In this document: positions 1-64,000 of the stretch, piece after piece | How positions within the stretch are numbered: position 1 is the first letter of the stretch | Layout: the number at the start of each line of letters is the position of its first letter | Assembly (NCBI RefSeq): GCF_000379465.1 | Contig: NZ_KB905392.1 | Span: forward strand, 434,001-498,000 | From: Sciscionella marina DSM 45152 | GTDB taxonomy: Bacteria; Actinomycetota; Actinomycetes; Mycobacteriales; Pseudonocardiaceae | Length of the DNA: 64,000 nt | Reading direction: 5' to 3' | Program-made: the position numbers and the translations under genes | Notes under the pieces: generated by a model | The model's database searches: none | Told to the model about the DNA's origin: nothing | Seen by the model: only the letters and a program-made list of their open reading frames with translations

Positions 1-623
1 CCGGCGAACAGGCCGAACATCTGGGTGGCCAGCAGCGCCGAACCGTCGACCATGGAGGCGTCCACGACCTGCCCCTTGCCCGAACGGGAGCGTTCGAAAA
101 GGGCCGCGAGGATGCCCATGGCCAGCAGCAGACCGCCGCCGCCGTAGTCGCCGAGCAGGTTCAGCGGCGGCACCGGGCGCTGCCCCGAGCGTCCGATCTG
201 GTGCAGGGCACCGGAAAGGCCGATGTAGTTGAGATCGTGCCCGGCGAACGGGGCGAGCGGACCGTCCTGGCCCCAGCCGGTGATCCGGCCGTACACCAGG
301 CCCGGATTGATCGCGTGCAGATCCTCCGGGCCGAGGCCCATCCGCTCGGTCACCCCCGGCCGGAACCCCTCGATGAGCACATCGGCGGTCGCGGCGAGGG
401 TGCGCACCACCTCGACGCCCTCCGGGGACTTGGTGTCCACCCCGATGCTGCGCCGCGAACGGGCGAGCGGGTCTCCCGCGAAACCGAGCACATCCGCGCC
501 CGGTTTCGCGCGATCCACCTTGATCACCTCGGCGCCGAGATCGGCGAGCACCGTCGCGGCGAACGGGCCGGGGGCCAGCCCGGCCAGTTCGACGACGGTG
601 AGCCCGGTGAGCGGTCCAGCCAC
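1..623 (-). CDS. Alpha-methylacyl-CoA racemase-like CoA-transferase family III protein (3' end outside window)
   Basis: This CaiB/BaiF-fold protein epimerises or transfers CoA on 2-methyl-branched acyl-CoAs, a step of branched fatty acid or sterol side-chain breakdown. The N-terminal 207 residues are visible. GHDLNY places a histidine at residue 129 and GDYGGG an aspartate at residue 159. This 30-residue spacing matches the His126/Asp156 catalytic pair known for the mycobacterial racemase MCR, which favours racemase over transferase. The GTG start is chosen because GGAGGAGAAC lies directly upstream. The acyl-CoA dehydrogenase stop is 30 bp upstream, so the two are probably one operon. The C-terminus runs off the left edge. 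The family is certain; the exact substrate is not. Confidence 0.85.
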   Translation of the reverse strand, partial: MAGPLTGLTVVELAGLAPGPFAATVLADLGAEVIKVDRAKPGADVLGFAGDPLARSRRSIGVDTKSPEGVEVVRTLAATADVLIEGFRPGVTERMGLGPEDLHAINPGLVYGRITGWGQDGPLAPFAGHDLNYIGLSGALHQIGRSGQRPVPPLNLLGDYGGGGLLLAMGILAALFERSRSGKGQVVDASMVDGSALLATQMFGLFA

Positions 624-653
624 GTTCTCCTCCAAGTTCGCCTGCACCCGCGG

Positions 654-1808
654 TCACAGGGTCCGCGCGATGATGTCCTTCATGATCTCCGTGGTACCGC
701 CGAAGATGCGCTGCACCCGCGCGGCCGACCAAAGCCGGGAGATCGGGTACTCCTCCATGTAGCCGTAGCCGCCGAACAACTGCAGACACTTGTCCGCGAC
801 CTTGCTGAGCCGCTCGGTGGTCCACCACTTGACCATGGCCGCGCCCCGCACGTCGAGTTCGCCACGCAGATGCTTCTCGATCGCGCTGTCCAGATAGGTA
901 CGGCACACCTCGACCTCGGTGGCGCACTCGGCGAGCACGAAGCGGGTGTTCTGGAACTTGATCAACGACCTGCCGAAGACCTCGCGCTCCTTGACGTACT
1001 GCAAAGTCAGCCCGACCGCGATCTCCATGGATGCCACCGCGGTCACCCCGATGACCAGCCGTTCCTGCGGCAGCTGCTGCATGAGCTGGATGAAGCCCTG
1101 CCCCTCATCGGTGCCGAGCAGATTGCTCACCGGCACCCGCACATCGTCGAAGAACAGCTCGGAGGTGTCCTGGGCGTGCATACCGTTCTTCTCCAGCACC
1201 CGTCCCCTGCGGAACCCCTCGCGCGCGGTCTCCACCGCGATCAGCGAGACGCCCTTGGCGCCCTCGTCCGGATTGGTCTTGCACGCGACCACGACCAGGT
1301 CGGCCTGCGAACCGTTCGTGATGAACGTCTTCGCGCCGTTGATCACGTACTCCTCGCCCTGGCGCACCGCCTTGGTCTTGATGCCCTGCAGGTCGGATCC
1401 GGTGCCCGGCTCGGTCATCGCAACGGCGGCGACCCACTCCCCCGAGGCCAGCTTCGGCAGCCACGCCTTCTTCTGTTCCTCGGATCCGTAGGCGTTGATG
1501 TAGTGCGCCACGATGCCGGAGTGCACGGCGTTGCCCCAGCCCTCGTCCCCGGCGTAGGCCTGCTCCTCGAGCAGCACCACCTCGCTGGCGAAGTTCGCGC
1601 CGCCACCGCCGTATTCCTCGGGAATGGAAAGGCAGAGCAGCCCGACCCCGCCCGCCTTGGTCCACAGTTCGCGGTCCACGTGCCGCTGCTTGGCCCAGCG
1701 GTCGGCGTTCGGCACGAGCTCCTTCTCGCAGAAGGTCCGCGCGAGGTCCCGGAACGCGGCCAGGTCTTCGTCCATCCAGGACGGCGTCGTCGTCGGGTGG
1801 AAACCCAT
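654..1808 (-). CDS. Acyl-CoA dehydrogenase (long-chain/isovaleryl type)
   Basis: This flavoenzyme introduces the alpha-beta double bond into acyl-CoA. The protein is 384 residues, normal for the family. AMTEPGTGSDLQG is the FAD/substrate signature. LPQERLVIG carries the glutamate that acts as catalytic base in the LCAD/isovaleryl subgroup, and the C-terminal IFGGTTEIM lacks the MCAD-type base, which agrees with that subgroup. An in-frame GTG lies one codon upstream. The ATG is preferred because AAGGAGG sits five bases before it, while the GTG would be too close. It is followed by the racemase gene and is divergent from a TetR gene, so branched-chain or fatty acid catabolism under TetR control is likely. 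Confidence 0.93.
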   Translation of the reverse strand: MGFHPTTTPSWMDEDLAAFRDLARTFCEKELVPNADRWAKQRHVDRELWTKAGGVGLLCLSIPEEYGGGGANFASEVVLLEEQAYAGDEGWGNAVHSGIVAHYINAYGSEEQKKAWLPKLASGEWVAAVAMTEPGTGSDLQGIKTKAVRQGEEYVINGAKTFITNGSQADLVVVACKTNPDEGAKGVSLIAVETAREGFRRGRVLEKNGMHAQDTSELFFDDVRVPVSNLLGTDEGQGFIQLMQQLPQERLVIGVTAVASMEIAVGLTLQYVKEREVFGRSLIKFQNTRFVLAECATEVEVCRTYLDSAIEKHLRGELDVRGAAMVKWWTTERLSKVADKCLQLFGGYGYMEEYPISRLWSAARVQRIFGGTTEIMKDIIARTL

Positions 1809-1839
1809 CACGACCTCCTTGTCTCTCGCGATGAGGTAA

Positions 1840-1861
1840 AAACATTCCGACTGGCATGTTT
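1840..1861. promoter_or_regulatory. Inverted repeat, candidate TetR operator
   Basis: AAACAT and ATGTTT form perfect 6-bp arms around a 10-bp spacer. The repeat lies in the 105-bp gap between the acyl-CoA dehydrogenase and the divergent TetR gene. Arm length and position fit a TetR dimer site that would control both directions. A TAAAGT hexamer ending ten bases before the tetR GTG suggests a short or absent leader for that gene. Binding is inferred, not shown. Confidence 0.5.
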
Positions 1862-1913
1862 GTTGCCTGGCAGAAGTTACCGGCGCCCGATCGGCCTGTA
1901 AAGTCCGGGCACT

Positions 1914-2561
1914 GTGACGTCAACTGCCGAGACCACGACGCCCGGCGCGCGGGGCAACGGACGCGGGCACCGCACCCAGGCCGAGCGCACCGAACAGACC
2001 ACGAACGCGTTGCTCGAGGCCACCATCTCCTGCCTCGTGGAGCTCGGCTACGCGCGCACCTCGGTCAACGAGATCTGCAAGCGCGCCGGGGTGTCCCGGG
2101 GCGCCCAGCAGCATCACTTCACCACCAAGGCCGAACTGATGGCCAAGGCGATCGAGCACCTGGCCACCAAACTCTCCGAACGGTTCACCGAACAGCTCGC
2201 CGCGGCCCCGGAAAAGACCGACAAGGTCGAGACCGGGATCGAGCTGCTGTGGCAGGCCTACGCCGGGGAACTCTCCGCAGCCGCGCTCGAGCTCTGGGTC
2301 GCCGGGCGGACCGATCCGGAACTGCGCGCGGCCATGCGCCCGGTGGACAAGGCCCTGGGGCGCACCTCGATGCGCGCCTTCGCCGCGGTCTCCGGGATCG
2401 AGGTGGAGGCCAACCGCGCGCAGACCCTGTTCTGGATGACGGTGAACCTGACGAGGGGGCTCGCGCTCGACGCGGAGATCGGCGGGGACCGCACCCGCAG
2501 GCACGCCCAGCTCGAACTGTGGAAGGAACTGGTCAGTGACTCACTGAAAAAGAGTGACTGA
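1914..2561 (+). CDS. TetR/AcrR family transcriptional regulator
   Basis: A 215-residue one-component repressor. After a basic, disordered N-terminus, the helix-turn-helix spans about residues 30-75, with YARTSVNEICKRAGVSRGA as the recognition segment followed by QQHHFTTKAELMAKAI. The remainder is the helical ligand-binding and dimer domain. It is divergent from the acyl-CoA dehydrogenase/racemase pair and probably senses an acyl-CoA derived from that pathway. No Shine-Dalgarno sequence precedes the GTG, and a -10-like TAAAGT lies just upstream, so the transcript may be leaderless. The ligand is unknown. Confidence 0.9.
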   Translation: MTSTAETTTPGARGNGRGHRTQAERTEQTTNALLEATISCLVELGYARTSVNEICKRAGVSRGAQQHHFTTKAELMAKAIEHLATKLSERFTEQLAAAPEKTDKVETGIELLWQAYAGELSAAALELWVAGRTDPELRAAMRPVDKALGRTSMRAFAAVSGIEVEANRAQTLFWMTVNLTRGLALDAEIGGDRTRRHAQLELWKELVSDSLKKSD

Positions 2562-2563
2562 CC
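2531..2563 (+). terminator. Imperfect hairpin overlapping the tetR stop codon
   Basis: Positions 2531-2542 and 2552-2563 pair over 12 bp with one mismatch, around a 9-base A-rich loop. The stem covers the last codons and TGA of the TetR gene. No T-tract follows, which is common in high-GC actinobacteria. It is a plausible transcription end or mRNA-stabilising stem. Confidence 0.4.
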
Positions 2564-2704
2564 ACATCACAGGAACACGGTGCGGGCGGCGCGCGAACCG
2601 CGGCGGTACGCACTACCCTGAGCTCCGGAGGCAACTTTTCGCAGCCTTGCCGCGTGGACGGTACTGGAGGCGTGAGGCGTCGCTATACCTGTCGGGGAGG
2701 TGGC

Positions 2705-3166
2705 ATGACGCGGCAAGACGATGAAGGTCCGCCCGAGGAGGGACGCAAGCGCGGTTTCTCGGTACCGGGCAAGGCGACCATCGCCACCGCGGCGGCGGTG
2801 CTCGCGTGCGGCATCATCGGCGTGCTCCTCGGCGCCTATCTGCACGAGGTGCGGCCCGGGCTCAGCGCCCCGGCCGCCTACGACCACGGTGTCTCCCGGA
2901 CCACGGACACCTCGACAACGGTGACCACGATCGTGGTGACCGAGGTGCCGCGCACGAGCAAGCACACCACCGAGAACAGCCAGCCGCCGCCCGCTCCGAC
3001 GACCGTGCCGACCACGACACCAGCTCCGCCGTCGAGCTCGAGCTCCGCGCCACCGTCGAGTTCGAGTTCCGCGCCGAGTTCGGCACCGAGCTCCACTCCG
3101 AGCAGCACCACGAGCACCTGCGGGTTCCTCGGTTGCCTGTTCGGCGGGGACGGCGATCAGCGGTGA
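2705..3166 (+). CDS. Single-pass membrane protein with Ser/Thr/Pro-rich extracellular tail
   Basis: A 153-residue protein with no recognised family. A charged cytoplasmic start is followed by one transmembrane helix at about residues 25-48. Then comes a low-complexity tail rich in Thr, Pro and Ser with runs such as PSSSSSAP. It ends in a compact segment with two cysteines (CGFLGC). This is a type II or signal-anchor layout, and the tail could be O-mannosylated or act as a cell-wall spacer. The ATG is chosen over upstream starts because GGGGAGGT precedes it closely. It converges with the LuxR-type gene with only 7 bp between stops. Function is unknown. Confidence 0.75.
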   Translation: MTRQDDEGPPEEGRKRGFSVPGKATIATAAAVLACGIIGVLLGAYLHEVRPGLSAPAAYDHGVSRTTDTSTTVTTIVVTEVPRTSKHTTENSQPPPAPTTVPTTTPAPPSSSSSAPPSSSSSAPSSAPSSTPSSTTSTCGFLGCLFGGDGDQR

Positions 3167-3173
3167 AGCGCGC

Positions 3174-6122
3174 TCACCGGTGCAGCAGGCCGCGGTCGTA
3201 GGCCACCGCGACGGCCTCGGTCCGCCTGGTCGCACCGAGCTTGGCCATCGTCCTGCTCAGGTGCACGCTCACCGTCTTCTCGCTGATGAACAGCGCCAGC
3301 CCCACCTCGCGGTTGGTCTTGCCCTCGGCGACCAGTTCGAGCACCGCCTGCTCGCGTTCGGTCAGCCCGGACTCCCCGCCACCGGGTGACCCGAGCCGGG
3401 CCCGCTTGATCAGGTCCTCGGCCGCTTCCCCCAGCGGAGCGGCGCCGAGCCGTTCGGCGACCTCCCTGGCCTTGCGCAGCTGCACGCCCGCCCGCTCCCG
3501 CTCGCCGGCCTCGAGCAGCACCCGCGCGTAGCGCAGGCGGTAGGTGGCCTGGCTGTGCACCTCGCCGTAGCCGAAGGCCTCGACCGCGGCGGCGAACCGC
3601 TCCGCGGCGTCCGGCGCCCCGGTGGCCGCGGCGTACTCGGCTCGGACCGCGGCGAGCCAGGCCTTGGCCTCGATCCCGAGCGAATGTTCCGCGTCGATGC
3701 GTTCGGCGTGTTCGAGCAGCTGACGGTCCTTGCCCGGGGCGAGCCCGGCCGCCTCGATTCCACCCGCGTCCCCGATCGCGCCGAGGGCAAGCGCGGCCGC
3801 GCGGATGCCTCCGCTGGCCAAGGGCTTGCCGACGGACACGAAGAAGGCGAGCATGGCGTCGATCACGCGCACCGCGCCCCGGTGGTCGCCGCGCCAGGAG
3901 CGCAGCGCGGCCTCACAGGTGGCCGCCCACACCGGGACCTGCCAGTCCAGCTGCCACTTGTCCCGGATCTCCTCGAGCATGCGCTCGGCCTCGGTGAACC
4001 GCCCGCGTTCCACGAACACCGGCAGGCTCATCGCGGTCAGCCGCGCACTCACCACATCGTCGAGCGCGCGCCCGCTGGACTGGGTGATCTCCAGGCTGCG
4101 GTCCCAGAACCCGGCCTGGAACAGTGCGGCCGCCAGCTGGATCCGGCATTCCACCCCGAACACGCTGAACGTGAGTCCGTACTCGCCCGCCCTGGCCAGA
4201 GTGGCCTCCAGTTCGGTGATCGCGGCGTCCAGCTCACCCACCTCGAAAGCCTGGAAACCGAGCATGTGCCTGGCGCGCAGTTCCGCGTTCGGCGCCTCGG
4301 ATTCCGTCGCGATCCGTGCCGCCTCGAGGTAGTGCTCGCGGGCCTGTTCCGGGTGGCCACTGCGCACCTCCACGGTGCCCAGGGTGATCAGGGCGTTCGC
4401 TTTGCCCGGCGCATACCCGGCCTTCTCGGCGGCGGCGATGGCCTGGATCGCGGCGTCCCCCGCCGCCTCGGTGTCCACCCTGCGCAGCAGGATCGAGCGG
4501 GTGGCCAGTACCGAGGCCTTGTCCCGGTGGGCCTCGGTGTCCTCCAGCAGCTGCCAGGCCCGGTCGATCGCGTCGAACGGCTCCTCGCCCGGGTCGTCGA
4601 GCGAGACCACCGATTCGGCGACCCGGCGCAGCGCGCGGGCCAGATCGACGGGATCCGTTCCCGGTTCCGCGGCCCGCACCGCCTGCCTGGCGTACCGGTG
4701 GGCCCGTTCCGGCTGGCCGATCGATCCGCACAGCGCGGACGCCTCGCGCAGCAGGCCCGATTCGGTCACCGCGTCCGGGCGCTGTCCGGCGGGCACCTTC
4801 GGCCAGATCCGCAGTGCCCGTTCGGCGTGCCGTAACGCCTCGTTCGGGGCACCGAGCCGTTCGGCCTCGTCCACCGCGTCCACCAGGGCGGCGAGCGCCT
4901 CCGGAAGCGTGTCGCTCTCCAGGGCGTGGTGGGCGAGCGCGGCAGCGACCCCCTTGCCCTTCTCTTTCTTGATCGCGGCGACGTAGTGGCCGTGCAGCCG
5001 GGCACGCTCACCGGGAAGCAGGTCCCCGTAGACGGCCTCACGCAGCAGGGCATGCCGGAAGCTGTAGCGGTCCTGGTCCCCGTCCACGACCAGCAGGTGA
5101 TGCCCGATCGCCTCGCGCAGGGCACCGTCCAGGCCCGCCTCGGTGTGCCCGCTCTCCTCGGTGACCGCGACCAGCCTGCGGTGCCGGATCCACCGGCCGC
5201 CGACCGCGGCGATCCGCAGCAGCTCCTGGGCCTCGGCGGAGAGCTGCTCCACCCTGGAAAGCAGGACGTCGGCGAGTGCCCAGGGCAGCTGGCCCTGTCC
5301 GGTGCCCGCCGCGGCGATCAGTTCCTCGGCGAAGAACGCGTTGCCCTCGCAGCGGGCGGCGATATCCCGCAGCAGGGTGCCGCTCGATTCGATGCCCGCT
5401 TCCTTGGCCAGCTCCCGCACCAGAGTGGTGCTGTGCCGCTCGGAAAGCGGCCCCAGATCGACTCGGAGCACCGCCTTGTCCCGGACGAGCTCGGCGAGCA
5501 CCGGGCGCAGTGGATGGCGCCGGTGCAGCTCATCGGTGCGATAGGTGGCCACCACGAACAGCCGCTGAGCCTGCAGCCGCGCGATCAGGAAGGAGAGCAG
5601 GTGCAGCGTGGAGGACTCGGCCCAGTGCACGTCCTCGATCGCGAGCAGCACCGGACGGCGCGCGGCCACCTCGGTGAGCGCGCCGAGCACCGCGTCGTAG
5701 AGGCGCAACTGGCCCACGTCCTGCTCGACCCGGCGGCCACCGGGCGGCACCAGGACCGGCGCGCTGCCCTGCGCCTCGGGCGGCTCGATGCCGGGAGCGA
5801 GCGGAATCAATGCGGGGCGGGTGGCGACCACATCCGGTTCCACGGTGCCGAGCCTGCCCAGCGCCTCGGCGAACGGCAGATAGGGCATGCCGCTCTCGCC
5901 GACATCGAGGCAGCGCCCGGCGAGCACCAGCCCGCCGCGCTCGGTGGTCAGCGCGGCGAGTTCGCGGAGCACCCTGGTCTTGCCGACCCCGGCCTCCCCC
6001 GCGAGCAGCACCGCACCCGCCGTCCCGTCGATGGCGGACTCGAGCGTGCCGCGCAGCATGTCCAGCTCCGCGGCACGACCGATCAGCGGTAAGGCGTTTC
6101 CTACTCGGGGCACGAGCTCCAT
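3174..6122 (-). CDS. LAL-type (AAA ATPase) LuxR family transcriptional regulator
   Basis: A 982-residue regulator of the large ATP-binding LuxR class, the usual size for this family (roughly 900-1000 residues). Walker A is GEAGVGKT at residues 42-49, and a Walker B-like segment VLLAIEDVHWAES follows near residue 155. The middle is a long helical, TPR-like region. The C-terminal 60 residues are a GerE/LuxR helix-turn-helix, from LTEREQAVLELVAEGKTNRE to the recognition helix ISEKTVSVHLSRTMAKL. MalT-like proteins use ATP and an inducer to oligomerise and activate transcription. In actinomycetes they often control secondary metabolism or sugar use. No target operon is obvious next door. A 72-residue gene lies 12 bp upstream on the same strand. 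Confidence 0.93.
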   Translation of the reverse strand: MELVPRVGNALPLIGRAAELDMLRGTLESAIDGTAGAVLLAGEAGVGKTRVLRELAALTTERGGLVLAGRCLDVGESGMPYLPFAEALGRLGTVEPDVVATRPALIPLAPGIEPPEAQGSAPVLVPPGGRRVEQDVGQLRLYDAVLGALTEVAARRPVLLAIEDVHWAESSTLHLLSFLIARLQAQRLFVVATYRTDELHRRHPLRPVLAELVRDKAVLRVDLGPLSERHSTTLVRELAKEAGIESSGTLLRDIAARCEGNAFFAEELIAAAGTGQGQLPWALADVLLSRVEQLSAEAQELLRIAAVGGRWIRHRRLVAVTEESGHTEAGLDGALREAIGHHLLVVDGDQDRYSFRHALLREAVYGDLLPGERARLHGHYVAAIKKEKGKGVAAALAHHALESDTLPEALAALVDAVDEAERLGAPNEALRHAERALRIWPKVPAGQRPDAVTESGLLREASALCGSIGQPERAHRYARQAVRAAEPGTDPVDLARALRRVAESVVSLDDPGEEPFDAIDRAWQLLEDTEAHRDKASVLATRSILLRRVDTEAAGDAAIQAIAAAEKAGYAPGKANALITLGTVEVRSGHPEQAREHYLEAARIATESEAPNAELRARHMLGFQAFEVGELDAAITELEATLARAGEYGLTFSVFGVECRIQLAAALFQAGFWDRSLEITQSSGRALDDVVSARLTAMSLPVFVERGRFTEAERMLEEIRDKWQLDWQVPVWAATCEAALRSWRGDHRGAVRVIDAMLAFFVSVGKPLASGGIRAAALALGAIGDAGGIEAAGLAPGKDRQLLEHAERIDAEHSLGIEAKAWLAAVRAEYAAATGAPDAAERFAAAVEAFGYGEVHSQATYRLRYARVLLEAGERERAGVQLRKAREVAERLGAAPLGEAAEDLIKRARLGSPGGGESGLTEREQAVLELVAEGKTNREVGLALFISEKTVSVHLSRTMAKLGATRRTEAVAVAYDRGLLHR

Positions 6123-6134
6123 TCTCGCGTACGG

Positions 6135-6353
6135 CTACGACAGTTTCCGATCCGTTTTTCCGGTCCGGGCTTTCCGGGCCTTCCGGGACTTCGCGCGCTC
6201 GCCGGTCCGCGAACGCCGCCACCACGGCACCAGCGGTACGGGCCTGCCGAGCGCGCCCTGGGCGTCCCGGATCCTGCGCAGTTCCTCGCGGTAGGCGAGT
6301 TCGGCTTCGATCACTTCTGGGGTGAGCATGGTCCTCGAGCTCCTCGTCGTCAT
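6135..6353 (-). CDS. Small conserved charged protein
   Basis: A 72-residue protein, or 64 residues if it starts at the internal ATG at 6329. The N-terminal part (LTPEVIEAELAYREEL) is a predicted amphipathic helix. The C-terminus is highly basic, rich in Arg and Lys. Similar short proteins beginning with a TPE-x-IEAE-x-AYR pattern are, as far as I recall, common in Pseudonocardiales without an assigned function. It ends 12 bp before the LAL regulator on the same strand and may be cotranscribed. The start is uncertain, since neither ATG has a strong ribosome site. Confidence 0.6.
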   Translation of the reverse strand: MTTRSSRTMLTPEVIEAELAYREELRRIRDAQGALGRPVPLVPWWRRSRTGERAKSRKARKARTGKTDRKLS

Positions 6354-6445
6354 CCGACCTTGTCGAGCTCGACAGTTCCGCTAAGGCCCGCCCCCGGACA
6401 TCGGGCGAACACGTCGCAGGAGGACGCGGAAGGACCGTGCCGGAT

Positions 6446-6474
6446 CCCTTACCCCGCGCGGCACGGGGTAAGGG
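6446..6474 (-). terminator. Strong hairpin downstream of the XRE regulator gene
   Basis: An 11-bp perfect inverted repeat (CCCTTACCCCG and CGGGGTAAGGG) flanks a 7-base loop and starts 3 bp beyond the regulator's stop codon. There is no T-tract. Its position right behind a stop codon on the minus strand suggests a transcription terminator or 3'-end protection. Confidence 0.6.
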
Positions 6475-6477
6475 CAC

Positions 6478-7320
6478 TCATCCCTTGCTGAAGGATTCGA
6501 TCAGCCGCAGGCTCTCGTCCTGGGGCAGCGCCGAGGCGATCAGGTGCTCGAACATCAGCCCGTAGCGGTCCACATCGTCCTGTTTCTCCAGGTAGACCGC
6601 GGACATGGTGTTCTCGACGTAGACCACGTCGGTATCGGCCTTGTCCGCGAACCGCAAGATGAGGAACGGGCCCTCGAGTCCGCAGTGCTCGCCCGCGGAG
6701 AACGGCAGCACCTGCAGGTTCACGTGCGGCATCTCGACGGCGTCGAGCAGGTACTTCAGTTGCCGGTCGCGTACTCCCTTGCCGCCGACCTCCCGGTGCA
6801 GCACCGCCTCGTCCATCACCGCCCAGTAGCGTGGCGGGTCATTGCCCCACAGCAGCTTCTGGCGTTCCATCCGGCCGTCGACGTGCCGGTCGATCTCGGC
6901 GTCCTCCGCGTCCGGGCGGATGCCCTTGAGCGTGGCGAAGGCGTACTCCCTGGTCTGCAGCAGGGCGGGCACGAGCAGTGCCTGGAACGCGCGCAGCGCC
7001 ACGGCCTCCTGTTCGAGACCCACGAGCGCGCCGGTGAACACATCGTTGTACGCGTGCCACCAGCCCTTCTGCTTGGCCTGACGGGCGAGGGTCACCAGTG
7101 TGTCCCGCTGCTCGCCGTCCACCCCGTAGAGCTCCAGCATGTCGCGCGCGTCGCGCGGATTGACTCCGACGTGCCCGGTTTCCATCCTGGACACCTTCGA
7201 AGCCGAGCACTCCAGCTTTTCGCCGACCTCCTCGATGGTCAGCCCCGCCCGCTCACGCAATCGCCGCAGCTCCGAGGCCAGCCGCCGACGACGCACCGTC
7301 GGGCTTTGCTCCCTAGTCAC
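6478..7320 (-). CDS. XRE helix-turn-helix regulator with DUF5753 domain
   Basis: A 280-residue protein. The N-terminal XRE/Cro helix-turn-helix covers residues 12-70 (LRERAGLTIEEVGEKLECSA, then SKVSRMETG). From about residue 95 it is a DUF5753 domain (ALLVPALLQTREYAFATL; PPRYWAVMDEAVLHR; LQVLPFSAGEHCGLEGPF). This architecture is very abundant in actinomycetes, where it often pairs with a small DUF397 protein and governs development or antibiotic genes. No DUF397 gene is adjacent here. The start is GTG. A strong hairpin follows the stop. Confidence 0.92.
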   Translation of the reverse strand: MTREQSPTVRRRRLASELRRLRERAGLTIEEVGEKLECSASKVSRMETGHVGVNPRDARDMLELYGVDGEQRDTLVTLARQAKQKGWWHAYNDVFTGALVGLEQEAVALRAFQALLVPALLQTREYAFATLKGIRPDAEDAEIDRHVDGRMERQKLLWGNDPPRYWAVMDEAVLHREVGGKGVRDRQLKYLLDAVEMPHVNLQVLPFSAGEHCGLEGPFLILRFADKADTDVVYVENTMSAVYLEKQDDVDRYGLMFEHLIASALPQDESLRLIESFSKG

Positions 7321-7330
7321 GGGCGAAATG

Positions 7331-8239
7331 TTACGTCGTGCCGATCACACGGAGCAGACCCTCCTGCACAACGGTCGCGATGAGGGTGCCATCCCGGGAG
7401 AAGAACCGGCCGGTAGCCAGCCCGCGGGCACCCGAGGCGCTCGGCGAGGCGCAGTCGTAGAGGAACCATTCATCGGCGCGGAACGGCCGGTGGAACCACA
7501 GCGCGTGGTCCAGGCTCGCGCCGATGACCTTGTCCGTCCCCCAGTACACGCCGTGCCTGGCCAGCGGCGCGTCCAGCAGCGTCATGTCACTGGCGTAAGT
7601 CAGCACGCAGACGTGCAGCAGCTGGCTGTCCGGCAGGGTGCCGTCGGCCCGCATCCACACCTGGTTGCGTGCCGCGCGCGGGCCGTTCTCCCTGGACCGC
7701 CATGGCGGCTCGGTGACATAGCGCAGATCGATCGGGCGCGGCCGCAGCGCACTGGAGGTGAAGCCCTCGATCTCGAGCTCCGCGGCCTGTTCGGCGACCC
7801 CGGGCAGGGTGTCCGGGTCCGGGACCTCGGGCATGTCGTCGGAGTGCTCGATCCCGTCCTCGGTCCGCTGGAACGAGGCGGACAGCGTGAAGATCGCCTT
7901 ACCGTGCTGGATCGCGGTGACCCGGCGGGTGGTGAAGCTGCGCCCGTCGCGGGTGCGCTCCACCTCGTACACGATCGGCACCCGCGGATCCCCGCCGCGG
8001 ATGAAGTAGGCGTGCAGCGAGTGCACCCGGCGTTCCGGGTCCACGGTGCGGCCCGCGGCGACCAGCGCCTGGCCCGCGACCTGACCGCCGAACACCCGCA
8101 CCGGCGAATCGGGCGGGCTGACCCCGCGGAAGATGTTCTCCTCGATCACCTCGAGGTCCAGCAGGGCGATGAGCTGGTCGAGCATCGGCTGCTCGGGCCC
8201 ACTGCCCTCGGCAGCCGCGCGCCGGGCCGCCTCGGTCAT
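7331..8239 (-). CDS. tesB: Acyl-CoA thioesterase II
   Basis: This enzyme hydrolyses medium- and long-chain acyl-CoAs to free acid and CoA. It is a 302-residue double-hotdog protein, the usual TesB length. VFGGQVAGQALVAAGRTV lies in the N-terminal hotdog, SLHAYFIRGGDP follows, and LDHALWFHRPFRADEWFLYD is the C-terminal hotdog with the family's Asp. Its ATG overlaps the pyk stop by 4 bp (ATGA), so translation is coupled to pyruvate kinase. The pyk-tesB order is the same as in mycobacteria (pykA-tesB1, from memory), which supports vertical descent. Confidence 0.95.
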   Translation of the reverse strand: MTEAARRAAAEGSGPEQPMLDQLIALLDLEVIEENIFRGVSPPDSPVRVFGGQVAGQALVAAGRTVDPERRVHSLHAYFIRGGDPRVPIVYEVERTRDGRSFTTRRVTAIQHGKAIFTLSASFQRTEDGIEHSDDMPEVPDPDTLPGVAEQAAELEIEGFTSSALRPRPIDLRYVTEPPWRSRENGPRAARNQVWMRADGTLPDSQLLHVCVLTYASDMTLLDAPLARHGVYWGTDKVIGASLDHALWFHRPFRADEWFLYDCASPSASGARGLATGRFFSRDGTLIATVVQEGLLRVIGTT

Positions 8240-9657
8240 ACGTCCTCTTCCCCGAGCCGGTGCACCCGGATGAGGTTCGTGGAGCCGATGGTCCCCGGAG
8301 GCGAACCGGCGACGATGACCACCTGGTCACCGCGCGAGTAACGGCCGAGTTCGAGCATGGCGTTGTCCACCTGGGTGATCATCCGGTCGGTGGAGTCGAC
8401 GCTCGGCACCAGGAAGGTCTCGGTGCCCCAGGTGAGCGCGAGCTGGCTGCGCACGTTCTGCTCCGGGGTGAAGGCGAGCAGCGGCAGCCGGGTGTGCAAC
8501 CGGGCGAGCCTGCGCACGGTGTCCCCGGACTGGGTGAATGCGACCAGGGCCGAGGCGTTGAGTCGTTCCCCGATGTCCCGCGCGGCGTAGGAGAGCACCC
8601 CGCGCTTGGTGCGCGGCACGTGGGTCAGCGGCGGCACCTCGACCGATTCGCTCTCCACGGCCCGCACGATGCGGCTCATGGTCTCCACCGTCTCGATCGG
8701 GTAGCGCCCGACACTGGTCTCACCGGAGAGCATCACCGCGTCGGCACCATCCAGCACGGCGTTGGCCACGTCGGAGGTCTCGGCTCGGGTGGGCCGGGAG
8801 TTGTTGATCATCGAGTCGAGCATCTGGGTCGCGACGATGACCGGCTTCGCGTTCTCCCGCGCGATCTGGATGGCGCGCTTCTGCACCAGCGGCACCTGCT
8901 CGAGGGGCAGCTCGACGCCGAGGTCTCCCCTGGCGACCATGACCCCGTCGAAGGCGAGCACGATCGCCTCCAGGTTCTCCACCGCCTCGGGCTTCTCCAG
9001 CTTCGCGATCACCGGCAGCCGCCCGAGCCCGACCCGGTCCATCACCTGGTGCACCAGGTCGATGTCCGCGGGCGAGCGCACGAAAGACAGCGCGATGAAG
9101 TCGGCCCCGAGGCGCAGCGCGAACTCCAGGTCCTCGATGTCCTTCTCGGAGAGCGCGGGAACCGAGACATCCATCCCGGGAAGGCTGATCCCCTTGTGGT
9201 TGGAGACGGTACCGCCCTCGACCACCTCGCACACCACGTCCGACCCGTCCACCTCGGTGACCCGCAGGCAGACGTTGCCGTCGTCGACGAGCAGCCGGTT
9301 CCCCGCCTTCGCGTCCTGGGCGAGCCCCTTGTAGGTGGTGGAGACCCGGTCATGGGTTCCGGCTACGTCCTCGACGGTGATCCGGACGACGTCCCCGGTG
9401 CGCCATTCCACCGGCCCGGAGGCGAACGTGCCGAGCCGGATCTTCGGGCCCTGGAGATCGGCGAGTACCCCGACCGCGCGACCGGTTTCCTCGGCTGCGG
9501 CGCGGACGAGCTCGTAGACCTGCTTGTGGTCGGAGTGCGAGCCGTGGCTGAAGTTCATCCTCGCCACATCCATGCCCGCCCCGACGAGAGCGCCGACCTT
9601 CTCCGCCGTCGACGTGGCCGGACCGAGCGTACAGACTATTTTCGCGCGCCTATTCAC
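8236..9657 (-). CDS. pyk: Pyruvate kinase
   Basis: It transfers phosphate from phosphoenolpyruvate to ADP, the last step of glycolysis. The protein is 473 residues with a complete barrel. RAKIVCTLGPAT starts the fold, MNFSHGS (about residues 34-40) binds substrate, and KLEKPEAVENL with MVARGDLGVELP supplies catalytic Lys, Glu and Asp metal ligands. The C-terminal allosteric domain is present to the end. The start is GTG. A TAGGCT hexamer ends 8 bases before it and no Shine-Dalgarno sequence is seen, so the mRNA may be leaderless. tesB overlaps its 3' end. Confidence 0.97.
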   Translation of the reverse strand: MNRRAKIVCTLGPATSTAEKVGALVGAGMDVARMNFSHGSHSDHKQVYELVRAAAEETGRAVGVLADLQGPKIRLGTFASGPVEWRTGDVVRITVEDVAGTHDRVSTTYKGLAQDAKAGNRLLVDDGNVCLRVTEVDGSDVVCEVVEGGTVSNHKGISLPGMDVSVPALSEKDIEDLEFALRLGADFIALSFVRSPADIDLVHQVMDRVGLGRLPVIAKLEKPEAVENLEAIVLAFDGVMVARGDLGVELPLEQVPLVQKRAIQIARENAKPVIVATQMLDSMINNSRPTRAETSDVANAVLDGADAVMLSGETSVGRYPIETVETMSRIVRAVESESVEVPPLTHVPRTKRGVLSYAARDIGERLNASALVAFTQSGDTVRRLARLHTRLPLLAFTPEQNVRSQLALTWGTETFLVPSVDSTDRMITQVDNAMLELGRYSRGDQVVIVAGSPPGTIGSTNLIRVHRLGEEDV

Positions 9658-9701
9658 ACCACGACAGCCTAGTCGCTCTTCCTGGATCGATCCCCCTCGC
9701 G

Positions 9702-9715
9702 GGGGCGCGTGTCAC
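9702..9715 (-). terminator. Short GC hairpin between the DUF2461 gene and pyk
   Basis: Five C and five G residues flank a 4-base loop, in the 71-bp gap between two genes on the same strand. No T-tract follows. It may end transcription from the DUF2461 gene before the pyk promoter. The evidence is the stem and its position only. Confidence 0.35.
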
Positions 9716-9728
9716 CATGGCGCCCTCG

Positions 9729-10373
9729 TCACACACCCACGTGGTCGACGAACCATTCGGTCAGCGGGCGCGCCGTCCGCCAGGAATCCCGCACCCTGCG
9801 CAGCAGGCCGCGCTCGTGCAGCAGGTTGTCCGGCTCCCATTCGCGGACGAGATACAGGCTGCGATGCCGCAGCAGCTCGAGGCGCGGATGATCGGGTGCG
9901 ACGCCGCGCGGCTTGGTCTTCATCGTGTCCCCGCGCAGCTCCCAGCCCTTGCGGGTCAGCCCGTCGATCAGGTCCTGCAGCTCCCCGCCGCGCCGGTCCT
10001 CGTCGAGCGCGGTGCGCAGCCGGGCGAGCTGGTCCGGTTCGGTGTGGAAACAGCCCGCACCCACGAGCAGTCCGTCCGAGGAAAGCTGCATGTACAGCGC
10101 CCCACCGCCGCGACCGCGTTCCAGCACCGCACCGCAGTGCGTCTTGTACGGCGTCTTGTCCTTGGCGAAGCGCAGATCCCGGTACGGCCGGAACACCTTG
10201 CCGGTACCGAACTCGCCGAACTCCCCCTCCAGTTCGGCGAGCAGGGCCTCCATCGGCGCGCGCACCTGCTCGAGGTAGATCTGCTTGTTGTCCTCGTAAT
10301 AGGCCTTCGAATTGTCCGCGAGCAGCCCGTCGTAGTACTCGACCGCGTGTTCCCCGAAGCCCTCGAATCGCAT
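9729..10373 (-). CDS. DUF2461 family (TIGR02453) protein
   Basis: A 214-residue protein of unknown biochemical role. Family features are the N-terminal FxGF-like start, the segment VFRPYRDLRFAKDKTPYKTH at about residues 60-80, and GLLVGAGCFHTEPDQLARLR in the middle. The frame is open further upstream to 10700, but the family begins at the ATG used here and the upstream extension has no homology-like character. It is divergent from a DUF4037 gene with a 59-bp gap. No enzymatic motif can be named. Confidence 0.85.
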   Translation of the reverse strand: MRFEGFGEHAVEYYDGLLADNSKAYYEDNKQIYLEQVRAPMEALLAELEGEFGEFGTGKVFRPYRDLRFAKDKTPYKTHCGAVLERGRGGGALYMQLSSDGLLVGAGCFHTEPDQLARLRTALDEDRRGGELQDLIDGLTRKGWELRGDTMKTKPRGVAPDHPRLELLRHRSLYLVREWEPDNLLHERGLLRRVRDSWRTARPLTEWFVDHVGV

Positions 10374-10432
10374 TCCCGCAATGGTAGTGAATTCGGTGGC
10401 GCGCTCCCCCGCGCGGCCGGAATGCTCTCCCC

Positions 10433-11491
10433 ATGTCACCTTCCGGGCCGTCTTCGGATTTCCTGCCGGGCATCGAGCTGTCCCGCTACTGCTACCGCGA
10501 ATTCCTCGCTCCCGTGTTCCATGGGTACCCGCATGCGGCCGCGCTGCTCGGCCCCGGGTCGGAGGTATTCGGCTTCGACACGAACCGCTCGACCGACCAC
10601 GACTGGGGCCCGCGACTGCAGGTGTTCGTCGAGGACGAGACCGGTGAGCTCGCGGCACGCGCCGAACGCGCACTGCCCCGCGAGGTCCACGGTCATCCAC
10701 GGTTGCCCGGGGCTCTCGAGGTGGCCGGGCTCGGCACGTGGTTCCGCGCTCGGCTCGGCTTCGATCCCGGCGAGCCCACGGTCTTCGACTGGCTCGCCAC
10801 CCCGACCCAGTTGCTCGCCGAGGTCACCGGGGGCGCGGTGTTCCACGACGGGACCGGGGAACTGACCGCCGTCCGGACCCGGTTGTCCTGGTACCCGGAC
10901 CAGGTGTGGCGCTACATCCTCGCCTGTCAGTGGCAGAAGATCAGCGAAGAGGAATCGTTCCCCGGACGGTGCGCTGAGGCCGGCGACGAACTCGGTGCCG
11001 CGGTGGTCGCCGCCCGGTTGGTGCGCGAGCTGATGCGGCTGGGTTTCCTGCTCGAACGCCGGTACCCGCCGTACAGCAAGTGGCTCGGCAGCGCGTTCGC
11101 CCGGCTGGAGCTCGCGCGGGAATCGGCGCCCGTACTGCGAACCGCCACGGGAGCTCGCGAGGCCGGGGAGCGGGAGCAGGCGCTGGCGACCGCCTACGGG
11201 CACCTGGCCCGCGCGCAGAACGCGCTGGAACTGACCGAACCGGTCGACACCGCCATCCGCACCTACCACGCACGGCCGTACCGGGTGCTGCACGCGGAAC
11301 GGTTCGCGGACGCCCTGCTCGCCGGGATCACCGACCCGCAACTGCGCGGGCTGTCCAGGGCCGGGGCCGTCGACCAGTACGCGGACGATCCGAAAGTCCT
11401 TGTGCCGCAAGGGCCGTGTCCCGCAACGACCGGCAACACCGCGCGGGCGATCACCGCCGCGGTGCACCCCGGACTCAGCGGGTCTCGCTGA
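10433..11491 (+). CDS. DUF4037 protein (nucleotidyltransferase-like fold)
   Basis: A 352-residue protein. The N-terminal part has GSEVFGFDTNRSTDHDWGPR at about residues 41-60, a Ser-x-Asp-His-Asp pattern reminiscent of nucleotidyltransferase metal sites. A DUF4037 C-terminal part follows (WRYILACQWQKISEE; YRVLHAERFADAL). Proteins of this type are annotated by domain only; adding a nucleotide to an unknown acceptor is an inference from the fold. Its 3' end overlaps the convergent cutA gene by 17 bp. Confidence 0.8.
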   Translation: MSPSGPSSDFLPGIELSRYCYREFLAPVFHGYPHAAALLGPGSEVFGFDTNRSTDHDWGPRLQVFVEDETGELAARAERALPREVHGHPRLPGALEVAGLGTWFRARLGFDPGEPTVFDWLATPTQLLAEVTGGAVFHDGTGELTAVRTRLSWYPDQVWRYILACQWQKISEEESFPGRCAEAGDELGAAVVAARLVRELMRLGFLLERRYPPYSKWLGSAFARLELARESAPVLRTATGAREAGEREQALATAYGHLARAQNALELTEPVDTAIRTYHARPYRVLHAERFADALLAGITDPQLRGLSRAGAVDQYADDPKVLVPQGPCPATTGNTARAITAAVHPGLSGSR

Positions 11492-11792
11492 CCAGCCAGT
11501 CCAGATATTCGCTGCTGCCGCCGGTGATCGGTGTGGCGACGATCTCGGGCACGTCGTAGTCGTGCTTGGCCCGGATGTGTTCGGTGAGCGCAGCCACCCG
11601 GTCTGCGGCGGTCTTGATGTCCACCCGCCATTCCGGATCGGTCTGCACCGCGCCCTCCCACCGGTAGACGCTGGTGATCGGTCCATTGACCTGCGCGCAG
11701 GCACCGAGGTTCGCCTCAACCGCCGTGGACGCGATGCGCAGCGCCGCCTGTTCGCTCTCCGTGGTCGTGGTGACGATGGTGTGCTCGGACAT
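11475..11792 (-). CDS. cutA: Divalent cation tolerance protein CutA
   Basis: A 105-residue trimeric ferredoxin-fold protein, the family's usual size. It opens with the beta strand HTIVTTTTESEQAA. It carries LGACAQVNGPITSVYRWEG (the CutA1 signature) and EWRVDIKTAADRV, and ends with YDVPEIVATPITGGSSEYL and a W-containing tail. The frame is open to 11873, but the ATG at 11792 starts the conserved fold. It overlaps the DUF4037 gene tail to tail. CutA is linked to copper tolerance in E. coli; its role here is unproven. Confidence 0.93.
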   Translation of the reverse strand: MSEHTIVTTTTESEQAALRIASTAVEANLGACAQVNGPITSVYRWEGAVQTDPEWRVDIKTAADRVAALTEHIRAKHDYDVPEIVATPITGGSSEYLDWLVSETR

Positions 11793-11823
11793 AGCCGCAG
11801 GGTACCGAGTAACCTCACACGAC

Positions 11824-12735
11824 GTGCGAACTCGATCGTTGCTCGTCGTGACCGCTGTCGCCGTGCTGCTCACCGGGGGCTGTGCGCAGCGCTCCGAACA
11901 GGCCGCCGCTCCCCCGAAGGACGGCGGTTACCCGGTCACGGTCGATTCCTCCGGCAGCAAGCTCACGATCAAGAGCAAGCCGAAGCGCATCGTCTCGCTC
12001 GGCCCGTCCGCCACCGAGGACCTGTTCGCGATCGGCGCGGGCAAGCAGGTGATCGCCGCCGACTCGCTCTCCGACTACCCGAAGGGCACCCCGCGCACCC
12101 AGCTGTCCTCGTTCCAGCCCAACGTGGAGGCGATCGCCGGGTACAAACCGGACCTGGTGGTGGCGACCGACGATATGAACGGCCTCTCCGGCAAACTCGC
12201 CAAACTCGGCATCCCGGTGCTGTTCGTCAAGGCGCCGAAGAACCTCGACGGTGTCTACGGACAACTCGGGACCCTCGGCAAGGCGACCGGGCACGAGCGC
12301 GAAGCCTCCGACACCGCCAAACGGATGCGCCACGACATCGACAAGCTCGTGGCGGACACCCCGAAGCCCGCGAAGGTGCTCTCCTACTTCTACGAGGCCG
12401 ACAGCACGCTGTACACGGCGACCTCGAAGACCTTCATCGGCAGCGTGTTCGGCATGTTCGGGATGCGCAACATCGCCGACGACGCGGACAAGACCGGCTC
12501 CGGCTACCCGCAGCTGTCCGCGGAGAAGGTGCTGCAGAGCAACCCGGACCTGATCTTCGTCACCGACAAGGAGTCCGCCGCGGCTGTCGGTGCACGCGCC
12601 GGCTGGTCGGCGCTGAACGCGGTGCAACGGCACCAGGTGATCGAACTCGACCCGAGCATCTCCGCGCGGTGGACCCCCAGGCTCGTGGACCTGGTGCGGG
12701 AAGTAGCCAGGGCGGTGGACGAGGCCGGGAAGTAA
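11824..12735 (+). CDS. Periplasmic-binding lipoprotein of a cobalamin/siderophore-type ABC importer
   Basis: A 303-residue BtuF/FecB-type binding protein. A lipoprotein signal (LLVVTAVAVLLTGGC, cysteine near residue 20) anchors it outside the membrane. The family start RIVSLGPSATEDLFAIGAG follows, then VEAIAGYKPDLVVATDD in the first lobe and VLQSNPDLIFVTDKES in the second. The GTG has no Shine-Dalgarno sequence, and TAACCT lies 8 bases before it, suggesting a leaderless mRNA. Permease and ATPase genes follow directly. BtuF-like vitamin B12 binding is the best guess; heme or siderophore are alternatives. No cobalamin riboswitch fits in the short upstream space. Confidence 0.88.
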   Translation: MRTRSLLVVTAVAVLLTGGCAQRSEQAAAPPKDGGYPVTVDSSGSKLTIKSKPKRIVSLGPSATEDLFAIGAGKQVIAADSLSDYPKGTPRTQLSSFQPNVEAIAGYKPDLVVATDDMNGLSGKLAKLGIPVLFVKAPKNLDGVYGQLGTLGKATGHEREASDTAKRMRHDIDKLVADTPKPAKVLSYFYEADSTLYTATSKTFIGSVFGMFGMRNIADDADKTGSGYPQLSAEKVLQSNPDLIFVTDKESAAAVGARAGWSALNAVQRHQVIELDPSISARWTPRLVDLVREVARAVDEAGK

Positions 12736-12776
12736 CCCGCCCGCCGAACGAACCGGGTCCGAAGAGAAGGCACGTG

Positions 12777-13820
12777 ATGAAACAGGCGGCGGAGCCGGGA
12801 TTGCGCCCCACGAAGCTGCGCGCCCGGCACCTCCTGGTGACGGTGCTCCTGCTGCTCGCCGTGGTGCTCGGGGCGATACTGCTCGGCGCCATCGATCTGG
12901 GCGCAGGCCGGGTGCTCGGTGAGATCTGGGCACAGCTCACCGGCGGCGTCTCCCCGCTGTCCGCACAGGAGGCCGCGATCCTCTGGGAGATCCGGGTGCC
13001 CCGGGTCGTGCTCGGCTGCCTGGTGGGTGCGGCACTCGCCGGGGCGGGGGCGGCCTATCAGGGAGTGTTCGCGAACCCGCTCGCCGACCCGTACCTGCTC
13101 GGTGCCGCGGCCGGGGCCGGGCTCACCGCGACGGTCGCGGTCGTCGCCGGGGCAGGCACCTCGGGTGGCCTGGTGCCGATCGTGGCCTTCGCGGGCGCGA
13201 TCGGCGGGGTGGTGCTCACCTGGACCCTCGGCAGGGCGGCCGGTCGCGGCACCATGACGCTGCTGCTGGCCGGTGTGGTGATCTCGGCGTTTCTCACCGC
13301 CGTGCAGACCTTCGTACAGCAGCTCGACACCACCACGATCAGCAAGCTGTACAGCTGGATGCTCGGCGGGCTCGGCAGCCCCGGCTGGTCCGAGATCCTT
13401 GCCGTGCTCCCCTACATCGTGCTCGCCGGGATCGTGCTGTGTATCTGTGCGCGCCTGCTGGATGTGCTCACCCTCGGCGACGAGGAGGCCGCGGCGCTCG
13501 GGATCCGGCCCGGGCTGGTGCGGATGCTCGTGCTCGGCGCGGCCTGCCTCGCCACGGCGGCCGCGGTCTCGATGAGCGGGCTGATCGGTTTCGTCGGCAT
13601 CGTGGTCCCGCACGCGATACGCCTGCTCGTGGGCGCCAGCCACCGCATCCTGATTCCGCTGTCCCTGCTCGGCGGCGCGGCTTTCCTGGTCGTCGCGGAT
13701 GTCGTGGCACGCACCGCGCTCGCTCCGGCCGAACTTCCGCTCGGGGTGGTCACCGCCTGCGTCGGCGCGCCCTTCTTCCTCGTGATCCTGCGCAAGGGGA
13801 CCCGCAATGGACGGGCTTGA
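12777..13820 (+). CDS. FecCD/BtuC-type ABC transporter permease
   Basis: A 347-residue integral membrane protein with about ten transmembrane helices, typical for type II importers. Family marks are IRVPRVVLGCLVGAALAGAG, YQGVFANPLADPYLLG and, near residue 265, GFVGIVVPHAIRLLVGASH, which contacts the ATPase. The ATG is supported by AGAAGG six bases before it. The ATPase gene overlaps its end by 14 bp. It forms the channel for the substrate delivered by the lipoprotein upstream. Confidence 0.95.
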   Translation: MKQAAEPGLRPTKLRARHLLVTVLLLLAVVLGAILLGAIDLGAGRVLGEIWAQLTGGVSPLSAQEAAILWEIRVPRVVLGCLVGAALAGAGAAYQGVFANPLADPYLLGAAAGAGLTATVAVVAGAGTSGGLVPIVAFAGAIGGVVLTWTLGRAAGRGTMTLLLAGVVISAFLTAVQTFVQQLDTTTISKLYSWMLGGLGSPGWSEILAVLPYIVLAGIVLCICARLLDVLTLGDEEAAALGIRPGLVRMLVLGAACLATAAAVSMSGLIGFVGIVVPHAIRLLVGASHRILIPLSLLGGAAFLVVADVVARTALAPAELPLGVVTACVGAPFFLVILRKGTRNGRA

Positions 13821-14577
13821 GCTGCACGGGCTCGCCGCAGGATACGGCGGGCACGACAAGGTGTCCGGGGTGGACGTCACGGTGCCGCCCGGATCCTGGC
13901 TGGCCATCGTCGGACCCAACGGGGCCGGGAAATCCACCCTGCTCAAGGCCACGGCCGGGCTGATTCCGCACCGGGGCGAGGTCAGCCTGGACGGGACCGC
14001 GCTCGCCGGTCTCGGGCGGCGCAAACGGGCTCGCGCGCACGCCTACGCCCCGCAATCCCCGCAGCTGCCCGCCGGGCTCACCGTCACCGACTACGCGCTG
14101 CTCGGCCGGACACCGTACCTCGGGCCCTTCGCCCGGGAAAGCTCCGCCGATCTGCGCATCGTCGCGGATGTGTTGCTGCGCCTGGATCTCAGCGAACTGG
14201 CCGACCGCGCACTGCACACCCTTTCCGGGGGCGAACGACAGCGCGCGGTGCTCGCCAGGGCGCTGGCCCAACAGGCCGAGGTGCTGTTGCTCGACGAACC
14301 GACCACCGGACTGGACATCGGGCACGCGCAGTCCCTGCTCGATCTGGTCGACCGGCTGCGCACCGACGACGGCAGCACCGTGGTGACCACGCTGCACGAC
14401 CTCACGCTCGCCATGTTGTACGCGGATACCGTGCTGCTGCTGGATTCCGGCCGCGCGGTTGCCTCGGGTCCGCCCGCCACGGTGCTCACCCCCGAGGTGC
14501 TGTGGCAGCACTACGGAGCGCGGGTGGAAACCCTGCGCACCGCGGACGGACGCACCGTGCTCACCCCGGTGCGGTGA
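13807..14577 (+). CDS. ABC transporter ATP-binding protein (BtuD/FepC type)
   Basis: A 256-residue nucleotide-binding subunit. Walker A is GPNGAGKST at about residues 37-45, the Q-loop is APQSPQ, the signature is LSGGERQ, Walker B is VLLLDEPT and the switch histidine lies in TTLHDLTLA. It powers the permease encoded just upstream, whose reading frame it overlaps. The gene ends 8 bp before an inverted repeat that belongs to the next transcription unit. Confidence 0.96.
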   Translation: MDGLELHGLAAGYGGHDKVSGVDVTVPPGSWLAIVGPNGAGKSTLLKATAGLIPHRGEVSLDGTALAGLGRRKRARAHAYAPQSPQLPAGLTVTDYALLGRTPYLGPFARESSADLRIVADVLLRLDLSELADRALHTLSGGERQRAVLARALAQQAEVLLLDEPTTGLDIGHAQSLLDLVDRLRTDDGSTVVTTLHDLTLAMLYADTVLLLDSGRAVASGPPATVLTPEVLWQHYGARVETLRTADGRTVLTPVR

Positions 14578-14585
14578 GCGAGTTC

Positions 14586-14613
14586 TCGGTAAGAATGGCA
14601 AAATTCTTACCGA
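14586..14613. promoter_or_regulatory. 11-bp perfect inverted repeat, candidate VapB operator
   Basis: TCGGTAAGAAT and ATTCTTACCGA flank a 6-bp spacer. The repeat lies 13 bp before the antitoxin ATG. It is AT-rich compared with its surroundings and includes hexamers that could act as a -10 box. Toxin-antitoxin modules of the AbrB/VapB type usually repress themselves through such a site. It could also form an RNA hairpin behind the ABC operon, but the position favours an operator. Confidence 0.65.
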
Positions 14614-14626
14614 ACAGGGGGTTCCG

Positions 14627-14857
14627 ATGCGAATTACCGAAAAAGGTCAGCTGACCATTCCGATCGATGTACGGAAAGCTCTCGGTATCCGCCCAGGCGA
14701 CGAGGTCGAGGTGCGCCTCGAGGGCGACCACGCCGTGTTGCAGCGAATCGAACGACCGGCTGATTACAGCAGGCTGGTGATCGAACAGCTGCGCGGCAAG
14801 GGCGATGTACCGATGACGACCGACCAGATCATGGCTTTGATGCGCGGCGATGGCTGA
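14627..14857 (+). CDS. vapB: AbrB/MazE-type antitoxin VapB
   Basis: A 76-residue antitoxin. The swapped-hairpin AbrB DNA-binding domain occupies residues 1-48 (KGQLTIPIDVRKALGIRPGD, then EVEVRLEG). The C-terminal tail from about residue 50 would wrap around the toxin. The base composition is less GC-rich than its neighbours, which hints at acquisition. It overlaps the toxin frame by 8 bp. Because the toxin gene is frameshifted, the antitoxin may now be an orphan. Confidence 0.88.
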   Translation: MRITEKGQLTIPIDVRKALGIRPGDEVEVRLEGDHAVLQRIERPADYSRLVIEQLRGKGDVPMTTDQIMALMRGDG

Positions 14858-15256
14858 ACCGGCAACACTGGTCGACACGAACGTTCTGATCGACATCCTC
14901 ACCGAGGACGAAACGTGGTTCGTTTGGTCTTCGACTGCGCTCGGCACCGCCTTGCGTGAAGGACGGCTGGTGATCAATCCGGTCATCTATGCGGAAGTAT
15001 CCGTACGGTTCGCCGACTACGAAACCTGTGACGCGACGCTCAGCGAGAAGGTCTTCGCCCGCGAGCCGCTCCCGTGGGAAGGCTCCTTTCTTGCCGGAAA
15101 GGCCTTCCAGCGCTACAAGCAACGCGGCGGCACGAAAACCAGTCCACTGGCGACTTCTGCATCGGGGCGCACGCAGCTGTCGCCGGGCTGCAGCTGTTGA
15201 CCAGGGACGCGCGCCGGTACCGCGACTACTTCCCCACGGTCGAGGTCATCGCGCCC
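14850..15256 (+). pseudogene. vapC: Frameshifted PIN-domain toxin VapC
   Basis: The first frame encodes 116 residues ending at 15200. VDTNVLID holds the first catalytic Asp (residue 9) and VIYAEVSVRF the conserved Glu. After KTSPL at about 15148 the frame leaves the family. The expected continuation, DFCIGAHAAVAGLQLLTRDA then RRYRDYFPTVEVIAP, is present but in another frame, as if one base were missing. Acidic residues of the active site are lost from the first frame. In the second frame no stop occurs at the usual end, so the native stop also seems lost. A sequencing error at one base is the alternative for the frameshift. The region overlaps trpA by about 30 bp. Confidence 0.8.
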
Positions 15257-16029
15257 CGACCGCGCACTCCCGCCGCGAGTTCCCCGGCCAGTGCGCGCAC
15301 CGCCGCTTCCGACTCCCCGGCCGCGGTGACGAAGGCGGAGCCGACGATCACCGCATCGGCGAACCCGGCGACTTCGGCGGCCTGCTGCGCGGAGCGCACC
15401 CCGAGTCCGAGCCCGATCGGCAGCTGGGTGTGCCTGCGCGCGCGGGCCACGGTCTCGGCCGCGGTGTCCGACAGGGTCGCCCGTGCACCGGTGACCCCCA
15501 TGACCGCCGCGGCGTACAGGAATCCGCTGGATGCGTTCGCGGTGAGCGCGATCCGTTCCTCGCTCGAGGACGGCGCGACGAGGAAGATCCGGTCCAGCCC
15601 GGCGGCCCCGGCCGCGGCGCACCAGCCCGCATCGTCATCGGGAACCAGGTCCGGGGTGATCACCCCGAGCCCGCCCGCGGAGGCGAGATCGCGGGCGAAC
15701 CGCTCGACGCCGTAGCGGTGCACCGGATTGAAGTAGGTCATCACCACCGCTCGCCCGCCCGCCGCGGCGACCGTCTCGACGGTGCTGAACACGTCGGCGA
15801 GCCGGAAACCGTTGCGCAGCGCGGTATCCGCCGCGGCTTGGATGGTCGGCCCGTCCATCACCGGATCCGAGTAGGGCACCCCGACCTCGACCAGATCGCA
15901 ACCGGATTCGAGCATCGCGGTCAGGGTGCGCTTCCCGTCCGCCACGGTCGGGTACCCGGCGGGGAGGTAACCGACGAGCGCGCCCCTGCCCTCGGCATGC
16001 GTGGTGTCGAACAGCGCCTGCAAGGTCAT
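15226..16029 (-). CDS. trpA: Tryptophan synthase alpha chain
   Basis: It cleaves indole-3-glycerol phosphate to indole and glyceraldehyde-3-phosphate and passes indole to TrpB. The protein is 267 residues. LVGYLPAGYPT opens the barrel. LVEVGVPYSDPVMDGPTIQ holds the catalytic Glu and Asp, and GLGVITPDLVPDDD and LGLGVRSAQQA complete the phosphate site. The frame is open to 16110, but residues upstream of this ATG come from a repeat, and GGAGCGAG before the ATG serves as ribosome site. A mini-ORF in the repeat ends with TGA overlapping the trpA ATG. It is the last gene of the trp operon. Confidence 0.95.
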   Translation of the reverse strand: MTLQALFDTTHAEGRGALVGYLPAGYPTVADGKRTLTAMLESGCDLVEVGVPYSDPVMDGPTIQAAADTALRNGFRLADVFSTVETVAAAGGRAVVMTYFNPVHRYGVERFARDLASAGGLGVITPDLVPDDDAGWCAAAGAAGLDRIFLVAPSSSEERIALTANASSGFLYAAAVMGVTGARATLSDTAAETVARARRHTQLPIGLGLGVRSAQQAAEVAGFADAVIVGSAFVTAAGESEAAVRALAGELAAGVRGRGAMTSTVGK

Positions 16030-16103
16030 CGCACTCGCTCCCTGGGGGAGCTCGGCGCTTCCCGCGGGCACTGTGTCATTGATTCGCTCGCAAGCTCGCT
16101 CAT
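16030..16103 (-). repeat. 74-bp mini-ORF linker repeat between trpB and trpA
   Basis: The unit starts with ATGAGCGAGCTTGCGAGC, whose ATGA overlaps the trpB stop. It ends in GGGAGCGAGTGCG directly before the trpA ATG. Read from its own ATG, it encodes a 25-residue peptide beginning MSELASES and ending ERVR, with a TGA that overlaps the trpA ATG. It therefore chains trpB to trpA through two ATGA overlaps and supplies the trpA ribosome site. It is clearly similar to the two units in front of trpC. The reading is direct; the coupling role is inferred. Confidence 0.75.
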
Positions 16104-17344
16104 TCGTCAACCAATCCGAAGTACCGCGCCGCGGTCTCCATGTCCTTGTCCCCGCGCCCGGACAGGTTCACCAGCAGCAGCCCGTCCGGACCGATTTCCG
16201 GGCCCAGTTCGATCGCACCGGCGAGCGCGTGTGCAGACTCGATCGCGGGGATGATGCCTTCGGTGCGGCACAACAGTTTCAGCGCCTGCATGGCCTGATC
16301 GTCGGTGACCGCGCGGTATTCGGCGCGGCCGGTGTCCTTGAGGCGGGAATGCTCGGGCCCGACACCGGGGTAGTCCAGGCCCGCCGAGATGGAGTACGCC
16401 TCCTTGGTCTGTCCGTCCTCGTCCTGGAGCAGATAGGACAGCGCACCGTGCAGCATCCCGGGGCTGCCCTCGGTGAGCGAGGCACCGTGTTCCCCGGACT
16501 CGATGCCGTGCCCGCCCGGTTCACAGCCGACCAGGCGCACATCCGGATCGTCGATGAAGCCGTGGAAGATCCCGATCGCGTTGGAACCACCGCCGACGCA
16601 GGCGAGCACCGCGCTGGGCAACCGCCCCGTCTGCTCGAGCACCTGGGACCGCGCCTCCTCGCCGATCACCCGGTGGAAGTTGCGCACCAGCACCGGGAAG
16701 GGATGCGCACCCGCGGCCGTACCGAGCAGATAGTGCGAGTCCTCGACATTGGTCACCCAGTCCCGCAGCGCCTCGTTGATCGCGTCCTTGAGGGTGCGCG
16801 AACCGGTGGTCACCGGAACGACCTCGGCGCCGAGCAGTCGCATCCGGGCCACGTTGAGCGCCTGGCGTTCGGTGTCCACCTCGCCCATGTAGACGACACA
16901 GTCCAGATCGAGCAAGGCGCACGCGGTCGCGGTGGCCACCCCGTGCTGACCCGCTCCGGTCTCGGCGATCACCCGCTTCTTGCCCATGCGCTTGGTGAGC
17001 AGCGCTTGGCCGAGCACGTTGTTGATCTTGTGCGAGCCGGTGTGGTTGAGATCCTCGCGTTTAAGGAACACCCGGGTGCCGCAGAGTTCCCCGAACCGCT
17101 TCGCCTCGGTCAGCAACGAGGGGCGGCCCGCGTACTCCCGGAGCAGCCGGGCGAACTCGCCGGTGAACGCCGGATCGAGCCGGGCCTTGTCGTACTCGGC
17201 CGAGAGCTCGTCCAGCGCCCCGATCAGCGCCTCGGGCATGAACCGGCCGCCGTACTCGCCGAAGTGCCCGCGCGCGTCCGGGTCGTGCGGGGTCGCCTCG
17301 TGTGCGTGCGTGACCACCGGGCTCACCTGCTCGGCCGCGGGCAC
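16100..17344 (-). CDS. trpB: Tryptophan synthase beta chain
   Basis: This PLP enzyme condenses indole with serine to give tryptophan. The protein is 414 residues. [13 protein letters not shown] carries the Schiff-base lysine, [18 protein letters not shown] the active-site region, and [15 protein letters not shown] the PLP phosphate-binding glycines. The start is GTG, and its first 22 bp overlap the trpC end. The TGA stop overlaps the ATG of the linker repeat. Confidence 0.97.
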
Positions 17345-18132
17345 GCCGGGTGCGATCCCGCGGTGACCAGCTTGTTCACCGCGGCCTTCGGGTCACCGGA
17401 AGCGACCAGCCCTTCGCCGACGAGCACCGCGTCCGCTCCGGATCCCGCATAGGCCATCAGGTCACCCGGCCCGCGCACGCCGGACTCGGCGATCTTGAGC
17501 ACGTCCGGCGGAAGACCGGGGGCGAGCTTGCCGAACACGTCCCGGTCCACCTCGAGGGTGTGCAGGTTGCGGGCGTTGATCCCGATGACGGTGGCGCCCG
17601 CCTCGAGTGCCCGATCGGCCTCCTCGGCGTTGTGCACCTCCACGAGCGCGGTCATACCGAGCGATTCCACCCGGTCCAGCAGCGCGGAGAGCACATTCTG
17701 GTCGAGTGCCGCCACGATCAGCAGCACCAGGTCGGCACCGTGCAGCCTGGCCTCGTGCACCTGGTAGGGGGTGACGATGAAGTCCTTGCGCAGCAAGGGA
17801 ATCCGCACCCGTTCCCGGACAGCGTCGAAGTCGGCGAGCGATCCGCCGAACCTCCGCTGCTCGGTGAGCACACTGATCACACGGGCCCCCGCGTCCGCGT
17901 AGCCCGCGGCCAGCGAGGCCGGATCGGCGATGCTCGCGAGTTCGCCCTTGGACGGGCTGCGCCGCTTGACCTCGGCGATCACGCTGACGTCCGCCTGGCG
18001 CAGCGCGGCGACCCCGTCCTGGGCGTCGGGCACCTGCGCGGCCTGCTTCTTCAGTTCCTCAAACGGGAGCACCGCCTCGCGCTCGGCGAGATCGGCGCGC
18101 ACGCCCTCGATGATGGAGTCCAGAACACTCAT
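17323..18132 (-). CDS. trpC: Indole-3-glycerol phosphate synthase
   Basis: It closes the indole ring from carboxyphenylaminodeoxyribulose phosphate. The protein is 269 residues, a single-domain TrpC without a fused Trp[15 protein letters not shown] holds the catalytic lysine, [16 protein letters not shown] the second, and [13 protein letters not shown] and [13 protein letters not shown] the phosphate-binding loops. The ATG is preceded by GAGGAGCGAG from a linker repeat whose mini-ORF stop overlaps it. trpB overlaps the 3' end. The TrpF step is presumably done by PriA. Confidence 0.96.
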
Positions 18133-18206
18133 CGCACTCGCTCCTCGGCGGAGCTCGACGCTTCGCGCCCACGCTGTATCAAAGATTCACTCGCAAGCTC
18201 GCTCAT
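18133..18206 (-). repeat. 74-bp mini-ORF linker repeat, unit next to trpC
   Basis: It is the same size and layout as the trpB-trpA unit. ATG at 18206 opens a 25-codon ORF (MSELASES to ERVR) whose TGA overlaps the trpC ATG, and GAGGAGCGAG forms the trpC ribosome site. It matches the adjacent upstream unit at about 63 of 74 positions, counted by eye. It lies head to tail with that unit. Confidence 0.78.
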
Positions 18207-18280
18207 CGCACTCGCTCCCCGACAGAGCACGACGCTTCGCGCCCACGCTGTATCGATGATTCGCTCGCCGGTCCGCTCAT
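18207..18280 (-). repeat. 74-bp mini-ORF linker repeat, outer unit
   Basis: The ATG at 18280 opens another 25-codon ORF (MSGPASES to ERVR), whose TGA overlaps the ATG of the next unit. GGGAGG stands 4 bases before the ATG, so ribosomes can enter here and pass through two mini-ORFs to trpC. A small hairpin (18289-18304) sits just upstream. The 127 bp between that hairpin and the upstream membrane-protein gene show no gene and no Trp-rich leader. Confidence 0.75.
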
Positions 18281-18431
18281 GAGGCCTCCCACGCGGAGAC
18301 GTGGTTTCGTCAGCTTCGCGAGTGACCCCGATCTCGGTGTCCGTGTCGGACAGGTGAGTTTCGTCACGGATTCGTTCCCCTTCCCGCTGCACTGATGCTA
18401 ACTCCCGCTCCCTTGGCCCATCCGGTTCGGG

Positions 18432-18953
18432 TCACTTCGTCGTCGGATCCTCCCCTTCGGAGAGCGCGTCCCACATCCGCTGATCCGGGGCTTTCGCCCG
18501 TTGTCTGCCCGCACCCCGGGTGTATCTGGCGCCCATCGCGGGCAGTACCCGTGCCGCGGAGAGCAACGCAGCGGCGGCCCCGAGCTCGGCGAGGGCCGCC
18601 AGCCCCACCAGGCTCCTGGCCAGCACATCCCGGTCACTCGGGGCGGTACTGCCCGGCCCCGGTGCGAAGGGGGCGGCCCCGGCGATCCCGCGATAGGCCA
18701 GATAGCAACCGCCCAGCAGCACGAGAACCCCGATGATCCGTTTCACCGGCGCACCACCCGCGAACTGGGCGGCGAACGCGGCCAGCGCGAGCAGGGCCAG
18801 TGGCACCAGCTCGGGCACCGCCTCCGAACCGCGCACCGGTGCCCTGCCCGCCGACCAGCCGAGCCGCGAGGAACCCCACAGCAGCGCGGCGGCCAGCAGC
18901 AGGCACAGCAGCAGTACCCACAGGGCGGAGCGGCCGGGGCGGCGATCAGTCAC
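18432..18953 (-). CDS. Tryptophan-operon-associated membrane protein (TIGR02234 type)
   Basis: A 173-residue protein with four predicted transmembrane helices (near residues 10-30, 48-66, 72-90 and 110-130) and a basic C-terminal tail. Proteins of this kind sit between trpE and trpC across actinobacteria (Rv1610 in M. tuberculosis, from memory) and have no proven activity. Transport or membrane tethering of pathway intermediates is speculation. The GTG overlaps the trpE stop by 8 bp, so the two are translationally coupled. Confidence 0.85.
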
Positions 18954-20463
18954 GGCCGGTCACCTCGGGTGCTGCCATCGTCTCGGCGGCGGCAATCGCG
19001 GCGAGGACCGCGCCCGCCTTGTTGAGCGTCTCCTGGTCCTCGGCGTACGGATCCGAGTCCGCGACGATCCCCCCACCCGCCTGCACGTAGGCGACGCCCT
19101 CGCGCATCACCGTGGTGCGGATGGCGATCGCGGTGTCCGCGTTGCCCGCGAAATCCAGATAGCCGACCACACCGCCGTACAGCGCGCGCCGGGTCGGTTC
19201 GTATTCCTCGATCAGTGCCATGGCACGCGGTTTCGGCGCCCCGGAAAGCGTGCCAGCCGGGAAACAGGCCACGACGGCGTCATGCGCGCCGCAGTCCGCA
19301 CGCAGCTCACCGGTCACCGTGGAGACGATGTGCATCACGTGGCTGTAGCGCTCCACCCGGAACAGCTCCACCACGTGCACGCTGCCCGGCTCGCACACCT
19401 TGCCGAGGTCGTTACGCCCCAGGTCGACGAGCATCAGGTGCTCGGCGCGCTCCTTCTCGTCGGCGAGCAGATCCTTCTCCAGCGCAGCGTCCTCCTCCGG
19501 ATCGGCCGCGCGCCACCGGGTGCCGGCGATCGGGTGCATGGTCGCCCTGCCGTCGGTGACCGTCACCAGCGCCTCGGGGCTGGACCCGACGATGTCGAAG
19601 CCCTCCAGGCGCAGCAGGTACATGTACGGGCTCGGGTTGGTGGTGCGCAGTACCCGGTACACGTCGACCGGGTCCGCTTCGGTGCGCACCTCGAACCGCT
19701 GGGAGACCACGATCTGGAAGGCTTCTCCCGCCTTGATCGCCTCCTTGGCCGCGTCGATCGCCGCGTGGTGCTGCTCCTGCGTGCGCTTGCGGGTGAACTC
19801 CGGCTTCGGGCGCTCGAACAGGGCCGCGGTGGCCGGGGCGGGCGCGAGCAGGGTCGCGGTCATCTCGTCGAGCCTGCGTACCGCGTCGGCGTAGGCCTCG
19901 TCCACCCGCTCGGAGCTGTTGTCCCAGTTCACCGCGTTCGCGATCAGCGTGACGGTTCCGGTGTGGTGGTCCACCGCGGCGAGATCGGTGGCGAACAGCA
20001 TGGTCATCTCGGGCAGCTCGAGGTCGTCCTCGGCCAGCTCGGGGAGCCGTTCCATCCAGCGGACCGCGTCGTAGCCGATGTAGCCGACCATGCCACCGGT
20101 GAGCGGGGGCATCCCGGGCAGCGGTTCGGTGCGCAGGGCCTCGACCGTCTCGCGCAGGGTGGCGAGCGGATCATCCCCGTGCGGCAGGTCCACCGGCGGC
20201 TCACCGCGCCACACCGCCTTGCCGTCGACGACGGTGAGTGCCGCGGGGCTGCGCACCCCGACGAACGACCAGCGCGACCAGGATTTGCCGTTCTCCGCGG
20301 ACTCGAAGAGAAAGGTCCCCGGCCGGTCCCCGGCGAGTTTGCGGTACACCGAAAGCGGCGTCTCCGCGTCGGCGAGCAACCGCCGCGCGACCGGGATCAC
20401 CCGGCGATCGGCGGCAAGCTCGCGGAACTCTGTGAGGGACAGACTCACCCGTGTCGTGGACAT
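18946..20463 (-). CDS. trpE: Anthranilate synthase component I
   Basis: It converts chorismate to anthranilate, the first step of tryptophan synthesis. The protein is 505 residues. [19 protein letters not shown] near residues 50-70 matches the tryptophan feedback site (ES motif). The catalytic half contains [53 protein letters not shown] and [13 protein letters not shown]. No trpG lies nearby, so the glutamine amidotransferase must come from elsewhere. A second in-frame ATG three codons upstream is possible; neither has a clear ribosome site. Confidence 0.97.
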
Positions 20464-20497
20464 GGGAACCATTCTGCCGGTCGGTCCGACAGTTCCC
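20464..20497. promoter_or_regulatory. Nested inverted repeats between trpE and a TetR gene
   Basis: GGGAAC and GTTCCC lie 22 bp apart, and within them GTCGG-T-CCGAC forms a second short palindrome, all inside a 54-bp divergent promoter gap. The arms are short and could be chance in GC-rich DNA. If real, the TetR protein could influence trpE as well as itself. Confidence 0.3.
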
Positions 20498-20517
20498 CGC
20501 GCGGGCTGTTTACTCTC

Positions 20518-21117
20518 ATGACCATGCCAGGGCGAAGGAGAGGCCGCAGGCCGGCGAGCGAGGACACCAGGACGGTGCTGATCGAGGCCGCACGCGCGGT
20601 GTTCACCGAGCAGGGCTATGCGGGTGCCACGGTCCGCCAGATCGCCGCACGCGCGGACATGGATCCCTCGATGATCAACCACTGGTTCGGCGGGAAGGAC
20701 GCGCTGTTCACCGAGGCGGTGCTGCAGCTGCCGTTCCGCCCGGTGGACATCGCCGCGAACGTGCTCGACGGACCGGTCGACGAGCTCGGCGAACGGTTCG
20801 TGCGCACCGTGCTCCGCGTCTGGGACTCCGCGGGAGGCGGGCAGATGACCGCCGTGCTGCGCAGTTTCGCCACCAGCAACGAGGCGGTCCAGGCTTTTCG
20901 CGAGCAGATGCTCGACAAGGTGTTCCTGCCACTCGCCGAGCGGCTGCAGGTCGAGGACGCGGCGTTCCGGGCGACCCTGTGTGCCTCGCAGATGGCCGGG
21001 CTCGCCCTGGCCCGCTACGCTCTCGTCCTCGAACCCCTTGCCTCCGCGGACCCGGAGACGGTGGTCACGGCCGTCGCGCCGAACCTGCAGCGCTACCTGA
21101 CCGGGGACCTCGGCTAG
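20518..21117 (+). CDS. TetR/AcrR family transcriptional regulator
   Basis: A 199-residue repressor. It has a basic N-terminus ([15 protein letters not shown]), a helix-turn-helix at residues 15-60 ([20 protein letters not shown], then [15 protein letters not shown]) and a C-terminal helical ligand domain resembling the TetR_C class with [20 protein letters not shown]. It is divergent from trpE with a 54-bp gap. The target and ligand are unknown. An ATG two codons further in is an alternative start. Confidence 0.88.
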
Positions 21118-21202
21118 GCAGGTTCCGCAAAGCGGCGTAGCTGCCGTGACCACCCCAGCCACTGGCACCCACGCCGCCAAGCAGACCGTTCCACGACAAC
21201 CG

Positions 21203-21541
21203 TCAGGAATCCGGGTCGGCGAGCAGGACCTCGGTGTCGAAGCACGACGTGGTCCCGTTGTGGCAGGCCGGGCCGGTCTGTTCGACGCGCAGCAGCAGCG
21301 CGTCCCCATCGCAGTCCAGGCGCACCTCGCGCACGTACTGGGTGTGTCCCGAGGTCTCCCCCTTGACCCACAGTTTCCCCCTGCTGCGGGAGAAATAGGT
21401 GGCCCGCCGGGTACGCAGGGTCTGTTCGAGCGCCGCATCGTCCATCCAGGCCACCATGAGCACCACTCCCGTGCGATAGTCCTGGGTCACGGCGCACACG
21501 AGCCCGTCCACGGTGCGCGCGAGCCGCTCCGGGATGGTCAT
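21203..21541 (-). CDS. hisI: Phosphoribosyl-AMP cyclohydrolase
   Basis: It opens the purine ring of phosphoribosyl-AMP, the third step of histidine synthesis. The 112-residue monofunctional form has no HisE domain. Motifs are [35 protein letters not shown] and, for zinc, [16 protein letters not shown] with [12 protein letters not shown]. Its ATG overlaps the stop of the membrane-protein gene by 4 bp. hisE is not in the window. Confidence 0.96.
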
Positions 21542-21921
21542 CGCCGGTGCACCTGCCCTTGTCCGGCCGCGAGCAGCACACCGGCCGCGATCGAGGCGAG
21601 CACCAGCAGCACGGACAGCATGCGGAACCACCACTGTCCCTCGCCGAACGCGATCACCAGATGCAGCAGTCCGGTCAGGAACAGCAGGGCACCGGCGAGG
21701 ATTCGCGCGTACGGCCGGGAAAGCAGCACTGCACCCGCGGCCCCGAGCTGGGCGAGCGCGAGCAGCAGGGGAAGCACGAGCGCTTCGACTCCGCCCCCGG
21801 TCGCGGCGCGGCCGACGCTGATCAGCACGAGCGCGAGCGCGCACCCCGCGATGGTCCACGCACCGGCACGCAGCCGGGGCGAGGCGGCTTTCGCTTGTGC
21901 GACAAGAACATTCTGATTCAC
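21538..21921 (-). CDS. Small membrane protein inside the his operon
   Basis: A 127-residue protein with four predicted transmembrane helices and no recognised catalytic motif. It is locked between hisF and hisI by GTGA and ATGA overlaps on either side, so it is translated with them. The GTG start follows from the hisF overlap. Mycobacteria have an unrelated gene (impA) before hisF in the same block. The function is unknown; the coupling makes a pathway-linked role plausible. Confidence 0.8.
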
Positions 21922-22670
21922 CGGACGACGACCCCCGCGGCACGCATGGTGTCCTTGACCTCCGGGATGCGCAGTTCGCCGAAGTGGAACACGCTCGCGG
22001 CCAGTACCGCGTCCGCACCTGCCTCGATCGCGGGCGGGAAGTGTTCGAGCCGGCCCGCTCCTCCGCTGGCGATCACCGGTACCCGGACCGCCGCCCGGAC
22101 CGCGCGCAGCAGTTCCAGATCGAAGCCCTGTTTGGTGCCGTCCGCGTCCATCGAGTTCAGCAGGATCTCGCCGACCCCGAGCTCTTCGCCGCGCACCGCC
22201 CACTCGATCGCGTCGATCCCGGTGCCGCGCCGTCCGCCGTGCGTGGTGACCTCGAACCCGGTCCCGGACCGGCGCGCGTCCACCGAGAGCACGATGCACT
22301 GTGCGCCGAACCGTTGCGAGCATTCGGCGAGCAGTTCGGGGCGCTCGATCGCGGCGGTGTTGATGCCGACCTTGTCCGCACCCGCGCGCAGCAGTCTGTC
22401 CACATCGGACGGTTCGCGCACACCGCCGCCGACGGTCAGCGGGATGAAGACCTGTTCGGCAGTGCGGCCTACCACGTCGTAGGTGGTCTCCCGGTTGCCC
22501 GAGGAGGCGGTCACGTCCAGGAAAGTGAGCTCATCGGCCCCGGCGCGGTCATAGGCGCGGGCGAGCTCGACCGGGTCCCCGGCATCGCGCAGATCGGTGA
22601 AGTTGACCCCTTTGACCACCCTGCCCGCGTCCACGTCGAGGCACGGGATCACGCGCGCGGCAACAGTCAT
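21918..22670 (-). CDS. hisF: Imidazole glycerol phosphate synthase cyclase subunit
   Basis: It uses ammonia delivered by HisH to form imidazole glycerol phosphate and AICAR. The 250-residue barrel has [18 protein letters not shown] (with the catalytic Asp near residue 12), [25 protein letters not shown] (second catalytic Asp) and [10 protein letters not shown]. The gene starts 10 bp after priA ends and overlaps the next gene by 4 bp. Its partner hisH lies 3 kb away, beyond the LysR/MFS pair. Confidence 0.97.
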
Positions 22671-22679
22671 GGGGCCAGG

Positions 22680-23411
22680 TTACGCGACCGCGGCGAGTGC
22701 CTCGGGCAGGGTGAACGCGCCCGCGTACAGCGCTTTGCCGATGATCGAGCCCTCCACGCCGTCCCGGCGCAACCTGGCCAGGGCGCGCAGATCGTCGACC
22801 TCGGCCACGCCGCCGGAGGCGATCACCGCGGCGTCGGTACGCGCGCACACCTCCTGCAGCAGGCCGATGTTCGGTCCCTGCAGGGTGCCATCCTTGCTCA
22901 CATCGGTGACCACGTAGCGCGCGCAGCCGTCCGCGTCGAGCCGCTGCAGGGTCTCCCAGAGGTCGCCGCCGTCCCGGGTCCAGCCGCGCGCGGCGAGCCG
23001 ATATTCCCCCTCCACGATGCGCACGTCGAGCCCGACCGCGACCCGCTCGCCGTATTCGGCGATCGCCTTCGCACACCAGGCCGGGTCCTCGAGGGCCGCG
23101 GTGCCGATGTTCACCCGTGCGCAGCCGGTGGCCAGCGCGGCGCGCAGGGATTCGTCGTCCCGGATGCCACCGGAAAGCTCCACCTGAACATCGAGTTTTC
23201 CGACCACCTCGGCCAGCAGCGCGGCGTTCTGCCCCCTGCCGAAGGCCGCGTCGAGGTCGACGAGGTGCACCCATTCCGCGCCGTCGGCCTGCCACTGCAT
23301 GGCGGCATCGAGCGGGGCGCCGTACTTGGTCTCGCTGCCCGCCTCCCCTTGGACGAGCCGTACCGCCTGGCCGTCGGCCACATCCACCGCGGGTAACAAC
23401 ACGAAGCTCAC
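22680..23411 (-). CDS. priA: Bifunctional phosphoribosyl isomerase PriA (HisA/TrpF)
   Basis: It isomerises ProFAR in histidine synthesis and, in actinobacteria, also phosphoribosylanthranilate in tryptophan synthesis. The 243-residue barrel has [20 protein letters not shown] (catalytic Asp near residue 10), [24 protein letters not shown] and [16 protein letters not shown] (second Asp). No trpF occurs in the trp operon, which supports dual use. The GTG start overlaps the stop of the lysR gene by 4 bp, an odd coupling of a regulator to a biosynthetic gene. Confidence 0.95.
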
Positions 23412-24295
23412 GGTTTTACCTTAAACGCGGTCTCCTCGACCAATTCGAGCAGGGCGGCAGCAGCGGGCGAGGGTTCCCGGCCCGCCGCGGTGATGAGCGC
23501 GGACTCCCGTGGGATCTCCGGATCGGTGGCCACCGCGGTGACCCGGTCCGCGGCGTTGCGCACCGCGTAGGCGGGCAGGAGCGCGACTCCCATGCCGTGC
23601 CCGACCAGGTCGACCAGATCGCCGATCTGATCCACCTCACAGCACATCCTGCGGTCCAGGCCGACCGCGGCGCAGGCGGCGTCCACCCTGGTGCGCAGCG
23701 CGGAGTCGGCGCGGAACTCGACGAATTCCCGCTCGGCGAGTTCGGTCAGCGCCACCCGGTCCCGTGCGGCGAGCGGATCCGCGGCCGGGACGGCGAGCAC
23801 GATCGGTTCCGCGCCACTGGCCCGCGCGCGTACCCGCTCGCTGCCGAAGGGGCGGTCCACGAGTGCGAGATCGAGCTGGCCGTCCGCGACCGAACGCACG
23901 AGCCCGCCCACGCTGTCGTGCATGATCCGCAGGCCGACCGCCGGATAGCGCCGGTGGTACTCGGCGAGGACCGCGAGCACATCGAAGAAACCGAACGACT
24001 GGATCATCCCGATGGTCAGCGTGCCGCGCAGCAGACCCCGCACCGCGGCGACGGCCGCACGCGCCTCCTCGCGGGCGGCGAGCGCCCTGCGCGCCGCCGG
24101 CACCAGCGCCCGCCCCTCTTCGGTCAACCCGACCTTCCTGCTGTCCCTGGCGAACAGTGTGACGCCGAGTTCGCGTTCGAGGGCGCGGATCGAGCTGGAG
24201 AGACTGGACTGCACGACGTGCACCCGGCGCGCGGCCCGGGTGAAGTGCCGCTCCTCGGCGACGGCGAGGAACTGCTCCAGCTGGCGAAGCTCCAT
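23408..24295 (-). CDS. LysR family transcriptional regulator
   Basis: A 295-residue regulator. The N-terminal winged helix-turn-helix ([20 protein letters not shown], then [16 protein letters not shown]) is followed by the periplasmic-binding-like effector domain from about residue 90. The ATG is preceded by TAGAAT with six bases between, so the mRNA is probably leaderless. It is divergent from an MFS gene, with a classical T-N11-A box in the gap. Its stop overlaps the priA start, so it now heads the priA-hisF-hisI transcript. Confidence 0.93.
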
Positions 24296-24310
24296 CAATC
24301 GATTCTAGCG

Positions 24311-24330
24311 ATTGTTTTCATGGGCACAAT
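24311..24330. promoter_or_regulatory. LysR box between lysR and the MFS gene
   Basis: ATTGT and ACAAT form perfect arms around 10 bp, matching the T-N11-A form of LysR sites. It lies four bases upstream of the lysR -10 hexamer and 40 bp before the MFS start. An in-frame ATG at 24320 falls inside it, which argues that the MFS protein starts at the GTG at 24371. Confidence 0.65.
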
Positions 24331-24370
24331 CCGTTGGACCGATCGGCCCAAGATCGCGCATGCTGGATGC

Positions 24371-25612
24371 GTGACGAGCCAGGACCAGACAACCGACACC
24401 GATCAGGGCAGCAACGCAGGTCCGCGCCGGATGCGGGCCCCGATCGCGTTCGGCTTCGTGGCCTACGCCTTCGGGGTCACCATGGTCGGCACCACCCTGC
24501 CCACCCCGCTCTACCCGCTCTATCAGCACCAGTTCGCCTTCAGCAGCCTGCTCACCACGGTGATCTACGCGGTTTACGCGCTCGGCGTGCTCGCCGCGCT
24601 GCTGTTGTTCGGCCAGGCCTCCGATGCGCTCGGCAGGCGCCGGGTGCTGTTCGCCGCGCTCGCCGCCTCCGCGCTCGCCGAGCTGGTCTTCGTCACCGAC
24701 GCCGGGCTCACCGTGCTGTTCATCGGCCGGATCGTGTCCGGCTTGTCGGCCGGACTGATCACCGGAACCGCGACCGCCATGCTCGTGGAGCTCGCGCCAA
24801 ACCACAAACACACACGGGCGACGCTGTTCGCCACCGCGGTGAACATGCTCGGGCTCGGTTTCGGCCCCCTACTCGCCGGGGTGCTCGCCGAGTACGCGCC
24901 CGCCCCGCTGCGACTGCCCTTCCTCGCCCACCTCGTGCTGCTCGTCCCCGCGGTGATCGGGGTGTGGCTGGCCCCGGAGACGGTTCGGTCGCCGCCGGGC
25001 GCCCGGCCGCGACCTGGCCGGATCGGTGTTCCGGAACAGGCGAGGGCGGTGTTCGTGCCCGCGGCGATCGCCGTGTTCGCCGCGTTCTCGGTGTTCGGCC
25101 TGCTCACCGCGATCGAGCCGGGATTCCTGTCCACCGTGCTGCACCAGCCGGACCGGCTGCTCGCGGGTTCGGTCGTGTTCTCCATGTTCATCGGATCCAC
25201 ACTCGGCCAGCTCGCCGCGGCGCAGCTGCCCGAACGGCTCGCGCTGCCCATCGGCTGCGTCGTGCTGATCCTCGCGCTTGCCGGGATCGCGGCATCGCTG
25301 CTGACCGCCTCACTGACCCTGCTCGTACTGGGCACCATCGTGGTCGGGATCGGCCAGGGCATCTGTTTCCGGTCCGGGATGGCCGCGGTGACCGCGCACA
25401 GTCCCGCGCACCGCCGCGCCGAGACCGTCTCCAGCTACTTCGTGGTCGCCTATCTGGGTATCTCGGTGCCCGTGGTGCTCGTCGGCGTGGTATCCGCGCT
25501 CACCGATCTGCGCACGGCCGGAATCGCGTTCACCATCGCGGTCGCGGTGCTGGCCCTGTTCGCGTGGGTGACCGTGCTGCGCCTGCAGCGGCGGCGGGCG
25601 CTCAGCTCCTGA
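24371..25612 (+). CDS. Major facilitator superfamily transporter
   Basis: A 413-residue protein with 12 predicted transmembrane helices. The loop between helices 2 and 3 has the MFS signature FGQASDALGRRRVL (about residues 82-95). LIGRIV-like and GLSAGLITGTATAM segments mark helices 4 and 5. A cytoplasmic linker near residue 205 is rich in Pro and Arg. Drug or metabolite efflux under the divergent LysR is likely; the substrate is unknown. The GTG start has a poor ribosome site. Its end overlaps hisH by 11 bp, tail to tail. Confidence 0.9.
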   Translation: MTSQDQTTDTDQGSNAGPRRMRAPIAFGFVAYAFGVTMVGTTLPTPLYPLYQHQFAFSSLLTTVIYAVYALGVLAALLLFGQASDALGRRRVLFAALAASALAELVFVTDAGLTVLFIGRIVSGLSAGLITGTATAMLVELAPNHKHTRATLFATAVNMLGLGFGPLLAGVLAEYAPAPLRLPFLAHLVLLVPAVIGVWLAPETVRSPPGARPRPGRIGVPEQARAVFVPAAIAVFAAFSVFGLLTAIEPGFLSTVLHQPDRLLAGSVVFSMFIGSTLGQLAAAQLPERLALPIGCVVLILALAGIAASLLTASLTLLVLGTIVVGIGQGICFRSGMAAVTAHSPAHRRAETVSSYFVVAYLGISVPVVLVGVVSALTDLRTAGIAFTIAVAVLALFAWVTVLRLQRRRALSS

Positions 25613-26222
25613 TCGACTTCAGCCAGTTCCCCAGCAAGGTCGCCCCCGCATCCCCGGATTTCTCCGGGTGGAACTGGGTCGCGGACAACGGACCGTCCTC
25701 GACCGCGGCGAGGAACGGTTCCCCGTGCACGCTCCTGGTCAGCAGCGCATCGGCTGATCCGGTCCACTCGCAGGCGGCGAAGGAGTGCACGAAATAGAAC
25801 CGGGTCCGCGCGTCCAGCCCGGCGAACAGCACCGAGTCCGCGGCGGGGTCCACGGTGTTCCAGCCCATGTGCGGGATGACATCCGCCTCGAGTGCCCGCA
25901 CCGTGCCCGGCCACCGCCCGCAGCCCCGCGCCTGGACCCCGTGCTCGATACCGCGTTCGAAGAGCACCTGCATGCCGACGCAGATCCCGAGTACCGGCCG
26001 CTCCCGGTCCAGCCGCGCGGCGATGATCCGCTGGCCGTCCGCCGCGTCGATTCCCGCCATGCACGCGGCGAAGGCCCCGACCCCGGGCACCACGAGCCCC
26101 GCCGCCTCGATGGCGACCCTGGGGTCCGCGGTGAGCTCGACCTGCGCCCCGACCCGTTCCAGGGCGCGTTGCGCCGAACGGAGATTGCCCGAGCCGTAGT
26201 CCAGGATGGCGATCGTGTCCAC
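25602..26222 (-). CDS. hisH: Imidazole glycerol phosphate synthase glutaminase subunit
   Basis: This class I glutamine amidotransferase feeds ammonia to HisF. The protein is 206 residues. VVPGVGAFAACM carries the oxyanion region, VLGICVGMQVLFE the nucleophile Cys near residue 81, and ATQFHPEKS the catalytic His and Glu near residues 187-189. The start is GTG. Its gene is isolated from both hisB and priA by accessory genes, although it lies on the same strand as all of them. Confidence 0.96.
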   Translation of the reverse strand: MDTIAILDYGSGNLRSAQRALERVGAQVELTADPRVAIEAAGLVVPGVGAFAACMAGIDAADGQRIIAARLDRERPVLGICVGMQVLFERGIEHGVQARGCGRWPGTVRALEADVIPHMGWNTVDPAADSVLFAGLDARTRFYFVHSFAACEWTGSADALLTRSVHGEPFLAAVEDGPLSATQFHPEKSGDAGATLLGNWLKSIRS

Positions 26223-26231
26223 GCCTTAAGG

Positions 26232-27176
26232 CTAGCCTGCCCGCAGCACCGGTCCGTCCGGTGCGCCCGCATGGAAGAACCGGCGCGCCCGCGCGGCGAT
26301 CGAGGCCGCATCGAGCCCGTGCGCCCGCTCGTGGTCCGCGGGTTCGCCGTAGCCGCGCAGTTCATGCCCGCGATCCACGCCGAGCGCGGCGATCCGGTGC
26401 GGGATGTCCACCAGTGCCTCGGCGACCGCGTGCGTGGATGTCCCGCGCAGATACGGTTCCACGAGCAGCACATCGGTGTTCGCGGTGAACACCGCCGAGC
26501 GCAGGGTGCGCACATCCAGCGGGCGCACGGTCGGGGTGTAGAGCACGGTCACGTCGAGCTGTTCGGTCGCGGCGAGCGCGTTGTCCGCGAGCGCGCCGAC
26601 CACGAGCACCACGCCTTCCCTGCCGCGCTTGAGCACGGTCATCGCGCCGTCGGTGGCATAGGGCCGCGCATTGCTCTGCTCGGACAGGCGCAGATATACC
26701 GCGTCATCCCTGGCCGCGTCGGCGCGCAGCAGGGCGGCCGCCTCCGCCGGATGCCCGGGCACCTGGATCGTCCAGCCGGGAAGACTGTCCATCAGCGCCA
26801 CATCCCCGGGGCTCATATGGGTCCGCCCACCGAACGAGATGTCGTAGGAGCCCCCGGAACCGACCAGGATTCCGCCCACATCCTGGTGCGCGAAGTCAAG
26901 CTTGACCTGTTCGAAAGGGCGCTCGACCAGGAACGCCGAGAAGGTGTGCGCGATCGGGCGCATCCCGGAGAGCGCCAGCCCGCCCGCCACGCTGACCAAT
27001 AGCTGCTCCCGGATACCGACGTTGATCACCCGGTCCGGATGGCGCGCGGCCGCCTCGGTGAGCCGGTCCGCGCTGATCTCGGCGAGTACCACGGCAAGCC
27101 GCGGATCCTCGTCGAGCAGTTCGGTCACCGTCGTGGTGAAGGTGTCGCGCATTCCGAGGGTCGTCGCTGTCGTCAT
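26232..27176 (-). CDS. Split transketolase, C-terminal subunit
   Basis: A 314-residue protein covering the pyrimidine-binding and C-terminal domains of transketolase. MRDTFTTTVTELLDEDPRLA opens the domain, RVINVGIREQLLVSVAGGLA carries the conserved catalytic Glu, and the C-terminal domain continues from VVLVVGALADNA. It begins 3 bp after the N-terminal subunit ends, so the two make one heteromeric enzyme. Two-gene transketolases are known from sugar and secondary metabolism; the donor and acceptor here are unknown. The pair lies under a SoxR-type promoter. Confidence 0.9.
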   Translation of the reverse strand: MTTATTLGMRDTFTTTVTELLDEDPRLAVVLAEISADRLTEAAARHPDRVINVGIREQLLVSVAGGLALSGMRPIAHTFSAFLVERPFEQVKLDFAHQDVGGILVGSGGSYDISFGGRTHMSPGDVALMDSLPGWTIQVPGHPAEAAALLRADAARDDAVYLRLSEQSNARPYATDGAMTVLKRGREGVVLVVGALADNALAATEQLDVTVLYTPTVRPLDVRTLRSAVFTANTDVLLVEPYLRGTSTHAVAEALVDIPHRIAALGVDRGHELRGYGEPADHERAHGLDAASIAARARRFFHAGAPDGPVLRAG

Positions 27177-27179
27177 CGT

Positions 27180-27875
27180 TCAGGCACCTTTCTTCTCGAC
27201 CGAGGCGACCACGACGAGCGGCCGTCCGGGGTGGGGTTCGGTGAAGGCCACGCGCAGGGCATCGTGATCCCGGCCGTCGACCGTGCGTCCGGTCCAGCCC
27301 TCGAGGGTGAACCGGCGCTCGATTCCGCCCGGCCAGCCATAGGTCGAGGAGGAGTTGTCCACCACGACCACGGTGAGCTGTTCCAGGCCGAGCCGTCCGG
27401 CATACTCGATCGCCTCGTTGTTGCTGCCCTCATCGAGTTCGGCGTCCCCGACCAGCACCACGGCCCGCGGTCCGGTGCGTCCCGTGGCACGCCAGCCGAG
27501 TACCAGGCCGAGCCCGATCGGCAGCCCGTGGCCGAGTGAGCCGCTGCTGATCTCCGCGCCGGGCACCAGGGTGCGGTCCGGGTGACCGCCGAGCCGGGAC
27601 TCGAAGGTGCCCCAGCCATCCAGATCCCCGGCCGGCAGCAGGCCCTTCGCCGCGAGCACCGCGTAGAAGGCCATCGGGCCGTGCCCCTTGGAAAGCAGGA
27701 ACCGGTCCCGGCCGGGATCGTCCAGATTGTGCGGGCCGATATCGAGCACCGAGTCGTACAGCACCCAGATCACGTCCACTGTGGACTCCGCGGCCGCGTT
27801 GTGTTTCTCGTCGCCCGCCAGGCGCCGCATCAGCGCGGGCAGGTCGGTGTAGGTGAGCTCCGCTGTCGTCGTCAT
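27180..27875 (-). CDS. Split transketolase, N-terminal (TPP-binding) subunit
   Basis: A 231-residue protein with the thiamine diphosphate domain. RFLLSKGHGPMAFYAVLAAK, GSLGHGLPIGLGLVLGWRAT and the metal-binding GDAELDEGSNNEAIEYAG (GDx-N pattern) are intact. It is shorter than the 260-280 residues common for this subunit. The ATG lies 6 bases after a CACGAT -10 hexamer, so the mRNA is probably leaderless. It is divergent from soxR. Confidence 0.9.
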   Translation of the reverse strand: MTTTAELTYTDLPALMRRLAGDEKHNAAAESTVDVIWVLYDSVLDIGPHNLDDPGRDRFLLSKGHGPMAFYAVLAAKGLLPAGDLDGWGTFESRLGGHPDRTLVPGAEISSGSLGHGLPIGLGLVLGWRATGRTGPRAVVLVGDAELDEGSNNEAIEYAGRLGLEQLTVVVVDNSSSTYGWPGGIERRFTLEGWTGRTVDGRDHDALRVAFTEPHPGRPLVVVASVEKKGA

Positions 27876-27881
27876 GAGCCC

Positions 27882-27912
27882 ATCGTGAAACCTCGACTTA
27901 TCTGGAGGTCAA
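27882..27912 (-). promoter_or_regulatory. SoxR-type promoter and operator for the split transketolase
   Basis: On the minus strand TTGACC (-35) and CACGAT (-10) are 19 bp apart, the over-long spacing typical of MerR/SoxR-activated promoters. Between them lies ACCTC-N10-GAGGT (27890-27909), which resembles the known SoxR box with its CCTC...GAGG arms. The divergent soxR gene is 20 bp away. Activation by oxidised SoxR is inferred from this architecture. Confidence 0.72.
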
Positions 27913-27929
27913 GGAGTAATCTTCCTTGT

Positions 27930-28391
27930 GTGACAAAACTTCCCGAGATGCTCACGATCGGCCAGGTCGCCGCGCGCAGTGGAATAGCGCATACCGCACT
28001 GCGGTTCTACGAGGATCGGGAGCTCATCTTCGCCACGCGGACGACCGGGAACCAGCGACGCTATCGGCGCAGTGTGCTGCGCAGGCTGGCGTTCATCAAA
28101 GCGGCGCAGCGGGTCGGGGTCAGCCTCGAGGACATCAAGACCGCGATGGACTCACTGCCCGCCGACCGCGCGCCGACCCGGAAAGACTGGGCACGACTCT
28201 CCTCCACCTGGCATGCCGAACTGGAGACCCGGATCGACGCGCTCACCCGGCTGCGCGACCGGCTCACCAGTTGCATCGGCTGCGGCTGTCTTTCGCTGCG
28301 CACCTGCACCCTGCAGAACCCGGACGACGAGCAGGCCGAACACGGCCCGGGCGCCCCGCGTCTCATGCCCCTCGCGGAAGGCGGGGAATAG
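27930..28391 (+). CDS. soxR: Redox-sensing MerR family activator SoxR
   Basis: A 153-residue MerR-class regulator. The N-terminal helix-turn-helix is LTIGQVAARSGIAHTALRFY near residues 8-27, and a coiled-coil dimer helix follows. The C-terminal cluster motif CIGCGCLSLRTC gives the four cysteines (C-x2-C-x-C-x5-C) that hold a [2Fe-2S] centre. Actinobacterial SoxR proteins respond mainly to redox-cycling compounds. The GTG is used because it matches the family N-terminus. It is divergent from the split transketolase, with a SoxR-like box between. Confidence 0.95.
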   Translation: MTKLPEMLTIGQVAARSGIAHTALRFYEDRELIFATRTTGNQRRYRRSVLRRLAFIKAAQRVGVSLEDIKTAMDSLPADRAPTRKDWARLSSTWHAELETRIDALTRLRDRLTSCIGCGCLSLRTCTLQNPDDEQAEHGPGAPRLMPLAEGGE

Positions 28392-28398
28392 CGCGGAT

Positions 28399-28860
28399 TC
28401 AGCTACCCGGAGTCGATCCGCTCAGTCCCGAATCCACGATGCACCACTTGTCGTCCGCGTACTTCGCGCGGATCTCGCCGTTCTTGTCGTCACTGACCTT
28501 GTTGCCGAGGATGCTGCCCTGCGCGGTGGTCTTCACCGGGGCCTTGGCGAAGTCACCGTCCTCCTCGACCGGGCCGGACTGGGTCATCTGGTATTCGACG
28601 TTGAGGAATTTGTCCCGCAGTTCCTGCACGGTGTCCCGGGAGTCGGTGCCCGAACACCGCAGCTTGTTCACCTCGTCGAAGTTCCCTGCGTTCACGGCCT
28701 TGATCGACTGTCCGATCACGGTGTCCGCCCCGGACCCACCACCGAGGGTGAACACGAGGATGAGCACGACGGCGACGAGAACGACGAAACCGCCGAGGAG
28801 AACAGCAAGGCGCTTGCCTTTCGTCTTCCCCGGCGGTGTCGACGGAAGCGGGTAGGTCAC
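28399..28860 (-). CDS. Membrane-anchored protein with NTF2-like (DUF4878-type) domain
   Basis: A 153-residue protein with a short basic cytoplasmic start, one transmembrane helix at about residues 18-40 (LAVLLGGFVVLVAVVLILVF) and an extracytoplasmic domain. The two cysteines of that domain (LRCSG and KWCIVD) may form a disulfide. It resembles the larger protein encoded just upstream in layout and in the VFTLGGG junction, so the two are probably paralogues. Assignment to DUF4878 is tentative. The start is GTG. Confidence 0.75.
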   Translation of the reverse strand: MTYPLPSTPPGKTKGKRLAVLLGGFVVLVAVVLILVFTLGGGSGADTVIGQSIKAVNAGNFDEVNKLRCSGTDSRDTVQELRDKFLNVEYQMTQSGPVEEDGDFAKAPVKTTAQGSILGNKVSDDKNGEIRAKYADDKWCIVDSGLSGSTPGS

Positions 28861-28866
28861 GGTGAC

Positions 28867-29700
28867 TCAGTATCCACCGTCGGACGAGTCGGAACCTCCC
28901 CCGTACGAGGGCGAAGAGCCGTACGAGCTGCCCGAGCTGCCTCCGCTAGGCTTAGCGTCTTTTATTCCAGTGACGCACCAACCATCGGCCCCATTCTGGG
29001 CTTCGATCGTCCCCGCAGCGTCCTGATCCATCTTCTGGCCCATCACGGTACCGGTGATCTTGGCCTTTATCGGGGCAGTCGCTTTGTCACCCTCTTCCTT
29101 GACATCGCCGGTCAGGCTGACCTCGACCTTGATGTCCTGGCTGTACTTCTTCATCCGCTCGACGCCCTTGGCGAAATCTTGGTCACTGACCTGCTTGCAG
29201 GAGAGATCACGAATCTTGTTGGCGTCCTTGCTACTCATCGCACTGACGTAGTCCTTGATGACTCCGGAGGCGCCACCGCCACCGAGGGTGAACACCAGGA
29301 CGAGTACGACCGCGATCACCACGACCCCGCCCCCGGCGATACCGAGGATCAGGCCGGTCTTCTTCTTGGGCGCGGGGCCGCCCGGGCCGCCGAAGCCCGG
29401 CTGCTGGTCGAACTGCTGCTGGCCATACGGCTGCTGCTGGCCGTACGGAGGCTGCTGGCCATAGGGCTGGCCGGGCTGCTGCGGGTAACCCTGCGGCGGG
29501 TACCCAGGTTGCTGACCACCTGGTTGTTGACCGAAGCCACCACTCGGCGGCCCCGGCTGCTGCGGTCCGGGCTGTTGACCGCCTGGTTGCTGGCCGAATC
29601 CGCCCCCTTGCGGGTACTGGCCTCCATAGCCGGGACCCTGCGGTCCCTGTGGGCCGTGCGGCCCCTGCGGACCTTGTGGTCCCTGTGGCGGATATGTCAC
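28867..29700 (-). CDS. Gly/Pro/Gln-rich membrane protein with extracytoplasmic NTF2-like domain
   Basis: A 277-residue protein. Residues 1-115 are a low-complexity cytoplasmic region made of PQGPQG, QQPG and PYGQQ repeats. KKKTGLILGIAGGG begins the single transmembrane helix. A DUF4878-like domain (VIKDYVSAMSSKDANKIRDL) with two cysteines follows, then a Gly/Ser/Tyr-rich tail. GAGGGG five bases before the GTG fixes the start. The Pro/Gln-rich N-terminus suits phase-separating or scaffold behaviour, which is speculation. The small paralogue follows after 6 bp. Confidence 0.8.
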   Translation of the reverse strand: MTYPPQGPQGPQGPHGPQGPQGPGYGGQYPQGGGFGQQPGGQQPGPQQPGPPSGGFGQQPGGQQPGYPPQGYPQQPGQPYGQQPPYGQQQPYGQQQFDQQPGFGGPGGPAPKKKTGLILGIAGGGVVVIAVVLVLVFTLGGGGASGVIKDYVSAMSSKDANKIRDLSCKQVSDQDFAKGVERMKKYSQDIKVEVSLTGDVKEEGDKATAPIKAKITGTVMGQKMDQDAAGTIEAQNGADGWCVTGIKDAKPSGGSSGSSYGSSPSYGGGSDSSDGGY

Positions 29701-29817
29701 GGTTACCCCTCGTATCTGGTTTGGTATCGAACTACGGGAACGATACTTCGTGCCCTCTTTCGTCCGCACCTCGAGTTGCACGATTCGCAGGACCCGACCA
29801 CCCAGAGTGACCGTGGA

Positions 29818-29976
29818 TCAGGTCGAGAGATACCAGACCACGCCGCCCGCGATGGCCAGCAGGGCGAGCAGTAGCAGGATGATCGCGAAGAACTTCGCGG
29901 TCTTCCACACGGAGATGACCCCGCCGATGAGGAATCCGCCGAGCGCGAGCAGCAGGATCCACAGCCACTCTCCCAT
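29818..29976 (-). CDS. 52-residue two-helix membrane protein downstream of hisB
   Basis: The protein starts MGEWLWILLLALGGF and ends VVWYLST. Two hydrophobic helices (about residues 3-22 and 28-48) are separated by a short basic link, VWKTAKFF. It begins 18 bp after the hisB stop with TGGAGTG as a possible ribosome site, so it probably belongs to the hisD-hisC-hisB transcript. It is too short for default gene callers. Clean hydrophobic periodicity supports a real gene; the function is unknown. Confidence 0.7.
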   Translation of the reverse strand: MGEWLWILLLALGGFLIGGVISVWKTAKFFAIILLLLALLAIAGGVVWYLST

Positions 29977-29994
29977 TTACAGCACTCCATCCAT

Positions 29995-33019
<3,025 letters not shown>

Positions 33020-33075
33020 CGGATACTCCTCGATGACGGCGATGACTCAAGGGTACGGGCGGTGCCGCACCCGGC

Positions 33076-34245
33076 TCAGGCCAGGGCGGCGACCGCGTGC
33101 ACCAGAGCGTCCAGCTCGGCCTCGGTGGTGAAGTAGTGCGGCGAGGCCCGCACGCAGCCGTCGAGGCCGCGGGCGCGCCAGTCGAGCAGCCCGTCCGGCA
33201 TCGCGCCGCCGCTGACCACGATCCCCTTCTGCCACAGGGCTTCGCGTACCGCGCCCACCGGCGTCCCGGCGACCGCGAAGGTGACGATCCCGCCCTGTTC
33301 CCGACCGGGATCGAGCACCTGCACACCGGGCAGCTCGCCGAGCGCGGTGCGCAGGCGGGTGCCCTTGGCCAGCACCGCATCCCCGATCGGCCCGAGGCCG
33401 AGCTCGAGCGCGTAACGGGCGGCCCGGATCAACCCGAGCCGGGCCGCGACGCCGTACTCGAACAACTCGTACTGCGCACCCGGTCCGGAGTGGATGTGAT
33501 AGCTGTCCGGGCCGTCCAGGCTGGCCGCGCTGTCCATGATCAGCCGCGGCCACAGCCGTTCGTCCCGGCGCACCGCGAGGAAACCGGTGCCCCGCGGCCC
33601 GCGCAGCCATTTGCGCCCGGTCCCGGTGATCATGTTCACGCCGAGTTCCCCCATGCGCACCGGGAACTGGCCGATCGACTGGCAGGCGTCGAGCAGCACG
33701 AAGGCGCCCACCTCGTGCGCGGCCGCGGTGATCGCCGCCACCGGGCTGATGAGGCCGGAGTTGGTCGGCACATGGGTCACCGAGACAAGCTTCACCCGCT
33801 CGTCGAGCATCGCGCGGGTCGCCTCGACGTCGACCTGCCCGGTCTCGTCGGAGGGCATCTGCTCCACGGTGAACCCGGCGCGCTCGGCAAGGCGCAGCAG
33901 CGCGATGACATAGCTGCCGTATTCGACCTGGCTGATCAGCACCCGATCCCCCGGACCGAGCGGGATCGCGTCCAGCAGCGCGAGCCAGGACCGCGAGGCG
34001 CTCTCGGTGAACGCGATCTCCTCGGGTGCGCAGTCGAGCAGTTCGGCGAACACCGGGTACCCGGCCCGGAGCTCGGCCTCCCGTTGCGCGGCCGCCCGGT
34101 ATCCGCCGATGCTCGCCTCCAGCCGCAGGTGCGCGAACATCTCCTCGAGCACCGGGGTAGGCGGCACCGAGGACCCGGCGCTGTCCAGGAAAATCCGTTC
34201 GTTCAGGGCAGGGGTATCGGCACGTACCGCGGACAGATCGATCAT
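33076..34245 (-). CDS. Class V aminotransferase (cysteine desulfurase/isopenicillin epimerase-like)
   Basis: A 389-residue PLP enzyme. IFLDSAGSSVPPTPVLEEM opens the fold, IAFTESASRSWLALLDAI forms the PLP phosphate region, FVLLDACQSIGQFPV carries the Asp and Gln that hold the pyridine ring, and ITGTGRKWLRGPRGTGF holds the Schiff-base lysine. No obvious desulfurase cysteine loop is seen, so an epimerase, lyase or transaminase role is possible. Its ATG overlaps the stop of the peptide-binding lipoprotein gene by 4 bp, which links the two functionally. Confidence 0.87.
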   Translation of the reverse strand: MIDLSAVRADTPALNERIFLDSAGSSVPPTPVLEEMFAHLRLEASIGGYRAAAQREAELRAGYPVFAELLDCAPEEIAFTESASRSWLALLDAIPLGPGDRVLISQVEYGSYVIALLRLAERAGFTVEQMPSDETGQVDVEATRAMLDERVKLVSVTHVPTNSGLISPVAAITAAAHEVGAFVLLDACQSIGQFPVRMGELGVNMITGTGRKWLRGPRGTGFLAVRRDERLWPRLIMDSAASLDGPDSYHIHSGPGAQYELFEYGVAARLGLIRAARYALELGLGPIGDAVLAKGTRLRTALGELPGVQVLDPGREQGGIVTFAVAGTPVGAVREALWQKGIVVSGGAMPDGLLDWRARGLDGCVRASPHYFTTEAELDALVHAVAALA

Positions 34246-35723
34246 GTCGTCCACTCTGGCAAATTCCAGTACAACCCCCAAGTGAATTGCGGACGCACCG
34301 GATCGAGCACCGGCTGATAGCCGCGCAACCGGTCCGCGACGAGATAGGTGTGCGCCATCCGGGCCAGCACCACCAGATCGGGTTTGGCGAAATAGGCCCG
34401 ATCGGCCGCCCGGTAGGCGATCGCGCGCTGAGCGGGATCGGTCTGCGCCTGCGCGGTCGCGTCCGGGATCCCCGGGGCGAACGGGTCCCCGCGGGCCACC
34501 AGGGCGGCCTCGCCCTCGGCCGGTTCACCGCTCGCCGGGTCGACCTGGATGCCGACCGTGCGCATGTCCTTGGCGAAGCCCTCCGCCAAGGTCTTCGCTT
34601 CCGGGTCCCCGTCCGGATAGCGCAGCGTGAACCGCGCCTGGGTGCCGTGTTTCGCGCGCACCGCACCGGGTTTCGCGGTCCAGCCTGCCTGCTGCAAGCT
34701 CTGTTCGGCCTTGCCCTTGGCGTACTCGTAGTGCGCGCTCGGGTCCTGGTATTCGGGCTGAGCGGAAGTGAATGGGGTGGACGCGGGTTCACCGACACCG
34801 CCGAGGGCATCGCGCACGAGCGCGGACCGGTCCAGCGCACGGTTCATCGCCTCCCGCACGCTCTGGTCCCCGGTGACCGGGTTGTCCTCGGGCAGGGTGA
34901 CCGCGCGGTATTCGGCGCTCAGCGATTCGACCGCGCTCGTCCCGTCCACCGGGGACTGGCGGTTGCTGTTCGTCACCCGCGCGGCATCGGCCTTGTGCTC
35001 GCGCAGATCGGCGAGCCGGGCCCGCTCATCGGGCTGGAACCGCACGGTGATCTTGTCCAGTTTCGGTTTGTCGTCCCAGTAGTCCGCCCGCGCCCGCATG
35101 GTCAGGGACCGCCCGCGCTGCCAGTCCACCGCGGTGAACGGGCCGGCGCCGACCGGCCGGGTGCTGATCGGCAGCCGCTCGGCCGGTTCGCGCTCGCGCA
35201 GCGCCGCGGCGGGCACGATGCCGAGGGTGAGCAACCGGTCGAATCCCGGTTCCCGGTGCGCGAGGGTGAACCGCACCGCACCGTCCCCGGTCTCGTCCAC
35301 CGCGCGCAGGTTGGCATAGCGGGCACGAAGCGGGGAACGGTAGACCGGATCGAGCACCGCGCGGTAGGTGGCGACCACATCGGCCGGGCGCAACGGGCTG
35401 CTGTCGGAGAACCGCACCCCCTTCCGGATCGGCACCGTCAGCTGCGTCCCGGTCGCGTCCGGTTCGGGCAGCGCGGTGGCAAGTGCCGGTTCGGCGCGCC
35501 CGTCCACACGATGTTCGAGCAGCCCGTCGTAGAACTGCGCCGCTCCGTCCGGGGCGTATCCGGCGACCGGGTTCAGCGTCGCGGGCTCACTGGCCACGTC
35601 GATGGTCGCGGTCCGCATCGGCGGTCTGGGCTGTGGCTGCGGCGCGGTGCCGGTGCACGCGGACAGCGCGAGCAGGCACAGCACGAGCAGGGTCGGATAC
35701 ATCGCGCGCGGCACGGCTGTCAC
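34242..35723 (-). CDS. Orphan peptide/oligopeptide-type ABC substrate-binding lipoprotein
   Basis: A 493-residue SBP_bac_5 (OppA-like) protein. The signal (MYPTLLVLCLLALSAC) ends in a lipobox cysteine. The GTG at 35723 is chosen because it adds the arginine needed in the signal n-region; the ATG at 35702 would give an uncharged start. The domain runs from IDVASEPATLNPVAGY through VGAGPFTAVDWQRG to the C-terminal half. No permease or ATPase genes are adjacent. The 4-bp overlap with a PLP enzyme gene suggests both act on one amino compound. Confidence 0.85.
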   Translation of the reverse strand: MTAVPRAMYPTLLVLCLLALSACTGTAPQPQPRPPMRTATIDVASEPATLNPVAGYAPDGAAQFYDGLLEHRVDGRAEPALATALPEPDATGTQLTVPIRKGVRFSDSSPLRPADVVATYRAVLDPVYRSPLRARYANLRAVDETGDGAVRFTLAHREPGFDRLLTLGIVPAAALREREPAERLPISTRPVGAGPFTAVDWQRGRSLTMRARADYWDDKPKLDKITVRFQPDERARLADLREHKADAARVTNSNRQSPVDGTSAVESLSAEYRAVTLPEDNPVTGDQSVREAMNRALDRSALVRDALGGVGEPASTPFTSAQPEYQDPSAHYEYAKGKAEQSLQQAGWTAKPGAVRAKHGTQARFTLRYPDGDPEAKTLAEGFAKDMRTVGIQVDPASGEPAEGEAALVARGDPFAPGIPDATAQAQTDPAQRAIAYRAADRAYFAKPDLVVLARMAHTYLVADRLRGYQPVLDPVRPQFTWGLYWNLPEWTT

Positions 35724-35779
35724 AGTATCGGTTACCGTCCCGCGGAGACCGAGACCCGTTCGAGGAAGGCGGCGAGACC

Positions 35780-36241
35780 GTGACCCAGGCGCGCACCCCG
35801 GAGCCGGAGGCACCGGCGCGCAGGCGGCTCCGGCCCCGTACGAAGTGGCTGACCATGATCGTCATCGTGCTCATGCTCGCTTGGATCGGATACCTGGTCG
35901 TGGGTATCGCCACCAACGACACGATCCGCAGCGCGACCTCGGTGCCCCAGCTCGCCTCGATGGTGCAGCAGAACCTGCGTGCGCACAACGGCAAGGAACT
36001 GCAGACGCACTTCGCCGCGAACACGATCAGCATGGACTACGGCAGCACCTTCGTGGACAAGCTGGAGGACAACGGGTACACCGACATCCAGGTTCGCCCG
36101 GGTGCCGGGTTCATCGAGGTCACCGCTTCCGGAGCGGACGACTCGAAGCTGTGCACCGCCTGGGACGCGGATCAGTCCGAGGACGGCACCTACCTGCTCG
36201 ACCCGACCCCCTCGGTCAATCCGGCGGCCTGCCGGCGTTGA
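35780..36241 (+). CDS. Single-pass membrane protein of unknown function
   Basis: A 153-residue protein with a proline- and arginine-rich cytoplasmic start, one transmembrane helix at about residues 24-46 (WLTMIVIVLMLAWIGYLVVG) and a roughly 105-residue extracytoplasmic domain. That domain has two cysteines (KLCTAW and AACRR). The domain is not one I can name. GAGGAAGG lies about ten bases before the GTG. It is divergent from the peptide-binding lipoprotein. Confidence 0.75.
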   Translation: MTQARTPEPEAPARRRLRPRTKWLTMIVIVLMLAWIGYLVVGIATNDTIRSATSVPQLASMVQQNLRAHNGKELQTHFAANTISMDYGSTFVDKLEDNGYTDIQVRPGAGFIEVTASGADDSKLCTAWDADQSEDGTYLLDPTPSVNPAACRR

Positions 36242-36278
36242 CAGGTCCCAGCAGCGCCGATCGGGCAGAATACGGAAC

Positions 36279-38597
36279 ATGGAGAACGGTTCGTTCGCCG
36301 GTTACCTGGCAGGTCTGGACGAGACCAAGCTGATCCAGTTGCTGCGGATGCGCGCGGACGTGCGGGTCGAGCCAGTCCCGACAAGCTTTACCCAGCTTGC
36401 CGAGCGGTTGGCCGGAGCGGATTCGTTGAGTTTCGGGCTCCGCGAGGTGAACCGCGACTGTGTCGTGGTCGGTCAGGCCATCGCCGCTCTCGGCGCCTCG
36501 GCCGGGATACCGGAGATGGCGCGCTTGCTGGGGATTCCCGAACCCGGGCTGCGGGATCCCGTAGCCGATCTGTGTGGTCGCGGGTTGGCCTGGACGGACT
36601 CGGATACGGTTCGCCTGCCGGACCGGCTGGCGGCGCACTGGTCCGCCGAACTCGGCGGTGGCCGGCCGATCGCGAGGGTCGCGCGCGATGTACTGGTCGA
36701 TGACTTGCGCGCGGCGGCCGAGGCACTGGGGGCCGACGTGACCGGGCTCCGCAAACCGGAACTGACCGTGCGGCTGGAGCAAACACTGGCGGATGTTCCG
36801 GCGGTCGCGCAGATCGTGGCGAAGCTGCCCAGTGCGGCACGTGACCAGCTCGACGAGCTGCGGTGTGATGCCGGTGCGGGGCATGTGTATTACGGCGCTC
36901 CCCGCACCAGCCCGAATCGCCAACTGGCCGCCTCCGGGCTGATACTGCGGGTCGGCAGCCGTTGGGAACTGCCCCGGGAAGTCGGACTCGCGGCGTGGTT
37001 GGCCGAGCTGGAGGAACCACTGATCGGTCCGCCGGACATCCCGGCGGCCGAACCAGCTCCCGCGCAAGTGCTCACCACCGCGCAGGCGGCTGTTCAGGAC
37101 CTGGTGGGTGCGGTGACCGCCGTGCTGGATGAGGCGGGCTCGACTCCGATCAGCGCGCTGAAGAAGGGCGGTGTCGGTTCGCGGGAACGGTCTCGGCTGG
37201 CTGCCCGGCTCGCGTTGCCCGCCGAGGTCGTGCCCCTGGCGATCGATCTCGCGTCTGCCGCGAGCCTGCTCGGGCCGGTGAGCGGTGGTTATGCGCCCAC
37301 CGATAGTTACCCGCACTGGCGCCAGGCCGAGCCCGGCCACCAGTGGGCGGCACTCGTCACTGCATGGTTCGCACTGGAGCACGCACCTACCAGCCGGGAC
37401 ATCCAGGATGACAAGGAATTGCCGCCGCCCCTGCCGCTTGTCTCCGATGCGGGAATGATCCGGCGCGCGTTGCTGCGCGCCGCACGTGGCGGCCGTGCGG
37501 TGACTGCGGCAAGCGAGCACATCGACTGGTTCTGCCCACTGCACGCTTACGAACCCGGACAACTCCGCGAGAAACTGGCCGCCGCAGTGCGCGAAGGCCG
37601 GCGGCTGGGGCTGCTGGCCGCTGATGTGCTGAGCGATCACGGCGAGCACTTGATATCCGCGCACGACGAGGACGACGGCGACACGGTGTCGGAACTGGCC
37701 GAACGGGTGGCTCCGTTGTTTCCGGACGCACGGTGCGCGGTCGTCCTGCAATCGGACCTGACGGCGGTGGTATCCGGGCAGCCGGGTCCCGCGGCAGCAC
37801 GGCTGCTTGCTGCCTCGGCGGTCTGCGAAACTCGTGGGACCGCGAGTGTCTGGCGCTTCTCACCGGAGAGTATCCGGGATGCCCTCGACGCTGGGTGGAC
37901 CTCCGAGGGTCTGCTGGCCGAACTCGCCGCGCTGTCCGACCGGGCGCTGCCGCAGCCACTGGAGTACCTCATCACCGACGTGGACCGGCGACATGGCCAG
38001 GTCCGGGTACGTGGCATGCGTTCCTGCGTCCTGGCCGACGCAGGAACCGTGGCCGAAATACTGCACACCCGCGAGCTGGCCGGACTCCAGCTCGCCCAGC
38101 TCGCATCCACGGTGCTGTCCAGCCCACTCGACCCGGACGAGGTTCTGACCAAGCTGCGCTCCGCAGGGTTCGCCCCGGTCGCCGAGGACGCTCAAGGTGC
38201 CGTCATCGTTGAGCACCGTCACCAACACCGAGCCCGCACGAAGACCGAGACCACACCGAGGGCCACCCGTACTCGGCTGTGCGCAGGGGATCTCGCGGGA
38301 AGACTGCTCGCGGACCCGAATGGCGAGACCACTGCCGAAACCGAAGTTTCGGACACCTTCGAACGCCTGACCACGCTGCGCACCAGTCTCACCGAAGCCG
38401 AACTCGTCCTGCTCGCCGACGCGCTCGAGCACCAGCGTGACGTACTGATCAGCTACCGGGACAAGAACGGCAGCTGGACGCACCGCGACATCCGCCCCCG
38501 CGAGCTCTACGGCCGGTGGCTGGTGTCCTGGTGCCATCTCCGCAACGGAGAACGCGAGTTCACCGTTGCCAACATCGAATCCGTCGCCCCGGCATGA
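36279..38597 (+). CDS. Helicase-associated domain protein with WYL-like C-terminus
   Basis: A 772-residue protein with blocks of the XPB/Ssl2-associated 'helicase C-terminal' type seen in actinobacteria. No helicase motifs (no Walker A GKT, no DEAH) are present, so it is not a helicase itself. The central blocks (PLQSDLTAVV-like VVLQSDLTAVVSGQPG; LEYLITDVDRRHGQVRVRGM) are typical. The last 60 residues (VLISYRDKNGSWTHRDIRP, then LYGRWLVSWC) look like a WYL ligand-sensing module. A role in DNA-damage response or transcription is inferred. CAGAAT seven bases before the ATG suggests a leaderless mRNA. Confidence 0.82.
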   Translation: MENGSFAGYLAGLDETKLIQLLRMRADVRVEPVPTSFTQLAERLAGADSLSFGLREVNRDCVVVGQAIAALGASAGIPEMARLLGIPEPGLRDPVADLCGRGLAWTDSDTVRLPDRLAAHWSAELGGGRPIARVARDVLVDDLRAAAEALGADVTGLRKPELTVRLEQTLADVPAVAQIVAKLPSAARDQLDELRCDAGAGHVYYGAPRTSPNRQLAASGLILRVGSRWELPREVGLAAWLAELEEPLIGPPDIPAAEPAPAQVLTTAQAAVQDLVGAVTAVLDEAGSTPISALKKGGVGSRERSRLAARLALPAEVVPLAIDLASAASLLGPVSGGYAPTDSYPHWRQAEPGHQWAALVTAWFALEHAPTSRDIQDDKELPPPLPLVSDAGMIRRALLRAARGGRAVTAASEHIDWFCPLHAYEPGQLREKLAAAVREGRRLGLLAADVLSDHGEHLISAHDEDDGDTVSELAERVAPLFPDARCAVVLQSDLTAVVSGQPGPAAARLLAASAVCETRGTASVWRFSPESIRDALDAGWTSEGLLAELAALSDRALPQPLEYLITDVDRRHGQVRVRGMRSCVLADAGTVAEILHTRELAGLQLAQLASTVLSSPLDPDEVLTKLRSAGFAPVAEDAQGAVIVEHRHQHRARTKTETTPRATRTRLCAGDLAGRLLADPNGETTAETEVSDTFERLTTLRTSLTEAELVLLADALEHQRDVLISYRDKNGSWTHRDIRPRELYGRWLVSWCHLRNGEREFTVANIESVAPA

Positions 38598-38624
38598 ACC
38601 CACCCGGCGGCCTTTCGCGGTCAG

Positions 38625-39461
38625 TCAGTGCGTATCCAGATCCAGGGCGATGTCCAGGGCCGGGGAGGAATGGGTGAGCGCCCCGACCGCGAGGTAGTCC
38701 ACCCCGGATCGCGCGTACTCCGCGGCCACCTCGATGCTCAGCCCGCCGGATGCCTCGAGCAGCGCACCGGATCCGTGCTCGTCCCTGCGGCGCACCGCGA
38801 GCGCACAGTCGGCGGCACTGAAGTTGTCCAGCAGGATCTCGCTCGCCCCCGCGGCCAGTGCCTCCTCGAACTGAGCGAGGTCGTCCACCTCGACCTCGCA
38901 AGGCAACTCGGGGGCGTGCAGCCGGGTGGCCTTGATCGCCGCGGTCACCGAACCGGCCGCGACCACATGGTTGTCCTTGACGAGCACGGCGTCCCCGAGC
39001 CCGAAGCGGTGGTTCACCCCGCCGCCGCAGCGCACCGCGTACTTCTGCGCGGCACGCAGCCCGGGCAGCGTCTTGCGGGTGTCCCGGATCCGGCAGTCGG
39101 TGCCCTCGGCCTCGGCGACCCAGCGCGCGGTGTGGCCGGCGATCCCGGACAGGTGGGTAAGGAAGTTCAGCGCGGTGCGTTCGGCGGTGAGCATGGCTCG
39201 CACCGGGGCGCGCACGACGAACACCTCGCTGCCGGGGCGCAGCCTGCTGCCGTCCTCGATCCGGTCCAGCACCTCGATCTCACCGGCCACCTCGGTCAGC
39301 GCCCGCTCGGCGAAGTCCACCCCGGCGAGCACCCCTTCGGCGCGCGCGGTGAATCGCCCGATACCGACGAGGTCCGCCCCGATCGTCGCCGCGGATGTGG
39401 CATCCGGGCCGTAGCGCAGGTCCTCGGCGAGCGCGTTCGCGACGAGTTCGGTGATGTTCAT
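38625..39461 (-). CDS. nadC: Nicotinate-nucleotide pyrophosphorylase (quinolinate phosphoribosyltransferase)
   Basis: It converts quinolinate and PRPP to nicotinate mononucleotide. The protein is 278 residues. NFLTHLSGIAGHTARWV, RIRDTRKTLPGLRAAQKYAV (substrate-binding Arg and Lys), GGGVNHRFGLGDAVLVKDNH and EVEVDDLAQFEEAL are family blocks. The ATG overlaps the nadB stop by 4 bp, so it is the last gene of a coupled nadA-nadB-nadC operon. Confidence 0.97.
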   Translation of the reverse strand: MNITELVANALAEDLRYGPDATSAATIGADLVGIGRFTARAEGVLAGVDFAERALTEVAGEIEVLDRIEDGSRLRPGSEVFVVRAPVRAMLTAERTALNFLTHLSGIAGHTARWVAEAEGTDCRIRDTRKTLPGLRAAQKYAVRCGGGVNHRFGLGDAVLVKDNHVVAAGSVTAAIKATRLHAPELPCEVEVDDLAQFEEALAAGASEILLDNFSAADCALAVRRRDEHGSGALLEASGGLSIEVAAEYARSGVDYLAVGALTHSSPALDIALDLDTH

Positions 39462-41068
39462 GCGGCCAACCGTGCCCTTTCCTTGCCGATCACCAGCGGT
39501 CGCCCGGAAACGTCCAGACAGACGAACGCACTGTGCCCGAAGCGCGCATCGTCGCGTTCCGGGAAATCCACCCGCACATGGGCGCCGCGGGATTCCTCGC
39601 GGTGCAGCGCGGAGAACGCGAGAGCCTTGGCGGTCAACGTCATCGCGGCCCGCTCGACACCCTCGCGTGTCCATAGTGGACGGACGGTGGCCATCGCGGT
39701 GAGCTCCTCGATGGCGGTCCGCATCCCCTCCGCGTCCCTGCCGATGCCCAGCCGCCCGCTCAGTACCGGACGCAGCCGCTTCGCCGGTGCCATCGGTTCC
39801 GCGGGAAGGGAAGGGTCCTCGAGCCTGCCCGGTTCCGGTGCCGCGCCGAGATCGGCCCGCACCGCTTCGGCCACCCGTCCCCCGGTGACAAGTCCCTCCA
39901 GCACGCTGTTGGAGGCCAGCCGGTTCGCCCCGTGCAACCCGGTGCGCGCGACCTCGCCGATCGCGTACAACCCGGGGACCGTGGTGCGCCCGTCCACGCT
40001 CGCGACGACCCCGCCGCAGGAGAAGTGCGCGGCCGGGGCGACCGGAATGGGGTCGCGCGCCGGATCGATGCCTGCCCGCGTGCAGGCCGCGTGCACCGTG
40101 GGAAACCGCGCGGCGAATCCGCCCCGGGCCACCGAGCTCGCGTCCAGGTACACGTGCTCGGCACCGGTTGCGGCCATCGACCGCGCGATCGCCGCGGAGA
40201 CCACATCGCGCGGGGCCAGATCGGCGAGCTCGTGCACCCCGGCCATGATCGGACGCCCGTACTCGTCCACGAGCACCGCGCCCTCCCCGCGCACCGCCTC
40301 GGTGACCAGCGGGCGCTGACCGGTCACGTGCGCCCCGGTGTAGAGCACGGTCGGATGGAACTGCACGAACTCCAGGTCCGCCACCAGTGCCGAGGCACGC
40401 AGCGCGAGCGCGATCCCGTCCCCGGTGGCCACCGCGGGATTCGTGGTCGCCGTGTAGAGCTGGCCGAGCCCGCCGGTGGCCAGCAGCACCGCAGGCGCGC
40501 GCAGCAGTCCGGCCACACCGTTCTCGTCGAGCACCAGCAGCCCGCCGACCGCTCCGGTCGAGGTGCGCACCGCGTCCACGGCCACATGCCCGGTCAGCAC
40601 CGGAACCGTGCCACCGGCCGCGGCGACCAGCGCGCGCTCTACCTCGGCCCCGGTCGCATCGCCTCCGGCGTGCACCACCCGGAACGCCCCGTGGCCGCCT
40701 TCCCTGGTGCGGGCGAGCCGGCCGTCGACGTCCTGGTCGAACACCGCACCACGATCCCGGATCCCCTGTACCGCAACGGGTCCGTCCGCGAGAATGGCAG
40801 CCGCCGCTGCTCGCTCGCACAGCCCTGCCCCGGCCGCCATGGTGTCCGCGAGATGCGCCTCGATGTCGTCTCCGGAGTCCGCCGCGTCCTGCGGGAACAC
40901 CACCGCGATCCCGCCCTGGGCGAACCGGGTACTCCCCTCGGCCACCTCGTCCTTGCTCACCACGAGAACCCGGAGACCGCGCTCGTGCGCATGCAGCGCC
41001 GCGGTCAGCCCGGCGACCCCGCTGCCGACCACCACCAGGTCGGCATCCGCTTCCCAGCCGACGGTCAT
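39458..41068 (-). CDS. nadB: L-aspartate oxidase
   Basis: This flavoprotein oxidises aspartate to iminoaspartate. The protein is 536 residues. [19 protein letters not shown] binds [23 protein letters not shown] follows, and [11 protein letters not shown] and [20 protein letters not shown] carry active-site residues. The C-terminal helical domain is complete. The ATG overlaps the nadA stop by 4 bp. The upstream frame to 41428 is rejected because nadA occupies it. Confidence 0.96.
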
Positions 41069-42045
41069 TCCCCACCCCCGGACTTCCCGATCCCGATCAT
41101 GCGCTCCACCGCGGTCCGTGCCTGCCCGGCGATCCGCTCGGGCACCCGCACCTCGTCGGTCCCCGCGCGCAAGCAGTCGAGCACCTTCTCCGGCGTGATC
41201 ATCTTCATGTACCGGCAGGAGGCTTTCTCGTTGACCGCACGGAAATCCACCTCGGGCGCGGCCTTGCGCAGCTGGTGCAGCATCCCCACCTCGGTGGCCA
41301 CGAGCACCGAACGCGCACCGGTTTCCCGTGCGGCATCGAGCATTCCGCCGGTGGAGAGGATGTGCACCCGCTCCTCGGCGACCGCCCCCTCCCCGGCCAG
41401 GTACAGCGCCGAGGTCGCGCAGCCGCATTCGGGATGGATGAACAGATCGGCCTCGGGCACCCGGTCCGCGCGCGCGGCGAGCTCATCGCCGTTGATGCCC
41501 GCGTGCACATGGCACTCCCCTGCCCAGATGTGCAGATTCTCCCGCCCGGTCACCCGTTTCACGTGCGCGCCGAGGAACTGGTCCGGGCAGAACAGCACCG
41601 GCTGGTCCGCCGGGATCGAGCGCACCACGTCCACGGCGTTCGAGGAGGTACAGCAGATATCGGTCTCCGCCTTGACTTCCGCGGTCGTGTTCACATAGGA
41701 CACCACGACCGCCCCGGGATGTTCCCGTTTCCATTCCCGCAGCTGTTCCGCGGTGATCGAGTCCGCGAGTGAGCAACCGGCGCGCGCATCCGGGATGAGC
41801 ACCGTCTTGTCCGGGGCGAGAATCTTCGCGGTCTCGGCCATGAAGTGCACCCCGCAGAACACGATCGTGCTCGCTTCGGCCCGCGCGGCGATCCGGCTCA
41901 GCGCGAGCGAATCCCCGGTGTGGTCGGCGATGTCCTGCACCTCGGGGAGCTGATAGTTGTGCGCGAGGATGACCGCGTCCCGCTCCCGTGCGAGCTCGCG
42001 TACCTGTCGCGCCCACTTCGCGTCCGCCAACGTCGCCGTCGTCAT
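41065..42045 (-). CDS. nadA: Quinolinate synthase
   Basis: This [4Fe-4S] enzyme condenses iminoaspartate with dihydroxyacetone phosphate. The protein is 326 residues. [20 protein letters not shown] opens the fold. Cluster-type cysteines lie in [34 protein letters not shown] and [18 protein letters not shown]. The ATG at 42045 is chosen because GGAGG precedes it by six bases; an ATG four codons upstream overlaps that ribosome site. The promoter overlaps the NrtR operator. Confidence 0.96.
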
Positions 42046-42069
42046 CGGGTCCTCCATCGACCAGGCTCA

Positions 42070-42092
42070 GTTTTCGACTTATAATCGAAAAC
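42070..42092. promoter_or_regulatory. NrtR operator overlapping divergent nadA and nrtR promoters
   Basis: GTTTTCGA and TCGAAAAC form perfect 8-bp arms around 7 bp. Inside the site are TATAAT (42080-42085, plus strand), ending seven bases before the nrtR ATG, and TATAAG (42083-42078, minus strand) facing nadA. One bound NrtR dimer would block both. NrtR proteins are known to release DNA when they bind ADP-ribose, which ties NAD turnover to nadABC expression. The site is read directly; binding is inferred. Confidence 0.85.
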
Positions 42093-42794
42093 ATGCCTTC
42101 GTATGCTACCACCGACAGCCCCGATATCGGGCACGAAGTGCTGGCCTCGGTTTTCCAGGTACGCGCCGACGAGGCGGGTGCGCTGGGCTTACACGCACTG
42201 TTGTGGCGACGGGCACGGCGTCCGGAATCCGGGAAATGGGCACTACCCGGTGGCCGGCTGTGCGCGGACGAAGACGTTGCGAACTCGATCAGCAGGCAGC
42301 TGGCGGAGAAGGTGGACGTACGCGAGTGTCAGCATCTGGAACAGCTCGCCGTGTTCAGCGCGCCGGACCGGACCGGGAGCACCCGGCTGCTCGCGACCGC
42401 GTTCCTCGGACTCGTGCCCGCGGACGCCGATCCCGAACTGCCCGAGGACACCGCGTGGCAGTCGGTGGACCGGTTGCCACCGACCGCCTTCGACCACGGT
42501 GAGATCGTGCTGCACGCACGGGATCGGTTGCGCGCCAAGCTGTCCTACACGAACATCGGGTTCGCCATCGCGCCCGCGGAATTCACCGTCGCCGGGCTGC
42601 GCGAACTCTACTCCGCCGCGCTCGGCTATCCGATCTCGGCGACCAATCTACAGCGGGTGCTCACCCGCAGGGGCCTGCTCGAACCCACCGGGACCACGAG
42701 CCCCTCGGGTGGCCGCCCCGCGGCGCAGTACCGGTTCACCCGCAGGGACATGCTGGTGACCGATCCCTCCGCGGTGTTCAAACCACCGGAGTGA
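42093..42794 (+). CDS. nrtR: Nudix-related NAD biosynthesis repressor NrtR
   Basis: A 233-residue protein with an N-terminal Nudix-like domain (VLASVFQVRADEAGALGLHA; GKWALPGGRLCADEDV) and a C-terminal winged helix (YSAALGYPISATNLQRVLTR; GRPAAQYRFTRRDML). The Nudix box is degenerate, with the REx2EExGD pattern replaced, as expected of regulators that bind rather than cleave ADP-ribose. The ATG follows a TATAAT by seven bases with no ribosome site, so the mRNA is leaderless. It is divergent from nadABC, as in mycobacteria. Confidence 0.93.
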   Translation: MPSYATTDSPDIGHEVLASVFQVRADEAGALGLHALLWRRARRPESGKWALPGGRLCADEDVANSISRQLAEKVDVRECQHLEQLAVFSAPDRTGSTRLLATAFLGLVPADADPELPEDTAWQSVDRLPPTAFDHGEIVLHARDRLRAKLSYTNIGFAIAPAEFTVAGLRELYSAALGYPISATNLQRVLTRRGLLEPTGTTSPSGGRPAAQYRFTRRDMLVTDPSAVFKPPE

Positions 42795-42823
42795 GCGAGA
42801 AAGCCGTGATCAGGGCCGGGTAC

Positions 42824-43411
42824 TCAGGAGAGCCGCCGCCCCAGATCGTGCATCCCGTTCCACACCGCGAGCACCCCGTAGGCCAGCGAGCTGCCCAGCC
42901 CCCAGCTCACGATGGGCAGGATGCCGCCCGATTCCGGGGCGCGCAGCACGAACTGGCCCGCCTTGGCCGATCCGGGTGGTGGATAGAAACCGTTCGCGAA
43001 CGCGGAGCCGATGGTGAGGGTGAGCCAGCCGGCCACGAGCGCGCCGAGCACGGTGGCGATCATGATCACCGGGCCGCGCCGTTCGCGCAGCAGCCACACC
43101 GCGGCACCGAGCAGGGCGCCGATGGCGAGACCGAGCACCGCGTGCAGCGCGACCGCGTCGAAGGCGTGCAGTTCCTCGTCCGGCAGCGGAAGCGGGCCCT
43201 GCGATGCGGTGATCAGCATCCGGGTCGGCGGCGCGATCATCGCCCAGATCCAGCCTGCCGGGATCCCGGCGAGCGAGACGAAGGACAGCACGCTGATCGC
43301 GGGCAGCAGGTCTGCCTTGACGACGACTCTCGGGCGCCGGTGCCACAGCACGGCAAGCAGGGCAGCCTCGGCGTCGGGTCGGTCCGGTCGTATCGGGGTG
43401 CTCGCCTCCAC
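42824..43411 (-). CDS. DUF2567 membrane protein
   Basis: A 195-residue protein with four predicted transmembrane helices (near residues 38-58, 90-108, 115-137 and 165-185). The large loop after helix 1 contains PTRMLITASQGPLPLPDEEL, which looks like the DUF2567 extracytoplasmic segment. The M. tuberculosis homologue (Rv1591, from memory) lies at the same place beside the nad genes. Its function is unknown. The start is GTG, and a 16-bp palindrome lies 18 bp upstream. Confidence 0.82.
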   Translation of the reverse strand: MEASTPIRPDRPDAEAALLAVLWHRRPRVVVKADLLPAISVLSFVSLAGIPAGWIWAMIAPPTRMLITASQGPLPLPDEELHAFDAVALHAVLGLAIGALLGAAVWLLRERRGPVIMIATVLGALVAGWLTLTIGSAFANGFYPPPGSAKAGQFVLRAPESGGILPIVSWGLGSSLAYGVLAVWNGMHDLGRRLS

Positions 43412-43429
43412 GCCGTGACCCTACTAGGC

Positions 43430-43445
43430 ACCACCCCGGGGTGGT
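43430..43445. promoter_or_regulatory. 16-bp perfect palindrome upstream of the DUF2567 gene
   Basis: ACCACCCC is joined directly to GGGGTGGT without a spacer. The absence of a loop favours a protein-binding site over an RNA hairpin. It lies in the 146-bp gap between bioD and the DUF2567 gene, both on the minus strand. No regulator can be named. No other feature is visible in the gap. Confidence 0.4.
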
Positions 43446-43557
43446 TGCGCCGTGGCGGCCGCGACGCGCCGTCCGGTCCTTCGGCGCCACCTGGACGGAC
43501 CCCGTTGCCGGATTCGGCCGGATCCGCCTCGAACGGGGTACCCGGATCGGGGATGCG

Positions 43558-44280
43558 CTATGGGTTGTCGGTATCGGCGCAGGCCCGAGCGGCGAAGGTG
43601 TCCGCGTCGAACTCCCCGCCGAACCACGGCGACAGACCCGAGCGCGCTCCCGCGAGGAAGGCCTCCCCACGCAGCTGGCCGAGGCCGTCCGGGAGCACCC
43701 CGAGCAGCGGGGCGCCCGCTTCCCGGGGCAGGTCTTCGAGGTTGCACCGCTCGGCGAGACCGGGATCGGCGGGCCAGGCCCCGATCACCACGCCGACACA
43801 GTGCACCCCGCGCTGCTCGAGGGCGAGCGCGGTCAGTGCCGTGTGGTTGAGTGTCCCCAGCGCGGGTGAGGCCACGATCAGCGTGGGCGCCCCGAGCGCC
43901 CAGGCCACGTCGGCGATCGTGGCCCCGGTGTCGTCGAACCGCACGAGCAGCCCGCCCGCCCCTTCGACGAGCACGAGATCGTGGTCCTCGTCGAGTTCCC
44001 GTGCCGCTGCCGCCACCTCCGGGGCGCCGACCGGTCCGATCCCGGAGCGGCGCGCGGCCACGTCCGGGGCCAGCGGATCGGGGAACCGGCGCAGCTCACG
44101 CGTCGTGATGCCCGGGGCGAGCCGCGCGATCAGCGGAATGTCGCCTTCCTCCTCCGCACACCCGGTTTGGGCAGGTTTGAGGACGGCCACCCGCCGATCG
44201 GCGGCCAGTGCCGCGATCGCCGCACAGGTGATGGTCTTGCCGACACCGGTCGAGGTACCGGTCACCACGAGCACACTCAC
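43558..44280 (-). CDS. bioD: ATP-dependent dethiobiotin synthetase
   Basis: It carboxylates diaminopelargonate and closes the ureido ring in biotin synthesis. The protein is 240 residues. VVTGTSTGVGKTITCAAIAA is the P-loop, LKPAQTGCAEEEGD the substrate lysine region, and DLVLVEGAGGLLVRF the Walker-B equivalent. The GTG start puts the P-loop at residue 8, as usual. bioA, bioF and bioB are not in the window, so bioD is separated from its pathway partners. The upstream frame to 45012 is a P450 shadow. Confidence 0.94.
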   Translation of the reverse strand: MSVLVVTGTSTGVGKTITCAAIAALAADRRVAVLKPAQTGCAEEEGDIPLIARLAPGITTRELRRFPDPLAPDVAARRSGIGPVGAPEVAAAARELDEDHDLVLVEGAGGLLVRFDDTGATIADVAWALGAPTLIVASPALGTLNHTALTALALEQRGVHCVGVVIGAWPADPGLAERCNLEDLPREAGAPLLGVLPDGLGQLRGEAFLAGARSGLSPWFGGEFDADTFAARACADTDNP

Positions 44281-44306
44281 GATGCGCGAGACTACTGCTC
44301 CCCCGG

Positions 44307-45515
44307 TCAGCGCAGCTTGACGGGCAGCTTCAGCAGGCCGTGGATGAGCGAGCTGTCCCGCCAGCCGAAGGTCGTGGGCTCGCCGGCCAGGGCGATGTCC
44401 GGGAACCGGGTGATCAGCTCGCGTACCGCGATCCGGCCCTCGAGCCGGGCCAGCGGAGCACCGATGCAGAAGTGGATGCCGTGCCCGAAGGCCAGATGCC
44501 CCGAGGCGTCCCTGGAGATGTCGAAGGAGTCCGGTTCCGGGTATTTCACCGGATCGGCGTTCGCATCGACCAGCGGGATGGAGATCAGCTCGTGCTTGTC
44601 GATGGTGAACCCGTCGATGGTCCACGGCCCGGTGGTGTACCGCAGCGTCGTGATGTTCACCGGCCCGTCGTAGCGCAGGAATTCCTCGACCGCGTTGGGC
44701 AGCAGCCCGTGGTCCGCGCGCAGGGCGGCGAGCTGATCCGGGTTCTGCAGCAGCGCGAGCATTCCATTGCCGATGAGGTTCACCGTGGTCTCGTGCCCGG
44801 CGATCAGCAGCAGGAACACCATCGAGATCAGTTCCGGTTCGCTGAGCCGGTCCCCGTCCTCGGCGACCGTGACGAGTTCGGAGAGCATGTCCTCCCCCGG
44901 GTCCGCCCGCTTCCGCGCGATCAGCTCGGCCAGATAGGCGGGCAGCTCCGCGCGCACCCGCGCGACATCCTCGGGGCTGCTCGTGGCCAGCGCGACGACG
45001 ATGTTCGACCATTCCCGGAACCGGTCCTGCTCCCCGTCCGGAACCCCGAGCAGCTCGCAGATCACGGTGATCGGCAGCGGGAAGGCAAAGGCGTCGAGCA
45101 GATCCACCTCGTCCTTGTCCCGCATCGCATCGAGCAGTTCGGTGGTGATCTGTTCGATCCGCGGCTCCAGCCGGGAGACCGCGCGCATGGTGAACGCCCG
45201 GTTGACCAGCTTGCGCAGCCGGGTGTGGTCCGGCGGATCCGAGTTCAGCATGTGATCGCTGACGTCCTGGAGCAGGCCGACGGTCCGGTTCTCCTGCTTC
45301 TGCAGCACCTCGTGGAATCCGTCGCTGGCCTTACTCAACTCGTCGTCCGCGAGCGCCTGGCGGGCGAGTTCATAGTCGGTGATCAACCAGGCGACCATGC
45401 CGCTCGGCAGCCGCACGTGGTGAACCGTGCCTTGTTCACGCAGTTGGCGGTATACCTCGTGTGGCCGTTGGGTGTAGTCCTTCGGCAGTTCGCGCAATTC
45501 CTGACTCACGCCCAC
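44307..45515 (-). CDS. Cytochrome P450
   Basis: A 402-residue bacterial class I P450. The I-helix is LLIAGHETTVNLIGNG (near residue 245), the K-helix ExxR is EEFLRYDGPV and the heme loop is HLAFGHGIHFCIGAPLARLE with the axial Cys near residue 350. All key residues are intact. Electrons would come from an unlinked ferredoxin. The GTG at 45515 has GAGGAG six bases upstream. The soluble CYP107/105-like style suggests macrolide, steroid or xenobiotic oxidation, but the substrate cannot be read. Confidence 0.95.
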   Translation of the reverse strand: MGVSQELRELPKDYTQRPHEVYRQLREQGTVHHVRLPSGMVAWLITDYELARQALADDELSKASDGFHEVLQKQENRTVGLLQDVSDHMLNSDPPDHTRLRKLVNRAFTMRAVSRLEPRIEQITTELLDAMRDKDEVDLLDAFAFPLPITVICELLGVPDGEQDRFREWSNIVVALATSSPEDVARVRAELPAYLAELIARKRADPGEDMLSELVTVAEDGDRLSEPELISMVFLLLIAGHETTVNLIGNGMLALLQNPDQLAALRADHGLLPNAVEEFLRYDGPVNITTLRYTTGPWTIDGFTIDKHELISIPLVDANADPVKYPEPDSFDISRDASGHLAFGHGIHFCIGAPLARLEGRIAVRELITRFPDIALAGEPTTFGWRDSSLIHGLLKLPVKLR

Positions 45516-45616
45516 GTCGGTCTCCTCATCGCTCGGGACTGCAATTCGCAGACTGCGCACTGTCAACGCCGGGCCCCGGTGGAGAGTTTCCGCCGCGCCC
45601 GGATTTCCCTGACACA

Positions 45617-46024
45617 CTACGGGAATTCCGGATCCGGAGTCAGTACGAGACCGATCCCGCGACCATGCCCGAGCGCGCGCCCGAGGATGGTGACAAGGAC
45701 GAAAAGCCGAAATCGGTTACCGTATTTGGCGCGCAGCAACCGGCGAATCACACGCAGTTGCGGGCCGCGCACCACCTCGGCCGTCGCGGTACGCCAGGGA
45801 GCACGCGGATTTCCGGCGAAATCCGAGGCGGCGAACGCGCACCGCGGCTCGGCGAGCAGCCGGCGCACCTTCCAGGACCGTTCCCCGATTGCGATGTCGC
45901 TGTATAGGCATACCAACGTTTTCCGGATCCGGCGTACCACAGCGGGGTGATCACCGCGGTCCCGTTGCGCCGATAGGTACGCAGCGAAGAAGTTCTCGCC
46001 ACGTGGATCCGAACGCTTAGCCAT
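45617..46024 (-). pseudogene. PPOX-class (F420-dependent type) protein with two compensating frameshifts
   Basis: The continuous frame gives 135 residues. It starts in family style (MAKRSDPRGENFFAAY) and ends in family style (KVRRLLAEPRCAFAASDFAG to the C-terminus). Residues from about 17 to 51 do not fit. The expected segment TYRRNGTAVITPLWYAG, then SGKRWYAYTATSQSGN, is encoded in another frame over the same DNA. Two opposite shifts near 45973 and 45870 therefore keep the frame open while replacing the flavin-binding core. Damaged gene is the best reading; two sequencing errors are the alternative. It overlaps the YceI gene stop by 8 bp. Confidence 0.75.
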
Positions 46025-46559
46025 TCCCCGCCGATTCCGGTTCGGCGCTGACCTCGAGCAGCGCGGTCAGATACCGACCGGTCATCCCTTTCATCGCGGT
46101 GATCCCCAGTGCGTAGCGGTCCACGGTGCCCCGGGCCCGCACCAGCAGCCGCGCGTTCTCGGTGCGGCACTCCTCGATCCGCAGCTCGAGTGGCGCCGTG
46201 GTCTCCCGGACGGTGAGCGAGCCGTACAGCATCCACCCTTCCGATTCCTCGGCGATCCGGTCCGCGCCGAAGGCGATCACCGGATGCTGCGCGGCGTCCA
46301 GGTACTGCTTGCCGTGCACCACCGGATCGCGCATTCCATTGCCGGTGCGGAAACTCGTGGCGGGCACCCGCACGCGCACCGAGGAGCGGTGCACCGGATC
46401 GGCGACCTCGATGTGCCCGGTCTCGATCCCGAAGCGCCCGCGCACCGGGGCGATCCCGAACATGTGCCTGGTGTGGAACCGGATCGTGGAACGGTCCCCG
46501 TCGATGCGATAGCGGCCGGGCGGCGGTACCTCGACCGGACCGGATGTGCCAGTGGTCAT
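46017..46559 (-). CDS. YceI family lipid-binding protein
   Basis: A 180-residue lipocalin-like protein. GRYRIDGDRSTIRFHTRHMF opens the beta barrel. HPVIAFGADRI and LYGSLTVRETTAPLELRIEE are family strands. There is no signal peptide, so it is probably cytoplasmic, unlike E. coli YceI. YceI proteins bind polyisoprenoids or other amphiphiles. The start is uncertain: the frame continues to 46829, but the ATG used here begins the conserved part. It lies upstream of the damaged PPOX gene on the same strand. Confidence 0.85.
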   Translation of the reverse strand: MTTGTSGPVEVPPPGRYRIDGDRSTIRFHTRHMFGIAPVRGRFGIETGHIEVADPVHRSSVRVRVPATSFRTGNGMRDPVVHGKQYLDAAQHPVIAFGADRIAEESEGWMLYGSLTVRETTAPLELRIEECRTENARLLVRARGTVDRYALGITAMKGMTGRYLTALLEVSAEPESAGNG

Positions 46560-46855
46560 ACCCGGAGCATGCTCGCCCCCGCCCCGCATGGCAATGTGCG
46601 AAAGGGACCGCCGCGACCTACTTTCGTCGTTATCGGCCCGGATACCGAGCGTCGTCGCGGCGGCGTAGCCGCCCTGGCCACCCAAGCAGCCGACACCGCG
46701 GCGAGTTCTCCGGTGTTTCCTCGCGAGGACAGCGCCGACGTGGTGTATCGGTATACATGAGGAGACGATCCCTGAGCGCGGGGGCTCCGGAGGTTCCGCT
46801 ACCCGCAACCGCCACGCAAGCTGACTCACAAATAGTTCAACGCGATCAAATAGTT
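46560..46855. other. Intergenic stretch without a gene
   Basis: This 296-bp gap lies between the YceI start and the dnaE stop. Short open frames here lack ribosome sites and family character. Two weak inverted repeats are seen: CGAAAG...CTTTCG (46599-46626), upstream of the YceI gene, and TGTAT-CGGT-ATACA (46744-46757). A duplicated 18-mer straddles the dnaE end and is listed separately. Confidence 0.5.
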
Positions 46856-46864
46856 CTACGCGAT
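46829..46864 (-). repeat. Tandem 18-bp duplication at the dnaE stop codon
   Basis: Two adjacent 18-bp units differ at one base. On the minus strand the first reads ATCGCGTAGAACTATTTG and carries the dnaE stop TAG; the second has TTG in that place. Slippage duplication of the dnaE 3' end is the simplest origin. Read-through of the first stop would continue in frame through the second unit. Confidence 0.7.
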
Positions 46865-49800
46865 GCAGCCCGGGCCGAGGAGCGCCTTGAGATCCCCCAT
46901 CAGCGAGGGTGTCGGATCCACACGGAATCCCTCGTCGAGGCGCAGCAGCACGGTACGGCTGCCGTTCACCAGGGACAGCTGCACCTCGGTCCTACCCGGG
47001 TGGTTGGCGAGGACCTCCTTGAGCCGGGTCACCGTCGGCGGGGTGACCTTGGCGGTGAGCATCCGCAGCCGCATCGCCTGACCGTCCGCGGCGGTCGACA
47101 GGTCCGGCACCACGAGATCGTTGGCGATCAGCGAGGTGCGGTCCTCGCGCTTGGCGACCCGGGCGCGCACCAGGACGATGGCGTCCTCGACCACGTCGTG
47201 CGAGAGCACCGCGTAGGACTTCGGGAAGAACAGCACCTCGATGCCACCGGCGAGGTCTTCCAGCTGGGCGACCGCCCACGGCTCGCCGTTCTTGTTCACC
47301 CGCCGGGTGACGCTGGCCAGGATGCCGCCGATGGTCACCTGTGCTCCGTCGCTGACCGAACCTTCGAGGATGGTGGCGATCGGGGTGTCCGCCTGCGCCT
47401 CGAGGATGTGCTCGACCCCGCCGAGCGGGTGCCCGGAGACGTAGAGCCCGAGCATCTCCCGCTCGAACGTGAGCTGGGTTTTGCGGTCCCACTGTTCTTC
47501 CGGGATCCGCACGTCGAACACGCCGCCGACGTCCGCGTCGTCCCCGCCACCGAACAGGTCGAACTGCCCGATCGCCTCGGCCTTCTTGGTTTCCATGATC
47601 GCGTCGACCGCGTCGATGTGAATCATGTGCAGGCCCTTGCGCGGATGTTCGAAGGAATCGAATGCCCCGGCCTTCACCAGTGATTCGACGACCTTCTTCG
47701 AGCAGCCCGCCGCGTCCACCTTGCGCAGATAATCGGAGAAATCGGTGAACTTCCCCTTTTCCTCGCGCGCGGCGATGATCGCGTCCACGACCCCGGAACC
47801 GACGTTGCGCACCGCGCCGAGACCGAACCGGATGTCGTGGCCGACCGGGGCGAAATCCCGTGCGGATTCGTTGACATCCGGTGGCAGCACGGTGATGCCC
47901 ATCTTCCGGCATTCCGAGAGGTACACCGCGGCCTTGTCCTTGTCGTCCCCGACCGAGGTCAGCAACGCGGCCATGTATTCCGCGGGATAATTCGCCTTGA
48001 AATACGCGGTCCAGTAGGAAACCACACCGTATGCGGCGGAGTGCGCCTTGTTGAACGCGTAATCGGAGAACGGGAGAAGAATGTCCCACAGGGTCTTGAC
48101 GGCTTGCTCGGAATAGCCGTTGTCCCGCATACCCTTCGAGAAGTTCACGAATTCCGCGTCGAGAACTTCCTTTTTCTTCTTCCCCATCGCCCGGCGGAGC
48201 AGATCCGCTTGGGACAGCGAGTAACCCGCGAGCACCTGAGCGATCTTCATGACCTGCTCCTGGTACACGATCAGGCCGTAGGTGGTGCCGAGTACGTCCT
48301 CGAGCGGCTCCGCGAGCTCCGGGTGGATCGGGGTGATCTCCTGCTGCCCGTTCTTGCGCAGCGCGTAGTTCGTGTGCGATTTCGCGCCCATCGGACCCGG
48401 CCGGTAGAGCGCGCCGACCGCGGAGATGTCCTCGAAGTTGTCCGGGCGCATCAGCCGCAGCAGGTCCCGCATGCCGCCGCCGTCGAGCTGGAACACACCG
48501 AGAGTGTCACCGCGGGTAAGCAGCTCATAGGTCTGCTTGTCGTCCAGGGAAAGCGATTCGAGCTCGACCCGGCCCTTTCCGTTGCGCTCGATGTTGCGCA
48601 GCGTGTCGTCCAGGATGGTGAGGTTGCGCAGACCGAGGAAGTCCATCTTCAACAACCCGAGCGATTCGCACGTCGGGTAGTCGAACTGGGTGATGATCGA
48701 ACCGTCCTGCGGGCGCTTCCACAGCGGGATCACATCCAGCAGCCGCGCCGAGGACAGGATCACCGCGCAGGCGTGCACACCGGCGTTGCGGATCAGGCCC
48801 TCGAGCCCGCGCCCGGTGTCGATGATCTGCTTGACCTGCGGATCGTTCTGGTAGAGCTCGCGCACCTCGGCCGCCTCGCCGTGGCGCGGATGCTTCGGGT
48901 CGAGAATCCCCTCGAGCGGAATGTCCTTGGCCATCACCGGCGGGGGCAGCGCCTTGGAGATCTTGTCCGCGATGGCGAACCCGGGCTGGCCGTGCAACAC
49001 CCGGGCGGAGTCCTTGATGGCCGCCTTGGTCTTGATGGTGCCGAAGGTAATCACCTGGGCGACCATCTCCTCACCCCACTTCTCCGTGACGTACCGGATC
49101 ACGTCACCGCGCCGACGTTCGTCGAAATCCACATCGATATCGGGGGGAGAGACACGATCCGGATTGAGGAACCGCTCGAAGAACAGCCCGTGCGCGAGCG
49201 GATCGAGGTCGGTGATGCCGAGCGCGTACGCGATCAGCGCACCCGCGGCGGATCCACGGCCCGGCCCCACCCGGATACCGTTCTCCTTCGACCACATGAT
49301 GAAGTCGGCGACCACGAGGAAGTAGGCGCAGTAGCCCATCTTCTCGATGACGCCGATCTCGTACTCGACCTGATCGGCGTGCTCCCGGTCGACCCCGTCC
49401 GGGAAGCGGCGCTGCATCCCGGCCCAGACCTCCTCACGGAAGAACTCTTCCTCGGTCTGCGTCTCCGGGATCGGGTACTGCGGCATCATGTTGCGCGGAG
49501 TGAACATCCCGTCGATCTCCACCCGCTCCGCGATGAGCAGGGTGTTGCGGCAGCCCTCCTGCCACGCGTCGCTGGAATCGCGGGCGTACATCTCCTCGGC
49601 GGTCTTGAGGTAGTACCCCTCACCGTCGAGTTTGAACCGGCCGGGATCGTCGAGGGTCTTGCCGGTCTGCACGCACAGCAGCGCCTCGTGTGACTTGCTC
49701 TCCTCGGCGAAGGTGTAGTGCGAGTCGTTGGTGACCACGAACGGCGCTTCGATCTTGCGCGCGATATCCACCAGGCCGTCGCGCACCCGGCGCTCGATGT

Positions 49801-50386
49801 CGAGGCCGTGATCCATCAGCTCGACGAAGAAGTTCTCTTTGCCGTAGATGTCCTGCCAGTCGGCGGCCGCTTCGAGCGCCTTGTCGAAATGGCCCAGCCG
49901 CAACCGGGTCTGCACCTCGCCCGAGGGGCAACCGGTCGTGGCCATCAGCCCGTTCGAGTACTCGGCGATCAGCTCGCGGTCCGCGCGCGGCCACTTGCCG
50001 AGCTGCCCCTCGAAGGACGCGAGCGAGGCCACCTTCATCAGGTTGCCGAGGCCCTCGTTGTTCCTCGCCCAGATCGTCTGGTGGGTGATGGCACCGCCAC
50101 CGGAGACGTCGTCGGACTTCTGGTGCGCCTCACCCCAGCGAACCCGTTCCTTCAGGAACCGCGAGGCAGGCGCCACATAGGCCTCGATCCCGGGGATCGG
50201 TTTGACCCCGGCCTTGCGCGCCTGCTGGAAGAAATCGTAGATCCCGTTCACATGCCCGTGGTCGGTGATCGCCACCGAGTCCATCCCCAGGTCGTTACAC
50301 CGGGAGAACAAGTCCTTCAGTTTGGCCGCGCCATCCAACATCGAGTACTCGGTGTGCACATGCAGATGCACGAACGAGTCGGACAT
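46856..50386 (-). CDS. dnaE: DNA polymerase III alpha subunit
   Basis: The replicative polymerase catalytic subunit, 1176 residues, the length usual for actinobacterial DnaE1. The N-terminal PHP domain begins [19 protein letters not shown] with metal-binding histidines. The polymerase core contains [20 protein letters not shown] and the catalytic [16 protein letters not shown], then the fingers and the Pol3 beta-binding region. The C-terminal OB domain has [20 protein letters not shown]. The gene is intact. Its stop lies in a small tandem duplication, and direct repeats lie upstream of its start. Confidence 0.97.
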
Positions 50387-50524
50387 ACGGCGCAGCCTCC
50401 CTCACCAGAACGACCAACTTGAACCAACACTCTAGCCCGGCCGGAACGGCTCTCCGGCATCGACATGCTGCAGTGAACACCATCGGACCGACAGTTTTCG
50501 GATCCGGCGCCGACACGTGCGCAA

Positions 50525-50595
50525 ACTTCCTCACTCGCTCCGCTCCGACCTCGTTCCTCGGCCGATGCTCACTCCCTCGGCGCCTTCGCGTACCC
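50525..50595. repeat. 71-bp direct repeat, copy 1
   Basis: This copy is identical over 71 bp to the copy at 50604-50674. It lies in the 297-bp gap between dnaE and the ABC permease gene, which holds no other gene. On the minus strand it contains GAGCGGAGCGAGTGAGGAAG and a small ORF beginning GTGAGCATCGG. Its style resembles the GAGCGAG-rich linker repeats of the trp operon, but the sequence is different. Confidence 0.85.
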
Positions 50596-50603
50596 CTGGC
50601 TCG

Positions 50604-50674
50604 ACTTCCTCACTCGCTCCGCTCCGACCTCGTTCCTCGGCCGATGCTCACTCCCTCGGCGCCTTCGCGTACCC
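50604..50674. repeat. 71-bp direct repeat, copy 2
   Basis: The second copy, offset by 79 bp from the first. It ends 9 bp before the permease GTG. The TACCCT at its end could serve as a -10 hexamer for that gene, so the duplication may have carried a promoter element with it. Exact identity points to a recent event or to maintenance by recombination. Confidence 0.85.
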
Positions 50675-50683
50675 TCTGCCAGC

Positions 50684-51622
50684 GTGCATGCCGACACCGC
50701 GCGCGCCACCGACCTCGGCGACTCACGCAGCGTCCGCAAGGCGCTCGCCGATCTCACCGGCGGACTCACCAGTTACGAGCTCTGGGGCCACCTCGGCTGG
50801 CAGGACATCAAGCAGCGCTATCACCGCGCCGCACTCGGCCCGTTCTGGATCACCATCGCCCAGGCCGTGATCGCGCTCGGGCTCGGACTGCTCAACGGGC
50901 TGCTGTTCGGCGCCCATTTCCAGACCTTCCTGCCCTACCTCGCGACCGGGCTGATCATCTGGCAGTTCATCAACGGCTGCTTCATCGAGGGCATGGAAGC
51001 GTTCATCGCGAACGAGGCCACGATCAAACACGTGCCCGCGCCGCTGATGGTGTACGTGATGCGCACCCTGTGGCGACAGCTCTTGATGTTCCTGCACACC
51101 TTCATCGTCTACGTGATCCTGCTGGTCATCTTCTTCGGCGACCTCGACCACAAGTACTCGATGAAGGACGGCACCTGTCTCAAGGCGGTGCCCGGTTCCG
51201 GGATCCCCTGCCACCCGGGACTCGGCTGGTGGTCGCTGCTCGCGATCCCCGGTTTCCTGCTCGTGCTGCTGACCATGGGCTGGGTGATCATGTTCTTCGG
51301 GATCATCTCCACCCGGTTCCGGGACATGCCCCAGCTGATCAACGCGGTGCTGCTGCTCGCCTTCTACATGACCCCGGTGGTGTGGCCGATGGACCAGCTC
51401 ACCGAGAAGAGCGGCAGGCGGCACGCGCTCGCGCCATACATCGAGCCGATCATCGACGGGAACCCGATCTACCACCTCATCCAGGTGGTGCGCCAGCCGC
51501 TCACCGGTGGACTGGTCAGCATGTGGAGTTACGTCGCCGTTGGGCTGATGGTCGTGGTCGGATGGGCGGCCACGCTCCTGCTCATGCGCGGTTACCGGGG
51601 CCGGGTCTCCTACTGGGTCTGA
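50684..51622 (+). CDS. ABC-2 type polysaccharide export permease (Wzm-like)
   Basis: A 312-residue membrane protein with six predicted transmembrane helices. LWGHLGWQDIKQRYHRAALG near residues 33-52 is the cytoplasmic amphipathic signature of O-antigen/galactan exporters, and LLAFYMTPVVWPMDQL near residue 228 is another family block. In M. tuberculosis the homologue (Rv3783, from memory) exports galactan with an ATPase next to it. No ATPase gene is adjacent here, so the partner lies elsewhere. The GTG start follows the direct repeats. It overlaps the TetR gene tail to tail by 13 bp. Confidence 0.88.
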   Translation: MHADTARATDLGDSRSVRKALADLTGGLTSYELWGHLGWQDIKQRYHRAALGPFWITIAQAVIALGLGLLNGLLFGAHFQTFLPYLATGLIIWQFINGCFIEGMEAFIANEATIKHVPAPLMVYVMRTLWRQLLMFLHTFIVYVILLVIFFGDLDHKYSMKDGTCLKAVPGSGIPCHPGLGWWSLLAIPGFLLVLLTMGWVIMFFGIISTRFRDMPQLINAVLLLAFYMTPVVWPMDQLTEKSGRRHALAPYIEPIIDGNPIYHLIQVVRQPLTGGLVSMWSYVAVGLMVVVGWAATLLLMRGYRGRVSYWV

Positions 51623-52254
51623 CCTTCTCCGACCAGCAGATCGAGCGCGCGCACCAGTTCCTTCCGGAACCCGGCGACCTCCTCGGCCCGCCCGGAAAGC
51701 GTGCACCACAGGGCGCGCTGGAAAATCCCGTCCAGTAACGCATAGGCGGAGCCGGAACCGAGCGCGGGCGCGGCATCGCACAGTTCGGCGTACCGGCTGA
51801 TCACCCGCCAGATCATCGCCTCGCGGCGTTCCTCGATCTCACGCACATCCTCGCGGAAGGTCTCGTCGAACAGACTCTGGTTGCGCAGGTCGTACCAGAG
51901 CCGGTGCAGGGGCGCGTCCGCGTTCAGCGTCGCGAAGAACATGTCCACGAAGTCCTCGCGCAACCGCGCACCGGTACCCGCCCCGGCGACCACCTCGTCG
52001 TAGCGAGTCACGCACACGGCCTCGTACTGGCGCACCGCCTCGGTGACCAGGTCCCGCTTGTCCGCGAAGTAGTAGTGCAGAACCCCATGGGAGAACTCGG
52101 AGTTCTGCGCGATCTCCCGCAGGCTTGTGCGGGCGTACCCCAGCTCGGCGAGGGTGTGCAGGGTCGCCACCGCGAGCTCGGTGCGCCGCGCCTGGAACTT
52201 GTCGACCTGGCGGCGCGCGATCCGGTCCTGTTTTGTCTCGACGACCTCCGTCAC
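51610..52254 (-). CDS. TetR/AcrR family regulator facing a decayed operon
   Basis: A 214-residue repressor. The helix-turn-helix is YARTSLREIAQNSEFSHGVL, then HYYFADKRDLVTEAV near residues 35-75. The C-terminal domain is complete, with YALLDGIFQRALWCTLSG. Its length and motifs show no damage. The GTG follows GGGAG closely; a GTG three codons upstream is also possible. It is divergent from three pseudogenes and separated from them by a double palindrome. It probably once controlled them and may now regulate only itself or other loci. Confidence 0.9.
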   Translation of the reverse strand: MTEVVETKQDRIARRQVDKFQARRTELAVATLHTLAELGYARTSLREIAQNSEFSHGVLHYYFADKRDLVTEAVRQYEAVCVTRYDEVVAGAGTGARLREDFVDMFFATLNADAPLHRLWYDLRNQSLFDETFREDVREIEERREAMIWRVISRYAELCDAAPALGSGSAYALLDGIFQRALWCTLSGRAEEVAGFRKELVRALDLLVGEGQTQ

Positions 52255-52293
52255 AGCTCCCACTGTATCGCCCGATGGCGTAACGGCCAGAGA

Positions 52294-52331
52294 TTTGACA
52301 GTTGTCACAGAAAATCTTGACAACTGTCAAA
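52294..52331. promoter_or_regulatory. Double palindromic TetR operator
   Basis: A perfect 14-bp inverted repeat: TTTGACAGTTGTCA at 52294-52307 and TGACAACTGTCAAA at 52318-52331, separated by 10 bp. Each arm is itself nearly palindromic (TGACA-GT-TGTCA and TGACA-AC-TGTCA). The site therefore offers two dimer boxes, and TTGACA hexamers suitable as -35 elements face both ways. It lies 40 bp upstream of the TetR start and 70 bp upstream of the SDR remnant. Confidence 0.85.
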
Positions 52332-52400
52332 CTCCGGACAGCGTACAGCCCACGTCACGCGATTCGAGCGGCTTCACTGATCTCAGGGAGGAGATGCGGC

Positions 52401-53058
52401 ATGACCAGTCATGACCTGACGGGGCGAAAAACCCTGATCACGGGTGGAGTCCGGGGACAACGGCGGGCATGGCCGAGGCGGTGCCGCAGGCGGGGAACTC
52501 GCTGGGTGGCTTCGATCTGCTGGTGAACAACGCGGGCGTGGAGACCGCCAGCCCGGTCGCGGACCCCGAGGCCACCGACATCCGCTCGATGCTCGAGGTC
52601 GGCGTACTCGGTACCGCGCTCGGTCTCGAGCACGCCTTCCGCGCGATGCGCCCGGGCGGCGCGGCGGGCGAGGGTGGTTCGGTGGTGAACATCGCCTCGG
52701 TCGCGGCGACCATCGCCTTCCCCGACATCAGCCTCTACTCGGCGACCAAGTCCGGGATCGACCGGCTCACCGGGGTGGCCGCCGCGGAATCCGGAAAACT
52801 CGGCTACGGCGTCCGGGTCAACGGCATCTATCCGGGGCTGCCCCCACGGTCATGGGTAACCAGCCGGCCGCCGACTGCGCGCGGATCGGCCTGTTCGAAT
52901 CCCCCGCGCAAGCCGCGGGTGCCGTCGTCGAACTGACCCCGCAGGGCCGTCTCGGCCAGGTCGACGACAGGGCCGACGCCGTGGTGTTCCTCTCCAGTGA
53001 CGCCGCCACGTTCATCACCGGGGCCGGGCTCCCGATCGACGGCGGTATGGACATCTGA
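52401..53058 (+). pseudogene. Remnant of a short-chain dehydrogenase/reductase
   Basis: GGGAGGAG before the ATG and MTSHDLTGRKTLITGG match an SDR start. About 50 codons are missing after the cofactor loop. A different frame then gives GGFDLLVNNAGVETASPVAD, the active-site region with SLYSATKSG (Tyr and Lys present) and VRVNGIYPG. A second shift near 52845 leads to a frame that ends VVFLSSDAATFITGAGLPID, then GGMDI and a stop at 53058. It has one internal deletion and at least two frame changes, so it is not functional. It is the first gene behind the TetR operator. Confidence 0.85.
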
Positions 53059-53098
53059 CCGCGAAACCGACCGCACCGACGAACGTGAGAAAACAGAC

Positions 53099-53377
53099 GT
53101 GAATACTGACAAGCCCGTCGTCGTCTCCGGCGCCTCCGGCTACACCGGCCGGATTTCCCCGCAGGTGCGCGGCGAGATGCCACCGAGGGAGAATCCCCGG
53201 ATCGACACATCCCTGGATTCGGTGCACGCTTCCGGACCGTTCGGCCGCGCGCACTGCGTGATCCACGGCAACTGCCATTACCAGCAGACGGCGGTACTCA
53301 ACGCACACGCCGCCGCGCATTTGTTGCAGCAACATCCGAAAGTCCACCACCAGGAGCGAGGAAACCAGTACAGCTGA
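53099..53377 (+). pseudogene. Internally deleted saccharopine-dehydrogenase-like gene
   Basis: The 92-codon frame opens with PVVVSGASGYTGR, the NAD(P)-binding start of the saccharopine dehydrogenase/trans-acting reductase type. It then jumps to what looks like the C-terminal part of such a protein (ASGPFGRAHCVIHGNCHYQQ, then LNAHAAAHLLQQHP). Full-length relatives have about 350-400 residues, so most of the gene is deleted, apparently in frame. It lies between two other pseudogenes. The family assignment of the C-terminal piece is tentative. Confidence 0.7.
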
Positions 53378-54842
53378 GCGATTTTCTGGACAAGGGCGCG
53401 TCACTCGACGGCGATGCTCCCTGCCTGAACGCCGACGGTGCGAGCGAGCTACGCCGAGGTGGTGCGGTCGTCCTGGCGGATAGCGGGTACCCTGCACGGC
53501 TCCGGAATCCGCCCGGGAGAATGGGTCGCGATCCTCTCGGCGAACGATCCGCTCGCCTTCGCCTGTGTGTTCGGGATTTCCCGGGGCCGGAGCCGGATGG
53601 TGCCCGATCAATCCGCGTCACGAAGCCGAGGAGAACCGGCAGCTGCTCGAGCTGTCCGGCTGCCGCTGCCTGATATTCGGAAAGTCCTTCGCCCCGTTGA
53701 TGGAACGGATCGCGGACGCGCTGCCACAGCCGACCACACTGGTGTGCCTGGAAAAATCCACCGATACCGCGCCGGGCTTCGAAGAATGGCTCGACCGCGA
53801 TTCTCGGGAGCCGGATCCCGTGGTGCGCCCGGACGACGAGCCGTGTGCGCTCGCCGGAACCGGGGACACCACGGGCTGCCCAAAGGAGTTCGGCTGACCG
53901 GGCACAACATCGAGACCACCACCACGCTGACCCTGATGAATTGTCCCTTCGGGGAGAATCCGCGGTTGCTCGCGCCCACCCCGCTGCCCCATTCGGCCGG
54001 CGTGCTCACCCTGCCGATTCTCACGCTCTGCGGGGAGATCGTCATCATGCCGAGGCCGGACATCGGCGAATATCTGCGACTGATCGAACGCCACCGGATC
54101 ACGCATTCCTTCCTGTCGCCCACGGTGATCAACGGGCTGCTCGATCATCCGGGGCTGGGCTCGGCCAAACTGGGATCCCTGCGCTGCATCTGGTACGGCG
54201 CGGCCCCGATGTCGCCTGCCCGGCTGGCCGAAGCGCTCACCAGAATCGGCGGGTGTTCGGGCAACTGTTCGGGCAGACCGCACCGAACATGATCGCCACC
54301 CTGGCCCCGCCGAGCATTTCCGTGCGGACGGTTCCATCGCCACCGAACCCCTGAGCTCGGCGCGCCGCCCCCACCCCACTGACCCAGGTCGCGATCATGG
54401 ACGGCGCGGGCGCGCTGCTGCCGAGGGGAGAACGCGGTGAGATCGTGGTCCGCAGGCCGCTGGTCATGGGCGGCTACCACGACGACCCCGAGGCGACCGC
54501 GGAGTCAGCGCACACGACCGGCACCACACCGGGAACATCGGCTACCTGGACGAGCGGAACTACCTCTACATCGTGGACCGCGCCACGGACATGATCATCA
54601 CCGGCGGGTTCAACGTGTACTCCGCCGAGGTGGAACAGGCGCTGTCCGCGTACCCGGCCGTGCGGGACAGCGCGGTGATCGGGCTGCCGGACCCGAAGTG
54701 GGGTGAACTGGCCGGATTCGTCGAGGAACGGCTCGGCAGCGTGACGGCACCCGAGCAGGTGGAGATCTGGCCCGATCTGCCCCGATCCACACTCGGCAAG
54801 ATCCTCAAAAACGAGGTCAGGAACCGGTTACCGCAGGGCTAG
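53374..54842 (+). pseudogene. Multiply frameshifted AMP-dependent acyl-CoA ligase
   Basis: Segments of an acyl-CoA synthetase are spread over all three frames. They include RIAGTLHGSGIRPGEWVAIL, RQLLELSGCRCLIFGKSF, TGHNIETTTTLTL, LLAPTPLPHSAGVLTLPILT, the acceptor-like VFGQLFGQTAPNMIATLAP, RGERGEIVVRRPLVMGGYHD and the C-terminal VDRATDMIITGGFNVYSAEV. At least five frame changes are needed. The final PRSTLGKILKNEVR keeps the catalytic lysine. The start codon seems changed to CTG: it overlaps the preceding TGA as a GTGA would. The gene is clearly dead. Confidence 0.88.
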
Positions 54843-55256
54843 CGCGAGCACCCCGCCGAGCAGCAGGGCGAGCACCTTCACCCCTTCCAGGGCGATATAG
54901 GCGTAGTGCGCACGAGAACGGGGCGCCTCGGCACCGGCGAGCACGGCATCGGAACGGCGGGTCAGGCGCGGCTGGACCAGCACCAGCTGCGCCAGCAGCA
55001 GCACCACGGCGAGCCCGAGTGCGCCGGTCCCCCACCAGGAGAGGTTCCCGAGCACCAGGGCGCACCCCACCAGGATCGCGAACACCAGCTCGATCACATG
55101 CAGGGCACGAAAAACCAGCCGCCCGATCCCGAGGCCAAGCACCAGGGTGACTCCCGGAGCACGGAACTTCAGCGGCGCCTCCAGGAACGAGATGGCCAGC
55201 ACCATCCCCAGCCACACGAAGGCCACCGCCTCAACCACATCCGCAGCCGCGCGCAT
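54828..55256 (-). CDS. Four-helix membrane protein of unknown function
   Basis: A 142-residue protein with four predicted transmembrane helices (near residues 7-27, 45-67, 72-92 and 118-140). EAPLKFRAPGVTLVLGLGIG follows helix 1, with a short basic loop before helix 4 (QPRLTRRSDAVLAG). I do not recognise the family. The ATG at 55256 gives a clean helical start; the frame is open further but shows no further helix. It overlaps the end of the ligase pseudogene by 15 bp, tail to tail. Confidence 0.78.
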   Translation of the reverse strand: MRAAADVVEAVAFVWLGMVLAISFLEAPLKFRAPGVTLVLGLGIGRLVFRALHVIELVFAILVGCALVLGNLSWWGTGALGLAVVLLLAQLVLVQPRLTRRSDAVLAGAEAPRSRAHYAYIALEGVKVLALLLGGVLALALR

Positions 55257-55305
55257 ACCCTGAAGCCTAATCGTCGGAAACAGGACCGAGCAGGAATGGT
55301 GACCG

Positions 55306-55671
55306 GTGGAACCCCGAAACGAGCAGCCGCGCGTTCTCCTGGACACGCGCGCGGAGGACCACGAACAGGGTGTCCGGTGGCGGCTCCAGGAAAGCGAGCG
55401 GGATCTGGACGCGAACATCATCGCGCTCGGGCCGCACGGCACCGTAGCCATGCACACCGGCGCCGAGGTCGACGTACTGCTGCACGTGCTCTCCGGATCC
55501 GGGCAGCTGGCCACCGAAGAGGAGAACATCGAGCTGTTCGCGGGCGCACTACTGTGGCTGCCCCGCTATTCTCGGCGCGCGTTCACCGCGGGTCCGGGCG
55601 GGCTGCGCTACCTCACCACACACCGGCACCGGCAGGCGCTGCACCTCGCGCCGCCGCCACCGGCGCGGTGA
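55306..55671 (+). CDS. Small cupin-like protein
   Basis: A 121-residue protein that looks like a single cupin barrel. LGPHGTVAMHTGAEVDVLLH matches cupin motif 1 only in part, VLSGSGQLATEEENIELFAG fits the turn, and GALLWLPRYSRRAF fits motif 2. The usual metal-binding histidines are mostly lacking, so catalysis is unlikely. The GTG start has AGGA about ten bases upstream. The function is unknown; small-molecule binding is a guess. Confidence 0.7.
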   Translation: MEPRNEQPRVLLDTRAEDHEQGVRWRLQESERDLDANIIALGPHGTVAMHTGAEVDVLLHVLSGSGQLATEEENIELFAGALLWLPRYSRRAFTAGPGGLRYLTTHRHRQALHLAPPPPAR

Positions 55672-55686
55672 CCGCGACCGTGCCCG

Positions 55687-56877
55687 TTAGCCGGGCAGCA
55701 ATGCCTCCAGCTGTCCGATCACCGCGGCCGGGCTGGGCATTCCGGCCATCTCCGTGGCGACCTCCCGCGCCCGTTCGGCGAACTCCGGCTCGCCGAGCAG
55801 TCGTCCGATCGCCGCCCGCGCCTCCTCCACGGTGACCGTTGCCGGGTCGTGCTGCAACCCGACACCGCGCTCGGTGACCCGGTCCGCGGACATCGGGTTG
55901 TCCGCGAACGAGGGCAGCACGAACTGCGGGACTCCGTAGGCCAGCGGCGCGGCCGTGGTACCCGATCCGCCGTGGTGCACGATCAGCGAGCACCGCGGCA
56001 GTATCGCGGAGAGCGGGAGGAACCCGGCGGAGTGCACATTGTCCGGGAGTTCACCGAGTTCGGCGAGATCCGCCGAGCCCGCGGCGAGGATCACCTCCAC
56101 GTCGAGACCGCCGAGTGCCTCGAGCACGACCGAGAGGTTGGAGACCCCGGCCATGATCGGCACCACGGTGCCGAGCGTGACGAGCACCCGCGGCCGTTTC
56201 GATTCGCCGAGCGCCCAGTCCGGGGCGACGACCCCGCCGTTGTAGGGCACGTACTGCATCGGCCACCACGGCCTGCCGTCCCGGTGATCCGGTTCCGCCA
56301 CGCTGATCCCGCCCATGCTCGGCGCGCGGAGATCGATGCGCGCCAAGGGTTCCGGCAGTCCCCCGGCGATGCCGTACTTCTCCCGCAACACCTCGTTGAT
56401 CGCCGTGTCGTTCAGCGTTCCCGAGCGCTCCCGGAAATCCTTGTCCCGCATCGACCAGGAGACCCGGTTGCCCGCCTCCAGCGCGGGCACCCCGAGCTTC
56501 GCGGCCACGTACGGACCCGCCATGTGATCCGAGGTGTACACCACCAGATCGGCGCCGAACTCCCGGCCGAATTCGATCGTCCTGCCCGTCATGGTCAGCG
56601 CGAAGAATCCGAACGGCGCTCCCGCCCCGGCCGCGGCCCGCAATTCTTCGGACATGTCTGGCGAATCGGGCTCCGCGACCATTTTGGTGAATTCCGCCCA
56701 GATATCTCGTCCGGGACAGGTATCGGCGACCGTGAGCCCGGCCTCGGCGAGCACCGGGGCCATCGGAGCCGCACTGACGAACAGCACCTCGTGACCGGCC
56801 GCCCGGGCCGCCCAGGCGAGCGGGACGATCGGCAGGGTGAGGCCATAACCGGGCATGGCGGTGAACAGAATACGCAT
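55687..56877 (-). CDS. UDP/TDP-sugar-type glycosyltransferase (GT1, MGT-like)
   Basis: A 396-residue GT-B fold enzyme. MRILFTAMPGYGLTLPIVPL opens the acceptor domain. The donor-binding C-terminal domain has PRVLVTLGTVVP and SLIVHHGGSGTTAAPLAYGV, then PQFVLPSFADN, the GT1 signature with the sugar-nucleotide-binding His and Asp/Asn. Such enzymes glycosylate macrolides, flavonoids or glycolipids in actinomycetes. The acceptor is unknown and no natural-product genes are adjacent. Confidence 0.92.
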   Translation of the reverse strand: MRILFTAMPGYGLTLPIVPLAWAARAAGHEVLFVSAAPMAPVLAEAGLTVADTCPGRDIWAEFTKMVAEPDSPDMSEELRAAAGAGAPFGFFALTMTGRTIEFGREFGADLVVYTSDHMAGPYVAAKLGVPALEAGNRVSWSMRDKDFRERSGTLNDTAINEVLREKYGIAGGLPEPLARIDLRAPSMGGISVAEPDHRDGRPWWPMQYVPYNGGVVAPDWALGESKRPRVLVTLGTVVPIMAGVSNLSVVLEALGGLDVEVILAAGSADLAELGELPDNVHSAGFLPLSAILPRCSLIVHHGGSGTTAAPLAYGVPQFVLPSFADNPMSADRVTERGVGLQHDPATVTVEEARAAIGRLLGEPEFAERAREVATEMAGMPSPAAVIGQLEALLPG

Positions 56878-56929
56878 GCGGCCAACCTAGCCGCGCGGCA
56901 AGAGCGCTGTCCAAAGCATTCCCGGCGGA

Positions 56930-57700
56930 CTAGGGCAATTCCAGCAGGGCGAGCGGAAGCCGCCCGCAGCGGTAGAGCGGGCCGCCCGCGCCGTTCTCCC
57001 ACAGCTGCACCACATCCGGGGAACGCACCAGGGAACCGGTCACCTGGCGGACCGAAGTGGACACGACCACCCTGCCGTGCGCGTTGACGAGCGCGATCCG
57101 CCCACCGAGGGAACGCAGCAGCGGCATCAGCACCCGCTCGAGCCCGCGCACGTACACATCCGAACCGACGACACCGACGAACTGGTCCCCGTCGTGCACC
57201 GGGAGCGTGAACGTGAGTGAGTACTCGTCGGTGCACAGATAATCCACGTAAGGCCCGGTCACGTGCCGTTGCCCGGTGCTGCGCGGCGTACTGAACCAGG
57301 GCTGGCGGGTGTAGTCGAGGAATTCCTCGCTCGTCGGGTCGAGGCTGACCTGGAGCCGCACCGGATCGTTGGGCACCTCGCCCTTCCACCATTCCAGCCA
57401 TCGGGGACGGTCGGCGAGCATGCCGACATCGGTGATGAACCCGCAGCCGACCACGAGTCCCCGTTCGGTGCCGAGCATGCCGATGATCTGGCCGCGCAGG
57501 GCCTCCAGATCGGCAACCCCGGGGAAGGCCCCGGTGCCGGCGCGCTCGGCATAGACCTGTTCGACGCTGGTGCGCAGCGTGCCGAGCGCGGCGAAGATGC
57601 GCTCCAGCATCGCCGTCACCTCATCCGCGACGCTGGTTACGGTCAACGTTGGCATCTGTAACACCGGTGCTCCAGGTGGTAATCGCTCCGACGAAGGCAC
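56930..57700 (-). CDS. Soluble Cache/PDC-domain protein in the putrescine regulator operon
   Basis: A 256-residue protein built around a double-Cache ligand-binding fold. FLDYTRQPWFSTPRSTGQRH, then VTGPYVDYLCTDEYSLTFTL and PVHDGDQFVGVVGSDVYVRG, are classical Cache blocks. It has no signal peptide and no transmembrane helix, so this normally extracytoplasmic sensor seems cytosolic. The GTG lies one base after the GntR gene stop; an ATG at 57655 is the alternative start. Context suggests it binds a polyamine or derivative and modulates the GntR regulator, which is inference. Confidence 0.8.
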   Translation of the reverse strand: MPSSERLPPGAPVLQMPTLTVTSVADEVTAMLERIFAALGTLRTSVEQVYAERAGTGAFPGVADLEALRGQIIGMLGTERGLVVGCGFITDVGMLADRPRWLEWWKGEVPNDPVRLQVSLDPTSEEFLDYTRQPWFSTPRSTGQRHVTGPYVDYLCTDEYSLTFTLPVHDGDQFVGVVGSDVYVRGLERVLMPLLRSLGGRIALVNAHGRVVVSTSVRQVTGSLVRSPDVVQLWENGAGGPLYRCGRLPLALLELP

Positions 57701-57701
57701 C

Positions 57702-58433
57702 CTACGTCGTGCAGAGCCGCATGTGTAGTTCCGCGAGCTGTTCGATCGCCTCGAGTACGTGTTTCTCGGTCAGCTCCCGCGCCCGCGGGCCATCCGCATC
57801 GGCGATCGCCGCGGCGATCGCCGTGTGTGCCTCGCGTGCCGTGCGCAGCGCCCCCTGTTCGCTCGTCGGCAGCCACAGCAGCGCGCCGAACTCCCCCTGG
57901 AGCCGCACCTCCAGCTGGGTCAGCCGGGGCGACTGCCCCGAGGCGGCCACCTCGAGGTGAAAGGCCCGCTCCGCCCGCTGGACGCCCGATTCTCCGGAGC
58001 CGAGCTCATCGACGCTGGTACCGATCCTGGCGATGTCCTCGGCGGAGGCCCGCTCGGCGGCCAGCCGCGCCGCGGTGCCCGCGATGGCCGAGTACTCGTC
58101 CCCGATATCGCGGATCTCGGCCAGGGTCATCTCGCGCAGCCGCGCCCGCACGGTGGCCTTGGCCCGGTCCGCCGGGGTGCGCACGAAGCTGCCCCCGCCC
58201 CGGCCGCGCCGCGTCTCGACGAGCTCCTGCTGCCGCAGCGCCGTCAAGGCCTCGCGAATCGTCACCGTCGACACGCCGAACCTCGCGGCCAGCTCCGACT
58301 CGCTCGGTAACTGCTCCCCGTCCTCGAGCAGCCCGAGGCTGATCGCATCGGTCAGCCGTTTGGCCACCGTTTCGGCTCTACCCCGCTGTTCGAGCGGTGC
58401 GAACACCGCCGAACGCGCCGCGCTCTCCGTCAT
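57702..58433 (-). CDS. GntR/FadR (FCD) family transcriptional regulator
   Basis: A 243-residue regulator. The winged helix is LLEDGEQLPSESELAARFGV, then STVTIREALTALRQQELVET near residues 35-75, followed by the glycine-rich RGRGGGSFV wing. The FCD effector domain follows from about residue 100, with AFHLEVAASGQSPRL and a late EAHTAIAAAIADADGPRARE carrying probable metal histidines. The ATG at 58433 is preferred over a GTG five codons upstream. It is divergent from the aminobutyraldehyde dehydrogenase operon, its likely target. Confidence 0.93.
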   Translation of the reverse strand: MTESAARSAVFAPLEQRGRAETVAKRLTDAISLGLLEDGEQLPSESELAARFGVSTVTIREALTALRQQELVETRRGRGGGSFVRTPADRAKATVRARLREMTLAEIRDIGDEYSAIAGTAARLAAERASAEDIARIGTSVDELGSGESGVQRAERAFHLEVAASGQSPRLTQLEVRLQGEFGALLWLPTSEQGALRTAREAHTAIAAAIADADGPRARELTEKHVLEAIEQLAELHMRLCTT

Positions 58434-58591
58434 CAAGGCACCCGTCACTCGATCCACCGCACCCGAACCTAGAGCACATCTGGATGTCGTGCCGGCGCCT
58501 CGCGGCGTAGTCCTCCTCTCGCCGGGCTTTCGACGTTGCAGCGCCGCTGCGCTGTCGTCGTCCGCATCGCGCAGCATTCCCTCGGACAGCG

Positions 58592-58609
58592 GGTGTCCCG
58601 CAGGACACC
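58592..58609. promoter_or_regulatory. 7-bp perfect inverted repeat in the putrescine intergenic region
   Basis: GGTGTCC and GGACACC flank a 4-base loop in the 319-bp gap between the divergent gntR and dehydrogenase genes. It could be a protein site or a hairpin in an unusually long gntR leader. No open frame in the gap has gene character. Confidence 0.35.
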
Positions 58610-58650
58610 GTGGCTCCCGCTCGCGACGGACGAGAGTCCTCAGACGCACT

Positions 58651-58720
58651 CTGCCGAGAATTCTGCCCGAAACTCTTGAACTTTGACATATGATCTCATA
58701 GGTTTTAACACTCTCGGCAG
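58651..58720 (+). promoter_or_regulatory. Putrescine operon promoter with nested operators
   Basis: TTGACA at 58683-58688 and a weak -10 (TAACAC at 58706) lie 17 bp apart. The palindrome TATGA-TC-TCATA (58689-58700) fills the spacer, where a bound GntR dimer would block polymerase. Outside them, CTGCCGAGA (58651-58659) and TCTCGGCAG (58712-58720) form a second, perfect 9-bp inverted pair that brackets the promoter. GGGAG precedes the GTG of the dehydrogenase. Confidence 0.6.
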
Positions 58721-58752
58721 GTGGCCGACTACAGACGAGCAAGGGAGCTCTC

Positions 58753-60177
58753 GTGCGGCAGCTCAACAACTTCGTGTACGGCGAGGCGAGGCAGGCGCGT
58801 TCGGGCAGGTGCACCGAGCTGATCGATCCGGTGCACGAAGGTGTGAACGCCACCGCCCCGCTCTCCGGGCCAGAGGATGTCGCGGACGCCGCCGACGCCG
58901 CCGGAGCCGCGTTCGAGTCCTGGGCGGCGACCACTCCGGCCGAGCGTCAGCTGGCGCTGCTGCGGCTCGCCGAGGCCATCGAGTCCCGGGCCGAAGAGAT
59001 CATCCGCGTCGAGTCGGAGAACACCGGCAAACCGCTCGCGCTCATCCGGTCCGAGGAGATCCCGATGATGCTCGAGCAGCTGCGGTTCTTCGCCGGAGCA
59101 GCGCGCCTGCTCGAGGGCAAGGCGGCCGCGGAATACCTCGCCGGGCACACCTCCTTCGTCCGCCGCGAGCCGATCGGGGTGTGCGCGCAGATCACCCCGT
59201 GGAACTACCCGCTGCTGATGGCGATCTGGAAGGTCGCGCCCGCACTGGCCACGGGCAACACCGTGGTGCTCAAACCCGCCGAGACGACCCCGGCGAGCAC
59301 GCTGCTGCTTGCCGAACTCGCCGCCGAACACCTCCCGCCCGGGGTGCTCAACGTGGTGTGCGGGGACCGGGAGACCGGCCGCGCGCTCGCCGAACACCCG
59401 CTCCCGGCAATGGTCTCGATCACCGGATCGGTGCGCGCGGGCATGGAGGTGGCGCGCACGGCTGCGGAGGATCTCAAGCGGGTGCATCTGGAACTGGGCG
59501 GGAAGGCCCCGGTGCTGGTGTTCGACGACGCCGATCCGGCCAAGGCCGCGGCCGGGATCGCCGAGGCCGGGTTCTTCAACGCCGGCCAGGACTGCACCGC
59601 GGCCACCCGGATCCTGGTGCAGTCCGGCATCTACGAGGAATTCCTCGCCGCACTGACCGAACAGGCGGGGGTGACCCGCACCGGGAACCCGGACGAGGAC
59701 GTGTTCTACGGGCCGCTCAACAATGCGGCGCAGTTCGCCAGGGTCGCCGGTTTCGTCGACCGGCTACCCGACCACGCCAGGGTGCACACCGGCGGCGGCC
59801 GTGTCGGCAGCCAAGGGTTTTTCTACGCGCCGACGGTGATCTCGGGTGTCCGGCAGGAGGACGAGATCGTGCGCGAGGAGGTGTTCGGCCCGGTGCTGAC
59901 CGTGCAGCGGTTCGACACCGAGGCCGAGGCGCTGCGGCTGGCCAACGACGTCGAGTACGCGCTCGCCTCGAGCGTGTGGACCCACGATCACGGCACCGCC
60001 ATGCGGGCGGCGAGACGACTGGATTTCGGGACGGTGTGGATCAACGCGCACATCCCGCTCGTCGGGGAGATGCCGCACGGCGGATTCAAGCATTCCGGCT
60101 ATGGCAAGGATCTCTCCGCGTACGGGCTCGAGGACTACACCCGTATCAAGCACGTGATGAGCAACATCGAGGAATGA
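58753..60177 (+). CDS. Gamma-aminobutyraldehyde dehydrogenase
   Basis: It oxidises 4-aminobutanal, the product of putrescine deamination, to GABA. The protein is 474 residues. [20 protein letters not shown] binds [19 protein letters not shown] and [17 protein letters not shown] (catalytic Glu) follow, and [14 protein letters not shown] carries the nucleophile Cys near residue 281. The [13 protein letters not shown] pattern is characteristic of the PatD/PuuC-like aminobutyraldehyde group. The polyamine transporter genes follow in the same direction after 13 bp, which supports the substrate. Confidence 0.9.
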
Positions 60178-60190
60178 AGGGCAGGCGTCG

Positions 60191-61297
60191 ATGTCCGTGG
60201 CGGCGGAAACGCAAACCATTGCAGCACAACGAGAAGAACGCCCTCCGGCTATCCGGCTGCACGGGCTGCGCAAATCCTTCGGGACCGCGCGGGCCGTGGC
60301 CGGGGTGGATATGGACATCGCCGACGGGGAGTTCTTCGCCATGCTCGGCCCATCGGGTTCGGGCAAGACCACGATCCTGCGCATGATCGCGGGGTTCGAA
60401 CAGCCCAGCGGCGGCACGATCACCCTGGATGGCAAGGATGTCACCGGGCTCGCCCCGTTCCAGCGGGATGTGCACACGGTCTTCCAGGATTACGCGCTCT
60501 TCCCGCACATGACCGTGCTGGAGAACATCGCCTACGGGCTGCGGGTGCGCCGGGTCCCCAAGGACGAACGCCTCGGCCGCGCGCGGGAAGCGCTGGACAC
60601 CGTCCGGCTCGGGGACTACGCGGACCGCAAACCGAATCAGCTCTCCGGAGGGCAGCGCCAGCGCATCGCACTGGCCCGCGCGCTCGTCAACCGCCCCAAG
60701 GTATTGCTGCTGGACGAACCGCTCGGCGCGCTGGATCTCAAGCTGCGCACCGCGATGCAGCTGGAACTCAAACAGTTGCAGCGCGAGGTCGGGATCACCT
60801 TCGTGTTCGTCACCCACGATCAGGAGGAAGCGCTGACCATGAGCGACCGGATCGCGGTGATCAACGAGGGGAACATCGAGCAGATCGGCGGCCCCGCGGA
60901 GATCTACGAGGCGCCGAGGACCGCGTTCGTCGCCGGTTTCGTCGGTACCTCGAATCTGCTCGAACCGGCCGCCGCCGAACAGATCGTCGGCGAGCGCGCC
61001 ACTTTCAGCGTCCGGCCGGAGAAGATCCGGCTCCACACCGAGCTCGCGACCCCGGCCGCGCCGGACGAGTTCACCGCACCGGGTGTGCTGCGCGAGGTCG
61101 TGTTCACCGGCCCCTCGACCAGATACGTGGTCGAGCTGGACGCCGGCGGCACGCTCTCGGTGCTCCGGCAGAACGACGGCGCCACGAACGCCGAACCGCG
61201 GCGGGCAAACCAGAAAGTCCGCCTGAGCTGGGCGTGCGAACACAACTTCCGGATCGCCAGCTCCACCACGAATGAGTCAACAACCGGAGGAAAATGA
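60191..61297 (+). CDS. Polyamine ABC transporter ATP-binding protein (PotA/YdcT type)
   Basis: A 368-residue ATPase. Walker A is GPSGSGKTT near residues 57-65, the Q-loop is [13 protein letters not shown], the signature is [15 protein letters not shown], Walker B is [12 protein letters not shown] and the switch is [15 protein letters not shown]. The C-terminal TOBE domain starts near residue 285 ([10 protein letters not shown]). It drives uptake of putrescine or spermidine. The stop overlaps the binding-protein start (ATGATG). Confidence 0.95.
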
Positions 61298-62502
61298 TGC
61301 GCAAACCAGGAAAGTTCGGCGCCGTTGTCGGCCTCCTCTCCCTCGGGGTCGCCCTGACCGCCTGTGGGACGAGCGGAAACGCCGGGGAAAGCAAGGGCGG
61401 CAACGGTCTCAATCCACCCAAAATCGAGGCCATGAAACAACTCGGCGCGGGTGAAGGACAGGTGAACGTGCTCGCCTGGCCCGGATACGCGGAGAACGGC
61501 TCCAATGATCCCAAGATCAACTGGGTCGGCCCGTTCGAGAAGGAGACCGGCTGCCAGGTCAACGTGAAGACCTTCGGCACCTCGGACGAGGCGGTCAATC
61601 TGCTCAAGTCCGGACAGTACGACGTGGTCTCCGCGTCCGGGGACGCCTCCCTGCGGCTGATCGCCTCCGGGGATGTGGAGCCGATCAACACCAAGCTGGT
61701 GCCCAACTACGCCGATATCCAGCCGTTCCTGAAGAACCGCGCCTGGAACAGCGTCAAGGGCACCTCCTACGGGGTCCCGCACGGCTGGGGCGCCAATATG
61801 CTCACCTACCGCACGGACAAGGTGAAGCCCGCACCCGATTCCTGGGATGTGATGTTCGGCGAGAATTCCCCCTACAAGGGCAAGATCGAAGGCTACGACT
61901 CCCCCATCCACATCGCGGACGCGGCGCTCTATCTCAAGGCGCACAAACCGGAACTGGGCATCAAGAACCCGTACGCCCTGGATGACAAGCAGTTCAACGC
62001 GGCCGTCGATCTGCTCAAGAAACAGCGGCCGAACGTCTCCGAGTACTGGTCGGACTACCTCAAGGAGGTGCAGTCCTTCTCCAGCGGCAACGCCCATGTC
62101 GGCACCGCATGGCAGGTCATGGTGAACACCGCGAAGAAGAACGGGGCGCCGATCGCGGACGTGCTGCCGAAGGAAGGGGCAACCGGCTGGTCGGACACCT
62201 GGATGCTGTCCAGCAAGTCCAAGCACAAGAACTGCTCCTACAAGTGGATGAACTACATCACCGGGCCGCAGGTGCAGGCTCAGGTCGCCGACTACTTCGG
62301 TGAGGCCCCGGCCAACGCGAAGGCCTGCGATGTCGCCGAGGACAAGACGGTCTGCGACACCTACCACGCCAAGGACGCCGATTTCGCGAACAAGATCCAG
62401 TACTGGACGACCCCGATCGAGCAGTGCCTCGACGGGCGCACGGACGTCAAGTGCAAGGACTACAGCGACTGGACCAAGGCCTGGACCGAGATCAAGGGCT
62501 GA
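61294..62502 (+). CDS. Polyamine-binding lipoprotein (PotD/YdcS type)
   Basis: A 402-residue binding protein. The signal [18 protein letters not shown] ends in a lipobox cysteine near residue 25. The mature domain has [33 protein letters not shown] and [19 protein letters not shown], typical of spermidine/putrescine-binding proteins. Several Trp and Tyr residues suit amine stacking. GGAGGAAA precedes the ATG; a second ATG follows at once. A strong hairpin lies 13 bp after the stop. Confidence 0.94.
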
Positions 62503-62514
62503 CTGAAGAGGGAG

Positions 62515-62544
62515 GGGGTGGGGCGGTCGAGGCCGCCCCACCCC
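62515..62544 (+). terminator. 12-bp GC hairpin inside the polyamine transport operon
   Basis: GGGGTGGGGCGG and CCGCCCCACCCC flank a 6-base loop. It is 13 bp beyond the binding-protein stop and 94 bp before the permease start. It has no T-tract. It may act as a partial terminator or protect the upstream mRNA, so that the binding protein is made in excess over the permeases. A smaller stem (62595-62610) follows in the same gap. Confidence 0.6.
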
Positions 62545-62637
62545 GATCAGACCGATGACCCTGCTGCCCCGACGCGGCCTTGCCTGCGCTCCTCGGGCCG
62601 CAGGCGGCCCTGCGATGCTCGGAAAGGACCGCCTCAC

Positions 62638-63531
62638 ATGACTACGAACACCGCACAGCGCACCCGATTCTCCGACCGGCTCTCCAGCTTCGGCTACGCA
62701 CGGCCCCGGCTTCGCCTCGCCGGGCTGCTGTCGCTGCCCATGCTCTGGCTCGGCCTCGCCTATCTGGCCGCGCTCGCCGCCCTGTTCGTCTCCGCGTTCT
62801 GGACGACCGACAGCTTCACCGGGGAGACCGTCCGCGACTGGAACGTGGACAACTTCGTCAGCCTGTTCTCCGACGGGGTCTATCGCTCGATCACCTTTCG
62901 CACGCTCGGCGTCGCCGTCGGGGTGACCCTCATCGACGCGCTGATCGCCTTCCCCATGGCCTACTACATGGCGCGCTACGCATCCGTTCGCGCGCAACGG
63001 ATACTGGTGATCGCGATCCTCACCCCACTGTGGGCGAGCTATCTGGTGAAGGCCTACGCGTGGCGCACCATGCTGGCGCCGAACGGGCTCATCGGCTGGC
63101 TGCTGCACCCGTTCGGATTGGACAGTCCCGGTTACGGCGTGACGGCCACCCTGATCACGCTTTCCTACCTGTGGCTGCCGTACATGATCCTTCCGGTGTA
63201 CGCCGGGCTCGGGCAGCTGCCACAGTCCCTGATCGAGGCGTCCACGGATCTCGGCGCGCGGGGCTGGCGCACCTTCCGTTCGGTGATCTTCCCAATGGTG
63301 TTCCCCTCGGTGATCGCCGGTTCGATCTTCACCTTCTCGCTGTCCCTCGGGGACTACATCGCGGTGCAGATCGTCGGCGGGACCTCGCAGATGCTCGGCA
63401 ACGTCGTCTACTCCAATGTCGGTGCCGCGAACAATCTTCCGTTCGCCGCGACCGTGGCCACCATCCCCGTGGTGATCATCCTGCTCTACCTGTTCGCCGT
63501 GCGCCGCACCGGTGCGCTCGACAATCTGTGA
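62638..63531 (+). CDS. Polyamine ABC transporter permease (PotB/YdcU type)
   Basis: A 298-residue inner-membrane subunit with six predicted helices. FPMAYYMARYAS and LTPLWASYLVKAYAWRTML near the middle are family blocks. The EAA loop reads IEASTDLGARGWRTFRSVIF, with the conserved glycine, and contacts the ATPase. AAGGA lies about ten bases before the ATG. It pairs with the second permease gene starting 7 bp later. Confidence 0.94.
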   Translation: MTTNTAQRTRFSDRLSSFGYARPRLRLAGLLSLPMLWLGLAYLAALAALFVSAFWTTDSFTGETVRDWNVDNFVSLFSDGVYRSITFRTLGVAVGVTLIDALIAFPMAYYMARYASVRAQRILVIAILTPLWASYLVKAYAWRTMLAPNGLIGWLLHPFGLDSPGYGVTATLITLSYLWLPYMILPVYAGLGQLPQSLIEASTDLGARGWRTFRSVIFPMVFPSVIAGSIFTFSLSLGDYIAVQIVGGTSQMLGNVVYSNVGAANNLPFAATVATIPVVIILLYLFAVRRTGALDNL

Positions 63532-63538
63532 GACAACC

Positions 63539-64000
63539 ATGACCCGATCCCGTACCTCGCGGAACCTGCTTCTGCTCGCCCTGATCGCCGGGCTGGTGGT
63601 GATCTATTTCCCGCTGCTAGTCGTGGTGCTCAACTCGTTCAACGCCGACACGACCTTCGGCTGGCCCCCGGTGCGGTTCACCCTCGACTGGTGGGGCCAC
63701 GCCGCAGGCAACTCCGGCGCCATCGACGCGCTGGTGACCAGTGTCGAGGTGGGACTGATCGCCACGGTCATCTCCCTGCTGCTGGGCACGATGGCCGCGT
63801 TCGCGCTGCAGCGTTACACATTCTTCGGCAGGGACACGGTTTCCCTGCTGCTGATCCTGCCGATCGCGCTGCCCGGCATCGTCACCGGAATCGCGCTGAA
63901 CAACGCCTTCCGCACGATGCTCGGGGTCCAGCTCGGCTTTTTCACCGTGGTGGTCGCGCATTCCACGTTCTGCATCGTCACCGCCTTCAACAACATCCTC
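63539..64000 (+). CDS. Polyamine ABC transporter permease (PotC/YdcV type), 3' end outside window
   Basis: The first 154 codons are visible. VIYFPLLVVVLNSFNADTTF near residue 22 is the typical first helix of PotC-type permeases, and RFTLDWWGHA, ALVTSVEVGLIATVISLLLG and LLILPIALPGIVTGIAL follow. The EAA loop is beyond the window edge. It completes a PotABCD-type importer with the preceding genes. Confidence 0.93.
   Translation, partial: MTRSRTSRNLLLLALIAGLVVIYFPLLVVVLNSFNADTTFGWPPVRFTLDWWGHAAGNSGAIDALVTSVEVGLIATVISLLLGTMAAFALQRYTFFGRDTVSLLLILPIALPGIVTGIALNNAFRTMLGVQLGFFTVVVAHSTFCIVTAFNNIL

Follow-up and report, generated by a model that had tools for sequence, protein, structure and literature searches.

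What are the three short repeated units that lie among the trp genes of Sciscionella marina DSM 45152? In the window, the whole stretch of 64,000 nucleotides that we analysed, one 74-bp unit of the ATGA type lies on the minus strand between trpB and trpA (16030-16103, mini-ORF 16026-16103). Two more lie in tandem before trpC on the same strand, the upstream member at 18207-18280 (mini-ORF 18203-18280) and the downstream one at 18133-18206 (mini-ORF 18129-18206). Each is 74 bp long, starts with ATGAGC and carries a 25-codon ATG...TGA frame whose TGA lies within the next ATGA, which gives a four-base overlap with the following ATG in all three. An earlier note, made from the sequence alone, had described this chaining, and its coordinates and overlaps proved correct. 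The neighbouring genes are also on the minus strand. The TGA of the trpB-like gene (16100-17344; named by sequence resemblance and position, with an approximate start codon) overlaps the ATG of the first unit, and the ATG of the trpA-like gene (15226-16029; PF00290 match at 15304-16011, contig 449304-450011) overlaps that unit's TGA. The TGA of the downstream tandem unit lies inside the ATGA of the trpC-like gene (17323-18132), whose protein shows 98.9% identity to its relative in a congener. Behind the ATG of the trpA unit lie 430 open codons, in the frame that ends with the TGA of trpB, while only 10 open codons are found upstream of the trpC pair, so that no coupled gene precedes it. In an 89-nt register, the two units of the pair share 78% and 74% identity with the trpA unit. 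A sequence model of the family, built from copies that include these three, scored them at E 1.3e-25, 1.7e-21 and 2.7e-21, while no other stretch of the window scored better than E 0.033; Rfam 15 models gave zero matches up to E 1 between 13000 and 21000.

The earlier note had taken the unit for a linker of the trp operon. Instead, the three units are members of a dispersed family that occurs genome-wide and in many genera. Searches of the host genome returned at least 47 matches to the 74-bp unit (E<=1), 49 to a 77-bp unit, and at least 88, some partial and with the 74-bp copies included, to a model of the 77-bp sister subfamily (E<=0.1); these counts are lower bounds, as the searches score a limited number of candidates. 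The 47 and 88 matches rule out chance, and the idea of a copied cassette is supported. Two main subfamilies were found, one of 74 bp with ATGA ends and one of 77 bp that both begins and ends with GTGA and encodes peptides such as VSELASEPEDTVALRAMGTSVSEEAS. Twenty-six near-full-length host copies align as ATGAGCGAGCTTGCGAGCGAATCA ... GGGAGCGAGNGCGATGA. Of 13 stretches fetched because only their head matched, most belong to the 77-bp subfamily and some are heads fused to a longer ORF.

This dispersal bears directly on the idea of a device specific to trp, either a small trp protein of the TrpM/TrpX kind or a leader-peptide attenuator. The position within the operon would suit it, as would the small ORF in trpCXBA of Streptomyces coelicolor, where the available part of the source describes the TrpM/TrpX protein as highly conserved among streptomycetes (PMC5036795). 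Here, the small ORF likewise lies within a trp operon, but it belongs to a dispersed repeat and its peptide is not conserved. Similar units precede dozens of other host ORFs, Trp residues are absent from all three trp-unit peptides, and the congener is empty at both trp places. The genome-wide copies contradict a trp-specific device, which we consider very nearly certain to be wrong.

The members of the family share their siting. Using a head pattern in which base 22 was left free, we collected 56 units from the host loci examined, 51 of them with a frame of at most 60 codons. RTGA stands at the 3′ end of 49 of these 51 short-frame units, the commonest lengths being 77 bp (23 units) and 74 bp (22). 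An ORF of at least 60 codons, or another unit, begins at the closing RTG in 48 of the 51; L023 (33 codons) and two L065 units that end in GTAG do not fit. Siting regardless of start codons had been named beforehand as the finding that would count against the reading of the units as cassettes whose mini-ORF couples genes and whose 3′ end, similar to a ribosome site, adjoins start codons; the host copies instead sit at starts, in line with that reading. On the upstream side, the frame closed by the unit has 60 or more codons, or stays open as far as the edge of the locus, in 33 of the 56 units, a raw count without control.

An exact search for the head in named genomes gave at least 116 stretches, from which we took 80 loci, not all of them complete units. 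They came from genera including Pseudonocardia, Kutzneria, Actinophytocola, Actinoplanes, Catenuloplanes, Phytohabitans, Micromonospora, Nocardia, Rhodococcus, Blastococcus, Amycolatopsis and Saccharothrix. In these loci, 68 of 72 short-frame units end in RTGA, against 527 of 2193 control ORFs of 15-60 codons that start at RTGA in the same loci; in 319 of the 2193, the closing RTGA also leads into an ORF of 60 or more codons. Ending in RTGA is no rarity among control short ORFs, which do so in 290 of 873 cases in the host's own loci (a count that takes in other families and overlapping loci) and in 58 of 210 in Kutzneria. The closing RTG leads into an ORF or the next unit in 70 of 76 short-frame units of the 80 loci, and, by genus, in 43 of 46 in Kutzneria, 14 of 16 in Blastococcus and 16 of 17 in Pseudonocardia. 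In Amycolatopsis arida this holds for 4 of 10, the other six falling outside the pattern. Some units run in frame into a longer ORF, namely 5 of the 56 host units (L011, L035, L043, L044 and L048) and up to 16 of the 92 units in the 80 loci; these are fusions and not cases of coupling. Because of such in-frame fusions, N-termini like MSELASES or VSELASEP on annotated actinobacterial proteins may be remnants of the element and not native.

Siting at starts also bears on an alternative that we regard as possible but less likely than not, namely a selfish element acting at the level of DNA. Its ends would fold as single-stranded DNA, its RTGA ends would be recognised by pairing with an inner partner, and its open frame would reflect the purging of copies that break coupling, with neither a benefit to the host nor a role for the RNA. 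A simple gene call on the window, based on G+C at codon positions, gave 56 genes and 765 RTGA sites, of which 17 lie at called gene starts and 146 are wholly non-coding and away from starts. If RTGA were entered at random and copies in coding sequence were then purged, about 10% would be left at starts, or 28% if all 56 called genes began with RTGA. Purging in genes does not explain the near absence of units from non-coding RTGA.

Comparison with a congener, of which 1.16 Mb was sampled, allowed us to look at the same sites without the element. BLAST placed 17 host loci, corresponding to 12 distinct sites, at 89% identity or more, weaker paralogous matches being set aside. We aligned 12 junctions, made up of 11 of these sites (the tail-only L066 was left out) and a second place in L060. 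The congener lacks the insertion at seven of the 12: trpB/trpA, trpC (two units), L019, L067, L060, L070 and the second L060 place. Five of the seven empty sites are clean at RTGA, while L070 has a changed flank and the trpC junction reads GTGA in the congener versus ATGA in the host. The first base of RTGA differs between the two genomes in the trpC and L070 pairs, which complicates the bookkeeping of the target. L010 and L049 are occupied in both genomes. At trpB/trpA, the congener reads GACGA-ATGA-GTTTG, so that the two genes overlap there without a unit, and none of eight relatives read has a unit at this junction. Thus the trpA unit is best read, from these alignments, as a derived insertion that kept a pre-existing overlap and did not create one. 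The earlier proposal that the cassette supplies coupling accordingly stands in part: on this reading, the overlap at trpB/trpA was there before, and the unit preserves coupling. The second place in L060 holds a copy of another family.

At the remaining three junctions (L051, L058 and L078), repeat number or make-up differs between host and congener, with tandem copy numbers of 2 versus 1 in L051 and 1 versus 2 in L058. Such variation, together with the placement of units at gene starts, would be expected of an adaptive regulator of translation, kept for raising or tuning the expression of the downstream gene. The available text of a study on Mycobacterium tuberculosis, in which longer tandem repeats were associated with higher fpg1 mRNA (PMC2734929), points the same way. 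With 7 of 12 junctions empty in the congener, both trp places among them, and with a peptide that is not conserved, we think this explanation unlikely.

The mini-ORF is kept open even though its peptide varies. No inner in-frame stop was found in 22 full-length 74-bp units (those among the 26 aligned copies whose rows span 78 nt), where shuffles led us to expect 9.3; in the 77-bp subfamily, counted without choosing on frame, there were 2 in 19 units versus 8.0 expected. Pooled, this makes 2 of 41 full-length units, with 17 expected. The two stop-bearing units form one tandem pair and carry TAG at codon 25 in both. For the other frames and the codon positions we used a separate set of 22 77-bp units, picked for open frames; in the other two frames of the 74-bp and 77-bp sets, 31 of the 88 cases had a stop. 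Variation is lowest at the third codon position in the 74-bp, 77-bp and Kutzneria sets, which is the reverse of what a selected peptide would give, and thus the peptide is not what is constrained. Where the earlier note hinted at selection on translation, the constraint seen is on the open frame and the ends of the unit and not on the peptide.

Tandem arrays give a measure of unit length that is independent of the frame. Start-to-start spacings in 12 host pairs were 77 (eight pairs), 74 (one), 75, 76 and 78 (one each), of which 9 of 12 are of the form 3n-1. We discarded 3n-1 length as evidence wherever a unit had been measured by its own frame, and only the tandem spacings were counted. Some arrays are read through in one frame with no stop and restart, as in two host frames of 50 codons and, in Kutzneria, six of 52 codons and six of 78-104 codons.

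The units also carry signs of pairing. The head, RTGAGCGAGCTTGCGAGCGAAY, forms an imperfect palindrome interrupted by tandem G-A mismatches, the outer of which become Watson-Crick pairs in a head variant. Base 1 and base 22 change together: among 249 units, of which 94 came from loci that had been selected for R at base 1 and Y at base 22, we counted GC 118, AT 112, GT 9, AC 8 and 2 others, and with one count per body cluster AT 45, GC 34, GT 7, AC 7 and 2 others. In Kutzneria, one and the same body was found with both states. We also considered whether base 22 guides the first base of the 3′ start. Across genera, C22 goes with ATGA in 1 of 20, but in Kutzneria 43 of 45 closing RTGAs are GTGA regardless of base 22, and we rejected the idea. 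In the 77-bp subfamily, covarying stems enclose both start codons, the body stem including the downstream one. This structure has 22 cells changed on both sides versus 5.4 in shuffles (0 of 500 reach it) and lies far above slid controls; it was derived from the alignment on which it was tested, so that the slid control is biased in its favour, and with copies that are related to one another the shuffles do not make a strict test. In the 74-bp subfamily, to which the window's own units belong, stem covariation did not exceed that of shuffles. The hiding of start codons by predicted folding is modest.

These pairs speak on both sides of the DNA-level alternative. At base 1 and base 22, G-T is no commoner than A-C (9 versus 8 of 249), so the first pair shows no preference for G-U, and in the second family described below all 51 cells of the three outer stem pairs hold Watson-Crick pairs, with 22 double changes but no G-U, as suits change templated by DNA. 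The patchy distribution of the element, found in 14 of 60 genomes, fits as well. Against this, G-U exceeds A-C in the 77-bp body stem and in the sum over the other head pairs, which suits RNA.

We therefore propose that the units are probably a short interspersed element, similar to the mycobacterial MIRUs, which inserts precisely at RTGA and whose own coupling frame makes the insertion transparent to translation. In the tetranucleotide RTGA, a start codon can share bases with the stop codon before it, and it is there that the element would insert. A typical copy would bring an RTG start of its own followed by some 25 sense codons, together with a purine-rich stretch resembling a ribosome site, and would close with a TGA that falls within the next RTGA. 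Having terminated on the upstream gene, a ribosome would begin again at the start of the unit, pass through the stems (those of the 77-bp subfamily surround both start codons), stop at the closing TGA and re-initiate on the gene downstream, leaving translation across the insertion undisturbed. Movement would presumably be driven in trans by an enzyme, and we infer translation of the mini-ORF and re-initiation from the arrangement of the frames. If this is true, what has been a mycobacterial curiosity becomes a wider strategy, by which mobile DNA survives in operons through a coupling frame of its own.

MIRUs, or mycobacterial interspersed repetitive units, reportedly go back to Supply and colleagues in 1997. 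According to the accessible part of a review, they appear to be mobile; their insertions lie at start codons, and they contain an ORF whose coupling has a -4 spacing (PMC12548453). As far as the available portions of the sources go, the present element resembles them in being short, dispersed and tandemly repeated with a variable repeat number (for MIRUs, PMC12548453, PMC2734929 and PMC4213456), in the inner small ORF with a four-base overlap on the neighbouring gene, and in insertion at start codons. MIRU lengths of 77 and 53 bp are of the form 3n-1, as four-base chaining needs, and so are the 9 of 12 tandem spacings reported here. The two differ in sequence, in the occurrence of the present family in many actinobacterial genera, and in the covarying stems of the 77-bp subfamily and of the second family described below. 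With what we take to be the MIRU tail pattern, we found repeats in 198 of 396 mycobacterial genomes, the reversed pattern giving 0 among the matches listed; 12 of 49 frames that begin at these repeats are 53 bp long. When our models R1 and R2 were run against 30 mycobacterial MIRU-like loci, the best score at a MIRU position was 8.7 bits (E 0.25, with R2; R1 was lower), and the best match anywhere in these loci, at 16 bits, was located away from the MIRU. MIRU tails recurrently resembled model positions 38-74 (about 4-9 bits), which is not significant, and homology was set aside on these grounds. Thus the element appears to work like a MIRU, with no significant match found in the comparison of their sequences.

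Small ORFs joined to the next gene by RTGA have been described in mycobacteria, where the linkage can persist without conservation of the peptide (PMC4633059, in the portion available). These resemble the present mini-ORFs in the joint itself, but in that portion they are not presented as copies of a repeat, and neither "MIRU" nor "interspersed" occurs in the text of the paper. In the open-licence literature, neither the letters of the repeat nor its peptide words were found, and among the matches listed none concerned such repeats outside mycobacteria. As far as these searches show, the element is known in kind and new in sequence, host range and structure.

The family is patchy in its occurrence and is found in many actinobacterial genera. 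The 77-bp model matched 14 of 60 genomes, counting the host, at E<=1e-8; these hold between 1 and 54 matches each, and the other 46 have none at that threshold. Among 15 named genomes chosen for a head match, 13 have model matches at E<=1e-5, with 77 in Kutzneria sp. CA-103260, 60 in Pseudonocardia alaniniphila and 49 in a Blastococcus; Mycobacterium sp. AZCC_0083 and Mycolicibacterium septicum have zero at this threshold despite their head match. Matches at E<=0.001 occur in 27 of the 248 genomes in the genus of a Mycobacterium record. Of 20 Mycobacterium-genus loci examined, nine carry a 65-bp, 22-codon unit (V/MSEACER, V/MSDACER and the like) with an RTGA end.

Elements of the IS200/IS605 group and REP/RAYT systems combine a Y1 transposase with a tetranucleotide target and hairpin ends. 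The present units resemble REP/RAYT and IS200/IS605-derived repeats in being short, dispersed and palindromic with a tetranucleotide at their foot, and oriented, tetranucleotide-specific insertion beside imperfect palindromes would agree with a non-autonomous derivative of either. They differ in carrying an ORF, and Y1_Tnp, present in 9 of the 60 genomes, was found in 0 of the 14 element carriers (E<=1e-8, host included). Since about two would be expected among 14 carriers by chance, Y1 being rare, this is a weak lack of support for a co-resident Y1 transposase as the mobiliser and does not disprove it. On balance, we regard derivation from these systems as improbable.

The host genome contains further families built on the same plan. 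A second, unrelated family was first exposed by the comparison with the congener and has 40 matches in the host, one of them in the window at 62555-62641 on the plus strand, where an 83-bp unit (62555-62637) and its closing ATGA carry the mini-ORF MTLLPRRGLACAPRAAGGPAMLGKDRLT, followed by a 297-codon ORF. In 18 of the 30 loci read, a unit of 83, 86 or 101 bp lies between RTGA ends, for example MTVLSRSDLSRAPRSLTLAAMLGKEPLS. A third family, of 80-83 bp (MSPEATSAGASQRALASEERTGGGVQA; L496, L497, L504 and L506), shares a core with the second on the opposite strand. The presence of several families of one design in one genome argues for a general mechanism. More tentatively, and with considerable doubt, we suggest that translation-transparent mobile elements form a general class in Actinobacteria, in which MIRUs, the SELASE family found in trp, and the 83-bp and 80-bp families would be separate lineages. 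All would be bounded by RTGA and carry a coupling mini-ORF, with RTGA bases pairing with a co-changing inner partner (base 22 for base 1 and, within the 77-bp body, column 48 for the base that opens the downstream start), and start-stop overlaps would be targeted through this pairing or through a link to translation. If the MIRU-like reading is true, how such repeats find start codons becomes testable in non-pathogenic actinomycetes that have many copies, empty sites and several unrelated families. The stem of the second family has 35 cells changed on both sides versus 13.8 in shuffles (0 of 500); it was named by hand from the sequences, and RNAalifold gave a similar stem unaided. It contains GGAAAGG, which resembles a ribosome site.

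Tandem units of the MIRU-like element can share one reading frame. Unbroken frames of 50 to 104 codons cross the tandem units at five Kutzneria loci (L411, L413, L420, L421 and L429) and at two loci of the host genome (L008 and L015), and since the units are merged, the stop is retained by the last one only. The first bases of the element, or head, are also joined in frame to long ORFs at L035, L043, L044, L048 and L186, where the long ORF gains an N-terminal extension similar to MSEPASES or VSELASEP. Judged by eye, the head-fused ORF at L186 (Nocardia wallacei) appears to resemble trpA. Mycobacteria carry 65 bp relatives of the head (L287, L288, L289, L296, L298, L299, L300, L303 and L305), with one or two matches per matching genome and a frame of 22 codons encoding a V/MSEACER... 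peptide.

The trpC start region may have been occupied repeatedly. A short coupled frame, VRELASEPEKNRECT, was found upstream of trpC at L116 in genome G017, and the model search placed a match at G007:C60:10325-10401, about 2.1 kb before trpA.

A second repeat family, unrelated to the main element, has a copy in the window at 62555-62641 on the plus strand. Searching the host genome for this family gave 40 matches; its units (L477-L495, L500 and L501) are mostly 83 bp long, end in ATGA or GTGA and hold a frame of 28 codons, while a strongly covarying stem encloses GGAAAGG, which is ribosome-site-like. ATGA-ended units of 80-83 bp, with sequences such as MSPEATSAGASQR..., form a third family (L496, L497, L504 and L506), which has a core in common with the second family, but on opposite strands.

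Elsewhere in the window, the 77-bp model weakly matches positions 63377-63410 on the minus strand with its tail (model positions 43-76); the match scores 12.9 bits (E 0.009) and is possibly due to chance. At 14627-15200 on the plus strand, convergent with trpA, we noted by eye a short AbrB/MazE-like ORF and, after it, a PIN-domain-like one that appears to be cut short.
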